Below, piece by piece: positions 1 to 64,000 of a stretch of DNA of 64,000 nt; the first letter of the stretch is position 1, and every line of letters begins with the position of its first letter. The position numbers and the translations under genes were made by a program. The notes under the pieces were generated by a model. The model saw only the letters and a list, made by a program, of their open reading frames with translations, searched no databases and was not told the DNA's origin. The stretch lies in NCBI RefSeq assembly GCF_003349955.1, contig NZ_QLKQ01000010.1:1-64000 (forward strand). The letters are read 5' to 3'. This stretch comes from Azospirillum brasilense (GTDB lineage Bacteria; Pseudomonadota; Alphaproteobacteria; Azospirillales; Azospirillaceae).

Positions 1-288
1 ACCGACCGCTCCGACATCGACAAGGCGGTCGCCAGCATCGACTACGCGAAGCAGACCCTGCGCTCGGCCTCGCAGACGCTGTCGACCAACCTGAACATCA
101 TCACGACCCGCGAGACCTTCACCAAGGAGTTCAGCGACGTGCTCGTCGAAGGCGCCAACAAGCTGACGCTGGCCGACCAGAACGAGGAAGGCGCGAGCCT
201 GCTGATGCTGCAGACCCGTCAGCAGCTCGGCACCATCGCCCTCTCGCTGGCCAACCAGTCGCAGCAGTCGATCCTGCGTCTGTTCTAA
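1..288 (+). CDS. flagellin, C-terminal fragment (5' end outside window)
   Basis: An open frame runs from base 1 to TAA at 286-288 and gives 95 residues. The C-terminus has the flagellin D0/D1 helix pattern: it contains TLSTNLNIITTRE and then LLMLQTRQQLGTIALSLANQ, and ends in QSILRLF. Such termini pack into the coiled-coil core of the filament and carry the export and assembly information. The N-terminus and variable domain lie outside the window, so polar versus lateral flagellin cannot be decided. A rho-independent terminator follows 49 bp downstream, so this is the last gene of its transcript. Confidence 0.9.
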   Translation, partial: TDRSDIDKAVASIDYAKQTLRSASQTLSTNLNIITTRETFTKEFSDVLVEGANKLTLADQNEEGASLLMLQTRQQLGTIALSLANQSQQSILRLF

Positions 289-336
289 CCGGCAAGGTCC
301 AGCCGGCGACCACAGGCCGAGGCAAGGCATTGCGCA

Positions 337-370
337 GCAGGCGTCCCCACCGGGGCGCCTGCTTTCTTTT
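337..370 (+). terminator. rho-independent terminator of the flagellin gene
   Basis: Arms GCAGGCG (337-343) and CGCCTGC (356-362) are perfectly complementary, with inner CCCC/GGGG pairing. The hairpin is followed directly by TTTCTTTT at 363-370. Confidence 0.85.
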
Positions 371-385
371 GGCCGCCCGCCGGCC

Positions 386-2020
386 TCACTGCAATGCGGC
401 CCCGATCAGGGCGCGTGCATCGGCGGCCAGCTTCGCGCGCTCGGACGCGCGGGTGTACATCATGTGGCCGCCCTCATAGACCGTCACGGCCACCCGGTCC
501 GCCTGCCCGTCCGGCAGCTCCAGGCGCGACGCCACCCAGCGCGACGCCATGTAGGGGGTGATGAGGTCGGTGCGCCCATGGGCGACCAGCACCCGCAGCG
601 CCGGCTGCAGGGTCAGGGCGGCCTGGAGGTCGTCCACCGCGCTGGGCTGGCCGGAGCGCGGCCATTCCCAGCCCCGGTTGACCCGGTCGCTGAGCAGGTC
701 GAACGGCACTTCGGTCCGCACGCCCAGCCACTCGTGGGCGTAGGCCGCGAAGGCGGTGGTGTAGGTCGGCACCGTGCCCTTCAGGAAGGGATCGAAAGAC
801 AGGCGCGCGGCCGACGGATCGGGGTCCGCGACGGTGAAGGTGCCGTCATAGACGCTGGCGACCCGCCCGCGCCCGCGCAGCAGCTCACGGGCGAAGACGT
901 CGGTGGGGATCTCTCCCCGGAAGCGGGTCACCAGCTCCTCCGGCAAGCCGGTGGTCCGCGCCACCTCGGCGAAGAAGTCCCGCGCCGCGCCGGGCCGGCG
1001 GTAGTCCAGCCCGGCCAACCCGGTGAGATAGCCGGTGAAGGCGTAGCGCTCGGCCGCCTCCGCCGCCTGCTCCGGCGTGCCGGCAACCAGACCGTTGGCG
1101 GCGGCCGAGGCGGCGTAGGCGGGCAGCCGCAACGCCGGCACCAGAAGCCCGCCGCCGCCGCGGATGGTGGCGAAATCGACCACCGGCGACACCATGATCA
1201 GCCCGTTGACCGCGATGCCGGTGTCGTCGATCAACCGGTTGGCCATCTTGGCGATGCGGAATCCGCCATAGCTCTCCCCCACCAGGAATTTCGGCGACTC
1301 CCAGCGGCCGTTGCGGGTCAGCCAGAGCCGGACGATCTCGGCCATGGCCCGGCTGTCGGCGTCGACCGACCAGAAGCGCTTGCCGGGGTCCTCGTCCCGC
1401 CGCCCACCGCCATCCTTTCCCCCGTCGCGCCCGCCATCGCGTTGGATGCCCCGGCTGTAGCCCGTGCCGACCGGATCGACGAAGACCAGATCGGTGAAGG
1501 CCAGCCAGCTGTCCGGGTTATCGAGCAGCGGCGCCGGCGGACGGGTCAGCGACCCATCCTCGTTGAAGCCGACCACCTTCGGCCCCAGCGCGCCCAGATG
1601 CAGATAGGCCGAGGAGGCCCCCGGCCCGCCGTTGAACACGAAGGCGACCGGCCGCCGGCCGCGCGGCGTCCCGTCCGGCGTGCCCCCGTCCAGCGTATAG
1701 GTGACGGTGAAGACGCGGGCCGCCGCCTCGTCGCGCGGACCGTCGCGCAGGGGCAGGAACTCCGCCACCGCCATGTAGGCGAGCGGCCCGGAGGGCAACG
1801 GAAGCTGGTGCCTGGTCTCGCTGCGCTGGCCGTCAAACCCACCGCCGACCCGGTCCGCCGGCTTCGGGACGCCCTGGTTCCGCTCGGTCTGGGCCGGCGC
1901 CTCCTGAGGCTCCGCGCCCTGGGGGTTCGCCTCCTGGGCGTTCACCGCGTGAAGCGGCGGCAGCGCCAGCAGGGCAAGCAGCGGCAAAAGGCGGAGGTGG
2001 CGGTTCATGGCACGGCGCAT
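386..2020 (-). CDS. S10 family (serine carboxypeptidase-like) exported peptidase
   Basis: About 544 residues. It has a hydrophobic N-terminal signal sequence (LLPLLALLALPPL) and the fold markers of S10 serine carboxypeptidases: FNGGPGASS (oxyanion region), FVDPVGTGYS, and the nucleophile motif GESYGG with Ser at about residue 250. The acid is Asp485 in HGRTDLITP and the base is His519 in GGHMMY. The family removes C-terminal residues from peptides, so a periplasmic or secreted role is inferred. I chose the ATG at 2020 (weak GGGATG upstream); an ATG at 2008 is an alternative. The frame stays open to 2116, but that extension precedes the signal peptide and is unlikely to be used. The gene converges with the flagellin gene. 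Confidence 0.85.
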   Translation of the reverse strand: MRRAMNRHLRLLPLLALLALPPLHAVNAQEANPQGAEPQEAPAQTERNQGVPKPADRVGGGFDGQRSETRHQLPLPSGPLAYMAVAEFLPLRDGPRDEAAARVFTVTYTLDGGTPDGTPRGRRPVAFVFNGGPGASSAYLHLGALGPKVVGFNEDGSLTRPPAPLLDNPDSWLAFTDLVFVDPVGTGYSRGIQRDGGRDGGKDGGGRRDEDPGKRFWSVDADSRAMAEIVRLWLTRNGRWESPKFLVGESYGGFRIAKMANRLIDDTGIAVNGLIMVSPVVDFATIRGGGGLLVPALRLPAYAASAAANGLVAGTPEQAAEAAERYAFTGYLTGLAGLDYRRPGAARDFFAEVARTTGLPEELVTRFRGEIPTDVFARELLRGRGRVASVYDGTFTVADPDPSAARLSFDPFLKGTVPTYTTAFAAYAHEWLGVRTEVPFDLLSDRVNRGWEWPRSGQPSAVDDLQAALTLQPALRVLVAHGRTDLITPYMASRWVASRLELPDGQADRVAVTVYEGGHMMYTRASERAKLAADARALIGAALQ

Positions 2021-2152
2021 GGCGCATCCCGTCGGCTGTGTCGTCACTGGCCCGCATATTGACCCGCAACAGGTCTCCGGCAAGGACACAGCCCTTCGGC
2101 GCGCGTCATGGATCACCCCCGATACCGCGACAATTTATCTCAATTCAAACCG

Positions 2153-2180
2153 TTGATGCACATACGACCGTGTTTATGAT
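2153..2180 (+). promoter_or_regulatory. putative sigma-70 promoter of the hemerythrin gene
   Basis: TTGATG (2153-2158), a 16-bp spacer and TATGAT (2175-2180) lie in an unusually AT-rich stretch about 40 bp before the start codon. Assigned by pattern only. Confidence 0.45.
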
Positions 2181-2219
2181 GCCCAGTCTTCCACCACCTT
2201 AAGCCGAGTCATCGCAATC

Positions 2220-2702
2220 ATGGACATGTCCACCGAGAATTTTCAGGATCTCGTCTGGAGCGAGGATCTTGCGCTGGGCATCGAGGACATCGACGAGCAG
2301 CACAAGCAGTGGATCGGGCTGGTCCAGGCCTTCCATACCGCCGTCGCCGAAGGCCGTTCCCGCGAGGAGGTCTATCGCACGCTGGCTGATGCGGTGGTCT
2401 ATACGGAGATTCATTTTTCCAGCGAGCAGAAGGTGATGGAGGAGGCCGGCTATCCTTTCCTGGCCGACCATCTGGTCCAGCATTCCCTGGCGTGGGAGCA
2501 GTTGCACGCCTTCACCACCGGCAACGTGCCGGAGGAGAACATCGCCGAGTATCTGGCGACCTTTCTGCCGCAATGGCTGATGCTGCACATCAACTCCGCG
2601 GACCGCCAGTTCGCCCGCTGGCTGAAGGAGCGCGACGCCATCCCGGCGGAACTGGCCGACGCCCAGCTGTCCGGCCGCGTCTTCCCCAACATCCCGGTTT
2701 GA
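2220..2702 (+). CDS. bacteriohemerythrin (O2-binding diiron four-helix protein)
   Basis: 160 residues with the hemerythrin iron ligands in order: DEQHKQW near residue 27, HFSSEQKVM near 70, HLVQHSLAWEQ near 90 and a late HINSADRQF. These supply the His/Glu/Asp set for a mu-oxo diiron site that binds O2 reversibly. There is no signal peptide or membrane segment, so the protein is cytosolic. Likely roles are O2 storage or delivery, or O2 sensing in a microaerophile. The start is taken at the first ATG; an ATG two codons later is equally possible, since no clear ribosome-binding site is visible. A second member lies at 7769-8233. Confidence 0.92.
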   Translation: MDMSTENFQDLVWSEDLALGIEDIDEQHKQWIGLVQAFHTAVAEGRSREEVYRTLADAVVYTEIHFSSEQKVMEEAGYPFLADHLVQHSLAWEQLHAFTTGNVPEENIAEYLATFLPQWLMLHINSADRQFARWLKERDAIPAELADAQLSGRVFPNIPV

Positions 2703-2740
2703 TTAAACCGGAGCGCGCTCGCCGCATCCCACACAAAATG

Positions 2741-2791
2741 GCCGGATGAAAAAAGGGGCCGGATGAAAAAAGGGGCCGGATGAAAAAAGGG
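2741..2791. repeat. three tandem 17-bp repeats abutting a terminator
   Basis: Three identical copies of GCCGGATGAAAAAAGGG at 2741-2757, 2758-2774 and 2775-2791. The last copy supplies the A/G-rich left arm of the terminator hairpin that follows. Confidence 0.9.
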
Positions 2792-2814
2792 GAGGTCCGA
2801 GGACCTCCCCTTTT
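2783..2814. terminator. bidirectional terminator between hemerythrin gene and nrdJ
   Basis: A perfect 14-bp inverted repeat: AAAAGGGGAGGTCC (2785-2798) and GGACCTCCCCTTTT (2801-2814), with a 2-nt centre. The A-tract on one side and T-tract on the other let it serve both convergent genes. Confidence 0.88.
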
Positions 2815-2846
2815 CCACGCCATGCCGGGGATGGAACCGGCTGGCC

Positions 2847-5800
2847 TCAGCTGCAGCCCGTGGTGGAGCCGCAGGTGTCGCACTTCAGGCAGGTGCCGTT
2901 GCGGACAAGCGTCATGTTGCCGCACTCCCCGCACTGATCCCCCTCGTAGCCGCGGGCGCGGGCCTCGCGGATGCGGTCGTAGCGCTGGTCGCTGTTGCTG
3001 CCGCCGTAGGCCGTGCCGGTGGTGCCGCCGACCGGGGCGGTGCCGCCGGCATGGACCACCGCGGCGCCGACCGCCGGGCTGGAGGCCACCGCCGCGTGGG
3101 CGGCGGACGCCGTGGCTTGGACCGCGGCGCCGGTGGCGGCCAGGGCCGCCGCCGCGGACGCCCGCTGGGTCTGCCCGCCGTTCAGGACGCGCAGGTTGTT
3201 GCGGACGTAGCCGGTCGACGCGACCTTACGGACGATGTCCGACGGCTGGACCGCGCCGGTCTCCGGCAGGTCGCCCTGCTTGTCGCCGCTGCCCACCGTG
3301 AAGGGCACCAGATCCTCCGGCGTGGCGTGCGCCAGATCGGTGCGGCCCAGGTAGGAGATGGCGATCTCGCGGAAGATGTAGTCGATGACCGAGGTCGCCA
3401 TCTTGATGGTGTCGTTGCCGGTCACCATGCCCGACGGCTCGAAGCGGGTGAAGGTGAAGGCCTCCACGAACTCTTCCAGCGGCACGCCGTACTGCAGGCC
3501 GATCGACACCGCGATGGCGAAGTTGTTCATCAGCGAGCGGAAGGCGGCGCCCTCCTTGTGCATGTCGATGAAGATCTCGCCGATGCGGCCGTCCTCATAC
3601 TCGCCGGTGCGCAGGTAGATCTTGTGGCCGCCGACGGTCGCCTTCTGGGTGTAGCCCTTGCGGCGGTGCGGCAGGCGCTCGCGCTCCGTGCGCTTGCGCT
3701 CGATGATGCGCTCCACGACCTTCTCGACGATGCGCTCGGAGACCATCTGGGTGCGGGTGGCGTTCGCCGCCTCGACGATCTCCTCGACCGCGTCCTCCTC
3801 GTCGTCCAGCAGGGCGGCGGAGAGCGGCTGGCTCAGCTTGGAGCCGTCGCGGTACAGCGCGTTGGCCTTGATGCCCAGGCGCCAGGACAGCAGATAGGCG
3901 TCCTTGCACTCCTCGACCGTCGCCGTGTTCGGCATGTTGATGGTCTTGGAGATGGCGCCGGAGATGAAGGGCTGCGAGGCGGCCATCATGGTGATGTGCG
4001 ATTCCCAGGACAGGAAGCGCTTGCCGATGCGGCCGCAGGGGTTGGCGCAGTCGAACACCGGCAGATGTTCGTCCTTCAGGAAGGGCGCGCCCTCCAGCGT
4101 CATGGCGCCGCAGCAGAAGGTGTTCGCCGCCTCAAGCTCGGCCTTGGTGAAGCCGAGAGCGGTCAGCAGGTCGAAGCCCGGCGCGTCCATCTGCTCGGCG
4201 GGGATGCCCAGCGTGTCGACGATGACGTCGGCGCCGACCGTCCAGCGGTTGAAGGCGAACTTGATGTCGAAGGCGGTGGCGAGGTTGCCCTCCAGCTTCT
4301 CCAGCACCTCGGCCGGGAAGCCCTTGGCGGTCAGGGTCTCGTGGTTGACGCCCGGCGCGCCCTTCAGCGTGCCGTGGCCGACCGCGTAGCGCTCGATCGC
4401 GGCGATCTGGTCGACGGTGTAGCCCAGCGTGCGCAGGGCCTCCGGCACCAGACGGTTCACGATCTTGAAGTAGCCGCCGCCGGCCAGCTTCTTGAACTTC
4501 ACCAGCGCGAAGTCCGGCTCGATGCCCGTGGTGTCGCAATCCATGACCAGACCGATGGTGCCGGTCGGGGCGACCACCGTGGCCTGGGCGTTGCGGAAGC
4601 CGTGCTGCTCACCCAGCTCCAGCGCCATGTCCCAGGCGCGAACGGCGGCCATCGCCAGTTCCGGCTCCGGGCACTCGTCGGCGACGAAGGGCACCGGCTT
4701 GACCGACAGGCCCTCGTAACCCTCCATCTCGCCACAGGCGGCGCGGCGGTGGTTGCGGATGACCCGCAGCATGTGGTCGCGGTTCTGCTCATAGGCCGGG
4801 AAGGCGCCCAGCTCCTGCGCCATCTCGGCGGAGGTGGCGTAGGCGACGCCGGTCATCACCGCCGAGATGGCGGCGCAGTAGGCGCGGCCTTCCGCCGAGT
4901 CGTAGGGCAGGCCGGAGGACATCAGCAGGCCGCCGAGGTTGGCGAAGCCCAGGCCCAGCGTGCGGAACTCGTAGGACAGCTGGGCGATTTCCTTGGACGG
5001 GAACTGCGCCATCAGCACGGAAATTTCCAGCACCATGGTCCACAGGCGGCAGGCGTGCTCGAACGCCTCGACGTCGAAGGAGCCGTCCTTCAGACGGAAC
5101 GACATCAGGTTCAGCGAGGCGAGGTTGCAGGCCGTGTCGTCGAGGAACATGTACTCCGAACACGGGTTCGAGGCGTTGATGCGCCCCGAGGCCGGGCAGG
5201 TGTGCCAGTCGTTGATCGTGGTGTCGAACTGCACGCCCGGATCGGCGCAGGCCCAGGCGGCGTAGCCGACCTTGTCCCACAGGTCTCGGGCGCGCAGCGT
5301 CCGGTGGACCGTGCCGTCGGTGCGGCGGATCAGCTTCCACTCGTCGTCGTTCAGGACGGCCTGGATGAAGTCGTCGGAGATGCGCACCGAGTTGTTCGAG
5401 TTCTGGCCGGCCACCGTCAGGTAGGCGTCCGAGTCCCAATCGGTGTTGTAGGTCTTGAACTCGAGGCTGGTGAAGCCCTGGCCGGCGAACTGGATCACGC
5501 GCTGGACGTAGTTCTCCGGCACCTGCGCCTTGCGGGCGGCGACGACGGCCTTCTTCAGCTCCTTGTTGACCTTCGGGTCCTGGCCGTCCTGGGCGGCGGC
5601 CATGATCGCGGTCAGGTGCTGCTGGCAGATTTTCGAACCGGTGACGAGGGCGGCGACCTTCTGCTCCTCGGTCACCTTCCAGTCGATGTAGGCCTCGATG
5701 TCCGGGTGGTCCATGTCCACCGTGACCATCTTGGCCGCACGGCGGGTGGTGCCGCCCGACTTGATGGCGCCCGCCGCGCGGTCGCCGATCTTCAGGAAGC

Positions 5801-6566
5801 TCATCAGGCCCGACGACTTGCCGCCGCCGGCCAGCTTCTCACCCTCGCCGCGCAGGCGGGAGAAGTTGGAGCCGGTGCCGGAGCCGTACTTGAACAGGCG
5901 CGCCTCGCGGACCCACAGGTCCATGATGCCGCCCTCGTTCACCAGATCGTCGGCGACGGACTGGATGAAGCATGCGTGCGGCTGCGGGTGCTCGTAGGCC
6001 GAGGCGGACGAGGTCAGCAGGCCGGTCTTGAAATCGACGTAGAAGTGGCCCTGGCTCGGGCCGTCGATGCCGTAGGCCCAGTGCAGGCCGGTGTTGAACC
6101 ACTGCGGGCTGTTCGGGGCCGCCATCTGGGCGGCCAGCATGAAGCGCATCTCGTCGAAGAAGGCGCGGGCGTCGGCCTCGGTGTCGAAATAGCCGCCCTT
6201 CCAGCCCCAGTAGGTCCAGGTGCCGGCCAGACGGTCGAAGACCTGCTTGGCCGACTTCTCGCCGGAATAGCGCTTCTCCTTCGGCAGGGCGGCCAGAGCC
6301 GCCTCGTCGGCGGTCTTGCGCCACAGCCAGGACGGAACGGTGTTCTCCTCGACCGCCTTCAGCGCGACCGGAACGCCGGCCTTGCGGAAATACTTCTGGG
6401 CCAGGATGTCGCTGGCGACCTGGCTGTAATTCTCGGGAACCTCGATGTCCGTCTGCTGGAAGACCACGGAGCCGTCAGGGTTGCGGATCTCGCTCGTCGT
6501 GCGGCGGAAGCCGAGAGCGGCGTAAGCATCCTGACCCTCTTTGGTGAAACGACGCTGGACCCGCAT
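2847..6566 (-). CDS. nrdJ: vitamin B12-dependent (class II) ribonucleoside-diphosphate reductase
   Basis: 1239 residues, the length of the long alphaproteobacterial NrdJ. It makes deoxyribonucleotides with adenosylcobalamin as radical source and so works with or without oxygen. The body shows the reductase landmarks [29 protein letters not shown] and the phosphate-binding stretch [15 protein letters not shown] Cys-rich C-terminal tail ([22 protein letters not shown]) is of the type that re-reduces the active-site disulfide or binds zinc. The start ATG at 6566 yields the typical [11 protein letters not shown] opening. The gene is monocistronic, ending at the bidirectional terminator, and its control region carries NrdR-like boxes. 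The long plus-strand open frame opposite it is a high-GC shadow. Confidence 0.97.
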
Positions 6567-6665
6567 GTGACTCGTGCTCCCTCTGGCTGGCGAACAAAGG
6601 TGTCGCGCTCCGTGCGGCGCAGCTCGCGCTGGCTGACGAACGCAACACCCTGTATGTTGGTGCGC

Positions 6666-6694
6666 ATCCTAGCCTCAAGCTTTGGACCAAGCAA
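6666..6694 (-). promoter_or_regulatory. putative sigma-70 promoter of nrdJ
   Basis: On the minus strand: TTGCTT (6694-6689), a 17-bp spacer and TAGGAT (6671-6666), about 100 bp before the nrdJ ATG. The NrdR-like boxes lie immediately upstream. Confidence 0.55.
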
Positions 6695-6702
6695 GGCCCG
6701 GC

Positions 6703-6716
6703 CCAAGATATTGTGT
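6703..6716 (-). promoter_or_regulatory. NrdR box 1 (candidate)
   Basis: The minus-strand sequence ACACAATATCTTGG is close to the known NrdR consensus ACACWATATMTWGT. It sits just upstream of the nrdJ promoter. NrdR is the ATP/dATP-sensing repressor of ribonucleotide reductase genes. Confidence 0.6.
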
Positions 6717-6734
6717 GCTTGACGCGGGGCTACC

Positions 6735-6748
6735 TCCTAGATATGGCG
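6735..6748 (-). promoter_or_regulatory. NrdR box 2 (candidate)
   Basis: The minus-strand sequence CGCCATATCTAGGA lies exactly 32 bp from box 1, which is three helical turns. That spacing is the one seen between paired NrdR boxes in other bacteria. A third similar element, CCCCATATCTAGTC, is at 6801-6814 in the opposite orientation; its use is uncertain. Confidence 0.55.
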
Positions 6749-7095
6749 CGCCAAGTCAACGGGCCAAGCCGCCGGGGGTTCCCGGAAAAAATCCACCCAC
6801 CCCCATATCTAGTCCCCGGCGGAGCGCCCCCGGCGCCCGGTTTCCGTAAGGAATCCGTCACTTTCACGGGGTTGCCGGGCCCCTCCGACCCCAGGAGTCA
6901 CAGGGGGCGAATCGGCGGTACGCCCTTCTCCGCTCCCCCATCCCGCGACCACGCTTTTGCCCGCTGGACCGGCCCCACGGCTCGGCTCCCGGACGGCGCC
7001 CCGAGTCGCCCCCGCGATGTCACAAGGCCCCTCCCGTGACCTTTCCCGCTCCCTCCGGTTGGAAGGGTCGGTTTCGTGCAACGAGGAGAGCTTCC

Positions 7096-7620
7096 ATGCA
7101 CAAGACGGTGATCGCGACCCTGTCCGCCCTGGCGCTGATGACCGGCGCCGCCGCGGCCCAGACCGGCACCGGCGGCTCCACCCAGGCCCCGGGTTCCCAG
7201 GCCCCCAACTCGGTCATCATGGACCAGGGGCAAAGCGCCCGGCCGGCCGGCTCCGCGAACAGCGGCGCCACCAGCGGCGCCACCAGCGGCGCCACCAGCG
7301 GCGCCAGCGTCGAGCATCTGATGAGTCGCACGGTGATCGGCGCCGACGGCGAAAAGGTCGGCAAGGTGTCCGACGTGATCCTCGGACCGGACGGCAACGC
7401 GCAGCTCCTGGTGATCCAGAGCGGCGGCTTCCTCGGCATCGGCGGCAAGGAGATCGCGGCGGACATCGCGCTGGCCGACGTGCTGCCGGGCAACGGCCCG
7501 ATCACGCTGCGCGACGTCACCCAGGCGAGCGTGCGCGACATGCCCGAGTTCCAGTACAGCGACAGCATGACGTCGCTGAACCGCGGCCCGAAGCACAGCG
7601 GCGAGTCGAACAAGCAGTGA
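7096..7620 (+). CDS. exported PRC-barrel domain protein
   Basis: 174 residues. The start at 7096 is set by GAGGAGAG a few bases upstream and by the signal peptide it creates (MHKTVIATLSALALMTGAAAA). After a Gly/Ser/Thr/Ala-rich linker with tandem GATS repeats, residues about 75-150 form a PRC-barrel (VIGADGEKVGKVSDVILGPD, then QLLVIQSGGFLGIGGKEIA). PRC-barrels occur in ribosome maturation factors and in many small periplasmic proteins of rhizosphere alphaproteobacteria. The specific role is unknown. A palindromic element after the stop probably ends transcription. Confidence 0.85.
   Translation: MHKTVIATLSALALMTGAAAAQTGTGGSTQAPGSQAPNSVIMDQGQSARPAGSANSGATSGATSGATSGASVEHLMSRTVIGADGEKVGKVSDVILGPDGNAQLLVIQSGGFLGIGGKEIAADIALADVLPGNGPITLRDVTQASVRDMPEFQYSDSMTSLNRGPKHSGESNKQ
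7261..7308 (+). repeat. 12-bp in-frame tandem repeat encoding SGAT units
   Basis: Three exact copies of AGCGGCGCCACC from 7261 plus a fourth, partial copy ending at 7308. They encode a low-complexity linker between the signal peptide and the PRC-barrel. Copy number could vary by slippage without breaking the frame. Confidence 0.85.
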
Positions 7621-7640
7621 CGCGCTGAACATCAATATTT

Positions 7641-7758
7641 CCCCTCTCCCCTCTGGGGAGAGGGTTAGGGTGAGGGGGTTGCGCGTGGCGGTACGTCCGG
7701 CAAATGCACGTCCCCCTCACCGGCCCTTCGGGCCACCCTCTCCCCAGAGGGGAGAGGG
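7641..7758. repeat. REP-like palindromic element A
   Basis: About 118 bp. The left end CCCTCTCCCCTCTGGGGAG is itself palindromic and is mirrored at the right end. Inner arms are GGGTGAGGGGG on the left and CCCCCTCACC on the right. It fills the gap between two convergent genes and may act as a bidirectional terminator. Three related elements occur in this window. Confidence 0.88.
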
Positions 7759-7768
7759 CTATTAGGCT

Positions 7769-8233
7769 CTACGCCTCCACCCCGCGCTCGCGCAGGTAGG
7801 CGCCCAGCTTCGTGTCCACGCCCAGGATGTGGCCGGACAGCCATTTGGCGAGGAAGCCGAGAACGAAGGCCCCCTTCTCCCCGCCCGCGTCCAGCGCGCT
7901 GTTCACGTCGTGAAGCTGGCGGACGAAGCCGTCGTGCAGCGCCTTGTGGGCGGTGTAGTCGGGATAGCCGTGCTCGCGCATCAGCGTCTCTTCCCGGTCG
8001 AAATGCGTGTCGGTGTAGTCGAGCAGGTCCCTCAGCACGTCCTGGATCTCGCTGTCGGCGCGGAACTCGTTCACCGCGGTGACGAACTCGTTGAACAGTT
8101 CGAACAGGCGTTTGTGGTCGGCGTCGATCACGGCGTTGCCGACTCCGAAACCGTCCTGCCACGCCATCGTCTGCCAGCGCGGGTCGGCAAGGTTCGGCTT
8201 CATCGTCTTCGGTTGGATGTTGTTTAATTGCAT
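7769..8233 (-). CDS. bacteriohemerythrin
   Basis: 154 residues. The start at 8233 is chosen because AAGGGGG precedes it at good spacing; an ATG at 8257 lacks a usable site. Iron-ligand motifs in order: IDADHKRLFELFNEF, HFDREETLMREHGYPD, HKALHDGFVRQLHD and HILGVDTKLGAYL. Cytosolic. It is a more canonical hemerythrin than the one at 2220-2702. Microaerophilic azospirilla are known to carry several hemerythrins. Confidence 0.93.
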   Translation of the reverse strand: MQLNNIQPKTMKPNLADPRWQTMAWQDGFGVGNAVIDADHKRLFELFNEFVTAVNEFRADSEIQDVLRDLLDYTDTHFDREETLMREHGYPDYTAHKALHDGFVRQLHDVNSALDAGGEKGAFVLGFLAKWLSGHILGVDTKLGAYLRERGVEA

Positions 8234-8331
8234 GACGTTTCCCCCTTCAGGAAACATCCTTATAAGCCGCCGCCCGCCCGCCGCCGGGAGCGGCAGATAG
8301 TCACACTTTCTTTATGGTTATGGGCCGCCCG

Positions 8332-9345
8332 TCAGTTCATCGGCGCCAAGGGCAGGTTGACCAGCAGGTTCTGCGGCTTGAGGCGCAGCTTGCGGTCGGC
8401 GGTCATCGCCAGGGCCAGATAGACAGGCCGCCCGGCGATGTCGGCACGCATCGCCGCCGGATCGGCGAACTCCAGCCGGAACAGCGACAGGATGCGGGCC
8501 AGCCGGTCCTCCCCTACTTCGGCCCCGTTGTAGAGGTCGTTGAGGATCGCCGTGGCCTCGCCGTCCAGCCCGACATGCCAGACCCATCGCTCGTCGCTGA
8601 TCCGCTGCACGGGATGGATCGACACCGCCACCCCCAGGAAATGCCGCACCCAGCCTTCCAGGACGCGGCACAGCGCGTCGAGACCGGCGGCGGCGAAGGT
8701 CACGTCCAGCACGGTGTCGTGCCGCGAATCGCGTTCCCAATAGCGGGAATGGTTGGTCTCGTCGAGGATGTCGAGATCGACGGAGCGCGGGGCGGTGCCG
8801 GCCTCGACCACCAGCCGGCCCAGGCTGCCGAAGCCGCCGGTCGCGGCCAGCATTTCCACCGTCTCGCTGTCGGCCAGCCGGACCCGCCCGTCGTCCACCG
8901 ACACGGTCTGGGGCCGGAAGAACAGCTCCCCCGCCCGCGCCCGCAGGCCCGACGGCGTGCCGTCCAGGATGTTGCGCAGCATGACATGGGCCAGTTGGTC
9001 GATGAACAGCCCCGGCACGCCCCGCGCGCCCTCGCGGAACAGGCGGAGATAGCAGCCCTCGACCGTGCCGGCGGCGAGCAGCCGGTCGCGGAAGCCCAGC
9101 CAGACCGCCCAGTTCTCCCGCGCGTCCGCGTCGGCCAGCGCCTCCACCATGCCCGGCGGGACGGGGCGGGTGGGATCGTCGAGCAGACCGGCGAACAGCG
9201 TGTGTTCGGTCTCGCAGGCGTCCTCGGGCGGGCGCATCTCCGGCCGCATCAGATAGGCGCGCAGGAAGTCCGGCGTGACCGCCAGCCAGCCGTCGGCGTC
9301 GCGCGTCAGCAGATGGAAACCGGACTCTTTCCAGAAATCGGACAT
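8332..9345 (-). CDS. DUF6352-type protein of unknown function
   Basis: 337 residues from the ATG at 9345 (MSDFWKESGFHLL). The frame stays open to 9417, but the extra residues look non-coding. From memory the N-terminus (SDFWKESGFHLLTRDADGWLAVTPDFLRAYLMRPE) fits DUF6352, a family conserved in alphaproteobacteria without an assigned activity. The protein is acidic and soluble, with no signal peptide or membrane segment. The flanking genes, a hemerythrin and a hydrolase, give no functional hint. Confidence 0.75.
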   Translation of the reverse strand: MSDFWKESGFHLLTRDADGWLAVTPDFLRAYLMRPEMRPPEDACETEHTLFAGLLDDPTRPVPPGMVEALADADARENWAVWLGFRDRLLAAGTVEGCYLRLFREGARGVPGLFIDQLAHVMLRNILDGTPSGLRARAGELFFRPQTVSVDDGRVRLADSETVEMLAATGGFGSLGRLVVEAGTAPRSVDLDILDETNHSRYWERDSRHDTVLDVTFAAAGLDALCRVLEGWVRHFLGVAVSIHPVQRISDERWVWHVGLDGEATAILNDLYNGAEVGEDRLARILSLFRLEFADPAAMRADIAGRPVYLALAMTADRKLRLKPQNLLVNLPLAPMN

Positions 9346-9451
9346 GGAAGGCAGACCCTTGAACAGAAAAGCGGTCGCAAAGCGTCCCTCATGTGGGCGC
9401 GCGGGCGCCCATACCAAGGACCTAGCACAGCCCGGCTTACGGAGGCCCGAC

Positions 9452-10408
9452 TTACAGATGATGGGCGGCCAGGAAGGCGTCGATATCCGCCCACACCCGG
9501 TCGCGGACGTCGTCGCGCTCCATCAGCAGCTCGTGCTTGGAGTCGGGATGCTCCTTGAGCACGGCGTTGCCCAGCCGGGCGGCGGCCAACCGGTGCGACT
9601 CCGAGCGGACGACGGCGTCGGCGGGGGCGCTCAGCAGCAGGATGGGGGTCGTCACCCGCTCCAGCGGCGCCGTGAAGCGGATGTGGTCGGAGGCGCGCAG
9701 GGCCGCCCGCACCCAACCGAAGCTGACCCCGCCCACCCGCAGTTCGGGCCGGTCGCGGAAGGCGTCGTGATAGGTGGCGTAGCGGCGGGGGTCGGAGGTG
9801 ATCGGGTTGACCGGGGTGAACAGCCCCTCCACCGGGTCGTAATCGTGCTGGCCGAAGGCGTATTCGGCGGCCCGCCCGCGGGCGCAGAGGCGTTCGGCCA
9901 GCCAGACCGCCATGCGGCGCGGCACCGGGCCGGTGAAGATGTCGAACATCGGCGCCGTCAGCACCGCCGCGTCGCAGAGGGCCGGGTCGGGCGGCGCCGG
10001 GTCGCGCAGCAGGGCCATCAGGGCGACCAGCCCGCCCATGCTGTGGGCGACCAGCAGCAGCGGCCCGCGCTGCCGCGGCCTCACCACCCGCTCCACCACC
10101 TCCCGCAGGTCGCCGGCCAGGGTGTCGAAGCTGTCCAGGTGATGGATCTGGGGGTTGGGCAGGGGACGGTCGGACAGGCCCTGGTTGCGCCAGTCGAAGG
10201 CGAAGACCTCGAAGCCGCGGGCAAGCATCTCACCCGCCGTCTCGGCGTATTTCTCAATGAACTCCGCCCGGCCGGTCAGCAGCAGCGCGGTGCCACGCGG
10301 CGGGATGGTCGTGGCCGTCCAATGGGCGGTGCGCAGCCGGGTCCCATCCTCCATCGTCACCCAGCCGAACCGTGGCCCCACACCCAGATCCGCCACGCTC
10401 ACGGCCAT
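9452..10408 (-). CDS. alpha/beta hydrolase, lysophospholipase/monoglyceride-lipase type
   Basis: 318 residues. The start at 10408 is set by AAGGAG nine bases upstream; the frame runs open to 10642 but without plausible coding. Family features are the HG-loop equivalent [25 protein letters not shown], and the nucleophile elbow VAHSMGGL with Ser at about residue 120. A late His in [10 protein letters not shown] and an Asp in LSAPADAVV complete the expected triad. These hydrolases split lysophospholipids or monoglycerides. The protein lacks a signal peptide and is probably cytosolic. It is divergent from rlpA. Confidence 0.88.
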
Positions 10409-10551
10409 TCCTGCGCGCTCCTTCATTGACGGGACGATTGAAGCATCAACGCACGGCGCGGGTCCAGCGTCCGGCGGCCGTCCGCCGGCCATCCAGTGGA
10501 ACCCCCGTCCTCTCCCAGGTGTTGTCGAGGTCCATTGGGAGGTACATTCGA

Positions 10552-11166
10552 ATGCACATGGCGCGTACACTGTCCCTGGCGCTTTGCGCCCTGTCCCTGA
10601 CCCTGTCCCCCATGGCCGCCGCCCAGGCCCAGCCTTCCTCAAAAGCGCAAAGCCCCAAGGACGCGTCGGTGCCGCCGATCGCCGTGGAGCGCACGGACGA
10701 GGGCGAGCCGGTCATCGTCCATGAGGGCGAGGCGTCCTTTTACGGCGGCTCGTTCCATGGGAAGAAGACGGCGAGCGGCGAGCGTTTCGACCAGAACAAG
10801 CCGACCGCCGCCTCGCGCGAGCTGCCGCTGGGCAGCAAGGTCACCGTGACCAACCAGGACAACGGCAAGAGCGTCGAGGTCATCGTCAACGACCGCGGCC
10901 CCTATGTGGACGGCCGGGTCATCGACCTGTCGAAGAAGGCCGCCAAGAAGCTCGACATGATCGAGGACGGCGTGGCCCCGGTGCGCGTCGAGGCCAAGCC
11001 GTCCGAACAGCCGACCGAGGCCGTGAAGGAGAAGATCGAGGCCAAGGCCGAGAAGGCCGACCAGACCCAGGTGGCGGAGCAGCCCGGCTCCCAGAAAAAG
11101 GGCGGCGCCGCCCTGTCGGGTTCGTCCGCCGCCGACCGGCAGAGCGGTTCGGGGTCCGACCGCTAA
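10552..11166 (+). CDS. rlpA: RlpA-type septal ring lytic transglycosylase
   Basis: 204 residues. GGGAGG lies nine bases before the ATG at 10552, and a signal peptide follows ([23 protein letters not shown]). The double-psi beta-barrel is clear: [19 protein letters not shown], then [12 protein letters not shown] and [20 protein letters not shown], with the catalytic-type Asp in NDRGP. RlpA cleaves denuded glycan strands at the septum. There is no SPOR domain; a charged Lys/Glu tail follows instead. The stop overlaps the convergent SDR gene by a few bases. Confidence 0.9.
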
Positions 11167-11984
11167 GCCCCCTCTCGCGGTGGGCGGACGGACCGGCCGG
11201 CGCGCTGCCCCCGGTCGAAGGCGGCCAGCAGCGCGCCCAGCCCGTCCGACGCCGCGTGGCGCGACCATAGGAAGGGACGCAGCATGTTGCGGGTGCCGAA
11301 GCCATGCACATGCACCGTACGGCGCCCCAAAGCCTGCAACCCTTCCCGCGCCACGTCCAGCGGATCGGCCGCCCCCGGCAGGGCGTTCAAGGCGAATCCG
11401 GCCCGCTTGCCGAAGGCGGTGCGGGTGGCGCCGGGGCACAGCACCAGCACATCCACCGGCTTGCGCTTCAGCTCCGTCGCCAGCGCCTCGCCATAGGCCA
11501 GGACGAAGCTCTTGCTGGCGCAATAGGTCCCGAGGAACGGGATCGGCTGGAAGGCCGCGGTGCTCGACAGCAGGATCAGCCCGGCCCGCCGGCCGTCGCG
11601 GGCCGCGCGTTCGATCATGCCGGGCAGCAGCGCACGGGTCAGCACCGTCGTCGCCACCACGTTCAGTTCCACCGTTGCCCGCTCCGCCTCCGGGCTGTTG
11701 TCGAGCACCGGCCCGAAGGCGCCGGACCCGGCGTTGTTGATGAGCAGGTCGATCTCCAGCGTCTGCGCCTTCTGGATCAGGGCGTTCCGCCCCGCGTCGG
11801 TGGTCAGGTCGGAGGCCAGCACCTCCACCCGGCGACCAGCGGACTCCAGCTCCGTCTTGGCGGTGTTGAGGGCCTCGGCGTTGCGGGCGGCCAGCAGAAG
11901 GCCGGTGTCGGGGGACAGGGCGTGGGCGAAGCCGGCGCCAATGCCGGAGGTGCCGCCGGTGACCAGCGCGAAGCGGTGGGGCAT
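11163..11984 (-). CDS. short-chain dehydrogenase/reductase
   Basis: 273 residues from the ATG at 11984. Classical SDR motifs: nucleotide-binding [11 protein letters not shown] at the N-terminus, NNAG at mid-protein, the catalytic Ser in LLSSTAAF and YCASK. The tail matches SDRs annotated as YqjQ/DltE-like. The substrate cannot be told from sequence. Only a weak ribosome-binding site is visible (GGAA). The upstream gap carries two dyads. Confidence 0.85.
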
Positions 11985-12099
11985 GGGTCGGATTCCATCG
12001 CGGTTCGGGAGATGAAAGGTGACGGTTGGCCGCAGCGGCGCGAAGTCAAGCCATCCGCCCCCGAGTCGCCGCACATTCCGCGGTGCAGCAGGACGAATT

Positions 12100-12121
12100 G
12101 TCAGTACACATATCAACTGAC
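12100..12121. promoter_or_regulatory. dyad GTCAGT-N10-ACTGAC between divergent genes
   Basis: A perfect 6-bp inverted repeat with a 10-bp AT-rich spacer in the 377-bp gap between the SDR start and the MaoC gene. The geometry is that of an operator for a dimeric regulator, but no regulator gene lies next to it. Apart from this dyad and the palindrome at 12208-12223, I see nothing else in the gap. Confidence 0.35.
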
Positions 12122-12207
12122 GCCCCTCCGCACTTTTACTGTCACGGAACTGAAATCGCCGAGACCCAGGAAATAGGTGGGAAATAGGCAGAGCGCGTCG
12201 ACTGCCT

Positions 12208-12223
12208 CCTCTTTCGAAAGAGG
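12208..12223. repeat. perfect 16-bp palindrome followed by a T-tract
   Basis: CCTCTTTCGAAAGAGG at 12208-12223, then a 7-nt gap and TTTTTT. It could fold as a small hairpin, or be a weak terminator or protein-binding site upstream of the MaoC gene. Confidence 0.45.
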
Positions 12224-12361
12224 TTAGCGGTTTTTTCACTTTTTCAGGCGAGTCGTGTTGCCATCACGTGGTTGCAGTGCATATATCGCATTGCACCATA
12301 CGTGTTGTCGCACCGCACGGCCGGTGCTTCCGGCCGGTGCTTGATGAAAAGGAACCGCGGT

Positions 12362-12811
12362 ATGGATGATGTTCGCCAAGTCCTGAAGGACAACGAGGGC
12401 CACTGCATCGAGGATTTGACCGTCGGCATGACGGCGTCCTTCGCGAAGACGGTTACCGAGGCGGACATCGTGCTGTTCGCCGGCATCTCCGGCGACACCA
12501 ACCCGGTCCATCTGAACCAGGAATACGCCAGCGGCACCATGTTCCAGGGCCGCATCGCCCACGGCATGCTGAGCGTCAGCTTCATCTCGGCCGTTCTCGG
12601 CACCAAGCTGCCGGGGCCGGGCGCCATCTACATGAGCCAGACCGTGCGCTTCAAGGCGCCGGTGCGCGCCGGCGACACGGTGACCGCCCGCGCCACCGTC
12701 ACCGAGATCATCCCGGAGAAGCGCCGCGCCGTTGTCCGCACGGTCTGCACCGTCGGCGAAACAGTGGTGATCGAGGGTGAGGCCCTGCTGATGGTCCCCT
12801 CGCGCGGCTGA
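12362..12811 (+). CDS. MaoC-family (R)-specific enoyl-CoA hydratase
   Basis: 149 residues. AAGGA eight bases before the ATG at 12362 sets the start; the frame is open back to 12272. The hot-dog hydratase motif is clear: FAGISGDTNPVHLNQEYA (catalytic Asp and His) followed by GRIAHGMLSVSFISAVLG. PhaJ-type members feed (R)-3-hydroxyacyl-CoA from beta-oxidation into polyhydroxyalkanoate synthesis. That role would suit this genus but is inferred. No pha genes lie nearby. Confidence 0.88.
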   Translation: MDDVRQVLKDNEGHCIEDLTVGMTASFAKTVTEADIVLFAGISGDTNPVHLNQEYASGTMFQGRIAHGMLSVSFISAVLGTKLPGPGAIYMSQTVRFKAPVRAGDTVTARATVTEIIPEKRRAVVRTVCTVGETVVIEGEALLMVPSRG

Positions 12812-12976
12812 TCCCGCAGGCGAGCCCTCAACGATCGAAATGACCTGCCGGTCGCCGGTGCGTAGACCACGCGCCGGCACCGGTCTATATAAGACGCCCA
12901 TGGCATGGCCCGCCCCGGCGGGCCGCCATCGTTTCCGGGGGCCGTGCGCGGCCCGCAGACCATCAGGGCGTGACGC

Positions 12977-13933
12977 ATGCGATTGTTCCGACACACCGCC
13001 GACCTGCCGGAGGACGCCCGTGGGGCCGTCGTCGCCCTGGGCAACTTCGACGGGGTGCACCGCGGCCATCAGGCGGTGATCGCCACCGCCCAGCGGATCG
13101 CCCGCGATCTCGGCGCGCCCTCGGCGGTGATGACCTTCGAGCCGCACCCCCGCTCGGTCTTCCGCCCCGACGACGCCCCCTTCCGCCTGTCGCCCTTCCG
13201 CGTCAAGGCCCGCCACATCGAGGCGCTGGGCGTCGACCTGCTGTTCGTCTGCCATTTCGACGAGAGCTTCCTGCACAAGACCGCCGACGCCTTCATCCAG
13301 GAGGATCTGGTGGCCGGGCTGGGCGCGCGGCACGTCGTCTGCGGCTACGACTTCCTGTTCGGGCACGGCCGCGGCGGCGACCCTGCCCTGCTGCGGCAGG
13401 CCGGCGCGGCGCACGGCTTCGGCGTGACCGAGGTCGGGCCGGTGTCGGACGATGCGGAGAGCGTCTACTCCTCCACCCGCGTGCGCGACGCGCTGGTCGC
13501 CGGCAACCCGCGCGAGGCGGCCCGGCTGCTCGGTTCCCCCTGGGAGATCGAGGGGCGCGTGGAGCATGGCGACCACAAGGGCCGCACCATCGGCTTCCCC
13601 ACCGCCAACGTCGAGCTGGCCGACTATCTGCGCCCCGCCTTCGGCGTCTACGCGGTGCGCACCGGCGTGGACCAGGGGGCGGGCACGGTGTGGCGCGACG
13701 GCGTCGCCAACCTGGGCCGCCGCCCGACCGTGGGCGGAACGGTGGAGCGGCTGGAAACCCACATCCTCGACTTCGACGGCGACCTCTACGGCCAGCATCT
13801 GCGCGTGCAGCTCATCGAGTTCCTGCGGCCGGAGCGCAAGTTCGGCAGCTTCACCGAGCTGAAGGACCAGATCGTCCAGGACGCCGCCGCCGCCCGCGCC
13901 GTGCTGGCCAAGGAACCGCGGTCGGAGGGTTGA
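12977..13933 (+). CDS. ribF: bifunctional riboflavin kinase / FAD synthetase
   Basis: 318 residues. The N-terminal nucleotidyltransferase half has ALGNFDGVHRGHQAVI (HxGH-like) and the ISSSTRVR-like segment YSSTRVRDALVAG. The C-terminal flavokinase half has GRVEHGDHKGRTIGFPTANVE, with the GFPTAN motif. It converts riboflavin to FMN and then FAD. No FMN riboswitch is visible in the 165 bp upstream. The next ORF starts three bases after its stop. Confidence 0.96.
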   Translation: MRLFRHTADLPEDARGAVVALGNFDGVHRGHQAVIATAQRIARDLGAPSAVMTFEPHPRSVFRPDDAPFRLSPFRVKARHIEALGVDLLFVCHFDESFLHKTADAFIQEDLVAGLGARHVVCGYDFLFGHGRGGDPALLRQAGAAHGFGVTEVGPVSDDAESVYSSTRVRDALVAGNPREAARLLGSPWEIEGRVEHGDHKGRTIGFPTANVELADYLRPAFGVYAVRTGVDQGAGTVWRDGVANLGRRPTVGGTVERLETHILDFDGDLYGQHLRVQLIEFLRPERKFGSFTELKDQIVQDAAAARAVLAKEPRSEG

Positions 13934-13936
13934 GCG

Positions 13937-14113
13937 ATGGACCGCGTGATCCTTCTTCTCTTCATTCTGAACCAAGGCGGCCCGACCACCATCGAGTTCC
14001 AGACGATGGAGCAGTGCAAGGCCGCCGAGCCCGCCATCGTCCAGGCCTACCGCGAGATGACCGGCAACCCGGTGCTGACCCGCTGCATCGCGTTGGCGTT
14101 GCCGGGGAAGTGA
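13937..14113 (+). CDS. small conserved-looking protein, 58 aa
   Basis: The ATG lies three bases after the ribF stop, so it is probably translationally coupled; GGAGGG lies in the ribF 3' end. The peptide opens with a short hydrophobic segment (MDRVILLLFILN) and has two cysteines (EQCKAAE and TRCIALA) about 30 residues apart. That layout resembles small exported two-Cys proteins of alphaproteobacteria. Codon use matches its neighbours. No function is assigned. Confidence 0.6.
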   Translation: MDRVILLLFILNQGGPTTIEFQTMEQCKAAEPAIVQAYREMTGNPVLTRCIALALPGK

Positions 14114-14176
14114 GCCCCATGGACCGCCCACGGCGTTCCGGGTAACCTGACAGACGGATTCCACCGGGAGGGTCCC

Positions 14177-14659
14177 ATGCCCGACGGCCGCCTCTACGAC
14201 ACCGACTGGTACGCCTGGACCTTGGAGCAGGCCGCCGCGCTTCGTCGCATGGCGGAGACGCACGTCAACTCCGAGTTGGATCTGGAGAATCTGGCGGAGG
14301 AGGTCGAGAGCTTGGGCCGCAGCCAGGAAAGCGCGCTGGTCAGCGCCCTCACCCACGTCATCGAACATCTGTTGAAGCTGGAGCACTCGCCCGCCCCGGC
14401 GCCCCGCAACAAATGGATGCTCAGCGTCGTGGAGCAGCGCGGCCGGGCGGTCTACGCGCTGGAGGACAGCGGCACCCTGGCGCGCAAGGCGCCCGATCTT
14501 CTCCCGAAGGCGTGGAAGCAAGGACACCGGCTGGCGGTCAAGGCTCTGGAGCTGTTCGACGGCGTGGCGCCCGACGCCCTTCCCACCGATTGCCCCTACA
14601 GCCTCGCCCAGATTCTGGACGACGACTTCATCCCACCCAACCGGCACGGGCTGGGCTGA
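14177..14659 (+). CDS. DUF29 domain protein
   Basis: 160 residues. It has the typical DUF29 layout: LYDTDWYAWTLEQAAALR, then LDLENLAEEVESLGRSQ and ALTHVIEHLLKLEHSP. GGGAGG upstream supports the ATG at 14177. The family is all-helical and widespread in cyanobacteria and alphaproteobacteria, often in many copies, and has no established function. It lies between ribF and pyrE with no evident link to either. Confidence 0.85.
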   Translation: MPDGRLYDTDWYAWTLEQAAALRRMAETHVNSELDLENLAEEVESLGRSQESALVSALTHVIEHLLKLEHSPAPAPRNKWMLSVVEQRGRAVYALEDSGTLARKAPDLLPKAWKQGHRLAVKALELFDGVAPDALPTDCPYSLAQILDDDFIPPNRHGLG

Positions 14660-14741
14660 CCGGCAAGGTCCGGCCATTGCGATTCGCACGCCGGGGGGCT
14701 ACACACGGGGCAGTTTGAGCCTCCCTGGGAGCCGTTAGGCC

Positions 14742-15452
14742 ATGACCACCGCCGCCGCCCTGCCCGCCCCGACCAATGGTGACCGGGCCACGATTGCCGC
14801 CACCGCCGCGAAGATCCTGCTGGAAATCAAGGCGCTGCATTTCAACGCCGAGACGCCCTTCATCTTCACCTCCGGCTGGGCGAGCCCGGTCTACACCGAT
14901 TGCCGGCGCATCGTGTCCTTCCCGCGCGCCCGCAAGGCTCTGATGGACTTCGCCGTCCAGACCATCGAGCGCGAGATCGGCTACGAGAGCATCGACGCGG
15001 TGGCCGGCGGCGAGACGGCGGGCATCCCCTTCGCCGCCTGGATCGCCGAGCGGCTGGAACTGCCCATGCAATATGTCCGCAAGAAGCCGAAGGGCTTCGG
15101 GCGCAACGCCCAGATCGAGGGCGTGCTGACCGAGGGGCAGCGGGTCATCCTGGTCGAGGACCTCGCCACCGACGGCAAGAGCAAGGAGAACTTCGTCACC
15201 GCGCTGCGCAACGGCGGCGCCACGGTGACCGACAGCTTCGTGATCTTCCATTACGGCATCTTCCCGCAGTCGAAGACCAACATGGACCGCATCGGCGTCC
15301 GCCTGCACGAGCTGTGCACTTGGTGGGACGTGCTGAAGGTCGCCCGCGAGAACCAGTACTTCGACGAGAACACCCTGTCGGAGGTCGAGAAGTTCCTGAA
15401 CGACCCGGTCACCTGGTCCGCCGCCCACGGCGGCAAGGCCAGCTTCGACTGA
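14742..15452 (+). CDS. pyrE: orotate phosphoribosyltransferase
   Basis: 236 residues. The PRPP-binding loop [14 protein letters not shown] is the family signature. The N-terminal half has [17 protein letters not shown] and [17 protein letters not shown]. It transfers ribose-5-phosphate from PRPP to orotate in pyrimidine biosynthesis. It has the longer alphaproteobacterial form with a C-terminal extension. A probable promoter for ileS begins just after its stop. Confidence 0.96.
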
Positions 15453-15473
15453 CGCACCCGGAGGCGCCGCGCC

Positions 15474-15501
15474 TTGACCGCACCGCCCACACCGCTAATA
15501 T
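15474..15501 (+). promoter_or_regulatory. putative sigma-70 promoter of ileS
   Basis: TTGACC (15474-15479), a 16-bp spacer and TAATAT (15496-15501) form the best promoter match in the pyrE-ileS gap. Confidence 0.55.
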
Positions 15502-15509
15502 CCCGCGCG

Positions 15510-15569
15510 ATGCTGCATCCGGCGTGGGTCATGGCGCGTATGGCGCGAATTACCAACCCGGCCTCCTGA
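15510..15569 (+). other. possible 19-codon upstream ORF in the ileS leader
   Basis: The ATG at 15510 lies about nine bases after the -10 element, almost where transcription should begin. It opens a 19-residue frame (MLHPAWVMARMARITNPAS) that stops at 15567-15569, inside a strong hairpin at 15557-15580. Only one Ile codon is present. Translation is unproven. Confidence 0.3.
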
Positions 15570-15580
15570 GGGGGGCCGGG
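15557..15580 (+). other. GC-rich hairpin in the ileS 5' leader
   Basis: CCCGGCC (15557-15563) pairs with GGCCGGG (15574-15580), and the stem is extended by TCC/GGG. There is no T-tract after it, so it is not a simple terminator. Confidence 0.5.
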
Positions 15581-15659
15581 ACCGCCTCGTTTGTGCGTGC
15601 GTCGGGGGCCTGACCGCTGCCGCCCGACGGTTCTGCTTCAGGTTCAGGATATCCCCGAC

Positions 15660-18515
15660 ATGACCCGCGACTACAAGTCCACCGTCTTCCTGCCCCGCAC
15701 CGACTTCCCCATGCGCGGCGGCCTGCCCACCAAGGAGCCGGAGCTGCTGAAGCGCTGGGAGGACATGGGCCTCTTCCAGCGGCTGCGCGAGACGGCGAAG
15801 GGCCGCGAGAAGTTCGTCCTGCACGACGGCCCGCCCTACGCCAACGGCAACATCCACATCGGCCACGCCGTCAACAAGGTGCTGAAGGACGTCATCGTCC
15901 GCTCGCGCCAGATGCAGGGCTTCGACTCCAACTACGTGCCCGGCTGGGACTGCCACGGCCTGCCCATCGAGTGGAAGATCGAGGAGAAGTACCGCGCCGA
16001 GGGCAAGGACAAGGACGAGGTCCCGCTCAACCAGTTCCGCGCCGAATGCCGCCAGTTCGCCCAGAAGTGGGTGGACGTGCAGGCCGGCGAGTTCCGCCGC
16101 CTGGGTGTGGAAGGCAACTGGGCCGACCCGTACCTGACCATGACGCTGCCCGCCGAGGCGCAGATCGTCCGCGAGATCCACAAGTTCGCCATGAACGGCG
16201 GCCTCTACAAGGGCGCCAAGCCGGTCATGTGGTCGGTGGTGGAGAAGACCGCGCTGGCCGAGGCGGAGATCGAGTACCACGACCACACCTCGACCACCGT
16301 CTTCGCGCGCTTCGCCATCTGGGGCTCGCCGGCGCCGGAGGTCGACGACGCCAACATCGTCATCTGGACGACCACCCCCTGGACCCTGCCGGGCAACCGC
16401 GCCATCGCCTTCGGCGACGAGATCGAATACGCGACCTACAAGGTGCTGGCGGTCGAGGAGGGCAGCCTCGCCGAGGTCGGTGAGCGGCTGGTCGTCGCCA
16501 CCGCGCTGGCCGAGAGCGTCTTCAAGGAAACCAAGATCACCGACGCGCGGCTGCTGCACCGCTTCCCCGGCTCGCGTCTGGCCGGCGGCTACTGTCACCA
16601 CCCGCTGACCCGCAGCGGCTACGACTTCAAGGTGCCGCTGCTGGCCGGCGACTTCGTCACCACCGACGCCGGCACCGGCTTCGTCCACATCGCCCCCGGC
16701 CACGGCGAGGACGACTTCCATCTCGGTCAGGCCAACGGCATCGAGGTGCCGCAGACGGTCGGCGAGGACGGGCGCTACTACGACCACGTCCCGCTGTTCG
16801 CCGGCCTGCGCGTCTACACCGCCGAAGGCAAGCCGGGCGAGGCCAACGGCGCCGTGCTGAAGGCCTTCCAGGAGGTCGGGGCGCTGCTCGCCAAGGGCCG
16901 GATCAAGCACAGCTACCCGCATTCCTGGCGGTCCAAGGCTCCGCTGATCTTCCGCACCACGCCGCAGTGGTTCATCTCCATGGAGACGAACGACCTGCGC
17001 AAGACGGCGCTGCAGGCGATCTCCGACACGACGTGGTTCCCGGCCCAGGGCGAGAACCGCATCCGCGCGATGATCGAGCAGCGCCCGGACTGGTGCATCA
17101 GCCGCCAGCGCGCCTGGGGCGTGCCGATCGCCCTGTTCGTCCGCAAGGACAACGGCGCCATCCTGCGCGACGCCGAGGTGTTCAACCGCATCGCCGACAT
17201 CTTCGAGAAGGAAGGCTCCGACGCGTGGTTCGCCCGCCCGGCGCAGGACTTCCTCGGCAACGCCTACCGCGCCGACGATTACGAGCAGGTCAGGGACATC
17301 GTCGACGTGTGGTTCGAGTCCGGCTCGACCCACGCCTTCGTCCTGGAGCAGCGGCCGGAGCTGAAGTGGCCGGCCTCGCTGTACCTCGAAGGCTCCGACC
17401 AGCACCGCGGCTGGTTCCACTCCTCGCTGCTGGAGAGCTGCGGCACGCGCGGCCGGGCGCCCTACGACGCGGTGCTGACGCACGGCTTCACGCTCGACGA
17501 GCAGGGCCGCAAGATGTCCAAGTCGCTGGGCAACGTGGTCGCCCCGCAGGAGGTTTGCGACAAGTACGGCGCCGACATCCTGCGCCTCTGGGTGGTCAGC
17601 ACCGACTACACCGAGGACCAGCGCATCGGGCCTGAGATCATCAAGTACCAGGCCGACCATTACCGCCGCCTGCGCAACACGCTGCGCTACATCCTCGGCG
17701 CGCTGGCCGACTACACCCCGGCGGAGCGCATCGCCGTCGCCGAGATGCCGGAGCTGGAGCGCTGGGTCCTGCACCGCCTGTCGGAGTTGGACGCGCTGAT
17801 CCGCGCGAAGATCGAGGCCTACGACTTCCACGACCTGTCGGTGGCGATCCACAATTTCTGCGCCGTGGAACTGTCGGCCTTCTACTTCGACGTCCGCAAG
17901 GACAGCCTCTACTGCGACGCGCCGGGCTCGGTCCGCCGCCGTTCGGTGCGCACGGTGATGGAGCATCTGCTCTCCACCCTGACCGCGTGGCTGGCCCCGA
18001 TCCTCTGCTTCACCGCGGAGGAGGCGTGGCTGGCCCGTCCCGAGGGGCTGACAGGCGTCGAGGGCTGGAGCGAGGAGAGCGTCCATCTGCGCGTCTTCCC
18101 GGCCATCCCGGCGGAGTGGCGCAACGACGATCTCGCCGCCAGGTGGGAGTCCATCCGCACCGTCCGCCGCACCGTCACCGGCGCGCTGGAGCTGGAGCGG
18201 GCCAACAAGAGGATCGGCTCGTCCCTGCAGGCGAACCCGACCGTCTTCGTGGACGCGGCGACCAAGGCGCTGCTCGACGGCGTGGACTTCGCCGAGATCT
18301 GCATCACCTCGCAGATCACCGTGGTGGAGGGCACGGCCCCCGAGGGCGCATTCGTCCTGCCCGACGTGGCCGGCATCGCGGTGGTGCCCGGCCTCGCCGA
18401 AGGGGGCAAGTGCGAGCGCTGCTGGAAGATCCTTCCGGAGGTCGGCACGAACGCCGCACACCCGACGCTGTGCCTCCGTTGCGCCGAAGCCGTGGACGCG
18501 GAACCGGCGTTCTAA
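15660..18515 (+). CDS. ileS: isoleucyl-tRNA synthetase
   Basis: 951 residues. The class I signature HIGH is at residues 66-69 (NGNIHIGHA) and KMSKS at 618-622 (GRKMSKSLGN). The editing domain lies between, with WTTTPWTLPGNRA. The C-terminal zinc-binding segment has CERCWKI and CLRCAEAV. The start MTRDYKSTVFLP at 15660 fits the bacterial-type enzyme; AGGA lies 11 bases upstream. The frame extends to 15591 but that part is leader. It is followed by lspA, a frequent ileS neighbour. Confidence 0.97.
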   Translation: MTRDYKSTVFLPRTDFPMRGGLPTKEPELLKRWEDMGLFQRLRETAKGREKFVLHDGPPYANGNIHIGHAVNKVLKDVIVRSRQMQGFDSNYVPGWDCHGLPIEWKIEEKYRAEGKDKDEVPLNQFRAECRQFAQKWVDVQAGEFRRLGVEGNWADPYLTMTLPAEAQIVREIHKFAMNGGLYKGAKPVMWSVVEKTALAEAEIEYHDHTSTTVFARFAIWGSPAPEVDDANIVIWTTTPWTLPGNRAIAFGDEIEYATYKVLAVEEGSLAEVGERLVVATALAESVFKETKITDARLLHRFPGSRLAGGYCHHPLTRSGYDFKVPLLAGDFVTTDAGTGFVHIAPGHGEDDFHLGQANGIEVPQTVGEDGRYYDHVPLFAGLRVYTAEGKPGEANGAVLKAFQEVGALLAKGRIKHSYPHSWRSKAPLIFRTTPQWFISMETNDLRKTALQAISDTTWFPAQGENRIRAMIEQRPDWCISRQRAWGVPIALFVRKDNGAILRDAEVFNRIADIFEKEGSDAWFARPAQDFLGNAYRADDYEQVRDIVDVWFESGSTHAFVLEQRPELKWPASLYLEGSDQHRGWFHSSLLESCGTRGRAPYDAVLTHGFTLDEQGRKMSKSLGNVVAPQEVCDKYGADILRLWVVSTDYTEDQRIGPEIIKYQADHYRRLRNTLRYILGALADYTPAERIAVAEMPELERWVLHRLSELDALIRAKIEAYDFHDLSVAIHNFCAVELSAFYFDVRKDSLYCDAPGSVRRRSVRTVMEHLLSTLTAWLAPILCFTAEEAWLARPEGLTGVEGWSEESVHLRVFPAIPAEWRNDDLAARWESIRTVRRTVTGALELERANKRIGSSLQANPTVFVDAATKALLDGVDFAEICITSQITVVEGTAPEGAFVLPDVAGIAVVPGLAEGGKCERCWKILPEVGTNAAHPTLCLRCAEAVDAEPAF

Positions 18516-18542
18516 TACGCGTTGCCGGAGCCTGCGCCTTAT

Positions 18543-18665
18543 CCCCTCTCCCCTCTGGGGAGAGGGTTAGGGTGAGGGGGTTCCGCCTCCTCGACGCGTC
18601 CGGCAAACGCGCACCCCCCTCACCCCAACCCTCTCCGCTCTATATATTTTTTTGTGGGGAGAGGG
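18543..18665. repeat. REP-like palindromic element B, right arm degenerate
   Basis: The left half is nearly identical to element A (CCCTCTCCCCTCTGGGGAG, then GGGTTAGGGTGAGGGGG). The right arm begins correctly (CCCCCCTCACCCCAACCCTC) but is broken by the AT-rich stretch TATATATTTTTTTGTGGGG before ending in AGAGGGAG. It lies between ileS and lspA and ends 15 bp before the lspA ATG, so the element forms most of the lspA 5' region. Confidence 0.88.
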
Positions 18666-18679
18666 AGCAGGAGCACTTC

Positions 18680-19183
18680 ATGAGCAGCCTCTCCACGTCC
18701 GGAAGCCGCGGTTACACGGTCTTCGGCCTGTCCGTCGCCGCGCTGGTGGTGGTCCTCGACCAGCTCACCAAATGGTGGATCCTCGACGTGGTCATGCAGC
18801 CCTACCCACGGGTCATCGAGGTCACGCCCTTCTTCAACCTCGTTCTGGCCTGGAACACCGGGGTCAGCTTCGGCACCTTCGGCAGCTCCCACGCCTGGAT
18901 GCCCTACGTGCTGGCCGCGGTGGCCTTCGCCATCGTGGTGGCGCTGCTGCTCTGGCTGCGGCAGGCCGACCGGCGCTACCTCGCCCTCGCCCTGGGGATG
19001 GTTATCGGCGGGGCCATCGGAAACGTGATCGACCGCTTCCTCTACGGGGCCGTCGCCGATTTCCTCGATTTCCACATCGGGGGGTGGCATTTCTGGGCCT
19101 TCAACGTGGCGGACAGCGGAATCAGCGTCGGCGTGGCGCTTCTCGTGCTGGATGGGCTGTTCGCCGGCCGCGAAAAGTCGTAA
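18680..19183 (+). CDS. lspA: lipoprotein signal peptidase (signal peptidase II)
   Basis: 167 residues with four hydrophobic segments. The catalytic aspartates are Asp127 in YGAVADFLDF and Asp145 in AFNVADSGISVG; the GNVIDR motif precedes the first. It cleaves prolipoproteins before the lipidated cysteine at the inner membrane. The start at 18680 follows GGAGCAGGAG at the edge of a REP-like element. The longer open frame upstream is read-through of ileS in another frame. The next gene encodes a lipoprotein substrate type. Confidence 0.95.
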   Translation: MSSLSTSGSRGYTVFGLSVAALVVVLDQLTKWWILDVVMQPYPRVIEVTPFFNLVLAWNTGVSFGTFGSSHAWMPYVLAAVAFAIVVALLLWLRQADRRYLALALGMVIGGAIGNVIDRFLYGAVADFLDFHIGGWHFWAFNVADSGISVGVALLVLDGLFAGREKS

Positions 19184-19261
19184 TAGTTCACGCGACGGAG
19201 CCGCTATAAGGGACGCGGCCCGACGACAAGCGGCCTGACGACAAGACGACGGGACTCGAAC

Positions 19262-19879
19262 GTGACCATGCTTTCCTTCGCCTCCTCCATCGCCCGGCGC
19301 TCCACTCGCTCCCTCGGGCGGGCCCTGGGGCGGGGTCCGCTGCTGGGCTTGGCGCTCGTCGCGCTGGCGCTCACCGGATGCTCCGACGTACGCCGTTCCA
19401 TCGGCCTCGACCGCCAGAGCCCGGACGAGTTCACGGTCGTGTCCCGCGCCCCGCTGACCATGCCGCCGAGCCTCGCCCGCCTGCCGGAACCGCGCCCCGG
19501 CGCGGCGCGGCCGCAGGACGCCACGTCGGCGGCGGTGGCCGCCGCCTCGGTCTTCGGCGGCTCCTCGCGCACGGCCGCCACCGCCGGCCACACGGCGGGC
19601 GAGTCGGCCCTGATCGCCCAGGCCGGTGCCAAGGGCGGCATCGAGCCGGGCATCCGCAACAAGGTCGATCAGGAGACGACCCAGCTCGTCGTCGCCGACA
19701 AGAGCTGGATCGACTCCCTGCTGTTCTGGCAGACGCAGGAGCAGCCCTACGAGATCGTCGATCCGAAGAAGGAGAACCAGCGTCTGCGCGAGGCCCAGGC
19801 CACCGGCAAGGCGCTGAACGACGGCAGCGTTCCGACCATCGAGCGCAAGCGCAAGGCGCCGCTGGAAGGGCTGTTCTAA
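19262..19879 (+). CDS. DUF3035 lipoprotein, BamF-like outer-membrane assembly subunit
   Basis: 205 residues from GTG at 19262; an ATG at 19268 is two codons later. A lipobox LALTGC follows the hydrophobic stretch, so the mature lipoprotein would begin at Cys near residue 40. The rest is Pro/Ala-rich with a charged C-terminus, including DKSWIDSLLFWQ. It matches, from memory, DUF3035, the family named after the Caulobacter BAM-complex lipoprotein BamF. Location after lspA is common in alphaproteobacteria. A terminator follows. Confidence 0.78.
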   Translation: MTMLSFASSIARRSTRSLGRALGRGPLLGLALVALALTGCSDVRRSIGLDRQSPDEFTVVSRAPLTMPPSLARLPEPRPGAARPQDATSAAVAAASVFGGSSRTAATAGHTAGESALIAQAGAKGGIEPGIRNKVDQETTQLVVADKSWIDSLLFWQTQEQPYEIVDPKKENQRLREAQATGKALNDGSVPTIERKRKAPLEGLF

Positions 19880-19926
19880 GCCGCCTTCGGGGCATTGTTC
19901 CGGGCGGCTCGCCGCACCAGTATCTA

Positions 19927-19958
19927 GGGGGCGTTCCCGGACGGGGACGCCCCCTTTT
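19927..19958 (+). terminator. rho-independent terminator
   Basis: GGGGGCGTTCCC (19927-19938) pairs with GGGGACGCCCCC (19943-19954), with one G-U pair and a 4-nt loop, followed by TTTT. Confidence 0.88.
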
Positions 19959-19993
19959 GCATTTCCGTTCCATCCGCTGCCAACGAGAGGCCC

Positions 19994-21400
19994 ATGCTCC
20001 CCAACGGCCCCACCGCTCCCCCACCCTGGAAACGGCCCTGGCGCCGGCTCGCCGCCGCCGGCGTCCTGGCGTTCGCCCTGGCCGTCGCCATCCCCACCGC
20101 CTCCCCCGCCTTTGCCGCCGAGAAGGGCGTCTTCTTCCCGGAGACCTTCACCCTGTCCAACGGCATGCAGGTCGTGCTGGTGACCAACCAGCGCGTGCCG
20201 GTGGTCACCCACATGGTCTGGTACAAGGTGGGCGCGGCGGACGAGCCGCGCGGCGTGTCGGGCATCGCCCATTTCCTGGAACATCTGATGTTCAAGGGAA
20301 CGGAGGAGGTTCCGCCCGGCGCCTTCTCCCGCATCGTCGCCAAGAACGGCGGGCGCGACAACGCCTTCACCTCCTGGGACTACACGGCCTATTTCCAGAA
20401 CGTGGCGCGCGACCGGCTGGAGCTGGTCATGAAGATGGAGGCCGACCGCATGTCGAACCTCCGGCTCACCGATCAGGTCGTCTATCCGGAGCGGGACGTC
20501 ATCATCGAGGAGCGCCGCCAGCGCATCGAGAACGAGCCCGCCGACCGCATCGGCGAGCAGATCAACGCCACCCTCTACGTCCACCACCCCTACGGCACGC
20601 CGATCATCGGCTGGCCGCAGGAGATGGCCGCCCTGACGCGGGAGGAGGCGGAGTCCTTCTACAAGAGCTGGTACGCCCCCAACAACGCCGTGCTGGTGGT
20701 GTCCGGCGACGTGACGGCGGCGGAGCTGAAGCCGCTCGCCGAGAAATACTACGGCAGCATCGCCGCCCGCCCGGTGCCGGAGCGCGTCCGCGTGCAGGAG
20801 CCGCCGATCAGCGCCGCCCGCCGGGTCATCCTGCGCGACGACGAGGTGCGCCAGCCCTCGATCCGCCGCAATTGGCTCGCCCCCTCCTACCGCACCGACA
20901 AGGAGGGCTACGCCTACCCGCTCCAGGTGCTGTCGGAGATCATGAGCGGCGGCCCGACCTCCCGTCTCTACCGCAGCCTCGTCGTCGAGCAGCGCATCGC
21001 CACCTCGGCCTGGCTGGGCTACAGCCCGTCGTCCTGGGACATGACCTCGCTGGCGGCGGGCGCCTCGCCGGCCCCCGGCGTGACCATGGAGAAGCTGGAG
21101 GCGGCGCTGGAGGCCGACATCCGGACGCTCGTCGAGAAGGGCGTGACGGAGGAGGAGGTGGCCACCGCCAGGAAGCGCATGCTGGCCGAGGCCGCCTACG
21201 CCCGAGACAGCCTGACCGGCCCGGCCCAGACGCTGGGTGCGGCCATCGCCACCGGCCAGAGCATCGACGACGTGGAGAACTGGCCGGTGCGCATCGACGC
21301 GGTGACCGCCGATCAGGTCAACGCCGCCGCCCGCGCTGTTCTGGGCCAGACCAACCACGTCACCGGCCTTCTGCTGCCGCTCCAGGACAAGGGAAGCTGA
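19994..21400 (+). CDS. M16 zinc metallopeptidase, catalytic subunit
   Basis: 468 residues with a signal peptide (LAAAGVLAFALAVAIPTASPAFA). The inverted zinc motif HxxEH is at residues 93-97 (AHFLEHLMFKG), and the downstream zinc Glu fits the ERDVIIEERRQR helix. It is homologous to the mitochondrial processing peptidase beta subunit and pitrilysin-like bacterial peptidases. Being exported, it probably degrades or processes peptides in the periplasm. It forms an operon with the next gene, whose ATG begins one base after its stop. Confidence 0.93.
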   Translation: MLPNGPTAPPPWKRPWRRLAAAGVLAFALAVAIPTASPAFAAEKGVFFPETFTLSNGMQVVLVTNQRVPVVTHMVWYKVGAADEPRGVSGIAHFLEHLMFKGTEEVPPGAFSRIVAKNGGRDNAFTSWDYTAYFQNVARDRLELVMKMEADRMSNLRLTDQVVYPERDVIIEERRQRIENEPADRIGEQINATLYVHHPYGTPIIGWPQEMAALTREEAESFYKSWYAPNNAVLVVSGDVTAAELKPLAEKYYGSIAARPVPERVRVQEPPISAARRVILRDDEVRQPSIRRNWLAPSYRTDKEGYAYPLQVLSEIMSGGPTSRLYRSLVVEQRIATSAWLGYSPSSWDMTSLAAGASPAPGVTMEKLEAALEADIRTLVEKGVTEEEVATARKRMLAEAAYARDSLTGPAQTLGAAIATGQSIDDVENWPVRIDAVTADQVNAAARAVLGQTNHVTGLLLPLQDKGS

Positions 21401-21401
21401 G

Positions 21402-22874
21402 ATGACCGCACGCATCGTGCCCCCTCCCTCCCGCTCCGCGGGTCCCTCCCTCCCCCGCTCCGCGGTGGAGGGCCTGAGCGCCGAACCGGTCCCCTCCACC
21501 TCGAAGAGGGGGAGGGTTAGGGAGGGGGCCATCGTCACCATCCTCACCCTGCTCCTGACCGCCTTCGCCGTCGTCACCCCCGCCGCCACATCCGCATGGG
21601 CCATCGAGATCAAGCGGGTGGTCAGCCCCGGCGGGATCGAGGCGTGGCTGGTCGAGGACCACAAGGTCCCCATCATCGCCCTGGAATGGGCCTTCGAAGG
21701 AGCCGGGGCGTCCGACCCCAAGGGCAAGGACGGCCTCGCCAACCTCGCCGCCCGCACGCTGGACGAGGGCGCCGGCCCCTATGACAGCCAGGCCTTCGCC
21801 GCGCGGCTTCAGGACAACGCCATCGCGCTGGGCTATGACGCCGGGCGCGATGGCTTCGGCGGCAGCCTGCGGACGCTGAGCGACCGCCGCGACGAGGCGT
21901 TCGAGCTGACCCGCCTGTCGCTGGCCGAGCCGCGCTTCGACGCGGAGGCGGTGGAGCGCATGCGCGCCGCCGTGCTGTCCAGCCTGCGCCGCGACCAGGC
22001 CGACCCCAACTACGTCGGGCGGCGGCTGTTCTATTCCACCGCCTACCCCGGCCATCCCTACGGCGACGAGATCCGCGGCACGCTGGAGTCGCTGCCGACG
22101 ATTACCCCGGACGATCTGCGCGGCTTCGTGAAAAACAGCTTCGGCCGCGACCGGTTGGTCGTCGCCGCGGCGGGCGACATCAGCCCGGAGGATCTCGGCC
22201 GCGCGCTCGACCATGTGTTCGGCGGCCTGCCCGCCACCTCCGCCAACGCCGCCATCCCCGACGTCGAGCCGAAGGGGCTGGGCGAAACGCTGGTCGCCAC
22301 CCGGCCGACCGCGCAGACCGTCATGCTGATGGGCCAGACCGGGCTCAAGCGCGCCGATCCCGACTGGTACGCGGCGACCGTGATGAACTACGTCCTGGGC
22401 GGCGGCGGCTTCGGCTCCCGCCTGATGGAGGAGGTTCGGGAAAAGCGCGGCCTCAGCTACGGCGTCTACAGCTACCTGATCCCGATGGACCATTCCGCGC
22501 TGGTCATGGCCGGCGGCAACACGGTGAACGCCAAGGCCGGTCAGGCCCTGGACATCATGCGCCAGGAATGGAAGCGCATGGCCGACGAGGGCGTGACGGA
22601 GGAGGAGCTGGCCGACGCCAAGACCTACCTCACCGGCAGCTTCCCGCTGCAGCTCGGCAGCACCCAGGCCATCGCGCGCATCCTGCTCCAGGTCAAGCGC
22701 GACCAGCTGGGCATCGACTATCTCGACCGCCGCGACGCCTTCATCAACGGCGTCACCCAGGCCGACGTGCAGCGGGTGGCGAAGCGGCTGCTCGACCCCA
22801 GCCGGCTGCTGACCGTGCTGGTCGGCCGTCCGGAAGGCGTGACCGCGACGCGGACGATCGACGGGGGGAGCTGA
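21402..22874 (+). CDS. M16 peptidase-like protein, non-catalytic partner
   Basis: 490 residues. It is homologous throughout to its upstream neighbour, but where HxxEH should be it reads NLAARTLDEGAG, so it cannot bind zinc. The usual M16 arrangement is an active/inactive heterodimer. The C-terminal half keeps the RxxxY-type segment (REKRGLSYGVYSYL). The N-terminus is odd: about 39 codons encoded by a REP-like element separate MTARI from the hydrophobic segment IVTILTLLLTAFAVVTPAA. No internal ATG restores a shorter start, so the start at 21402, translationally coupled to the stop before it, is kept. Confidence 0.9.
   Translation: MTARIVPPPSRSAGPSLPRSAVEGLSAEPVPSTSKRGRVREGAIVTILTLLLTAFAVVTPAATSAWAIEIKRVVSPGGIEAWLVEDHKVPIIALEWAFEGAGASDPKGKDGLANLAARTLDEGAGPYDSQAFAARLQDNAIALGYDAGRDGFGGSLRTLSDRRDEAFELTRLSLAEPRFDAEAVERMRAAVLSSLRRDQADPNYVGRRLFYSTAYPGHPYGDEIRGTLESLPTITPDDLRGFVKNSFGRDRLVVAAAGDISPEDLGRALDHVFGGLPATSANAAIPDVEPKGLGETLVATRPTAQTVMLMGQTGLKRADPDWYAATVMNYVLGGGGFGSRLMEEVREKRGLSYGVYSYLIPMDHSALVMAGGNTVNAKAGQALDIMRQEWKRMADEGVTEEELADAKTYLTGSFPLQLGSTQAIARILLQVKRDQLGIDYLDRRDAFINGVTQADVQRVAKRLLDPSRLLTVLVGRPEGVTATRTIDGGS
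21419..21529. repeat. REP-like palindromic element C inside a coding region
   Basis: It has arms CCCCCTCCCTCCCGC on the left and GGGTTAGGGAGGGGG on the right, with CGCTCCGCGG palindromes between. The hexamer CATCGT occurs on both sides (21413-21418 and 21530-21535), consistent with a 6-bp target duplication. The repeat distance is 117 bp, a multiple of three, so the host frame is preserved. Confidence 0.85.
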
Positions 22875-22892
22875 GGAACGTTGTAGCGGCGG

Positions 22893-22977
22893 GGCCCCCT
22901 CCCGACCTCCCCCCGCTTCGCAGGGGGAGGAGTTAAGCCCTCCCCCGCGAGAGCGGGGGAGGGTTGGGTGGGGGCCA
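22893..22977. repeat. REP-like palindromic element D
   Basis: Starts CCCCCTCCCGACCTCCCC and ends GGGTTGGGTGGGGG, with an internal hairpin CCCTCCCCCGC/GCGGGGGAGGG. It separates the M16 operon from the convergent 55-aa gene and may act as terminator for both. Confidence 0.85.
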
Positions 22978-22991
22978 CCACGCCCCCTCCA

Positions 22992-23159
22992 TCACGCCAA
23001 GTCCGGCTGGCTCCCCGGAAAGCGCGGATCGCCGGGATCGATGGGGCGACCCGGCACCTTGCCGGGGATGATCCCCACCTGATCGGGCCGCTCGTCCTCG
23101 CGGCGTTCCTCCTCTTCTGGAACCGGCGGATTCTGCTCGGGTTTGTTCGGATCGCTCAT
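22992..23159 (-). CDS. small proline/glutamate-rich protein, 55 aa
   Basis: A near-perfect ribosome-binding site (AGGAGG five bases before the ATG at 23159) supports this short gene; the longer frame to 23348 is not needed. The peptide is charged and disordered-looking: MSDPNKPEQNPPVPEEEER, then the Pro/Gly-rich tail GKVPGRPIDPGDPRFPGSQP. No cysteine, signal or membrane segment. Function unknown. It is divergent from pgi. Confidence 0.7.
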   Translation of the reverse strand: MSDPNKPEQNPPVPEEEERREDERPDQVGIIPGKVPGRPIDPGDPRFPGSQPDLA

Positions 23160-23347
23160 CGTCACCTCCTGTCCCGAAAAGAACACCCTGAAAGAACACA
23201 GGGCGGCGGTTGCCGGTTTCATCCACCGTCCCGCATAGTCCGCATCACCTAGACTTTTGTGCACGTTGGATGCGCCGCTTTGGCGCGTACCCGCCGCGCA
23301 CCGAACGGTGCTAGGCTCCGCGCACGCGAGAAGGAGGCAAAATCCCA

Positions 23348-24991
23348 ATGTCAGCGCTCACCCGTTCGCCCGCCTGGGAAGCCCTGGCCCGTCACCGCCA
23401 GGACGTTTCGGCCCTCCACATGCGCGACCTGTTCGCCGCCGACGCCGACCGCTTCGACCGCTTCTCCCTGGAAGCCTGCGGCCTGCTGTTCGATTATTCG
23501 AAGAATCGCATCACCGAGGAGACTCGGACCCTTCTGCTCGACCTCGCCCGCCAGCAGGACGTGGAAGGTTGGCGCGACCGCATGTTCGCCGGGGAGCGGA
23601 TCAACATCACCGAGGACCGCGCCGTCCTGCACACCGCGCTGCGCAACCGCTCCAACCGCCCGGTCATGGTGGACGGCCAGGACGTGATGCCGGAGGTGAA
23701 CGCCGTCCTCCACCGGATGGAGCGCTTCGTCCGGCAGGTCCGCGACGGCGCCTGGACCGGCTACACCGGCCACCCGATCACCGACATCGTCAACATCGGC
23801 ATCGGCGGGTCCGACCTCGGCCCGGTGATGGTGACGGAGGCGCTGACCCCCTACCTGCACCCGCAGATCGGCGTGCATTTCGTCTCCAACGTCGACGGCA
23901 CCCACATCAGCGAGACGCTGGAATGGCTGGACCCGGAGACGACGCTGTTCGTCATCGCGTCCAAGACCTTCACCACCCAGGAGACGCTGACCAACGCCCA
24001 CACCGCGCGGCGCTGGTTCCTGGAGAGCGCCGGCGACCCCGCCCATGTCGCCAAGCATTTCGTCGCCGTCTCCACCAACGAGGCCGAGGTGCGCAAGTTC
24101 GGCATCGACCCAGCCAACATGTTCGGCTTCTGGGACTGGGTCGGCGGGCGCTATTCCCTGTGGTCGGCGATCGGGTTGTCCATCGCGCTCGGCATCGGCA
24201 TGGACCGCTTCTACGAGTTGCTGGACGGCGCCCACGCCATGGACGAGCATTTCCGCACCGCGCCGCCGGAGCGCAACATGCCGGTGCTGATGGCGATGCT
24301 CGGCGTCTGGCACGTCAATTTCTGGGGCGCCAAGTCCCACGCCGTGCTGCCCTACGACCAGTACATGCACCGCTTCCCCGCCTATCTCCAGCAGTTGGAC
24401 ATGGAGAGCAACGGCAAGACGGTGGACCGGCAGGGGGCGCGGGTGGATTACGCCACCGGCCCGGTGGTCTTCGGCGAGCCGGGCACCAACGGCCAGCACG
24501 CCTTCTACCAGCTGATCCACCAGGGGACGGAGCTGGTGCCCGCCGACTTCCTGGCCCCGGCGGAGACCCACAACCCCATCGGCGACCACCACCGCATCCT
24601 GCTGTCGAACTTCTTCGCCCAGCCGGAGGCCCTGATGCGCGGCAAGACCGCCGAAGAGGTGCGCGCCGAGATGGCCAAGTCCGGCAAGCCGGCCGAGGCC
24701 ATCGAGCCGCTGGTCCCCCACCGCGTGTTCGAAGGCAACAAGCCGTCCAACAGCATCCTGTTCAAGAAGCTGGACCCGCGCACGCTGGGCGCCCTGATCG
24801 CGCTGTACGAGCACAAGGTGTTCGTCCAGGGCATCGTGTGGGCCATCAACAGCTTCGACCAATGGGGCGTGGAGTTGGGCAAGCAGCTGGCCGGCAAGAT
24901 CCTGCCCGAACTCCAGAACGGCCCGACCGCCGCGCTGGGGCACGACAGCTCGACCAACGGGCTGATCGGCTGGTACCGCAAGCACCGCTGA
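23348..24991 (+). CDS. pgi: glucose-6-phosphate isomerase
   Basis: 547 residues, the usual bacterial length. Family motifs include [38 protein letters not shown], the signature [16 protein letters not shown] and the C-terminal [29 protein letters not shown] upstream supports the ATG at 23348. It interconverts glucose-6-P and fructose-6-P; in azospirilla, which rely on the Entner-Doudoroff route, it works mainly in gluconeogenesis. It appears to be monocistronic. Confidence 0.97.
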
Positions 24992-25085
24992 GCGGCAGGA
25001 CACCGCCTTAAGGTTTTATTGCCAAATGGGAAAAACAACCATAAAATCGTGATCGTGGAATTTCTCCACCGTGAGAGATGATTCG

Positions 25086-25892
25086 ATGGATGTTTTATCT
25101 CCCTTGGCTGGCGCCCCGGCCGTCGCCGCGACGAAAACCACGTCGACGGCCCAGGGCACCGCAGGCAGTCCTGCCGGGTCGGCAACGACCGCCACAGCCA
25201 GCGCGGGTGCCAATGACACGCTATCCCTGAGCCCCCTGGCGGCAAGCCTGAAGGGACCGTCGCTGGACCTGTTCAACAAACTGAAGCAGAACGAGCGCAC
25301 CCTGCTCAGCGGCCTCGTGGACAGCGGCAAGATCACTGGCGACGATGTGAACAACGCGCTGATGGGCAGCCTGAAAATGGCTCGGTCCACGGCCTTCATG
25401 AATGGAGGCCGGATGTTCGAATCCCAGAATCGCGGCCTCTTCGCCCGCGCCGCCACCGTCACTGCGGATGAGATGCGGAAGGCGACGGACGACACGCTGG
25501 CCCGGCGCAAGGAATTGGTTGCGCGGCTGGGAGAATTGGACAAGAACGGCCAGGGTGGCTCCGCCGACTACAGCGAGATCCTGCGCGCTCTTTCCGGAGT
25601 GGAGCCCGGCGCGGGCGCCGATCAACCCAGCGCGGAACCCCACGGCAACAGCCGGGCGACCGCCCATTTGCGCCAGACCCGGCTCTTTTCGCCCTATTAC
25701 ATGAAGTTGGGCGATCCTTTTTTCATCCGCAACGGTGAGGAGGAAGCGGCAAGCAACAAGCTGAAGGAGGCCGGGGTTTCCTTGTCCAGCCTCACGGACG
25801 CCGCCCGCGGCATGGCCGAGGACAACGTGGCGGACATGGTGCAGCAACAGGCGTCGGATAGGGCCGAGATCATGCAGCGGAACGGCGGCTGA
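25086..25892 (+). CDS. hypothetical protein with DTLSLSP motif
   Basis: 268 residues from the ATG at 25086 (GAGAG upstream); a GTG at 25071 is an alternative. The N-terminal 40 residues are Ala/Thr/Gly-rich and end in NDTLSLSPLAASLKG. The rest is helical and charged, including LFNKLKQNERTLLSGLVDSGKITGDDVNNALMG. No signal peptide. A second protein in this window (29655-30497) shares the DT(V/L)SLSP stretch in the same N-terminal context. The family is not recognised. The upstream DNA (25010-25085) is AT-rich. Confidence 0.65.
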   Translation: MDVLSPLAGAPAVAATKTTSTAQGTAGSPAGSATTATASAGANDTLSLSPLAASLKGPSLDLFNKLKQNERTLLSGLVDSGKITGDDVNNALMGSLKMARSTAFMNGGRMFESQNRGLFARAATVTADEMRKATDDTLARRKELVARLGELDKNGQGGSADYSEILRALSGVEPGAGADQPSAEPHGNSRATAHLRQTRLFSPYYMKLGDPFFIRNGEEEAASNKLKEAGVSLSSLTDAARGMAEDNVADMVQQQASDRAEIMQRNGG

Positions 25893-25961
25893 GTCAGCGC
25901 AGCGGGGCGCTCCCGCAGGAAGCCCTTGTGCGGCGCGGCGATCGGGCGTAGGGTGCAGGCC

Positions 25962-26036
25962 ATGAACCCCGTGCGCCTCACCTCTCCCGCCCTCCTGGGG
26001 CGATTTTGGTACCGCTGGTACATTCCGGCGGCATAG
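25962..26036 (+). CDS. aromatic-residue-rich leader peptide, 24 aa
   Basis: The ATG at 25962 opens a short frame ending at TAG 26034-26036. Its C-terminal half reads GRFWYRWYIPAA: Phe15, Trp16, Tyr17, Trp19 and Tyr20, five aromatic residues in six positions. A rho-independent terminator follows 24 bp later. This is the layout of an attenuation leader sensing charged tRNA-Trp and tRNA-Tyr (perhaps Phe). GGGTGCAGG upstream is a modest ribosome-binding site. Confidence 0.75.
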   Translation: MNPVRLTSPALLGRFWYRWYIPAA

Positions 26037-26060
26037 GTATCGCACACCCACGATGCACCC

Positions 26061-26094
26061 AAAGCCGCCCGATCCGAGGCGGCTTTTGTGTTTT
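26061..26094 (+). terminator. attenuator terminator
   Basis: AAAGCCGCC (26061-26069) pairs with GGCGGCTTT (26078-26086) around an 8-nt loop, followed by a T-rich run TTTTGTGTTTT. An alternative helix is available: GGCGGC at 26027-26032, inside the leader ORF, can pair with GCCGCC at 26064-26069 and would break the terminator. CCGCC at 25987-25991 can in turn sequester that strand. This fits a classical 1-2-3-4 attenuator, though the exact competition is only inferred. Confidence 0.75.
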
Positions 26095-26163
26095 CAGCAC
26101 GCGGTGCACGCAAAATCCCCCTGACGGTCGCGGCGGCCTCCCTTACCAACCGGAGGTCCCATC

Positions 26164-26316
26164 ATGTCCGATTTCGATTTCGACGTCGTCACCGGCCCGT
26201 CTCGCGCCAGCTGCCCGGCCACCCCCAGCGAGCCGGAAGCGCCGGAAGACGGCCACCCCGTCGAGCACCTCGATAAACCGGCCTTTCTGGGCGGTTTGGC
26301 CACGGAACGGGGTTGA
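26164..26316 (+). CDS. 50-aa ORF downstream of the attenuator, possibly truncated
   Basis: CGGAGG with good spacing precedes the ATG at 26164. The product starts MSDFDFDVVTGPSRASCPAT, continues Pro/Glu-rich and stops at 26314-26316. Decayed transposon DNA begins close by, so the C-terminal part may be foreign sequence. It does not resemble any aromatic biosynthesis enzyme I know. It could be the remnant 5' end of the gene formerly controlled by the attenuator, or a genuine small protein. Confidence 0.5.
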   Translation: MSDFDFDVVTGPSRASCPATPSEPEAPEDGHPVEHLDKPAFLGGLATERG

Positions 26317-26399
26317 CCCGGTGAGATGCCGGCAAATTTTGGGACTTGATCCCGATTTTGATGCGAGAAGGCGGAAGTATGCGGCGGCTTTGGCGCTGT

Positions 26400-27167
26400 A
26401 CGGGCGCAGTTCGCCCCTCAAGCCTGATCAGGCGTCGGAAATTGTCGGCTAGGTTGGCGAGGCCGATCTTCACCGTCGCGCGACCCAGGCCGATGGTGCG
26501 GATGAACAGCCCCATGCGCATCTTCTGGTCGGCGAACACATGCGCGACGGCCGAGTGCACCGCCGAGCGGGTACGGTTGGCGTGCTGGTGCGACCCCGCC
26601 CCTTTCACCGTCCAGCGCGCCTGCGTGCCCTTCTGGCGCGCCTTGGCCGGTGGCCAGGGCGGGTCTTCACCGTCACGGATCTGGCGCTTCTCCTCCCGGG
26701 TCAGCCGCTGCCGGGGCGCTTCCACGATGGGGCGTCGATGATCCGGCCGCCCAGCGCGAAGCATCCACGCTCCTTCAAGTCCGCGTCGAAGCGGGCGAAC
26801 AGCCCCTCCATCGCTCCCGCCGTGACCAGCGCCTCGCGGAACAGCCGGATCGTCGTCCGATCCTGAACCCGGTCGCCCAATCCCAGCCCGAGGAACCGCA
26901 TGAACGACAGCCGGTCGCGAACCTGATACTCCGCCTGCTCGTCCGACAGTCCGTACAGCGCCTGGAGCACCAGGATCTTGAGCATCATCACCGCGTCCAG
27001 TGGCGGCCGACCACCCCAGGAGCGATCCGTGCGCCCCAAGGCCGCGTCCAGCGTCGGACGGAAAACCTCGAAGTCCACCACCGACGACAGGGTTCCAGCG
27101 GATCACCACTCTTGCTCAGTTCCGTGTAGCGATCCTGAAGATCGAACAGCCCAGCTTGACCGGCCAT
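26400..27167 (-). pseudogene. decayed IS5-family transposase
   Basis: Starts at 27167 (MAGQAGLFDLQDRYTELSKS) after CGGGAGC. A 1-nt deletion near 27093 shifts the frame to VVDFEVFRPTLDAALGRTDR and DAVMMLKILVLQALYGLSDE. A second 1-nt deletion near 26730 shifts it again to IVEAPRQRLTREEKRQIRDG. After ARWTVKG roughly 100 catalytic-core residues are missing, and the sequence resumes at VAHVFADQKMRMGLFIRTIG and ends near LIRLEGRTAP. Terminal inverted repeats could not be located by eye. Two frameshifts and an internal deletion make it non-functional. Confidence 0.85.
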
Positions 27168-27244
27168 GCTCCCGCCCCCCGCCTTCAGAACAAGGGAATC
27201 ACCAGAACGCCGAACACACCACAGTGTTTCGAGGCATTCCATTG

Positions 27245-27670
27245 ACAGCGCTGACGTGCAAAGAATTCCGTTTTGGGGTTAACTCGAGATTGGCAGATGA
27301 AATCGTGTGTGAAGCCCGCTTCTGCACCGGGCAGTGCGGTTGCTCACAGGGAAGGGCTCAATCACGCATGACGATCTGTTGCCGCCGCTCGATTTGGTTG
27401 GCGCTTCCCCGTCATTCCAGCCAGCAGGCTGGCCGTTGCAGATAAATCCCTTTGCCTATCGGCCCGTTGGCGGGGCACTCGCCGATCATTCTCATGATGG
27501 CTTGCTCCCTTCGTCGCGCCGCCCGTTTCATCGCGATCTGCGGCGAGAGGAGGCCGGTCAGCGGTCATCCAATGAGTGCTGGCGCGACGCCGAAGCGGGC
27601 CGTCTCCGGGTCAGTCTTATTGTGGTTTCAGGGTAAATTCGTGTGTGGTTCAGGGGCAGTCTATCTGTGG
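27245..27670. other. gene-poor stretch with mobile-element debris
   Basis: I see no convincing gene here. Near the right end the motif TGTGGTTTCAGGG (27619-27631) is followed by TGTGGTTCAGGGG and then TGTGGTCC, about 20-21 bp apart. Such multiple short direct repeats are typical of IS21-type element ends, which is inference. A 27-codon minus-strand ORF beginning MRMIGECPANG has a good GAAGGGAG site but no recognisable function. Confidence 0.4.
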
Positions 27671-27679
27671 TCCGACAGG

Positions 27680-29578
27680 CTAACGGCGCCCGAACAGTCG
27701 TTCGATGTCGGACAGCTTCAGTTCGACATAGGTCGGGCGACCGTGGTTGCACTGACCGCTGTGCGGAGTCGCCTCCATCTGGCGCAGCAGGGCGTTCATC
27801 TCCTCGATCCCGAGCGATCGCCCGGCGCGGACGGAGCCGTGGCAAGCCATGGTCCCGCACACGTCCTCCAGCCGCTCCTTCAGCGACAGCGCGTCGCCCA
27901 ACTCGGCCAACTCCTCGGCAAGGTCGCGGATGAGGCTTTTGACGTCGCTCTGGCCCAGCAGCGCCGGGACTTCGCGCACCAGGATGCAGCCGGGACCGAA
28001 GCCTTCCACCGCCAGCCCCAACTCCGCCAGTTCCGCGGCGCGGCCCAGCAGACGGTTTGCGGACGGCTCGTCCAATTCCACCAATTCCGGGATCAGCAGG
28101 GCCTGCCGCTTCACCCCGCCCTCCAGGAGGGCGGTCTTCATGCGTTCGTAGACCAGCCGCTCGTGGGCGGCGTGCTGGTCGACGATGACGATGCCTTCGC
28201 TGGTCTGGGCGACGATGTAGGTGTTGTGGACCTGGGCGCGGGCGGCCCCCAGCGGGTGACTGTCCAGCGGCGGCGCGGCGGCGGCCTGCGCCGTGTATTC
28301 CGGCGGGCGGGCGGCGGGCGCGGCCTGCCAGCCGGCGAGGCGGCCCTGCAAGGGCGGCAGCGGCGGCTGATGGGGCGCCTGGAAGGCGGTCGCCCGGTCG
28401 GCCAGCCCGCGCGGCACGACGGAGCCGTAGCCGCCGCCCCACGACTGCGCCGGCTGGTGCCCCGGGCCGCCGTAGGGCAGAGGAGAGGGCGACGGCATGG
28501 TTCCGTCCGCGTCCACCGCGCTGCTCTCCGGGCGCAGCGCCCCCAGCGTCGCCAGCCCCACGGTGGTCGACGCGCGGTGCCCGGCCTCGGCCAGCGCGTG
28601 CTTGAGCGCCCCGACGATCAGCCCGCGCACCAGCCCCTGGTCGCGGAAACGCACCTCCGCCTTGGCGGGGTGGACGTTCACGTCCACCTCCTGCGGGTCG
28701 AGGTCGAGGAACAGGGCGAGCATGGGGTGGCGGTCGCGCGGCAGGAAGTCGGCGTAGGCCGCCCGCACCGCGCCGACCATCAGCTTGTCCCGCACCGGTC
28801 GGCCGTTGACGAACAGATGCTGGTGGCGGGCCGTGGGGCGGTGCAGGGTGGGCAGGCCGATCCAGCCGGCGAGCGTCACCCCCTCGCGCGCCGCCTGCAC
28901 CGGCACGGCGTTGTCCTGGAAGTCGCGGCCCATCAGGGCGCCCAGCCGGGTCAGCCGGGCGTCGAGCAGGTCGCCCTGCGCCGCCGACAGACGCAGCGTC
29001 GAACGCCCTTCGCCGTCCAGCGTGAAGGCCACGCCGGGATGGGCCATGGCCAGCCGTTCGATGCAGTCGCCGATGTGGTCGAACTCGGTCCGCGCGGCCT
29101 TGAGGAACTTCAGGCGGGCGGGCACGGCGGCGAACAGGTCGCGCACCTCGACACGGGTGCCCTGGGCCAGCGCGGCGGGCTGCGGCGCGCCCTTCAGGCC
29201 GGCGTCCACGGTCAGCGCCCAGGCGCTGTCGGCGCCGCGCGGGCGGCTGGTCAGGGTCAGGCGGCTGACCGCCCCGATGGAGGGCAGCGCCTCTCCCCGG
29301 AAGCCCAGCGAGCGGATGTCCAGCAGGTCGTCCGACGGCAGCTTGGAGGTGGCATGGCGCTCCACGGCGAGCGCCAACTCGTCCGGCCCCATGCCGCAGC
29401 CGTCGTCGGTGATGGTGATGAGCGATTTCCCGCCGTCGCGCACCACCACGTCGATGCGGGTGGCCCCGGCGTCGATGGCGTTCTCCACCAGTTCCTTGAC
29501 GGCGGCGGCGGGCCGCTCGATCACCTCGCCGGCGGCGATTCGGTTGACGAGCGTGTCGGGCAGCATACGGATCGGCAT
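27680..29578 (-). CDS. mutL: DNA mismatch repair protein MutL
   Basis: 632 residues from [20 protein letters not shown] at 29578. The N-terminal GHKL ATPase has [21 protein letters not shown] and [13 protein letters not shown] Pro/Ala-rich linker follows (about residues 340-440). The C-terminal domain has the endonuclease motif [12 protein letters not shown] (DQHAx2Ex4E) and the zinc-site-like [13 protein letters not shown]. This MutL is therefore of the nicking type, unlike E. coli MutL. It is the first intact gene after the mobile debris. The ATG at 29617 is less likely. Confidence 0.96.
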
Positions 29579-29654
29579 GCGCCAAATATAGTAGGGCCAC
29601 GCATGGAATGCCACCATGAGCGGGGGCGTGTGCGGGGAGGGACGGCGGCGGGCC

Positions 29655-30497
29655 TCAGGTCCCGGCGAACAGCCCCTTCAACCCCTTCAGCAGGCCGGCA
29701 GCCATGTCGGTGGCGGTGTCGTCCATGCCGACCGAGCGGACGGAGGCGAGGACGCGGGCGTTCGGCCCCTCGCCACCGTCGGTGACCGCCCACAGGCTGG
29801 CGCCCTGGCCGGGCCGGGTGTCGGTGAGGCGTCCCAGCGCTCCCCCCTTGATGGCCCCGAGCAGCGGGCTGCCGCGGTCGCTCGCGTCCTGCAACGCGAT
29901 CATGCGCAGCGGATCGTCCGTGCTCTTTGACCGGCTGGTGAGGCCGAGCCGGTCGAAGGCGACCTGCAATTCCTTGCCGCTGTTGGGCATGCCGATTCCG
30001 ATCACGCCGGCCTCGGCGTCGGCATCCTCCGCAAACGGGTCCTTCACTCCGGCGGCGCGCATCGCGTCCGGCATCTCGGGTTTGCTGAGGCCGTTCTTCG
30101 CCGCCAGCTTGTCCAGCAGGCCATGCGCAGCGCCACCCAGGAAGATCGGCTGGTCCTCGGGCAGGTTGAGCGTCTGGCGCAGCATGCCCATCGCCTCCCG
30201 CATGTAATCGGCCTGCTTGAGGTCGTAATCGCGACGCGCGAGCACGGCGTCCATGCCCGCCGCCACCGGGTCCTTCGGCGACGTCTCATCGGCCTTTGGG
30301 ACCGTGAAGGAGATGACCCCGGCCTTCATGGCCCGGACCGCGTCGGGGGACAGGCTGACCGTGTCCACCGTGCCGTTGCGGCCGATCGTTGGGGCGGCGG
30401 TTCCCGAAGCGGGGGCGTCGGGGCCTTTGGCCGGGGCAGACTTGGCGGCCATGCCGAAGGTGGCGGACGTTCCGCTGGTGACGTCGGTGACCGACAT
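29655..30497 (-). CDS. hypothetical protein with DTVSLSP motif
   Basis: 280 residues from the ATG at 30497 (GGGG ten bases upstream; an ATG at 30542 gives a longer form). The N-terminus is Ala/Pro/Thr-rich and contains [19 protein letters not shown], matching the arrangement in the protein at 25086-25892. The middle has [20 protein letters not shown] and a segment rich in Gly/Ala. No signal peptide. Function unknown; secretion by a non-Sec route or a flagellum-linked role are only guesses. Confidence 0.65.
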
Positions 30498-30821
30498 GCG
30501 CGCTTTCCCCCGCTTTCCGATGGAAGGGGCTTCGAACTGCATCCCCAGGTGGTTGTCGATAATGCCGTATGCGGTCGCGGTTGTCCATGCGGCGGAACGG
30601 TCCGGCCGGGCTGCGGGCGCCCGACCCGCTTCGTCCCTTCGGGCAATGAGTCGAGGGACGGCGCATTGCTGTGTTTAGTGAAAAATAAAGACGGAAATTT
30701 CGCTGTCATCTCCAGGATATCTTTACAGACATGCCAATGCATGTGGATGAACAAGACGTTTGAATATTCTTTTTTCCTGAGGAAATCTGCCGTCTCATCC
30801 AATTTTCTTTGGGAGAGGTCC

Positions 30822-32027
30822 ATGTCCGATACCCCCGTCACCTACGCCGCGCCGGTCGATGTTCCGGTGGCCCGGCAGCCCTTCGGCCTGGAGGGCTACA
30901 GCAACTCCCTCAACGTCACCATCGGCACGCCGAGCGGTCTTCTGCATGAGGTGCAGGTGGACACCGGTTCGACCGGCGTCGTCATTCCCGCAACGCTGCT
31001 GATGGTCGACGGCGACACGTCGAAGGGGCTGGTCGCGGGGGTGGTATCGCTCGGGCCGGCGCAGATCACCTATCACCCGTCGGGCAACACCCTGGCCGGT
31101 TGCCTCTATCTCGTGCCCAGCCTGGCGATCGGCGCGTCGCTGAACGACTCGAAGCAGGTCGTCTCGGTCTGCGAGGCCGGGCCGCTGGTGGTCTTCGGCG
31201 CGCAGTATGCCGGCAACACCGCCACGCCCGATGTCCAGAACCCGGTCGATCCGGGCATGGGCATGATGGGCGTCGGCTTCGGCCGTCCGGCGCTGAGCTA
31301 CACCGCGAACGCCGGCCAGTCCGATCAGGTCGTCTACACGCTGAGCAATCCGTTCCTGTCGGCGTCGGTGAACGGCCAGCCGATCTACCCGTCCTATCTG
31401 CTGTCCTCGGCGGGGAGCGGGGCGAGCGGCTACATCACGCTGGGCGTGACGACCGCGGCGTTCACGGCCAGCCCCTTCAACGGCCAGACCGTCGCGCTGA
31501 CCTCGGCCAAACCGCCGGTCACCGCCAACGTCACCAACGGCTGCAACTGCGCCCCGGCGTCGGGCACGCCCTGGCCGGCGGCGCCGACCCAGCCCTATTG
31601 GCTGACCGGCCCGGCGACCATCACCATCAGCACGGTCAACGACGCGCGGCCGCTCAAGGCCACCCTGCTGCTCGACAGCGGGGTCACCGGGGCGATGATG
31701 AGCGTTCCCCAGGCGAAGGCCTGGACGGCCAATCTCGGCGGGGCGGAGATCACCGTCGCCGTGCCGAACGGGTCCAGCCCCGACGCGGAACCGGTGATGA
31801 CCTACAGCTTCGCCATGTCCAGCGCAGCCCCGGTCAAGGGCATCTTCGGCATCGACACCACGCTGTCCACCGCGGCGGCCCCGGCGTCGCTGGAGCCGGT
31901 CTTGCCGGACGCTGACATCGCCTTCGTCAACACGGGAATCAACCCGCTGCTGGCCTACAACTACTTCTTCGACGCGCAGCTGGGCCAAGTTGGCTTCGCC
32001 ACCACAGCTGCGGTCACGCTGCCGTAA
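30822..32027 (+). CDS. bilobed pepsin-like aspartic peptidase
   Basis: 401 residues. There are two aspartic-protease triads, one per lobe: Asp47 in VDTGSTGVVIP and Asp285 in LLDSGVTGAMM. They are 238 residues apart, as in pepsins. Two copies plus about 400 residues argue for a bilobed enzyme rather than a retropepsin. Bacterial pepsin homologues are known but rare (for example shewasin). There is no N-terminal signal peptide, so it is cytosolic or leaves by a non-Sec route. GGGAGAGG sets the ATG at 30822. The 280 bp upstream are AT-rich compared with the surroundings, hinting at transfer. Confidence 0.75.
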   Translation: MSDTPVTYAAPVDVPVARQPFGLEGYSNSLNVTIGTPSGLLHEVQVDTGSTGVVIPATLLMVDGDTSKGLVAGVVSLGPAQITYHPSGNTLAGCLYLVPSLAIGASLNDSKQVVSVCEAGPLVVFGAQYAGNTATPDVQNPVDPGMGMMGVGFGRPALSYTANAGQSDQVVYTLSNPFLSASVNGQPIYPSYLLSSAGSGASGYITLGVTTAAFTASPFNGQTVALTSAKPPVTANVTNGCNCAPASGTPWPAAPTQPYWLTGPATITISTVNDARPLKATLLLDSGVTGAMMSVPQAKAWTANLGGAEITVAVPNGSSPDAEPVMTYSFAMSSAAPVKGIFGIDTTLSTAAAPASLEPVLPDADIAFVNTGINPLLAYNYFFDAQLGQVGFATTAAVTLP

Positions 32028-32184
32028 GCGGCAGCCGGCTCTGTCCGTGGAGCGCCCCGCCATCCCGTCTCGCCGTTGCAGGCCGGGACGGGCGGGGCGG
32101 TTTCAGGCATGGGGCGGTCACGCCGGGCCGGTCTTGTCGACGGGACACCTCGAAAAACCGCAGTCGCGCGGACGTGAAGACAGG

Positions 32185-32301
32185 ATGCGGTTTAAGGATG
32201 GCGACATGGAGGTCGAAGCTCGGATGATTGAAGAAGTCAAAAGACTCATCGACAGGGCGGCGGAGTGGAAAGCGCGCGGCAAGCAGGACGAGGTTGAATG
32301 A
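32185..32301 (+). CDS. possible small helical protein, 38 aa
   Basis: The frame MRFKDGDMEVEARMIEEVKR continues with LIDRAAEWKARGKQDEVE. It is highly charged and could form one amphipathic helix. The ribosome-binding site is weak (ACAGG). Codon choice is less GC-biased than in core genes. Confidence 0.3.
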   Translation: MRFKDGDMEVEARMIEEVKRLIDRAAEWKARGKQDEVE

Positions 32302-32685
32302 ACCAGCTCGCCCCGCTTGGCGCGTCCGTCCGGCGGGCACCTGGCGCTCGACTCCCGTGCGGGCGCGGTGCTGGTCATCCTGCTGCTGATCGCCGGGCCT
32401 CGATGTCGACGAGCTGACGGCCGCGGGGGAGATCGAGGAGCCGGCCGGACCGGTGCTGGCCAGCCTGAACTGGATCCAGATCACCGTCGGCATGCCGGCA
32501 AGGTGAACTTGCCCGCCATTTCGCGACAGCACCAGGGCGGGCGAGCCCACCCCTATTCCGGCTGCAGCTTGAGCAGCTTTTGCCCTGAAGCGGACGCCCA
32601 AAACTGGTCTACGGTATGCCCAACAACCCTCGGCCGGTCGGACGCCCAACATGCAACGCATAGCCCGTGGGTTGACAAAAGGCGT
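32302..32685. other. 384-bp stretch without a convincing gene
   Basis: Between 32400 and 32507 a plus-strand frame reads LDVDELTAAGEIEEPAGPVL and ends ITVGMPAR before a stop. It looks like the 3' remnant of a real gene, because an upstream hydrophobic stretch in another frame (AVLVILLLIAG) cannot be joined without a frameshift. Nothing else is supported here. Confidence 0.35.
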
Positions 32686-34299
32686 CTACAGCTCATGCCG
32701 CCGCTGCAAGATTTCAGCCGCGCGCTCGCCCACGATCGCGCACGGCGCTTGCGTGTTGCCCGTCGTCACCCTCGGGAGGATAGAGCCGTCCGCGACGCGC
32801 AGCCGGTCGATGCCGTGAACCGCCAGCGATGCGTCGACGACCGACAGGTCATCCATGCCCATCCGAGCCGTCCCACATTGGTGCCAATAGGTCACCGCCG
32901 CGTCGCGGAGGAACTGATCGTCGATCGCCGCTCCCACCCCAGGGATGGCCTCGCGCCGGACATGGGGCGTGAAAGCCGCATCGTTCCCGATCTCGCGGCA
33001 CAGCCGCACGCAGGCGTGTGCCGTCTCCAGGTCCCGCGGATCGGACAGCATATTGGGATCGACCAGAGGCGCCGCGACCGGGTCCGCCGACCGCAGCCGC
33101 ACCTCGCCACGGCTGTAAGGCTGCGCCAACCCGGCGAACATCGTCCACCCGTGATCGGGCGCGCCGCGCGCCGCCGTGCGCTCGCTGGGAACGGGGAACT
33201 CGACTTGGCAGAACAGAAGGTCCGGCGCCTCCAGTTCGGGACTGCTTTTCCAGTAAAGGGTCGCCTCGCTCCCGCTGGCGCGTGGAGCCATCGGCTGCCG
33301 ATACTCCCAGGTGCAGCCGAACGACACATGATCCTGCAGGCCGCGGCCGACGCCGGGCAGGTGACGCACGAGCGGAATGCCGAGCCGGTCAAGTTGGCTC
33401 CGGTCGCCGATCCCCGACAGCATAAGCAGCTTGGGCGTGTTGATGGCGCCGGTGGACAGGATGACCTCCGAGCCTGCCGTGAAAGACAGAATCGCGCCGC
33501 CTCGTTCGACCTCGACGCCGGTCGCCGTCGCCCCGTCGAGGAGCACGCGGCGCACAAGCGCATCGGTCAGGATCGTGAGGTTGGGCCGGTCGGCCACAGG
33601 GTGGACATAGGCGCGGTAGAGTGAGTTGCGCCGTCCGTCCCGCACGAGCATGTCGGCATAGGCCACGCCTCCCGCGGTTTCCATCATCCTGCCATTGGGG
33701 CTGTCGTAGCGCGGGATGCCGAGGGACCCGGCCGCGCTGAGCAGGGCGTCGGCGATCGGGCTCGGGTTTTGGGCGGGCTGCACCCACACCGGTCCGGAAC
33801 TGCCGCGGTAATGCGGGTCCGGCGCGCCCTGCCAGTTCTCGATGCGGCGGTAGATGCCGAGAACCGCCTCATAGCTCCAGCCGGCATCGCCGGATTGTTC
33901 CGCGAAATGATCCCAGTCGGCGCGATGGCCCCTTGCCCACACCATGACATTGATGCTCGACCCACCGCCGAGCCCCTTGCCCATGGACATGGGAAGCGCG
34001 CGGCCGTCCAGATGCGGGTTCGGCTCGGCCTGGAACCCCCAGTCGCGCCGACTGCCGAGATTCGTGGGCCACAATGCCGGATTCAGCACCGCCTCATCCT
34101 CGTCGCTGCCCCCCGCTTCGATGAGGAGCACAGAGCAGTCGGCGTTTTCAGCCAGGCGGCGCGCGATCACCGACCCGGATGCGCCGGCACCGCAGACGAT
34201 GAAGTCATAGGCAGGCTTGAGGTCGGCACGTCTTTGCGTCTGATTGTCACGGGCACGTCGGTTGAACTCCTCGGAGCCGCCGGAGACGGATTGGTTCAT
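32686..34299 (-). CDS. GMC-family FAD-dependent oxidoreductase (choline/alcohol dehydrogenase type)
   Basis: 537 residues. The FAD-binding beta-alpha-beta motif is near residue 34 (YDFIVCGAGASGSVIARRL), followed by GMC signature 1-type GLGGGSSINVMVWARGH and signature 2-type TGAINTPKLLMLSGIGD. The catalytic His lies in the C-terminal YWHQCGTARMG. These enzymes oxidise primary alcohols, choline or sugars; the substrate cannot be set from sequence. AAAAGG precedes the ATG at 34299. It is probably co-transcribed with the hydrolase gene upstream. Confidence 0.93.
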   Translation of the reverse strand: MNQSVSGGSEEFNRRARDNQTQRRADLKPAYDFIVCGAGASGSVIARRLAENADCSVLLIEAGGSDEDEAVLNPALWPTNLGSRRDWGFQAEPNPHLDGRALPMSMGKGLGGGSSINVMVWARGHRADWDHFAEQSGDAGWSYEAVLGIYRRIENWQGAPDPHYRGSSGPVWVQPAQNPSPIADALLSAAGSLGIPRYDSPNGRMMETAGGVAYADMLVRDGRRNSLYRAYVHPVADRPNLTILTDALVRRVLLDGATATGVEVERGGAILSFTAGSEVILSTGAINTPKLLMLSGIGDRSQLDRLGIPLVRHLPGVGRGLQDHVSFGCTWEYRQPMAPRASGSEATLYWKSSPELEAPDLLFCQVEFPVPSERTAARGAPDHGWTMFAGLAQPYSRGEVRLRSADPVAAPLVDPNMLSDPRDLETAHACVRLCREIGNDAAFTPHVRREAIPGVGAAIDDQFLRDAAVTYWHQCGTARMGMDDLSVVDASLAVHGIDRLRVADGSILPRVTTGNTQAPCAIVGERAAEILQRRHEL

Positions 34300-34348
34300 G
34301 TCACGGGCCTTTTGGTAAGCGGAGAGAATGGTCCGACGAGGCCGGTGC

Positions 34349-35143
34349 CTAGCGCGAAGCCGCGCCCGACTGTTGGGCCGCTTCGTCGATCACCGTCGCG
34401 ACGACGGCCGATTGCGTGAAGTAGACGGCGTGGCTGGCTGGAACGTTCGTGACCTTCGCACCGATGCGTTTCGCCATGCCCTGGAGCATCCGCTGATCGA
34501 ACGCCTTGTCCTCCGTCGCGATCACCGCCCAGCTGGGCTTGGTCCGCCAGGCGGCCTGCCGGAGCTTCACGCCGAAGCTCGCCATATTGATCGGAACCTG
34601 CGACGCCTTCAGGAAATCGACGTCGGCCTTCGTCGCATCCGCCGCGAAGCCGGCGGCGAAATTGTCGGGCTTGATGAAGCCGAAGCCGTCCCCGCTCGTC
34701 TCGATGACGAACTCGGGCGGTGTCGTATAGCCGTCATACTGCTGCGCCGTGGTCTCGCCGGCGTCGGGCGACAGGGCGGACACATAGACCAGCCCGCGCA
34801 CCTTGGGATGGACGCCGGCTTCGGTGATGACGGTGCCGCCCCAGCTGTGGCCGACCAGAACGGCGGGACCATCCTGCCTGTCGAGCGCGCGCCGCGTGGC
34901 CGCCACATCGTCGTCGAAGGAGGTGAGCGGGTTCTGGACGATCGTGACCCGGTAACCACGGGCGGTCAGGTCCTCGTAAACCTTCCGCCATCCCGATCCA
35001 TCGGCGAAGGCGCCGTGGACGAGGACAACATTCTTAACGGCCGCCGGATCGACGGAATGGCTGGTCGGCTGCGCCTGCGAAACCGACAGCGGCAGGGTGA
35101 CGACCGAAGCGGCCAGGATCAGGGCCTGAAACGTGTTCCTCAT
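34349..35143 (-). CDS. exported alpha/beta hydrolase
   Basis: 264 residues. GGAGG precedes the ATG at 35143, and a signal peptide follows (MRNTFQALILAASVVTLPL, cleavage near SQAQ). Fold motifs: VVLVHGAFADGSGWRKVYEDL, nucleophile elbow VGHSWGGTV, and the C-terminal His in PASHAVYFTQ. It resembles the pyrethroid-hydrolase/EstC-like group often found beside MarR regulators. Probably a periplasmic esterase. It is divergent from the MarR gene and shares its operator region. Confidence 0.9.
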   Translation of the reverse strand: MRNTFQALILAASVVTLPLSVSQAQPTSHSVDPAAVKNVVLVHGAFADGSGWRKVYEDLTARGYRVTIVQNPLTSFDDDVAATRRALDRQDGPAVLVGHSWGGTVITEAGVHPKVRGLVYVSALSPDAGETTAQQYDGYTTPPEFVIETSGDGFGFIKPDNFAAGFAADATKADVDFLKASQVPINMASFGVKLRQAAWRTKPSWAVIATEDKAFDQRMLQGMAKRIGAKVTNVPASHAVYFTQSAVVATVIDEAAQQSGAASR

Positions 35144-35160
35144 GCTTGCCTCCATAAAAC

Positions 35161-35235
35161 TGCGATAATTGTTATCGCGATAACTATGTGTATCTCTGGC
35201 TCGCGCTCTTGTCCAGGGAAATTTATCGCGATATA
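35161..35235. promoter_or_regulatory. palindromic MarR-type operator region
   Basis: A perfect 14-bp palindrome GTTATCGCGATAAC lies at 35171-35184. It overlaps a second inverted repeat, GCGATAA-TTG-TTATCGC, at 35162-35178. A 10-bp copy of the core, TATCGCGATA, is at 35224-35233, about five helical turns away. The sites fill the gap between the hydrolase and MarR genes. Confidence 0.7.
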
Positions 35236-35271
35236 TGTCAGGGGACGATGCGCTGCGAAGGGAGCCTGCCT

Positions 35272-35748
35272 ATGTCGGATGACAACAACCCGCCGGTGCC
35301 GCTGGAGGAGCAGCTCTGCTTCGCGATCTACTCGGCCGGTATCGCCATCCAGCGGGCCTACAAGCCGCTGCTGGACGCCCTTGGTCTCACCTACCCGCAA
35401 TATCTCGTCCTCAACATCCTGTGGCGGGAGGACGGACAGACGGTGGGAAGCATCGCCCAGCAGCTCGCTCTTGAATCCAGCACGCTGACGCCTCTGCTTA
35501 AACGCCTCGAGGCTGCGGAGCTGATCCATCGCACGCGCAACCCGGCCAACGAGAGGCAGGTGATCGTGTCGCTGACGGACCAGGGACTGGCCCTGCGCTC
35601 CAGGTCCGGTTGCCTGGGCGATGCATTGCTCCGCGCCTCCGGGCAGTCACCCGACGCTTTGGGAAAGCTCAACCGCGAGATTGCACAACTGCGCGACGCC
35701 GTTTACGCGCATATCGGCGGCTGGACCTCACTCGACGCACAGGGATGA
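35272..35748 (+). CDS. MarR-family transcriptional regulator
   Basis: 158 residues from the ATG at 35272 (GAAGGGAG upstream). The winged helix is typical: LGLTYPQYLVLNILWREDGQ, GSIAQQLALESSTLTPLLKR and the wing RTRNPANERQVIVSLTDQG. It is closest in style to OhrR/MarR members; a Cys occurs early in QLCFAIYSAG, the position used by OhrR for peroxide sensing. It probably represses itself and the divergent hydrolase and GMC genes through the palindromes between them. Confidence 0.92.
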   Translation: MSDDNNPPVPLEEQLCFAIYSAGIAIQRAYKPLLDALGLTYPQYLVLNILWREDGQTVGSIAQQLALESSTLTPLLKRLEAAELIHRTRNPANERQVIVSLTDQGLALRSRSGCLGDALLRASGQSPDALGKLNREIAQLRDAVYAHIGGWTSLDAQG

Positions 35749-35884
35749 GCGGAGTGCCGTGCGAGGTTGGTGCGCCCCCAACCGATCCTGTCGTCGATCC
35801 AGGCGATTGTTTGGGGCAACCGATCCGCCCAGGACAAGGCAGGCGCGGACAGAGCTGCTGGCCGGGAGCGTCGGGGCGATGACC

Positions 35885-36673
35885 TCAGACAGTCCGAACG
35901 GTGCCGCCGTCGATGATGAACTCGGCGCCGTGGATCGCGGCAGCGCGATCCGAGGCCAGATAGGCAATCAGATCGGCAACCTCATGAGGCTCGGCCGCAC
36001 GCCCGATCGGGATCCCACCCAGAGCATCAAGAACCGCGTGCCGCGCCTCCTCGATCGTTCCGCCATTGGCGGCCTGCAGACGCTTCAGAAAGTCGACGGA
36101 CGACTCCGTCATGATCCAGCCGGGGGAGACGGCGTTGACCCGCACGCCCTTCGGTCCCAGCTCCTTGGAGATCGACTTGCTGTAAGTCCTGAGCGCGGCC
36201 TTTGCGGCGGCGTAGCCCGTGGTCGATTCGGGTAGCGGCAGGATCGATTGGATCGACGTGATATGCACAATCACGCCGGCACCCCGCTCCATCATCTGCG
36301 GCGCCAGAAGGCGATCAAGGCGGACCGTGGCCAGAAGGTTGAGGTTCAGCTCGGCGAGCCAATGTTCGTCCGTCAGGGCAAGAAAGCCGCCGCCAGGCGA
36401 GGCCGAGCCGCCGATCACATGAGCGAGGATGTCGATGCCGCCCATACGCTCAAGCGCCGCCTCCGCCAGGGTTGCCCCGCCCTCGGCTGTCGTCAGGTCC
36501 GCCTGGACGAACTCGACGCCATCGATCGGCTGTGGAGTTCCGCGGGCGGCGGTGATCACCCGGGCGCCGCCGGCCAGGAAGCGATCGACGGTAGCGCGGC
36601 CCAAGCCCTTGGTGCCGCCGCTGACGAGCACTCGTTTTCCCGCGAACTCAGTTGGGTCAGCCTTGATGTTCAT
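35885..36673 (-). CDS. short-chain dehydrogenase/reductase
   Basis: 262 residues. NAD(P)-binding VLVSGGTKGLGRATVDRF, mid-protein DILAHVIGGSASPGGG (in place of NNAG), catalytic YAAAKAALRTYSKS and VNAVSPGWIMT. A classical SDR; the substrate is unknown. Its ATG overlaps the stop of the NTF2-like gene (ATGA), so the two are translationally coupled. A divergent LysR gene lies just beyond. Confidence 0.92.
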   Translation of the reverse strand: MNIKADPTEFAGKRVLVSGGTKGLGRATVDRFLAGGARVITAARGTPQPIDGVEFVQADLTTAEGGATLAEAALERMGGIDILAHVIGGSASPGGGFLALTDEHWLAELNLNLLATVRLDRLLAPQMMERGAGVIVHITSIQSILPLPESTTGYAAAKAALRTYSKSISKELGPKGVRVNAVSPGWIMTESSVDFLKRLQAANGGTIEEARHAVLDALGGIPIGRAAEPHEVADLIAYLASDRAAAIHGAEFIIDGGTVRTV

Positions 36674-36999
36674 AGCGTGATCTCCAAGGCTTTGATCGCG
36701 TCATGTTCGAGCGTGAAGCGATAGGTGAAGCGGATGGGGCTGCCCTTGAAGTCGCCATGGGCAGGGCCTTCGGCCACGACTTGGCCGTTCTCGTCGCGAA
36801 CAGTGTCCGGCGTGAAGATGGCCTTGACCGCGATCACCTCGTCTTCAAACAAGGCTCGCAGCTCGGCGTGGCCCTTGTGAGGTTTTCCATTGTCCAAGAG
36901 GACCGCGTCGGCGGCAAATGGCTTCAGCATGCCGTCCACATCGAGTTGTGCATTGGCCTCGACATAGTCGGCTATGGGTTTGGGCAGTTCGATCGACAT
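36670..36999 (-). CDS. NTF2-like / SnoaL-type small protein
   Basis: 109 residues with the cone-shaped NTF2-like pattern: PIADYVEANAQLDVDGMLKP, FAADAVLLDNGKPHKGHAEL, then IRFTYRFTLEHDAIKALEI. Members are small-molecule isomerases, hydrolases or ligand-binding proteins. It is the first gene of a two-gene operon with the SDR, divergent from a LysR regulator that probably controls both. Confidence 0.88.
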   Translation of the reverse strand: MSIELPKPIADYVEANAQLDVDGMLKPFAADAVLLDNGKPHKGHAELRALFEDEVIAVKAIFTPDTVRDENGQVVAEGPAHGDFKGSPIRFTYRFTLEHDAIKALEITL

Positions 37000-37095
37000 C
37001 GCTCGGCTCCGTGACGTTGCAAGGTTGATTTAGAGCCAAACATCCATCACGATAATCGGGGTAAATTGACATTCGGCATCGCGAAAAGCGGGACA

Positions 37096-38016
37096 ATGTC
37101 GAAACACGGTCTGATCGAGTTTGACGCTGTTCTCGCCATTGCGCGGCGTGGATCGTTCCGGGCAGCGGCGCTGGAACTTGGCCTGTCGACCACCGCGCTG
37201 AGCAACGTCATCGGGAAGCTGGAGCGCCAACTCGGCGTCCGACTGTTCAATCGCACGACCCGGAGCGTCTCCCTGACCGACGCCGGGCGGCAGTTCGTGG
37301 ACAAAATCGGTCCCGCGCTCCAGGACATCCACGAGGCGATGGAAAACGCCCAGTCGCAGCAGGATACGCCATCGGGCACCTTGCGGATCAACAGCTTTGC
37401 CGCGGCCGCGCGTGAGATCCTTCCCCTCCTGCTCCAGTTCCTGCGGCTCCATCCGCAGGTCCATGTCGATCTCGTCACCGAAGGCCGGCTCGTCGACATC
37501 GTCGCGGACGGCTTCGATCTCGGCATCCGCACCGCGGACCTCGTCCCCAGCGACATGATCGCGGTGCCGCTCGGTCCGCGCCGCCGCTATGCGGTGGTTG
37601 CATCACCGGGCTATTTCCGGACCCGCGACCGGCCAAGCGACCGGCCAAAGTCGCCCTCCGACCTGCTGTCCCATCCGTGCATCCGTGTCAGGCTGCCCAA
37701 TGGAGCGCTTTATCGGTGGCAGTTCGAGAAGGGGGGACAGCCGATCCAGATCGACGTGGACGGCCCGATCACCCTGGACGAGGCCAGCCTCGCCCGCATG
37801 GCGGTGCTGGAGGATATGGGGATCGGTTTCTTCATGGAGTCCGACGTTCAAGGCGACCTTGCCGCCGGCCGCCTCGTTCGCATTCTCGAAGACTGGACCC
37901 CGCCACTGGAGCAGCTTTGCCTCTACTATCCCAGCCGGCGGCACCCGTCTGCCGCGTTCAAAGCATTCATTGATCTTGCCCGGAAATGTTCTGCTGCAAA
38001 AACTGCGACGGCTTGA
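37096..38016 (+). CDS. LysR-family transcriptional regulator
   Basis: 306 residues from the ATG at 37096; a TTG start at 37066 is less likely. The N-terminal HTH is typical: [41 protein letters not shown] and [13 protein letters not shown]. The C-terminal substrate-binding fold is complete ([20 protein letters not shown]). It belongs to the AaeR/DmlR-like group and probably controls the divergent NTF2-SDR operon. Its 3' end overlaps a minus-strand ORF. Confidence 0.93.
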
Positions 38017-38353
38017 TCGCCGCCGCAGGGTTCCATTGCAAAAATTGACGGCGGGCGGCGATCGCCCCGCCCTTTCGCGACACCCGCGCCGCAGCCTGAT
38101 AATGGCCGCGCTCAGTCAATTTATCATTGGCGCACAGCAGGCCGAGCCGGTACAGCGCACGCCACGTCTGCCCCGACCCGCCGTGCCCCGACCCGCCTTG
38201 CATCGACCGCCCGGCCAGATGCGCCCAGGGCTTGCCCCGATGGTGGCTTATCACCGCCGGCGACAACGTGAGAAGCTGCGCAAGCACGGCATCCCGGTGC
38301 AGCCCGATGACTGAGGCCTCTGCCGCTGCCGTTTCAGAACTTTCGCGAGACAC
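37967..38353 (-). CDS. hypothetical protein, winged-helix-like
   Basis: Up to 128 residues; the start is uncertain (GTG at 38353 or 38287). The central part looks genuinely coding: [20 protein letters not shown] followed by [20 protein letters not shown]. The T..AL...GLL...LTE.G pattern resembles the wing of a MarR-like DNA-binding fold. It overlaps the 3' ends of both the LysR gene and the TonB-receptor gene, which is unusual and lowers confidence. Confidence 0.4.
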
Positions 38354-40754
38354 GGGCGGTGACGGTCAGCGGTTCGTTGAGGTAGCACATCGACTGCGTC
38401 GCGTTCCTGGTGCAGGAATACTCGACTTCGCGGTCCAGGAGGTTGCGGACATTGACCGACAGGCGCCACGCCTCGGTGGTGTAGCGCACCATCATCTCGT
38501 CCATCACATAGCCGGCGGTGGTGACGTTGCTGGAAGTGTTGGTGGTCTTGCCGACGAAGCGCAGGCCGCCGCCCAGCCCGAAGCCTTCCAGCGGCCCGTC
38601 CTGCACGCCGTAATCCAGCCACAGCGACGCGGTGTGGATCGGCTGGTCGGACTGCTGGCGGCCGATCTCGCTGGCGATGTTGCTCTTGGTCACCTCGATC
38701 GGGTTGTAGGTGTAGGCGGCGACGGCGTTCAGCCCCTGGGCCAGCCCCATGGTCAGCCCCAGCTCGACGCCCTGCGACTTCACCTCGCCGGTCTGCACGC
38801 TGCACCGGCTGCCGTTGCACAGGTGGGTCGGGTCGGGATCGGTTGTCAGCACATTCTGCTTGCGCAGGTCGAACAGGGCGATGGTCGCCAGCAGGTTGGT
38901 GCCCTGCGGCTCGTACTTCACGCCGATCTCGTACTGACGGCCGGTGGTGGGCTGGAAGCGGGAGCCGCCCCAGGCGGTGCCCGATTGCGGCTCAAAGGAT
39001 TCGGCGTAGCTGGCGTAGGGGACCAGACCGAAACCGGTCTTGTAGGCGACGCCCATGCGGCCGGTGTAGGCGTTCTGGTAAGCGAGGCCACTGGAGACGC
39101 CGGGGAAATCGCGGCGGCCGCCCAGCAGGAAGACCCAGTTCTCGCCAACCGAGATCTGGTCCTGGACATAGACGCCGAGCATGCGGCTGTCCACGTCATC
39201 GATCGAGACCGCCGGTTCCGATCCGTAACGCCCGTAGACCGGGTTGAACAGGTTGAGGGAGGTCTCGGCCGACCGCGAACCGTAACCGTCCTTCATGGTC
39301 AGATAGGAATAATCCACTCCACCCAACAGCGTGTGGTCGGTGGAAAGGACGGAGAATTTCCCCTCGGCACGGGCGTCGAACGCATAGGTCTCGGCATCCT
39401 GGGCGTAGACATACTGGGCGCGGTTCATCATCCGGCCGTTGGCCTGGAAACTGCCGGGCCAGATCTGCCGGTAATCCAGATCGTATTTCGCATAGCGGCC
39501 GCCGAAGGAGAATTTCAGACTGTCATTGACCGCATGCTCGGCCAGCAGGGTCAGCTGGGTCTGTTCCTGCTGAAAGCGGTCGTGGTCCGGCTCGCCCATG
39601 TAGGTCTTCGGGTTGGTCGTGCCGGCCGCCGTGGTGTAGCGGCGGCGCGGCGTCCAGCCCCGGCTGTCGTCCGTCTGATAGACGGCGGACAGCGTGACGC
39701 TGGTTCCCTGCTGCGGTCTCCAGGTCAGCGAAGGCGCGATCATCTTGCGGTCGGCCCGGTCATGCTCGATTCCGTTCAGGCCGTTGCTGTCCTGGACAGC
39801 GGTGGTGATGCGGTAGAGCAACTCCTTGTCCTGGTTCAGCGGGCCGGTGATGTCGCCTTCGATGCGCTTCCAGTCGTTGGAGCCGTATTCCACCGCGACC
39901 TCGGCCGACTGGACGTCCTGCGGCCGCTTGCTGACCATGTTGATGAGGCCGCCGGGAACGCTCTGGCCGTACATGACGGAAGCCGGACCGCGCAGAATCT
40001 CGACCCGCTCCATCAGGAAGGAATCCATCCGCTGCCAGCTCTGACCGGCGACCTTCAGCCCGTCGCGGTAATAGGTGGTGGTGACCGGGAAGCCGCGCAT
40101 CTTGTACCAGGAGCTGCGCGAATCGCCGACCGAGCCGTAGGACAGCACGACGCCCGGCGTGTATTTGACGGCATCCTCCAGGGTCTGGACATTGCGCGCC
40201 TCCAGCTCCTCCGCACCGACGACGCTGATGCTCTGCGGCGTCTCGACCAGCGGGGTGTCGGTCTTGGTGGCGCCGGCGGAACGGGTCGCCACATAGCCCG
40301 GCACCGGGCCATAGGCGCTCTCGCGCCCTGCCCCGCCGCCCAGCACCGTCACCGGATCGAGCAGGACAGCGCCGGCGGCGGCGACCTTCTCCAGCGTGAC
40401 GGTCTTGGGGCCGGTGAAACGCCAGGTGAAGCCACTGCCGGCCAGCAGCTGGTTGAGCGCGTCGACCGGTGTGGCGGTGACGTCCAGGCCCGGGCTGGAC
40501 AGCCCCTGCACCGCCGGGGCCGAGAAGAGCAGGCGGAGCCCGGCCTGATCGGCAAAGGCGGTCAGCGCGGTGTCGAGCGATTGGGCGGGAACGCTGAAAT
40601 GCATCGCCGGCTCCGCACCGGCCTGGGCGACGGTGGTGGCAACAGCGGCGGCGGCATGGGACACCGGCAGGGCGGCGAGAGCCGCGCAAGCGGTGGACAG
40701 CAGAAGAAACCGGCGAAATCCTCGCCCGACAATGCGAACAGCCCGAACGGCCAT
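38334..40754 (-). CDS. TonB-dependent siderophore receptor with signalling (STN) domain
   Basis: 806 residues. After a signal sequence (RFLLLSTACAALAALPVSHAA) comes an STN domain at about residues 50-120 (FSVPAQSLDTALTAFADQAG). The plug follows (TPQSISVVGAEELEARNVQT and GPASVMYGQSVPGGLINMVS), then a 22-strand barrel ending in the outer-membrane signature VTARVSRKF with terminal Phe. Such FecA/FpvA-type receptors import ferric siderophores and signal through FecR to an ECF sigma factor, both encoded just upstream. The siderophore is unknown. An internal CNGSRC pair sits in an extracellular loop. Confidence 0.95.
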   Translation of the reverse strand: MAVRAVRIVGRGFRRFLLLSTACAALAALPVSHAAAAVATTVAQAGAEPAMHFSVPAQSLDTALTAFADQAGLRLLFSAPAVQGLSSPGLDVTATPVDALNQLLAGSGFTWRFTGPKTVTLEKVAAAGAVLLDPVTVLGGGAGRESAYGPVPGYVATRSAGATKTDTPLVETPQSISVVGAEELEARNVQTLEDAVKYTPGVVLSYGSVGDSRSSWYKMRGFPVTTTYYRDGLKVAGQSWQRMDSFLMERVEILRGPASVMYGQSVPGGLINMVSKRPQDVQSAEVAVEYGSNDWKRIEGDITGPLNQDKELLYRITTAVQDSNGLNGIEHDRADRKMIAPSLTWRPQQGTSVTLSAVYQTDDSRGWTPRRRYTTAAGTTNPKTYMGEPDHDRFQQEQTQLTLLAEHAVNDSLKFSFGGRYAKYDLDYRQIWPGSFQANGRMMNRAQYVYAQDAETYAFDARAEGKFSVLSTDHTLLGGVDYSYLTMKDGYGSRSAETSLNLFNPVYGRYGSEPAVSIDDVDSRMLGVYVQDQISVGENWVFLLGGRRDFPGVSSGLAYQNAYTGRMGVAYKTGFGLVPYASYAESFEPQSGTAWGGSRFQPTTGRQYEIGVKYEPQGTNLLATIALFDLRKQNVLTTDPDPTHLCNGSRCSVQTGEVKSQGVELGLTMGLAQGLNAVAAYTYNPIEVTKSNIASEIGRQQSDQPIHTASLWLDYGVQDGPLEGFGLGGGLRFVGKTTNTSSNVTTAGYVMDEMMVRYTTEAWRLSVNVRNLLDREVEYSCTRNATQSMCYLNEPLTVTARVSRKF

Positions 40755-40943
40755 TGCAATCCCCTTGGTGGCAGTCGTTCACAAAGCGGGACGCCCCCGA
40801 TCAGCGAATGCAAATCATTCGCGTCCCACCAAAGGACGGATGGCGAATGGCCAAGTGACAGCGGCCTGGATGAGATTTTCGGCGATTTCGCAAAAAACTT
40901 CGGGGCGGTTCCCGACGCCGCCCCTGCCCCCCTGCCGCAGCCT

Positions 40944-41933
40944 CTACCGCAGAACGGTCAGCAACGGCAGCTGCAGCACCCTGACCGGCAGGGCCTGCTC
41001 GATGGCGCGCAGCATGGCGTCCTGGTCGTCCAACTCGAAGACCCCGGTCACCGGCAGGCGCTCCAGTTCCGGGTTGACGACGACGACGCGGCCGGAGCGG
41101 TAACGGCTTATCTCGGCCGCGACCTCGACCAGCGGACGCTGGTTGAAGATCAGCTTGCCGCGCCGCCACGCCGTCGCCACCGCCTCGTTCACCCGTTGCG
41201 GCACCGGCTCGCCGCCGGCCCCGCCATAACCCGCCCCCTGTCCGGCAAGCAGGCGCACCGGCCCGCCGGCGGCGGCGGTCACCTCGACGATGCCCTCGCT
41301 GACGGTGACACGCACCTCGTCGCCGTCGCTGCGGACGGCGAAGGCGGTGCCGATGGCTCGCGTCTCGCCGCCGCGCGCCGCCACCACGAAGGGCCGGTCA
41401 GGATCCTTCGCCACCGCGAAGAAGGCTTCGCCGGTGGTCAGGACGATGCGCCGTTCCGCCGCGGTGAAGCGGACCGAGAGGGCGGTCGAGGTGTTGAGCA
41501 CCACCACCGAGCCGTCGGGCAGGGAGACCTCGCGACGCTCTCCCGGCCGGGTGGCGTGGTCGGCGGTCAGCCCGGCCAGCGGGCCGAACAGTCCGGAGGC
41601 CGCCACCAGCGCGGCAGCCGACGCCGCCATGGCGCCAGTCATCACGGCACGGCGCCCCAGGTGTCCCGGCCGCCGGTCCGGACCGCGGAGCATCCCGCCC
41701 GCCGGCAGGAACTGCGGCCGGCTGCGCAGGGTTTCGCGCCGGGAGAACTCAGCCGCCGTCGCGGTGTGACCGATGTCGTGCCACAGCGCCTCGGCCGAGC
41801 GGGCGGCCTGCTCGTGGGCCGGGCTGCGGGCGCGCCATGCCACGAACTCGTCCGGACCGGCCGTGCCGAAGCCGACGCGGACCAGCCAATCAAGCGCTTC
41901 CTCATCGAGGATGGAGGCATTCGGATCGGACAT
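40944..41933 (-). CDS. FecR-type anti-sigma / sigma regulator
   Basis: 329 residues from MSDPNASILDEEALDWLVRV at 41933; the frame runs to an ATG at 41975. The N-terminal DUF4880-type anti-sigma part (AHEQAARSAEALWHDIGHT) is followed by one transmembrane segment (AVMTGAMAASAAALVAASGL). The periplasmic FecR domain comes next (GERREVSLPDGSVVVLNTST, then VRFTAAERRIVLTTGEAFF) with a C-terminal secretin/TonB-N-like stretch. It passes the receptor signal to the sigma factor. It lies between sigma and receptor genes in one direction. Confidence 0.92.
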   Translation of the reverse strand: MSDPNASILDEEALDWLVRVGFGTAGPDEFVAWRARSPAHEQAARSAEALWHDIGHTATAAEFSRRETLRSRPQFLPAGGMLRGPDRRPGHLGRRAVMTGAMAASAAALVAASGLFGPLAGLTADHATRPGERREVSLPDGSVVVLNTSTALSVRFTAAERRIVLTTGEAFFAVAKDPDRPFVVAARGGETRAIGTAFAVRSDGDEVRVTVSEGIVEVTAAAGGPVRLLAGQGAGYGGAGGEPVPQRVNEAVATAWRRGKLIFNQRPLVEVAAEISRYRSGRVVVVNPELERLPVTGVFELDDQDAMLRAIEQALPVRVLQLPLLTVLR

Positions 41934-42024
41934 CGGCGGACAGCCTGTGGCGGAAGGACGGGGCGTCTCTACCATAGGACGTTTTCCGGCGGCGACAGCG
42001 ACAGGAGCGGCATCACGATTTTCC

Positions 42025-42552
42025 CTACGATCTTTCGCTGTCCAGCCGCTGGCGCCACGTCCGGCAATGCTGCATGGCCTGGGCCACGTATTTCGTGACC
42101 ATGCTTTCCGAAACCCCGAGGCGGACGGCGATCTCGGCCTGGGACAGGCCGCCGAGCCGGTGCAGCAGCAGGGCCTCGCGCGGTTTGGCCGGCAAGGCCT
42201 GCAAGGCCTCGTCGAGCAGGCGCAGCCGCTCCTTGGACAGCACCGCCTCGTCCGGCGAAACGGCGTCGTCGGCCACCGCCGCGACCTCGGTCGCGACCGT
42301 CTCGGTCGAGACCAGCCATTTGTCCCGGCGCAGCCGGTCGATCGACAGGTTGCGGGCGACCCTCAGGATATAGGCACGGAGGTTGCCGATCGGCTTTTCA
42401 GATTCCTGGATCGCCGCAAGCCGGAAATAGGTGTCCTGCGCCACGTCGGCGGCGTGGTCGGCATCGCCGGTCCGCCAGATCAGGAAGCGCAGCAAATCCC
42501 CGTAATGCTCCTGGAACCCCGCAACCAGACCGGGCTTTTCCCTGTCCCCCAT
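42025..42552 (-). CDS. ECF RNA polymerase sigma factor, FecI type
   Basis: 175 residues with region 2 (DHAADVAQDTYFRLAAIQES, then LRAYILRVARNLSIDRLRRD) and region 4 (LQALPAKPREALLLHRLGGL, SQAEIAVRLGVSESMVTKYV). The FecI-type iron-starvation sigma activates the linked receptor. It is the first gene of the sigma-FecR-receptor set, and a Fur-box-like site lies about 50 bp before its ATG. Spacing to FecR is 91 bp. Confidence 0.94.
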   Translation of the reverse strand: MGDREKPGLVAGFQEHYGDLLRFLIWRTGDADHAADVAQDTYFRLAAIQESEKPIGNLRAYILRVARNLSIDRLRRDKWLVSTETVATEVAAVADDAVSPDEAVLSKERLRLLDEALQALPAKPREALLLHRLGGLSQAEIAVRLGVSESMVTKYVAQAMQHCRTWRQRLDSERS

Positions 42553-42601
42553 ACCCTGCCTTCCCGGTTCCCCAGCCAGTGGCGGGCAGCCTAACTCAAT
42601 T

Positions 42602-42620
42602 GATAATGATTCTCAAAAGC
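42602..42620. promoter_or_regulatory. Fur box upstream of the ECF sigma gene
   Basis: GATAATGATTCTCAAAAGC matches 14 of 19 positions of GATAATGATAATCATTATC, including the complete left half. It would let Fe-Fur repress the sigma gene. The rest of the 395-bp gap to 42947 contains an AT-rich tract (about 42830-42895) that probably holds the promoter of the plus-strand gene. Confidence 0.7.
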
Positions 42621-42947
42621 GAATCGACACCGCGCCCGGCTACCGGAGCCCGCCTGCTGTGGAGACCGTCGAAAGTGGTCTGAAAGCCGTTTTCGCGAAA
42701 CCCGGCGCGAATCCTTGCAGCAACGCTCGGTGGAATGAGCGCCGCCGCGAAGGTTCGCCCCGCCACCCTCCCGCAACGGCCCCGGATCGTTACAGGAACA
42801 TTTCCACGAGGAAGCATTGTTTCTCCGAGGAAACTTAAAGATTGTCTTATGAAAGATATCATCAATTGCAAGTAAGCGTATTTTGGTTTTAATCTCCGCG
42901 AACCGATTGGGGGCCGAACAGGTGATCGGTCGAAGGGGAGCGGCGCA

Positions 42948-44594
42948 ATGACGGCAGGTATGGTGAAGAGTGGGTTGGTCCGGCTGGGCAGGGTGTTGCC
43001 GACCGCGGCCCTGATCGCGGTCGCGGCTCTGGCGGGCGCCGGAGCTCTGCAGAAGGCCGAGGCGGCGTCGACGCTGGTCTTCTGTTCGGAAGGCAACCCG
43101 GACAATCTGGCCCCGGCGCTGGCCCGCACCAACACCAGCTTCGACGCGATCCTGCACGCCTACGACACGCTGGTGCGATTCGATGCGGAATCGAAGAGCA
43201 TCGTGCCCGCGCTGGCGGAGTCCTGGACCATCTCGCCGGACGGCACCGTCTACACCTTCAAGCTGCGGCCCGGCGTGCGCTTCCACGACACGCCCGGCTA
43301 CACGCCGACGCGCCCGCTGACCTCCGCCGACGTGCTGTTCAGCTTCTTCCGGCAATGGCACAAGGACCACCTGTACCATTCGGTCGGAAACGGGGCCTAC
43401 AACTACTTCAACGACCTCTCCATGGGCTCGATCCTGAAGTCGATCGAGGCGGTGGACGACCTGACGGTGCGCTTCACCCTCAACCGGCCGCAGGCCCCCT
43501 TCCTGGCCAACCTGTCGATGGTCTTCGCCGCCATCACCTCGGCGGAATACGCCGACACCATGACCAAGCGCGGCACGCCGGAGCTGTTCGACCGGGAGCC
43601 GGTGGGGACCGGCGCCTTCCAGCTCCTCTCCTACCAGAAGGACAACCTGCTTCAGTACAAGGCGTTCGAGGGGCATTGGGCCGGGCGGCCGCCGCTGGAC
43701 AATCTGGTCTTCGCCATCACCCCCAACGCCACGGTCCGGCTGAACCGGCTGCAGGCCGGCGAATGCCACGTCATGCCCTACCCCAACCTGACCGACCTGC
43801 CGAAGATCCGCAACAGCCCGTCGCTGACCCTGCTGCGGCAGGAGGGCTACAACGTCGCCTTCCTCACCTTCAACGTGGAGCGGAAGCCGCTGGACGACGT
43901 GCGGGTGCGCCGGGCGCTCAGCATGGCCATCGACAAGGAGACGCTGGTGGACGCGCTCTACGGCGACACCGGGCGCACGGCGAAGAATCCGTTGCCGCCG
44001 ACGAGCTGGGGCTACAACGACGCCATCGCCGACATCCCCTACGACCCCAAGGGCGCGAGCCAGCTCCTGGCCGAGGCCGGCTACGCCAACGGTTTCGAGA
44101 TCGAGCTGTGGCACATGCCGGTGGCCCGGCCCTACATGCCCGCCGGCAAGCGGGCGGCGGAAATGATGGCCAACGATCTGGCCCAGGTCGGCGTCAAGGC
44201 CACCCTGGTGACCGACGACTGGTCGGTCTACATGAAGCGGCTGATGAACGGCGACCACCAGCTGGGCATGATCGGCTGGACCGGCGACAACAGCGACCCG
44301 GACAATTTCCTCTACACGCTGCTGAGCTGCGAGGGAGCCCGCAAGGGCGGCGGCAACATGGGCAAATGGTGCGACCGCAGCTTCGACGACGTCATCATCG
44401 AGGCCAAGCAGACCACCGATGTCGCCAAGCGCACCGCCCTGTACCACCGGGCGCAGGAGATCTTCAAGGATCAGGCGCCCTGGCTGCCGCTGGCCCATTC
44501 CATGGTGTTCATGGTGCTGCGCGAGGAGGTGAAGGGGTATCAAATGAATCCCTTCGGCCTGCACCTGTTCCACCGCGTCGACCTCGCCCAGTGA
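42948..44594 (+). CDS. periplasmic solute-binding protein, Dpp/Opp (SBP_bac_5) family
   Basis: 548 residues. AAGGGGAG sets the ATG at 42948; the signal peptide is LIAVAALAGAGALQKAEAA. The family pattern is clear: LAESWTISPDGTVYTFKLRP near residue 90, then RRALSMAIDKETLVDALYGD and MGKWCDRSFDDVI. It is closest in style to DppA. No permease or ATPase genes accompany it. Instead a hybrid sensor kinase starts 40 bp later, so it may present a ligand to that sensor or serve a transporter encoded elsewhere. Confidence 0.93.
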   Translation: MTAGMVKSGLVRLGRVLPTAALIAVAALAGAGALQKAEAASTLVFCSEGNPDNLAPALARTNTSFDAILHAYDTLVRFDAESKSIVPALAESWTISPDGTVYTFKLRPGVRFHDTPGYTPTRPLTSADVLFSFFRQWHKDHLYHSVGNGAYNYFNDLSMGSILKSIEAVDDLTVRFTLNRPQAPFLANLSMVFAAITSAEYADTMTKRGTPELFDREPVGTGAFQLLSYQKDNLLQYKAFEGHWAGRPPLDNLVFAITPNATVRLNRLQAGECHVMPYPNLTDLPKIRNSPSLTLLRQEGYNVAFLTFNVERKPLDDVRVRRALSMAIDKETLVDALYGDTGRTAKNPLPPTSWGYNDAIADIPYDPKGASQLLAEAGYANGFEIELWHMPVARPYMPAGKRAAEMMANDLAQVGVKATLVTDDWSVYMKRLMNGDHQLGMIGWTGDNSDPDNFLYTLLSCEGARKGGGNMGKWCDRSFDDVIIEAKQTTDVAKRTALYHRAQEIFKDQAPWLPLAHSMVFMVLREEVKGYQMNPFGLHLFHRVDLAQ

Positions 44595-44634
44595 GCGGCG
44601 GTATGAGCGGCGCTATGAGCGGTGGCGCGCGGTG

Positions 44635-48291
<3,657 letters not shown>

Positions 48292-48307
48292 ACAAGGGTA
48301 GCCCATT

Positions 48308-48727
48308 ATGGCGGTAGATTACGCGAAGCTGAGCATCCTGGTCGTCGAAGACGACAACTTCACCCGCGGCCTGATCCGCAAGGTGCTGAAGGAGATCGGG
48401 GTCCGCTCGATCCTGGAATCCTCGAACGGCAAGGACGGGCTGATGGAGGTGGTGCGCACACGCCCGGACATCGTCTTCTGCGACATCCACATGGCGCCGA
48501 TGAACGGCAAGCAGTTCCTCCAGGGCGTGCGCGGGATCAAGGTGAAGGACGTGGACAAGACCCCGGTGATCTTCCTGACCGGCGACGCCGACCTCAGCAC
48601 CGTGCGCTTCGCCAAGGAGCACAACGTCAACGGCTATCTGGTGAAGCCGATCAGTCTCGCCAAGCTGCGCGACAGCATCGACGCGGTGGTGTCCAGCAAC
48701 GTCGGCATGACGCAATGGCTGACCTGA
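48308..48727 (+). CDS. single-domain CheY-like response regulator
   Basis: 139 residues, a receiver domain only: acidic pair in LVVEDDNFTR, phospho-acceptor Asp59 in DIVFCDIHMAPMNG, Thr in VIFLTGDAD and Lys in GYLVKPISLAKL. No output domain. It starts 17 bp after the hybrid kinase stop and is probably its phosphorelay target. It could act on motility or on another kinase. Confidence 0.93.
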   Translation: MAVDYAKLSILVVEDDNFTRGLIRKVLKEIGVRSILESSNGKDGLMEVVRTRPDIVFCDIHMAPMNGKQFLQGVRGIKVKDVDKTPVIFLTGDADLSTVRFAKEHNVNGYLVKPISLAKLRDSIDAVVSSNVGMTQWLT

Positions 48728-48834
48728 AACCAGCCCGCTTCCGTCATTGGAAACACCCTGACGCGACCGGAGAAACCGTCGCTCTCAAGCCATGAGCCGA
48801 TAAACGCCCCGCGTTTTTGTTTTTTCGCCCCGCA

Positions 48835-48861
48835 TGTCACAGTCCGGGGGTGGGCGTTGTC
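48835..48861 (+). promoter_or_regulatory. ECF41-type promoter
   Basis: TGTCACA (48835-48841), 16 bp, then TGTC (48858-48861). The published ECF41 target consensus is TGTCACA near -35 and CGTC near -10, so this differs at one base. It lies 37 bp before the monooxygenase ATG and upstream of the ECF41 gene itself. Confidence 0.65.
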
Positions 48862-48897
48862 ATTTCCCCCGTGGCTGCATTTTCAAGGGAGACGACG

Positions 48898-49233
48898 ATG
48901 GCCAAGCACACAGCGACGATTGATTCCCGGTCCCCGTGCCTGACGCTGATAAACGTTTATGGGGTCGAGCCGGAGACGCAGGCCGACCTGGCGAAGGCGC
49001 TGTCGGAGGCGACCGAGAGCACCATCCGCCACCAGCCCGGCTTCCTGTCGGTCTGCATCCACAGCAGCCTCGACGGCAAGACGGTCGTCAACTACGCCCA
49101 GTGGGCCTCCAGGGAGCATTTCGAGGGTTTCATGAGGAAGCCCGAGACGCAGGAGCAACTGAAGATGTTCGCGGGTCTCGCAAAATCGGTCGCGCCCAGC
49201 CTTTATACGGTCAGCGCCGTTCACGCGGCCTGA
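48898..49233 (+). CDS. antibiotic biosynthesis monooxygenase (ABM) domain protein
   Basis: 111 residues from the ATG at 48898 (AAGGGAG upstream). Dimeric ferredoxin-like ABM fold: LINVYGVEPETQADLAKALS, HQPGFLSVCIHSSLDGKTVV, NYAQWASREHFEGFM. Members are cofactor-free monooxygenases or heme/quinone-handling proteins. ECF41 sigma genes usually sit beside a small oxidoreductase-type gene such as this, which they transcribe. It is in an operon with the next gene. Confidence 0.88.
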   Translation: MAKHTATIDSRSPCLTLINVYGVEPETQADLAKALSEATESTIRHQPGFLSVCIHSSLDGKTVVNYAQWASREHFEGFMRKPETQEQLKMFAGLAKSVAPSLYTVSAVHAA

Positions 49234-49281
49234 GGAAAGCATGACGATGGCATGATGATGGCATGATGAGGCCGCAGGGTC

Positions 49282-50154
49282 ATGAACGACACGCCGACCG
49301 ACCCTTCATTCGCCGACATCCGCCCCCGCCTCATCCGCCTCGCCTACCGGATGCTCGGGTCGGTGGCCGATGCCGAGGACGTCGTTCAGGACGCCTATCT
49401 CCGCTGGCTGGCGACCGACCGTGAGACGGTCCGGCAACCGGCGGCCTTGCTGCACACCATCGTCACGCGCCTCTGCCTGAACGAACTGAAATCGGCACGG
49501 CGCCGGCGCGAAACCTACATCGGACCATGGCTGCCGGAACCGATCGTTGACGCCGGGGAAACCGACGCCATCGACGACATCACGCTTCCCTTGATGATCG
49601 CGCTGGAGCGTCTGTCCCCGTTGGAGCGGGCCGCCTTTCTGCTCCACGACGTGTTCGGCATGGGGTTCGACGATGTCGCCACCGCCATCGGCCGTGAAAC
49701 GGCGGCCTGCCGCAAACTGGCCAGCCGGGCGCGTGACCACATTCAGGCGGCCCGCCCACGCTTCACGGTGACGAAGGAACAAGGGCTGGAGATCGCCGCC
49801 GCCTTCTTCACCGCGTCGCGCGAAGGCGACATGGAGCGGCTGCGCCGGCTTCTCGCCGATGACGTGACCGCCAGCGCGGACGGCGGCGGCAAGGTGCCGG
49901 CCTCGCAGCGTCCGCTGATCGGAATAGGCGAGGTGATGGCGCGACACCTTCAGCTCGCGCAGGAGTTCAAGCAGGCGCCATCGCTTCTCATCCGCTACGC
50001 CGTCATCGACGGGCTCGCCGGCTTCATTTCCATCGAAGGCGGCGGGATCGTGCAGACCACCGCCCTGCAGATCGAGCAGGGAAGGATCGTCGCGCTCTAC
50101 ATCACCAGGAACCCCGACAAGCTGCGGCGCGTGGACGGTGTTTCGGTGCAATAG
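49282..50154 (+). CDS. sigJ: ECF41-type RNA polymerase sigma factor (SigJ-like)
   Basis: 290 residues, much longer than a plain ECF factor. Sigma regions 2 and 4 occupy residues 10-170 (RLAYRMLGSVADAEDVVQDA, then LSPLERAAFLLHDVFGMGFD). The linker has the ECF41 hallmark WLPEP (83-87). The C-terminal SnoaL-like domain (about 175-290) carries DGGGK (200-204), the counterpart of the ECF41 DGGGR motif that tunes activity in place of a separate anti-sigma factor. It is probably autoregulated from the promoter before the ABM gene. Confidence 0.92.
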   Translation: MNDTPTDPSFADIRPRLIRLAYRMLGSVADAEDVVQDAYLRWLATDRETVRQPAALLHTIVTRLCLNELKSARRRRETYIGPWLPEPIVDAGETDAIDDITLPLMIALERLSPLERAAFLLHDVFGMGFDDVATAIGRETAACRKLASRARDHIQAARPRFTVTKEQGLEIAAAFFTASREGDMERLRRLLADDVTASADGGGKVPASQRPLIGIGEVMARHLQLAQEFKQAPSLLIRYAVIDGLAGFISIEGGGIVQTTALQIEQGRIVALYITRNPDKLRRVDGVSVQ

Positions 50155-50223
50155 ATGGCCCTGCCGACGACCCCGCCGATCCGTGGCGCTCCACGGTCGC
50201 TCGGACCATGGGGACGCCCGTCG

Positions 50224-51180
50224 TCAGCGGCTGATCATCGGCTTCAGCCAGGGCGACGAGGCGAACACGTCCGTGAAATAGCCCTGGGTGAGGATGGCGC
50301 GGCCGGCCTTGTTGATGCGTGCCGGCAGCGACCCCAGTTCGCCCTTGCGGGCGACCACGAAAACGGACCGGCGGAAGCTGGCCGCCGGGAAAGGCAGCAC
50401 CTTCAGGCGCCCCAGATGCTGGCGGCTTTTCACCAGCGCGGTCGGCGGCAGCAGGCTCCACCCCATCTCTTCAGCCACCATGGCCATCATGGTGTCGACG
50501 GCGTCGAAGGCGAAGCTGCGCGGGATCTCCATGCCCAGCCGGCGCAGGTGCTGGTCCACCATCCGGCCCAGGCTGCTGTCCACCGTGTTGCGGATCAGCG
50601 GCAAAGCCTGCGAGAGCGCGCGCAGCCCGGCCTCGTCGGCGACGTCCGGCGCACTGCGGGGCACCAGAAGCACGAAGGGCTCGCTGAGCAGCCGGAAGCT
50701 GTCCACCTGATCCAGGTCGTCGAAGGATTCGTTGGTGAAGATGACGTCCAGGCGCCGGGCCATGAACTGCTCCCGCAGCTGGCGGCTGAGCCCCGCCGCG
50801 ATGCTGAAGGACGGCACGCTGTCGCGCAGTTGCTGGAGCAGCCGCGGCATGAAGGGGGCGGCCAGCGTGTCGATGCAGCCGAGCCGCAGTTCCGGCACGA
50901 AGAGCGTGTCCTTGCCGCCGATCACCGCCGGCAACTGACGGGCGTCGCCGAGGATCCGTTTGCTCCAGTGCCACAGCCGGTGGCCGGAGGCGGTCAGCGC
51001 CATCGGCCGGATGCTCCGGTCGAACAGCTGGGTGGCGAAGGCGGTTTCCAGTTGACGCACCACGTGCGACACGGCCGACTGGGTCAGCCCCAGCTGGCCC
51101 GCCGCGCGGGTCATGTTGCCCAGCTCCGCCACCGTCACGAACACCTCCAGGGAATCCAGGTCGAAGTCGCGGTGGCGCAT
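50224..51180 (-). CDS. LysR-family transcriptional regulator
   Basis: 318 residues from the ATG at 51180; the frame extends to 51543 across the divergent gene but without coding character. HTH: LEVFVTVAELGNMTRAAGQL followed by TQSAVSHVVRQLETAFATQL. Full C-terminal effector domain. It is divergent from the MmgE/PrpD gene and placed at the head of the catabolic island, so it is the likely regulator of the transporter and enzymes downstream. Confidence 0.92.
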   Translation of the reverse strand: MRHRDFDLDSLEVFVTVAELGNMTRAAGQLGLTQSAVSHVVRQLETAFATQLFDRSIRPMALTASGHRLWHWSKRILGDARQLPAVIGGKDTLFVPELRLGCIDTLAAPFMPRLLQQLRDSVPSFSIAAGLSRQLREQFMARRLDVIFTNESFDDLDQVDSFRLLSEPFVLLVPRSAPDVADEAGLRALSQALPLIRNTVDSSLGRMVDQHLRRLGMEIPRSFAFDAVDTMMAMVAEEMGWSLLPPTALVKSRQHLGRLKVLPFPAASFRRSVFVVARKGELGSLPARINKAGRAILTQGYFTDVFASSPWLKPMISR

Positions 51181-51346
51181 GGGGGTGGTGGGTTCCGTCG
51201 GTCGGTAGGCGCGGTGGTGCGCGAGGGGCGCCGCATTATGAATCCAATTCATCCCGATCATGAAAGTTCTTTCTTGGCCTGACGGAGGACGAGGGTCGCT
51301 GGCAGCCTCGCCGGATCGTCCGCCACCGTTCGCGCGAGGTTCCGCC

Positions 51347-52738
51347 ATGACCGCCTCTCCCGCCGCACCTCCTTCCTCCCCACCCGCCGCCCGGCTCATC
51401 GGCCATTGGCTGGCCGGTCTGGACCGGGGCGGCATTCCCGAGGAGGTCGCCACGGTCGGCCGGGGCTGCATCATAGACACGCTGGGCGTGGCGCTGGCCG
51501 GTGCCGACGCCGCCCGCATGGCGCGGGAGGAGGCGCTGGACATTTACGCCCCCGGTCCGTGCACCCTGCTGGGGGGCGGGCGGCTGTGCGCCGAGGGGGC
51601 CGCCTTCGCGAACACCGCCGCCGCCCACGCGCTGGATTTCGACGACAATTGCTACGCCGGCTTCGTCCACGGTTCCGCCGTGGTGGTGCCGACCGCCCTG
51701 GCCGCGGTGGAGGCCGCCGGCGGGACGGGGGCCGATCTGCTGACCGCGGTGGTGGCCGGGTCGGAGGCGGAATACGCGCTGGCCATCGCGCTCGGCAACG
51801 GCGTGTACGAAGCCGGCTGGTGGACCACCGCGCTGTTCGGCACCGTCGGAGCCGCGGCGGCCGCGGCCAAAGCCCTCCGGCTGGACGGCGACCGGGCCGC
51901 CGACACCATCGCATTCGCGCTTTGCGGGGCCGGCGGCCTGCGGGCCTGCTTCGGCACAAGCGCCAAGCCGCTGCTGGCCGCCCAGGCCGCCGCGAACGGG
52001 CTGCGCGCGGCGCGGCTGGCGATGCGCGGCGGGGCGGTGCCGCACGGCGTGGTCGAGGACCCGCGCGGCTTCGCCCGGCTGGTGGCGCAGGGCCGGTTCG
52101 ACATCACGGCGCTGGACGCCCTGGGCCGGCGGTGGCACCTGCTCGACCCCGGCATCGACACCAAGGCCTATCCGGTCTGCCTGTCCTCGCACGCCGCGGC
52201 CGACGCGGTGCGCGACCTGATGGCGGAGCACCGGCTGGACCCGTCGGACATCGTGGCGGTGCGCTGCGTCGTGCCCCCGGTGGTGGCCGCCAACCTCACC
52301 TACGACCGCCCCGCCACTCCCGGCGAAGCCCGCTTCAGCCTGCCCTTCGCGGTGGCCTGCGTGATGCTGCATGGCGACCTGACGCTGGATCATCTGAGCG
52401 GACCGACGCTGTCCGACCCCCGCCTGCGCGCGGCCATGGAGCGTGTGAGCCTGCGGTCCGATCCCGGCTGGAACGCCGATCCCGACCGGGCGCGGCTGGC
52501 TCCGGAGGGCGCTGACGTGACGGTGGAGACCCGCACGGGGCAGAGCGTCCGCCGCTTCTGCGCCTCGGCGCGCGGCACCGTCGCCCGCCCCCTGTCGATG
52601 GAGGCCCACACCACGAAGTTCCTTGCCTGCGCCGGCCGCGCCATCGGCCCCACGGCGGCGCAACGGCTCCACCGGCGGCTGTCGGCGATCGACGCCCTGC
52701 CCGGCCTGGATGGGTTGCTGGACGGCGGCGCGGACTGA
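51347..52738 (+). CDS. MmgE/PrpD family protein
   Basis: 463 residues from the ATG at 51347 (GAGG upstream). The helical N-terminal domain has AFANTAAAHALDFDDNCYAG, and the C-terminal lid domain has DPGIDTKAYPVCLSSHAAAD. The family includes 2-methylcitrate dehydratase, cis-aconitate decarboxylase and iminodisuccinate epimerase, so it acts on small di- or tricarboxylates. Which one cannot be set from sequence. It is the first gene of the island, 322 bp before the binding-protein gene. Confidence 0.9.
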   Translation: MTASPAAPPSSPPAARLIGHWLAGLDRGGIPEEVATVGRGCIIDTLGVALAGADAARMAREEALDIYAPGPCTLLGGGRLCAEGAAFANTAAAHALDFDDNCYAGFVHGSAVVVPTALAAVEAAGGTGADLLTAVVAGSEAEYALAIALGNGVYEAGWWTTALFGTVGAAAAAAKALRLDGDRAADTIAFALCGAGGLRACFGTSAKPLLAAQAAANGLRAARLAMRGGAVPHGVVEDPRGFARLVAQGRFDITALDALGRRWHLLDPGIDTKAYPVCLSSHAAADAVRDLMAEHRLDPSDIVAVRCVVPPVVAANLTYDRPATPGEARFSLPFAVACVMLHGDLTLDHLSGPTLSDPRLRAAMERVSLRSDPGWNADPDRARLAPEGADVTVETRTGQSVRRFCASARGTVARPLSMEAHTTKFLACAGRAIGPTAAQRLHRRLSAIDALPGLDGLLDGGAD

Positions 52739-53060
52739 TCCGCGCTCCGATATCATACGAATGCGTTCATGGTGCCGACAAAAAACATTCATGGTACGGG
52801 ACAGGGGCCGATGAATGAGCCTAATTTTTAGGCATGATTATCGGTGGGACGAACCAAATCCCGACGAAGAAATCCGGACTTTGTCTGTGGTCGAAAATCG
52901 GGCATCCCGCTCGCATCCGCAAAAATGAGTATTTTTTAGGCACACCATGACCCACCGGACGGCGCGTCCTCGGTCGTTCCGTTCATGACACGTCTGTGAG
53001 AGCGTCGAGGCGACAGGAACCAAGGTCCACAACGGACCCCGCAAGCAGAGAGGCTTCATC
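52739..53060. promoter_or_regulatory. AT-richer control region before the ABC transporter operon
   Basis: No gene is present. A direct repeat TTCATGGT occurs at 52766-52773 and 52788-52795, 22 bp apart (two turns). A small dyad GCCTAA-TTT...TTAGGC lies at 52819-52833. Both are candidate LysR or other regulator sites. No clear sigma-70 or sigma-54 promoter could be fixed by eye. Confidence 0.45.
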
Positions 53061-54563
53061 ATGGTGAAACGGTTGGTGGCACGGGCTGTGCTCTCGGCTT
53101 TCCTCCTCTCCGGCACGGCGCTGGCCGCGCAGGCCGCCGGCACGCTCAAGGTGGCGGTGGATTCGAACCTGAACACCCTCGACCCCGCCAAGATGAAGGG
53201 CGGCCAGGAGTATGTGGCCGCCTACCTCCTCTTCAACGGCCTGACGGCGATCGCCGCCGACATGACGCTGAAGCCGGACCTCGCCGAGCGCTGGGAGCAC
53301 AGCGCCGACCTCAAGACCTGGACCTTCTTCCTGAAGAAGGGCGTGAAGTTCCACAGCGGCCGCGAGATGGACGCCGAGGACGTTCTCGCCACCATCACCC
53401 GCATCCAGGACAAGGCGACCGGCTCCACCGCCCGCGTGAACTTCGAGATCGTGGAGTCGATGAAGGCGGTGGATTCCCACACGGTGGAATTCACGCTGAA
53501 GTCCCCCTACTCCGGCTTCGCGGAGCTGTTCGGCGAGCGTCAGGCCCGCATCGTGCCGCGCGACGCCCTCGACACGCTGGCCTCCAACCCGGTCGGCACC
53601 GGCCCCTTCCAGTTCGTCTCCTTCGCGCCCGGCGACCGCATGGTGGTGAAGCGCAACCCGACCTATTTCGAGGCCGGCCTGCCGAAGCTGGACGAGGTGG
53701 TGATCCGCATCCTGCCCGAGACGGCCAGCCAGGTGGCGGCGCTGACCACGGGTGAGCTGGACCTCGCCTGGAACCTGCCGCCGGAGGCGGTGGACAAGGT
53801 CAAGGCGACGTCCAACCTGAAGGCCGAAGCCGTGCCGACCTCAACCTGGGACGGCGTGATCATGAACGGCACGACCAAGCCGTTCGACGACGTGCGCGTC
53901 CGCCGCGCCGTGGCGACCGCGCTGGACAAGCAGGCGATCACCCAGATCGCCCTGTTCGGCTACGGCACGCCGACCCATTCGCCGATCCCGCCGAGCCATC
54001 CCTACTTCAATAAGGATCTGCCGATCGCCAAGGGCGACCCGGCCGCCGCGAAGAAGATGCTGGCCGAGGCCGGCTATCCCAACGGCTTCGAGGTCACCCT
54101 CTACACCCCGGCCGGCCGCGCCACCCGCGAGCGTCTGGGGCTGGCGGTCCGCGAGCTGCTGAAGCCGGCGGGCATCACCGTCAACGTGCAGCGCGTGCCC
54201 TTCGACGTCTTCCTGAAGGACATCGAGGGCAAGGCGGGCTTCTACATCGACGGCTTCTTCAGCCGCCCGACGATCGATACCTCGGTCTACCCCTGGTACC
54301 ACTCGCGCGGGTCGTGGAACGCCGCGCTGTGGAACTACAGCAACCCGGCGATGGACAAGCTGCTCGACGGCGCCCGTCAGGCGTCCAGCGAGGAGGAGGC
54401 CAAGAAGCTCTATGGCGAGGTGCAGGCGCTGGCCGTCCAGGACGCCCCCGGCGTCATCCCCTACGTCATCAACCACGTCAACGGCGTGAGCGCGCGGGTG
54501 CAGGGCTTCACCTCCCACCCGATGATGTTCCTCGACCTGCGCAACGTTTCGGTCGGCCAGTAG
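53061..54563 (+). CDS. ABC transporter periplasmic binding protein, peptide/opine type
   Basis: 500 residues, signal peptide VLSAFLLSGTALAAQAAG. SBP_bac_5 features: LKVAVDSNLNTLDPAKMKGG, LAERWEHSADLKTWTFFLKK and RRAVATALDKQAITQIALFG. Within the family it resembles proteins that bind non-peptide ligands, such as opines or agropine-like compounds, but this is a weak inference. It is the first gene of a four-gene importer operon (binding protein, two permeases, double ATPase). Confidence 0.94.
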   Translation: MVKRLVARAVLSAFLLSGTALAAQAAGTLKVAVDSNLNTLDPAKMKGGQEYVAAYLLFNGLTAIAADMTLKPDLAERWEHSADLKTWTFFLKKGVKFHSGREMDAEDVLATITRIQDKATGSTARVNFEIVESMKAVDSHTVEFTLKSPYSGFAELFGERQARIVPRDALDTLASNPVGTGPFQFVSFAPGDRMVVKRNPTYFEAGLPKLDEVVIRILPETASQVAALTTGELDLAWNLPPEAVDKVKATSNLKAEAVPTSTWDGVIMNGTTKPFDDVRVRRAVATALDKQAITQIALFGYGTPTHSPIPPSHPYFNKDLPIAKGDPAAAKKMLAEAGYPNGFEVTLYTPAGRATRERLGLAVRELLKPAGITVNVQRVPFDVFLKDIEGKAGFYIDGFFSRPTIDTSVYPWYHSRGSWNAALWNYSNPAMDKLLDGARQASSEEEAKKLYGEVQALAVQDAPGVIPYVINHVNGVSARVQGFTSHPMMFLDLRNVSVGQ

Positions 54564-54630
54564 CGCCGTCGACGGCGTCGGGAGCGCCCGCCGCGCTCCC
54601 GACGACCCCGGGCCAAGGGAAGCTCTCTCC

Positions 54631-55587
54631 ATGCTCCTCTACACACTCACCCGGCTGGCCTACCTGGCGATGGTGCTGGTCGTCATGTCGATCCTCGTCT
54701 TCCTGGTGACGCAGGCGATGCCGGGCGACGTCGCGTCGATGATCGCCGGACAGTTCGCCTCGAAGGAGGTGATCGACGCCATCACGGTCAAGCTCGGCCT
54801 CGACCAGCCCCTGATCGTGCAGTACGGCCGCTGGGCCGCCGGCATCCTGCAGGGCGATCTCGGCCGCTCGCTGGTGCTGGAGCAGCCGGTGGCACCCATC
54901 CTGATGGAGGCGCTGAGCCGGTCCCTGGTCCTGGCGGTGGTCGCCCTGGCGGTGGTGACGGTGATCGGCATCGGCGCCGGCGTCCTGGCCGCGGTGCGCC
55001 GCGGGCGGATGGCCGACCAAATGGTCTCGGGCGTGTCCTATCTCGGCATCGCCGTTCCCGACTTCTTCTGGGCCATTGTCCTGGTTCTGATCTTCGGCAG
55101 CTACCTGAAATGGCTGCCGACCGGCGGCTACGCGCCGCTCGCCGACGGCTTCGTGCCCTGGGCGTCGCATCTGGTCCTGCCGGTCGTCACGCTGGTGCTG
55201 ATGCTGATCGCCCGCATCGCGCGGCTGACCCGCTCCAGCATGATCGACGTCCTGCAGACCAACTACGTGAAGTACGCCCGCGCCAAGGGCCTGCCGGAGA
55301 AGGTGGTGATCGTCCGCCACGCCCTGCGCAACGCGCTGCTGCCGACCATCACCGTGCTCGCCATCGACTTCGGCCTGATCCTCGGCGGCGTCGTGGTGAT
55401 CGAGACGGTCTTCTCCTTCCCCGGCATGGGCCGGCTGCTGCTGTTCGCCATCCAGCGCCACGACCTGCCGCTGATCCAGGCGACCATCCTGATCATCTCG
55501 ACGGCCTACTGCCTGGCGAACCTGGCGGCCGACCTGCTCTACGCGTTCGTCAACCCGAAGATCCGCCATGGCATGGGGAACGCCTGA
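54631..55587 (+). CDS. ABC transporter permease, DppB type
   Basis: 318 residues with about six membrane segments. The N-terminal TRLAYLAMVLVVMSILVFLV is typical of DppB/OppB. The EAA loop (TNYVKYARAKGLPEKVVIVR, then HALRNALLPT) contacts the ATPase. Its stop overlaps the next permease start region. AAGGGA precedes the ATG. Confidence 0.95.
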   Translation: MLLYTLTRLAYLAMVLVVMSILVFLVTQAMPGDVASMIAGQFASKEVIDAITVKLGLDQPLIVQYGRWAAGILQGDLGRSLVLEQPVAPILMEALSRSLVLAVVALAVVTVIGIGAGVLAAVRRGRMADQMVSGVSYLGIAVPDFFWAIVLVLIFGSYLKWLPTGGYAPLADGFVPWASHLVLPVVTLVLMLIARIARLTRSSMIDVLQTNYVKYARAKGLPEKVVIVRHALRNALLPTITVLAIDFGLILGGVVVIETVFSFPGMGRLLLFAIQRHDLPLIQATILIISTAYCLANLAADLLYAFVNPKIRHGMGNA

Positions 55588-55588
55588 C

Positions 55589-56452
55589 ATGACCGCCGCG
55601 AGCCCAACCCGCGCAGCGTCCTCCCGCTCCGCGCCGAAGCGCTGGCCCACCTCGCTCGTCCTCGGGATCGCCCTGCTGGCGCCGCTGCTGGTGGTCGCCG
55701 TGGCCGGCCCCTGGCTGGCCCCCTACCCCTACGACGAGATGAACATCATGAGCCGGCTGCAGCCGCCGGGGCCGGACTTCTGGTTCGGCACCGACGAGTA
55801 CGGCCGCGACGTGTTCAGCCGCACCCTCGTCGGCACGACCAACTCGCTGGTCATGGGCGTCGCCGCCACCGCCATCAGCCTGCTCGTCGGCGTGCCGCTG
55901 GGGCTGGTCGCCGGCTACGGCCGGGGCCGGACCGACGAGATCATCATGCGCTGCATGGACGTGCTGATGTCCTTCCCGCCCATCCTGCTGGGCATCCTCG
56001 TCCTGGCGGTCACGCCGCCGGCCCTGTGGAAGGCGGTCGTCGCCATCGGCATCGTCTACGTGCCGCAGGTGGTCCGCCTGACCCGCGCCATCACCCTGGA
56101 GCTGATGCAGGAGGAGTTCATCACCGCCGCCCGGCTGCGCGGCGAGAGCACCGCCTACATCCTGTTCCACGAGATCCTGCCGAACATCTGGCCGCCGCTG
56201 GCGGTCGAGTCCAGCCTGCGCGTCGTCTTCGCCATCCTGCTGGGCGCCGCCCTCAGCTTCATCGGCATGGGCGCCCAGCCGCCCTCCTCCGACTGGGGCC
56301 TGATGATCAGCGAGGCCCGGCCCTTCGTCGAGCAGGCGCCGTGGATCGCGCTGTGCCCCGGCCTCGCCATGGGCATCACCGTGATCGGCATCAACCTGCT
56401 GGGCGATGGACTGCGCGCCGTGCTGGACCCCCGCAACACGGGAGGACACTGA
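55589..56452 (+). CDS. ABC transporter permease, DppC type
   Basis: 287 residues from the ATG at 55589, directly after the upstream stop. It has the N-terminal hydrophobic segment, the extracytoplasmic DppC mark FWFGTDEYGRDVFSR and the EAA loop EFITAARLRGESTAYILFHE. It pairs with the previous gene to form the channel. Confidence 0.95.
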   Translation: MTAASPTRAASSRSAPKRWPTSLVLGIALLAPLLVVAVAGPWLAPYPYDEMNIMSRLQPPGPDFWFGTDEYGRDVFSRTLVGTTNSLVMGVAATAISLLVGVPLGLVAGYGRGRTDEIIMRCMDVLMSFPPILLGILVLAVTPPALWKAVVAIGIVYVPQVVRLTRAITLELMQEEFITAARLRGESTAYILFHEILPNIWPPLAVESSLRVVFAILLGAALSFIGMGAQPPSSDWGLMISEARPFVEQAPWIALCPGLAMGITVIGINLLGDGLRAVLDPRNTGGH

Positions 56453-56456
56453 CTCC

Positions 56457-58577
56457 ATGACCGCTCTCGTGCCCCTTTCCGCCGCCGCGTCCCCCGATCC
56501 GACCCCCGCGACCGCCGCCATGTCCGCCCTGCTGGAGGTGCGCAACCTCACCATCAACTACGCCAGCCCGCGCGGCACGCTGCGCGCCGCCAGCGACGTC
56601 AGCTTCGCGATCCGGCCGGGCGAGGTCATGGGGCTGGTCGGCGAGTCCGGCTCGGGCAAGAGCACCGTCGCCATGGCCATCCTCGACCTGCTGGGCGAGG
56701 CCGGGCGCATCGACGGCGGCGAGATCCTGTTCGAGGGGACCGACCTGCGCCGCCTGTCCGCCGGGCAGCGCCGGAGCTTGCGCGGCGACCGCATCGCCGC
56801 CGTCTTCCAGGACCCCTTCACCTCGCTGAACCCGGCGCTGACCGTCGGGCGGCAGATCGCCGAGCCGCTGGTCCAGCACAAGGGCTTCACCCCCCGGCAG
56901 GCAGCACCACGGGTTGAGGAGCTGCTGGCCGAGGTCGGCATCCGCGAACCGCGGCGCATCGCGCAGTCCTACCCGCACCAGCTGTCGGGCGGCATGCAGC
57001 AGCGCGTGCTGATCGCCACCGCGCTCGGCTGTGACCCCAAGCTGCTGATCCTCGACGAGCCGACGACGGCGCTCGACGTCACGGTCGAGGCGCGGATCAT
57101 CGAGCTGCTCGCCGGCCTGTGCGAGAGCCACCATCTGAGCGCCTTGTTCGTCTCCCACAACCTCGGCATCGTCAACCGCATCTGCAATTCGGTCTGCGTC
57201 CTCTACGGCAGCGAGGTCGTGGAGACCGGGCGCACCCGCGACGTGCTGGCCCGGCCGGTCCATCCCTACACCAAGGGTCTGGTGGCGGCGCTGCCGCGCA
57301 TCACCACGGACCGCCGGCACCGCCTGTCCTCGATCCCCGGCACGGTCAGCAAGCTGTCGGGTCCTCCCGACTCCTGCGTCTTCGCGCCGCGCTGTCCGTT
57401 CGCCGAGGAGACCTGCCGCCGCCTGCCCCAGGCGCTGCGCGGAGACGCCGCCGGCAACAGCGTGCGCTGCTGGAAGGCCGAGGCCCTGTCCGGCACCCCG
57501 TGGCCGGAGGAGTCGACCGCGTCCCGGCCGCCGGCGACGCCGCCGGCCCGCACCGCCCCGCTGGTGCAGGTCGATGCGCTGCGCAAGGTCTTCGGCGAGC
57601 GCCGGTCGATCCTGCCGTGGCTGCGCCGCGACGGCACGGTGGCGGTCGACGACGTCTCCTTCACCATCCAGCGCGGCGAGGTGCTGGGCGTGGTCGGCGA
57701 AAGCGGCAGCGGCAAGAGCACGATCGGCCGCTCGCTGCTGGCCCTGATCGAGCCGACCGCCGGCACGGTGCTGTTCGACGGCGCCGACTTCGTCAAGCAG
57801 GCCAAGGAGGGCGACCGCGACCTGCGCCGCCGCGCCCAGCTGGTCTTCCAGAATTCCGCCGCCTCGCTCAACCCGCGCAAGACGGTGGGGGCGGCCATGG
57901 AGCGCCCGCTCGTCCTCGCCGGCCGCCAGGGCGAGGCGGAGCGCCGGGAGATGATCGCGGCCCTGCTGACCCGCGTCGGCCTGCCCGCCGCCTACGCCGA
58001 CCGCTACCCGCACGAGCTGAGCGGCGGCGAGCGCCAGCGCGTGAACATCGCCCGCGCCCTGGCCACCGACCCGGAATTCGTCGTCTGCGACGAGGCGGTG
58101 TCGGCGCTCGACGTCTCGGTGCAGGCGAACATCCTCAACCTGCTCGCCGACCTGCGGGACGAGTTGGGGCTGTCCTACCTGTTCATCACCCACGACATCG
58201 CCGTGGTGTCGCACATCGCCGACCGCGTGCTGGTCGTCTATGGCGGCACGATTTGCGAGGAGGGTCCGATCGGACGGGTCCTGCGCCCGCCCTACCACCC
58301 CTACACCGAAGCGCTGCTGTCGGCCGTGCCGCGGCTGAGCGGGGCGGAGGACGGGCCGGAGCCGGAGCGCATCCTGCTGGAGGATTCCACGGCACCGCCC
58401 GGCGGCGGGGGCTGCGCCTTCCGCGGCCGCTGCCCGCGCAAGCTCGGCACCATCTGCGACGAGCGCGCGCCGCCGGTGCAGACGGCAACCGACGGCCACC
58501 GCATCGCCTGCCACATCCCGCTGGCCGAGCTGGCGGAACGGGCGTCGGTCTTCCCCGAGCTGGCGGCCCTGCACTGA
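56457..58577 (+). CDS. fused double ATPase of the peptide-type ABC importer (DppD-DppF)
   Basis: 706 residues containing two full ATPase domains. First: Walker A GESGSGKS, signature LSGGMQQR, Walker B LLILDEPTTALD. Second: GESGSGKSTIGRS, LSGGERQRVNIARAL, FVVCDEAVSALD. Each half ends in an oligopeptide-type C-terminal Cys-rich segment (FAPRCPFAEETCRR; FRGRCPRKLGTIC) that may bind an Fe-S cluster. The fusion of D and F subunits is common in alphaproteobacteria. An ATG at 56520 would trim a non-conserved N-terminus. Confidence 0.95.
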   Translation: MTALVPLSAAASPDPTPATAAMSALLEVRNLTINYASPRGTLRAASDVSFAIRPGEVMGLVGESGSGKSTVAMAILDLLGEAGRIDGGEILFEGTDLRRLSAGQRRSLRGDRIAAVFQDPFTSLNPALTVGRQIAEPLVQHKGFTPRQAAPRVEELLAEVGIREPRRIAQSYPHQLSGGMQQRVLIATALGCDPKLLILDEPTTALDVTVEARIIELLAGLCESHHLSALFVSHNLGIVNRICNSVCVLYGSEVVETGRTRDVLARPVHPYTKGLVAALPRITTDRRHRLSSIPGTVSKLSGPPDSCVFAPRCPFAEETCRRLPQALRGDAAGNSVRCWKAEALSGTPWPEESTASRPPATPPARTAPLVQVDALRKVFGERRSILPWLRRDGTVAVDDVSFTIQRGEVLGVVGESGSGKSTIGRSLLALIEPTAGTVLFDGADFVKQAKEGDRDLRRRAQLVFQNSAASLNPRKTVGAAMERPLVLAGRQGEAERREMIAALLTRVGLPAAYADRYPHELSGGERQRVNIARALATDPEFVVCDEAVSALDVSVQANILNLLADLRDELGLSYLFITHDIAVVSHIADRVLVVYGGTICEEGPIGRVLRPPYHPYTEALLSAVPRLSGAEDGPEPERILLEDSTAPPGGGGCAFRGRCPRKLGTICDERAPPVQTATDGHRIACHIPLAELAERASVFPELAALH

Positions 58578-58689
58578 CCGTCTGATCCGCAACCCTTTCC
58601 GGGCAGCGTGACGACCGGGACGGCTTCGGCCTCCCGGATACGCCCTCCCCATGCCCGGCGCCACCCCTCACCCAAGAGAGAACCGACCC

Positions 58690-59112
58690 ATGACCACCCA
58701 CACCCGCATCCGCAAGTTCAACACCAAGAAGACCTATCCCGAGCAGGCGCTGGACAACGACCTCTGCCAGACGGTCGTGGCCCGCGGCGCGATGGTCTTC
58801 GTGCGCGGCCAGATCGGCCAGAACCTCGACACCAGCGAGAGCGTGGCCATCGGCGACGCCGCCGGCCAGACCGAGCAGGCCATGAGCAACATCAAGATGC
58901 TGCTGGACGAGGCCGGCGCGAAGATGGAGCACATCTGCAAGATCACCGTCTACATCACCGACCCGCGCTACCGCGAGCCGGTCTACCGCACCATCGGCAA
59001 GTGGCTGAAGGGCGTCCATCCCGTCTCCACCGGCATCGTCGTCAGCGCCCTGGCGCGGCCGGAGTGGGTGGTCGAGGTCGACGCCATTGCCGTGATCCCC
59101 GACGCTCCCTGA
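58690..59112 (+). CDS. Rid (YjgF/YER057c/UK114) family protein
   Basis: 140 residues from the ATG at 58690. Rid fold: AMVFVRGQIGQNLDTSESVA, EQAMSNIKMLLDEAGAKMEH, CKITVYITDPRYREPVYRTI, WVVEVDAIAV. RidA proper hydrolyses reactive enamines/imines using a conserved Arg. Here the nearest Arg (ALARPEW) is offset, so this may be another Rid subfamily specialised for the pathway. Its place between transporter and hydrolases suggests it clears an imine intermediate. Confidence 0.9.
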   Translation: MTTHTRIRKFNTKKTYPEQALDNDLCQTVVARGAMVFVRGQIGQNLDTSESVAIGDAAGQTEQAMSNIKMLLDEAGAKMEHICKITVYITDPRYREPVYRTIGKWLKGVHPVSTGIVVSALARPEWVVEVDAIAVIPDAP

Positions 59113-59150
59113 TTTCCCGCATCCCACAGAAGAAACCTGGAACGCCCGCC

Positions 59151-60110
59151 ATGAGCAGCACCCTGACCAACCCGCCGCGCCGCGAACTGCAGAGCTTCCT
59201 CGACTTCCCCATCTGCACGGATCTCGACCAGCTCGACGGCCACATCGGCATCCTCGGCATCCCCTACGGCGATCCCTACTCGATCGACGAGGTGACCAAC
59301 GACCAGACCAACGCCCCCACCTGGGTCCGCCGCTACACCGAACGGGCGCTGCGCCAGCTGGAGCGCTGGGACTTCGACATCGGCGGTCCGCTGCTCGGCG
59401 GGAAGGACATCAAGGTCGTGGACTGCGGCGACGTGAAGGCGAACCCGCGCGACCTCGACCTGCATTACCGCAACGCCGAGGCGGTGGTGCGGGCGATGCT
59501 CGCCAAGGGCATGCTGCCGATCATCATCGGCGGCGACCACGGCATCCCGATCCCGGTGCTGCGCGCCTACGACGACCAAGGCCCGATCACGCTCGTGCAC
59601 ATCGACGCGCACCTCGACTGGCGCGACCATGTGAACGGCGCCCGCGGCGGCTATTCCAGCCCGATCCGCCGCGCCGCGGAGATGGACCATGTCGGCCAGA
59701 TCTTCCAGATCGGCCTGCGTTCCGCCGGCAGCGCCCGGCCGGAGGAGGTCGAGGCGGCCCAGGCCTACGGCGCCGTGCTGATCCCCGACGTGGAGCTGCA
59801 GGACGTCGGCATGAAGGCGGTGCTCGACCGCATTCCCGACGGCGGGCGCTACTACCTGACCATCGACGCCGACGGCATGGACCCGACCATCATGCCGGCC
59901 GTCAACGGCCCGGCGCCGGGCGGCGTGACCTACCCCCAGATCCGCACGCTGATCCACGGTCTGGTGAAGAAGGGCCGTGTGGTCGGCATGGACATCGTGG
60001 AAATCACGCCCAAGAAGGACGTGAACGGCATCACCGCGATCACCGCCGGCCGCATCATCTGCAACCTGATCGGCAAGACCATCCAGGCCGGCTACTTCGA
60101 CGCCAAGTGA
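59151..60110 (+). CDS. ureohydrolase (arginase/agmatinase family)
   Basis: 319 residues. All Mn-binding motifs are intact: Asp129-His130 in GGDHGIPIP, Asp152-Ala-His154-Leu-Asp156 in VHIDAHLDW, and Asp239-Ala-Asp241 with Asp244-Pro in TIDADGMDP. Family reactions split a guanidino group into urea and an amine (arginine, agmatine, guanidinobutyrate, guanidinopropionate, guanidine). The N-terminal extension and context do not say which. An agmatinase label would be only nominal. Confidence 0.92.
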   Translation: MSSTLTNPPRRELQSFLDFPICTDLDQLDGHIGILGIPYGDPYSIDEVTNDQTNAPTWVRRYTERALRQLERWDFDIGGPLLGGKDIKVVDCGDVKANPRDLDLHYRNAEAVVRAMLAKGMLPIIIGGDHGIPIPVLRAYDDQGPITLVHIDAHLDWRDHVNGARGGYSSPIRRAAEMDHVGQIFQIGLRSAGSARPEEVEAAQAYGAVLIPDVELQDVGMKAVLDRIPDGGRYYLTIDADGMDPTIMPAVNGPAPGGVTYPQIRTLIHGLVKKGRVVGMDIVEITPKKDVNGITAITAGRIICNLIGKTIQAGYFDAK

Positions 60111-60132
60111 GCGGAGCGGCCTGACGAGAAAC

Positions 60133-60164
60133 GGGGGAGGCCGGCCGACGGCCGCCTCCGTCCC
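60133..60164 (+). other. GC-rich hairpin between ureohydrolase and deacylase genes
   Basis: GGAGGC (60136-60141) pairs with GCCTCC (60154-60159), and inner GGCC/GGCC adds to the stem. There is no T-tract. It may set mRNA stability between the two cistrons. Confidence 0.5.
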
Positions 60165-60220
60165 GTCGGCGCGGAGAAGCCGAAGCCGATCGACGACCAA
60201 GGAAGAAGGACCATCCCGCC

Positions 60221-61369
60221 ATGGGTGCGACGCTGGACATTCTGGAGCGGCTGGTGGCCTTTCCCACGGTCAGCCGCGACAGCAACCTCGACCTCATCCT
60301 GTGGGCCAAGGAGCGGCTGGAGGCGGCCGGCGCCGCCACGCGGCTGGTGCCGAGCGAGGACGGGCGCAAGGCCAACCTCTTCGCCAGCGTCGGCCCGGCC
60401 GACCGTCCGGGCATCCTGCTGTCCGGCCACACCGACGTGGTGCCGGTGGACGGGCAGTCCTGGACCTGCGATCCCTTCCGCCTGACCCGCCGGGACGGCA
60501 ATCTCTACGGCCGCGGCACGGCCGACATGAAGGGCTTCATCGCCGCGGCGATGGCCCTGGCCGAGCGGGCCTCCGGGCGGACGCTCAGCCAGCCGCTTCA
60601 TCTCGCGCTGTCCTACGACGAGGAGGTGGGGTGCCTGGGCGTGCGGCGCCTGATCGACATGATGGCCGCCCTGCCGGTCCGCCCGCGCTTCTGCATCGTC
60701 GGCGAACCCACGCTGATGCAGGTTGTCACCGCCCACAAGGGCAAGACGGCGCTGCGCATCGACTGCCGGGGCGCCGAGTGCCATTCGAGCCTCGCCCCGC
60801 AAGGGCTGAACGCCATACACATGGCTTGCGACATGCTCACCGGCCTGCGCCGCCTTCAGGAGCGGGTGCAGACCGAGGGGGCGCGCGACGCCGGTTACGA
60901 CGTCCCCTGGACCACCATCCACGCCGGTGTCATCCAGGGTGGCACCGCGCTGAACATCGTGCCCAACCAGTGCCGCCTCGACATGGAGATCCGCCACCTG
61001 CCGCAGGACCCGGTGGACCCTCTGCTCGACGCCGTCCGCGCCGAGGCGGAGGCCATGGAGAAGCGTCTGCGCACCGCCTTCCCCGCCGCCGCCGTGGACA
61101 TCACGGAGCTGTCCAGCTACCCCGCCCTCGACACCGACGAGGATGCGGAGGTGGTGTCCTTCGTCAAGGCGCTCACCGGCGGCAACAGCCTGGGCAAGAT
61201 TTCCTTCGGCACCGAGGGCGGGCTGTTCCAGCGGCGTCTGTCCATTCCCACCGTCGTCTGCGGCCCCGGCAGCATCGGCGAGGCCCACAAGCCGGACGAG
61301 TTCGTCGCCGAGGACCAGCTGGCCGCCTGCGATCGCATGCTGGATGCGTTGCTCGCCCGACTGGCCTGA
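60221..61369 (+). CDS. argE: acetylornithine deacetylase-type M20 amidohydrolase
   Basis: 382 residues. M20 metal ligands in order: His70 in SGHTDVVP with Asp72, Asp102 in RGTADMKGF, the catalytic Glu134-Glu135 in SYDEEVGCLG, a later GEPTLMQ, and the C-terminal His in EAHKPDE. It is closest to ArgE, which removes the acetyl group from N-acetylornithine. In this island it more likely strips an acyl group from the imported compound, so the gene symbol reflects family, not proven role. It is the last gene of the island. Confidence 0.9.
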   Translation: MGATLDILERLVAFPTVSRDSNLDLILWAKERLEAAGAATRLVPSEDGRKANLFASVGPADRPGILLSGHTDVVPVDGQSWTCDPFRLTRRDGNLYGRGTADMKGFIAAAMALAERASGRTLSQPLHLALSYDEEVGCLGVRRLIDMMAALPVRPRFCIVGEPTLMQVVTAHKGKTALRIDCRGAECHSSLAPQGLNAIHMACDMLTGLRRLQERVQTEGARDAGYDVPWTTIHAGVIQGGTALNIVPNQCRLDMEIRHLPQDPVDPLLDAVRAEAEAMEKRLRTAFPAAAVDITELSSYPALDTDEDAEVVSFVKALTGGNSLGKISFGTEGGLFQRRLSIPTVVCGPGSIGEAHKPDEFVAEDQLAACDRMLDALLARLA

Positions 61370-61438
61370 CCGCGCCCGCCGCAAGGCGGACGTGATCCAA
61401 ACTTAGCAAACCAAACAGCGACGATTCCGTTTTCCCCT

Positions 61439-61466
61439 GTCGCACGATCGGGGCCGATGGTGCGAC
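61439..61466. promoter_or_regulatory. dyad in the gap before flgD
   Basis: GTCGCAC (61439-61445) and GTGCGAC (61460-61466) are perfectly inverted, with inner ATCGG/CCGAT pairing broken by one mismatch. No T-tract follows, so it is more likely an operator or mRNA hairpin than a terminator. The remaining part of 61370-61697 holds no gene; a flagellar promoter is expected there but I could not identify one confidently. Confidence 0.5.
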
Positions 61467-61697
61467 GGAACAGCGGCGGCACAGCGCCGTGCGCCCCGCT
61501 GGGCCCTTTCCCTCCTCTTTTTCAGCCTCGCCGAAAAAGTCCGCCAGCTTTTCCGTTCCCGTCCGTGGATAGCCACAGAACGGGACAACGCTCCGCCCTG
61601 CGGCGCCTCCTCCCGGACCACACGCTGGATCATCACGCCGAAACGGACGCGGAGTCCCCGATTCCCGCGACGGGGAGGCTGCATCCCGGAGGCCGCC

Positions 61698-62357
61698 ATG
61701 CAGGTTGACTCGCTCAGCTCCTCGACCGTCACGACCACCTCGTCCGCCAAAAGCTCCTCGGCCTCGCTGGCCGGCAGCTACCAGTCCTTCCTGACGCTGC
61801 TGTTGAAGCAGCTTGAGGTGCAGGACCCGACCAACCCGGTGGACACCGCCCAGTACACCAGCCAGCTCGTGCAGCTCTCCTCGCTGGAGCAGCAGATGTC
61901 CATGAGCGACAAGCTGGACGAGCTGACCTCGGCGGTGCAGGCGCTGGGAACCGGCAGTTCGGCGCTGGGCTATCTCGGGCGGACGGTGACGGCGGAGGGC
62001 GACACGACCGCCCTGCAGAACGGCGCGGCGAACTGGGAATATTCGCTGAACAGCGAGGCCGCGTCGGTCACCCTGACGGTGCGCGACGAGGACGGGGCCA
62101 TCGTCTACCAGGACAGCGGCGCCACCGGCCAGGGCAGCCATTCCTTCACCTGGGACGGCACGGGGCGCGACGGCGCGGTCCACACGTCGGGCACCTACAG
62201 CCTGACCGTCACCGCGCTGGACTCCAGCAAGGCCGCCGTCGCCACCGAGACGCGGATCAAGGGCACGGTCACCTCCGTGGACACCTCCGGCACCAGCGCG
62301 GCGCTGGGCATCGGCGGCGTCAGCGTGCCCGCCGACGACGTGCTGTCGTTGAGCTGA
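61698..62357 (+). CDS. flgD: flagellar hook assembly (capping) protein
   Basis: 219 residues. The N-terminal FlgD signature is clear: SYQSFLTLLLKQLEVQDPTN, then PVDTAQYTSQLVQLSSLEQQ. The C-terminal half has the FlgD Ig/Tudor-like domain (HSFTWDGTGRDGAVHTSGTY). It caps the growing hook and is removed on completion. GGAGG precedes the ATG. It lies 60 bp before flgE. Confidence 0.95.
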   Translation: MQVDSLSSSTVTTTSSAKSSSASLAGSYQSFLTLLLKQLEVQDPTNPVDTAQYTSQLVQLSSLEQQMSMSDKLDELTSAVQALGTGSSALGYLGRTVTAEGDTTALQNGAANWEYSLNSEAASVTLTVRDEDGAIVYQDSGATGQGSHSFTWDGTGRDGAVHTSGTYSLTVTALDSSKAAVATETRIKGTVTSVDTSGTSAALGIGGVSVPADDVLSLS

Positions 62358-62417
62358 GCCGCCGCCCCTTCCCGGCCTCCTCCCAGCCCTCTCCCCTTTC
62401 TTGCGACAGGTGCGACG

Positions 62418-63728
62418 ATGAGCATCACCAGCGCGATGTACAGCGCCACGTCCGGCCTGATGGCGCAGAGCAAGGCGCTCGCCTCCATCTCCAGCAACAT
62501 CGCCAATTCCAGCACGACCGGCTTCAAGAGCACCGGGACGAACTTCAACTCCTACATCAACAAGACCTCGACCATCGACGAGCAGACCGGCGGCGTGCTC
62601 GCCACCACCTACCGCAACATCAGCGCGCAGGGCGAGATCCAGTCCTCGTCGGTCTCCACCAACATGGCGATCAACGGCGAGGGCTTCTTCGTGGTGTCGG
62701 AGGAGACGGCGGACGGCACCGTCGCCTTCACCCGCAACGGCTCCTTCTCCACCGACGCCCAGGGCTACCTGTCGAACAGCGAGGGCTACTATCTCTACGG
62801 CTGGGCGCTGAACGCCAACGGCACCGTCGCCGCCGGCAACAAGGGATCGGTGGACAGCCTCGTCCCGGTCAACGTCGCCAACATCAAAGGCACGCCCAAG
62901 GCGACCTCGACCATGGGCATCGACGCCAACCTGCCCTCGGACGCGGACACCGGCGACAGCTTCACCACCGACATGGAGATGTTCGACAGCCTGGGCGTCA
63001 GCCACTCCATCACCCTGAGCTGGACCAAGACCGGCGAGAACACGTGGGAGCTGGACGCCTCCGACCCCGTCCTGTCCTCCGACGCCACCCGGACCACCGG
63101 CACCATCGCGGGGTTCCCCATCCAGCTCTCCTTCAACACCGACGGCACGCTGGCCTCCGCCGCCACGGTGGCCGCAGACGGCACGACGACCCCCGCCGAC
63201 CTGTCCGCCCTCTCCTTCACCGTCGACGGATGGACCACCGGGGCCGGCGGCAGCGCGGTCGCGCTGAACCTCGGCACCGCCAACAGCAACAACGGCCTGA
63301 CGCAGCACGCGTCGGGCGACAGCACGCCCTCGGTCAGCGTCGAGACCACGACGCAGAACGGCTACAAGCCCGGCTCCCTGACCGGCACGACCATCGGCAA
63401 GGACGGCATCGTCCGCGCCGTCTTCGACAACGGCGAGACGCGGGCGATCTACCAGATCCCCATCGCCACCTTCGCCAACGCCGACGGGCTGGAAAGCGTC
63501 ACCGGCACCACCTTCACCCAGACGGCGGAGGCCGGTCAGTACCAGCTCCGCACGGCGGGCGACGCCAAGGCCGGGACGGTGACGGCGGGCGCTCTGGAAA
63601 GCTCCACCGTCGAGCTGACCGACGAGTTCAGCCGCATGATCGTCGCCCAGCAGGCCTATTCCGCCGCCTCCAAGGTCATCACGACCTCGCAGGACATGAT
63701 GGACACGCTGATCGCCATGAAGCGCTGA
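62418..63728 (+). CDS. flgE: flagellar hook protein
   Basis: 436 residues. N-terminal rod/hook motif ATSGLMAQSKALASISSNIA with the SSTTGFKST continuation, the mid-protein MEMFDSLGVSHSITLSWTKT and the C-terminal coiled-coil EFSRMIVAQQAYSAASKVIT. It forms the hook joining rod and filament. The Thr/Ser/Asp-rich D2/D3 insertion is longer than in the shortest FlgE proteins. Confidence 0.96.
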   Translation: MSITSAMYSATSGLMAQSKALASISSNIANSSTTGFKSTGTNFNSYINKTSTIDEQTGGVLATTYRNISAQGEIQSSSVSTNMAINGEGFFVVSEETADGTVAFTRNGSFSTDAQGYLSNSEGYYLYGWALNANGTVAAGNKGSVDSLVPVNVANIKGTPKATSTMGIDANLPSDADTGDSFTTDMEMFDSLGVSHSITLSWTKTGENTWELDASDPVLSSDATRTTGTIAGFPIQLSFNTDGTLASAATVAADGTTTPADLSALSFTVDGWTTGAGGSAVALNLGTANSNNGLTQHASGDSTPSVSVETTTQNGYKPGSLTGTTIGKDGIVRAVFDNGETRAIYQIPIATFANADGLESVTGTTFTQTAEAGQYQLRTAGDAKAGTVTAGALESSTVELTDEFSRMIVAQQAYSAASKVITTSQDMMDTLIAMKR

Positions 63729-63739
63729 CGGTGACGGCC

Positions 63740-63997
63740 ATGCACCCGCCGCAACCGCTTCTCGACGGCGAAGCCGCTCTGGACGCCGAGCTGCGCCGCC
63801 TCGCCCGGCGGGTGGAGCGTCACCGGTCCCAGCCGGTCCCGGTCCCGGCGGAGCGCCTCGCGCTGATCGACGACCTGCTGGGCCTGCGGGCGCGCATCGC
63901 CACGGCGCGGGCCGCGGTGCAGGCGGCGATCCGCCAGACCGGCTGCGCCCAGCGCGCCGCCACCGCCTACCGCCGCACCGGCGCCCTGCGCGGCTGA
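63740..63997 (+). CDS. small helical protein after flgE
   Basis: 85 residues from the ATG at 63740; a GTG at 63731 is three codons earlier. Arg/Ala/Leu-rich helices include AALDAELRRLARRVERH and LALIDDLLGLRARIATARAA, with one Cys. It begins 11 bp after the flgE stop and so is probably in the flagellar operon. A chaperone or accessory role is plausible from position and composition, but no family is recognised. Confidence 0.55.
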   Translation: MHPPQPLLDGEAALDAELRRLARRVERHRSQPVPVPAERLALIDDLLGLRARIATARAAVQAAIRQTGCAQRAATAYRRTGALRG

Positions 63998-64000
63998 CGC

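Follow-up and report, generated by a model that had tools for sequence, protein, structure and literature searches.

A predicted attenuator with codons for three aromatic amino acids precedes a conserved small protein gene in Azospirillum

The window analysed here, a stretch of 64,000 nucleotides of Azospirillum brasilense DNA, carries a well-supported candidate for a trp-type attenuator, followed by the gene of a small protein (ORF2). Comparison of loci indicates that this attenuator is old and widespread; it is predicted to sense three aromatic amino acids and to control a conserved, undescribed small protein. As the best explanation of the whole, we consider it probable that the attenuator and the controlled small gene descend from a leader-ORF2-aroG2 operon, aroG2 being a gene for class II DAHP synthase, and that ORF2 acts in trans on the entry into the shikimate pathway; in this explanation we infer the stalling, the read-through, the ancestry and the action and target of ORF2. 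If it holds, the unit represents a widespread alphaproteobacterial attenuator whose predicted stall site has one codon for each aromatic amino acid and which, in relatives, is linked to the enzyme that opens the shared aromatic pathway, together with an undescribed small protein family; it would also mean that the loss of an enzyme gene can be outlasted by its regulatory RNA and small first cistron.

Aromatic metabolism is important in Azospirillum, a plant-growth bacterium, for example for the production of auxin from Trp. The trp and pheA attenuators of E. coli are ribosome mediated; proteobacterial attenuators have reportedly been surveyed in an older comparative study, and there is said to be work on trpE(G) of A. 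brasilense. Our literature search, with partial coverage of subscription journals, found no paper with the peptide motifs or, judged by title and the start of the abstract, with this attenuator. A term search of PMC2965389 returned nothing matching.

The unit in the window and its distribution

An earlier note, made from the letters of the window, had described an aromatic attenuator at this site; the features that we located are collected in Table 1. The 24-codon leader with FWYRWY near its end was borne out, and so was the competing helix, in which GGCGGC (26027-26032) is able to pair with GCCGCC (26064-26069) as antiterminator 2:3. The proposed terminator stood with regard to its stem of 9 pairs (loop of 8), but its T-run turned out to be interrupted. 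An upstream helix of CCGCTGG (26012-26018) with CCGGCGG (26025-26031), over the Arg-Trp codons, completes the 1-2-3-4 set. The RNA from 25962 to 26092 folds with -52.9 kcal/mol (z -2.8), a value equalled by 0 of 200 shuffles. The terminator scan alone is weak evidence, because it found 7 terminator-like sites on both strands of 24000-28000, where 2.9 were expected. The marks of an attenuator that we found are a short leader ORF rich in codons for the regulatory amino acids (read from the sequence), mutually exclusive antiterminator and terminator helices (complementarity and modelling) and an intrinsic terminator, with a broken T run, before the target. As for a target that makes the sensed amino acids, the downstream gene of the window is ORF2, and aroG2 fills this role in some relatives. 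Taken together, the conserved leader, the exclusive helices and the terminator support the aromatic attenuator of the note.

Table 1. Features of the predicted attenuator unit and its surroundings (positions in the window)
Feature	Position	Strand	Basis or remark
Promoter-like element TTGTGC-N17-TAGGGT	25926..25954	+	ends 7 nt 5' of leader ATG; weak, 6/12
Leader peptide MNPVRLTSPALLGRFWYRWYIPAA, 24 codons, ...RFWYRWYIPAA	25962..26036	+	conservation; pN/pS 0.19 (13 of 17 close relatives)
Leader ATG; leader stop TAG	25962; 26034-26036	+	sequence
Codons Phe15-Trp16-Tyr17 (TTT TGG TAC), predicted stall sites freeing the antiterminator	26004..26012	+	folding model, assumed ribosome footprint
Strand 1, CCGCTGG	26012..26018	+	complementarity, alignment, folding
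Strand 2, CCGGCGGC, partner of 1 or 3	26025..26032	+	complementarity, alignment
Strand 3, AAAGCCGCC, partner of 2 or 4	26061..26069	+	terminator scan, alignment
Strand 4, GGCGGCTTT, terminator arm	26078..26086	+	terminator scan, alignment
Terminator T tract, interrupted (TTTTGTGTTTT)	26084..26094	+	sequence
Hairpin GGCCTCC/GGAGGTC, could mask the ORF2 ribosome-binding site	26135..26158	+	suggestive
ORF2 small protein MSDFDFDVVTGPSRASCPATPSEPEAPEDGHPVEHLDKPAFLGGLATERG*, 50 codons	26164..26316	+	sequence, conservation
IS5-like transposase remnant (DUF772 domain), outside the unit	26704..27081	-	domain match

A motif TTG-N16-19-TA ending 6 to 10 nt before a leader ATG was found in 60 of 61 leaders, against 0.01 in a shuffled control; the element of the window is absent from the list of a stricter scan. 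Since promoter elements lie just 5' of the leader ATG, the mRNA is probably leaderless, with transcription probably starting at or beside this ATG.

The note had regarded as odd that the downstream ORF is only 50 codons long and runs into a decayed IS5 copy. Both the size of ORF2 and the IS remnant are real, but the small size is not caused by the IS, as ORF2 has 31 to 66 codons over 43 Azospirillum genomes. In the window, the final 18 codons of ORF2 are of another kind than those of close relatives and adjoin the IS remnant, and the start is intact. Recent orphaning by the IS was ruled out: close relatives with different downstream DNA carry the same leader-ORF2 unit. A mobile or phage element was rejected as well, with no phage match and a single plasmid record (A. 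thermophilum). Between 26260 and 32027, the IS5-like remnant is followed by mutL and then by a gene (30750-32027) that has no Pfam match and, by eye, resembles the ORF2-adjacent gene of close relatives; this region seems to be rearranged in this genome.

Non-conservation of the leader frame in relatives had been named as what would speak against the attenuator, and the frame is conserved. A search for the leader peptide in 82 genomes of the family gave matches at E<1e-5 in 17, which belong to one genus, and in an alignment of these 17 genomes, leader, terminator and the first ORF2 codons are almost unchanged. Weak ORF2-like matches in other Azospirillum led to a diverged form with leader MQQMLSIAS.GRSRYFGRWFRSAA*, terminator and ORF2 MFDFDVVTGPTQPP... 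A DNA pattern for ORF2 matched 48 of the 82 genomes; of 45 Azospirillum genomes, 43 have ORF2, while at two mismatches the pattern did not match G014 and G029, and the unit was also found in G001, G052 and G057. The matches in G055 and G070 were rejected as units, falling in unrelated longer frames without leader. The leader and terminator model fits 42 of the 43 Azospirillum loci with ORF2; in the remaining one (L176 of G030), the contig begins at ORF2 and the leader is missing.

A scan of a named genome collection gave 63 pattern stretches, 62 of which are units; the leader and terminator model fits 61 of the units, mostly not as independent proof, because 46 of these loci had trained the model (R1). 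A chance match in an 895-residue frame (L208) was excluded from the unit counts; L186 and L201 are truncated at the 5' end, L213, with ORF2 farther off, was omitted from alignment A4 and from the binding-site count, and L179 was omitted from alignment A5. Holders of the unit are Azospirillum, Arenibaculum, Telmatospirillum, Rhodopila, Stella, many Acetobacteraceae, Rhodospirillales MAGs and two Sphingomonas. The two Sphingomonas leaders (L181, L194) have a longer end, ..RFWYRWY(I/K)LAVPG..RD*, with the stop codon farther downstream, and these units possibly arose by horizontal transfer. At L179 (6445-7242), ORF2 continues in frame into an SBP_bac_11 solute-binding domain, which is either a natural fusion or due to a lost stop codon. 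When 398 genomes of the phylum were scanned, five matched at E<=1e-6: two strongly, both alphaproteobacterial, and three weakly. Spread beyond the Alphaproteobacteria was dismissed, as the three weak matches are other elements, which we take to be lysS-type terminators (L316, L317) and an ilv-type leader (L318). One common downstream gene for the unit is contradicted by the varied neighbours of the 62 loci, where the commonest gene has no Pfam match (15 loci) and HutD comes next (14), in Azospirillum only; outside Azospirillum, P450, luciferase-like, purH or methyltransferase genes lie near the unit. In the annotated record of A. thermophilum, ORF2 is a hypothetical protein and the leader is not annotated. 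The 64 kb window gave no match at gathering scores to Rfam 15, T-box included.

Linkage to class II DAHP synthase

Model R1 was run over 385 Alphaproteobacteria and matched 52 genomes at E<=0.01, mostly weakly; the strong matches and some of the weak ones were inspected. There were eleven strong matches (58 bits or more), including two in Azospirillum. Of the nine from other bacteria, five have an FDFDV ORF2 next to the leader and terminator, on the downstream side (G118, G342, G418, G245, G261); in G257, G428, G352 and G202, the leader lies directly 5' of a gene with a class II DAHP synthase start, which PF01474 confirmed (the copy of G202 is split over two frames and was left as is). Five of seven genomes in the order of G257 have the leader, G462 and G463 being new cases in which aroG2 was identified by the conserved gene start behind the leader. 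The order leader-ORF2-aroG2 is found in G057 (L183), in an Acetobacteraceae MAG (L160) and in a MAG filed under Nitrosovibrio (L177); the end of ORF2 and the beginning of aroG2 overlap, stop with start, in L183 and L177, and a gap of six bases separates them in L160. The aroG1 of the L177 genome groups with Acetobacteraceae, and this Nitrosovibrio MAG contig is probably misbinned. Altogether, the leader is linked to class II DAHP synthase in nine genomes, in three via ORF2 and in six directly. The idea that mixed Phe, Trp and Tyr codons would suit a step of the shared pathway thereby gained support.

A second, unlinked DAHP synthase copy is present in all seven linked genomes searched with PF01474, and among 28 genomes compared, two DAHP synthase genes were seen solely in the two genomes that have a linked copy (the gene of G469, seen in two pieces, was counted as one). 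Four sampled Azospirillum (G000, G011, G034, G032) have one gene each. R1 found no leader at 43 unlinked aroG loci, with about 1.5 kb upstream covered. In trees of DAHP synthases, linked and unlinked copies are split by one branch, with support of 98/99 (22 rows) and 96/96 (47 rows: 6 linked, 41 unlinked); an earlier tree, which included a broken row and whose ends were badly trimmed, had given 82/94. The broken aroG of L219 was omitted from the 22- and 47-row trees, and a near copy (L247) and a split one (L308) from the latter. These trees are unrooted and alone cannot separate loss from capture.

Since ORF2-only units are widespread and the trees show a single separation, we favour an old leader-ORF2-aroG2 operon from which aroG2 was lost several times. 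The ancestor would have been an attenuated operon, from which aroG2 was probably lost long ago in Azospirillum, leader and ORF2 being retained along with the unattenuated aroG1 in the Azospirillum genomes checked. Alternatively, the small protein may be the original target and aroG2 captured by the unit in a few lineages, not lost in many. The linkage is indeed confined to few lineages and, in the loci seen, greatly outnumbered by ORF2-only units, but on the unrooted trees the linked copies group apart from the unlinked ones, which fits one old linkage; we regard capture as somewhat unlikely. With an old loss, the claim of the earlier note that the original target is lost holds in part: the partner gene is absent here and its old loss is probable, but the attenuator was not recently orphaned, as leader and ORF2 are conserved through the genus and in other groups. 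Comparison with other Azospirillum for an intact gene after the leader yielded the conserved small ORF2 but no aroG2 in the unit. The choice between an orphaned attenuator and control of an undescribed small protein was thus not exclusive, both being partly true.

The ORF2 small protein

ORF2 starts with FDFDV(V/I)TGP, followed by a loose, variable tail rich in Pro and Ala; f38 genomes have FDFDVI(S/G)D instead. The constancy of the motif over the 63 stretches is partly circular, as the nine-residue motif had collected them. Neither ORF2 nor the leader has a Pfam or NCBIfam domain match. Selection was calculated for 13 of the 17 clade-1 relatives, picked by leader and not by ORF2: codons 2 to 13 have pN 0 and pS 0.036, and the tail has pN/pS 0.36 with pS 0.19. 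Because pS is low at the start too, the constraint there may partly be on the RNA. The ribosome-binding site of ORF2 is mostly paired in 56 of 63 sequences (shuffled control 0.54; mean fold z only -0.8); the 63 were taken from 69 loci, repeats and loci without pattern or without ATG being omitted. From this modelling, the hairpin over the binding site may add a second, translational layer of control. A consensus fold of the ORF2 start region was uninformative. In loci that lack ORF2, a hairpin of this kind can be placed by eye before aroG2.

Two other readings assign ORF2 a lesser role. One takes the leader RNA and leader peptide as the working products, as with rnTrpL and peTrpL of S. meliloti, and ORF2 as secondary. 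Conservation of leader peptide and RNA, the released RNA of about 130 nt that is expected and the likely leaderless start, for which there is precedent in PMC7298713, would agree with it, but ORF2 stays with the leader in Azospirillum, the amino acids of its first codons are the same throughout the 13 relatives, and the leader keeps its three aromatics although its end varies, as befits a codon sensor. We consider this reading improbable. We give a still smaller chance to ORF2 being a mere coupling cistron for aroG2 translation and a slowly decaying relic in Azospirillum. The overlap of ORF2 stop and aroG2 start in L183 and L177, the loose tail and the six genomes with aroG2 directly behind the leader are in keeping with coupling; against it stand the pN of 0 at the ORF2 start and its presence in 43 of 45 genomes, both without a nearby aroG2, and a relic would hardly be expected to retain nine residues from Azospirillum to Sphingomonas.

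We therefore return to ORF2 as most likely a starvation-induced small protein that would act in trans on shikimate pathway entry. AroG1 is the first candidate target, and the connection between the two has candidate status. Tentatively, and with less than even confidence, the FDFDV(V/I)TGP proteins may be a new family of small regulators induced by aromatic starvation through a leader that reads Phe-, Trp- and Tyr-tRNAs at once, acting on class II DAHP synthase and outliving the attenuated enzyme gene across Rhodospirillales-type bacteria.

Leader codons, switching and comparison with known systems

Phe, Trp and Tyr codons occur together in 67 of 69 leaders, which are not independent, many being from close relatives; L154 and L211 have no Trp. 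The leaders end in R-[FY]-[WFYS]-x-R-[WR]-[YF]-x-P-A-A or nearly so, with 37 different 11-residue ends among the 69; variants near the end are RFWYRWY, RYFGRWF, RFYGRWF and RYWRRWF. Sensing of the nascent peptide, as by a TnaC-like arrest peptide, or of a free aromatic amino acid, and not of tRNA charging, would be in line with the R-W-[YF]-x-P-A-A* conserved right before the stop codon in most leaders, but is very doubtful: Arg stands in place of the second Trp in L154, L167, L170, L193 and L200, where a T to C change makes a U-G pair of helix 1:2 a C-G pair, and residues vary among F, W and Y, which better matches codon sensing.

The four strands hardly vary. Pairing of 1:2 and 3:4 is intact in 98.7% of 690 cells, compared to 25-55% when slid by 1-3 columns, and 98.7 is also the value for column shuffles, so there is no excess; pair 2:3 forms in 275 of 276 cells. 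Changes in helix 1:2 are mostly G-U exchanges. No compensatory change was found in 1:2 or 3:4, and no pair was altered on both sides; with two partners for each strand, this neither helps nor hurts the attenuator much.

Stalling was modelled on the window RNA with an assumed ribosome footprint of the A site plus 11 nt. With RNA up to 26076, the 2:3 fold has -19.4 kcal/mol when the ribosome is at F15, W16 or Y17, a stall at W20 weakens it to -14.7 kcal/mol, and with a ribosome at Y21 or the stop codon there is no 2:3; only stalls at the first three codons are predicted to leave the full antiterminator. In RNA of this length, 2:3 is favoured over 1:2 even when no ribosome is on it. After strand 4 has been made, every stalled case has the terminator as its more stable fold (-23.9 to -25.1 kcal/mol). 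The switch must be kinetic, because the terminator outcompetes 2:3 as soon as strand 4 is made and 2:3 also forms without a ribosome. As we envisage it, with Phe-, Trp- and Tyr-tRNA charged, the ribosome would reach the stop codon and cover strand 2, and 3:4 would end transcription. If any aromatic tRNA were short, the ribosome would wait at Phe15, Trp16 or Tyr17 and cover strand 1; 2:3 would then form first and RNA polymerase would continue into ORF2.

Other aromatic leaders came up beside the unit. L231 and L235 (about 1500-2093), from another alphaproteobacterial family, are weak R1 matches with a leader ..NAWYFTPLT* and a GCCGCC/GGCGGC terminator, followed by a GNAT acetyltransferase (Pfam on the L231 copy). 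L227 (minus strand, before 1169-1432) and L233 (before 1663-1920) have leaders ..WYFTLHT* and ..WYFTLLT* plus a terminator before a protein of 86-88 residues with a sub-cut-off match to S4 / TyrRS C-terminal domains. By eye, no separate leader was seen before the genome's own trpE at L311.

With the trp-type attenuators (E. coli trp and pheA, S. meliloti trpL-trpE(G)), the unit shares a short leader with regulatory aromatic codons and exclusive helices. It differs in that the Azospirillum leader groups codons of all three aromatic amino acids and in that the target is a small protein instead of trpE; in some relatives, a class II DAHP synthase gene follows that of the small protein or takes its position. 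In S. meliloti, tandem Trp codons precede trpE(G), whereas here mixed F/W/Y codons are followed by ORF2. The rnTrpL RNA of S. meliloti starts at the leader ATG, according to PMC7298713, as we propose for the Azospirillum unit. Class II DAHP synthase (PF01474), found behind leader or leader-ORF2 in the nine genomes, is in contrast absent from the Azospirillum unit, and the only copy of the window's genome (G000:C94) is without such a leader. Anti-TRAP of B. subtilis (rtpA/yczA) is described in PMC11255114 as a small protein that is induced by a shortage of charged aromatic tRNA, controls the pathway in trans and is also controlled in translation. Anti-TRAP is a T-box-controlled zinc protein, whereas we find a stalling leader without Rfam match, and the zinc-binding cysteines have no counterpart in ORF2, which has a single Cys in the window and none in several relatives. 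What the leader-ORF2 unit would share with anti-TRAP is the logic of a two-step control (PMC11255114), not the sequence.
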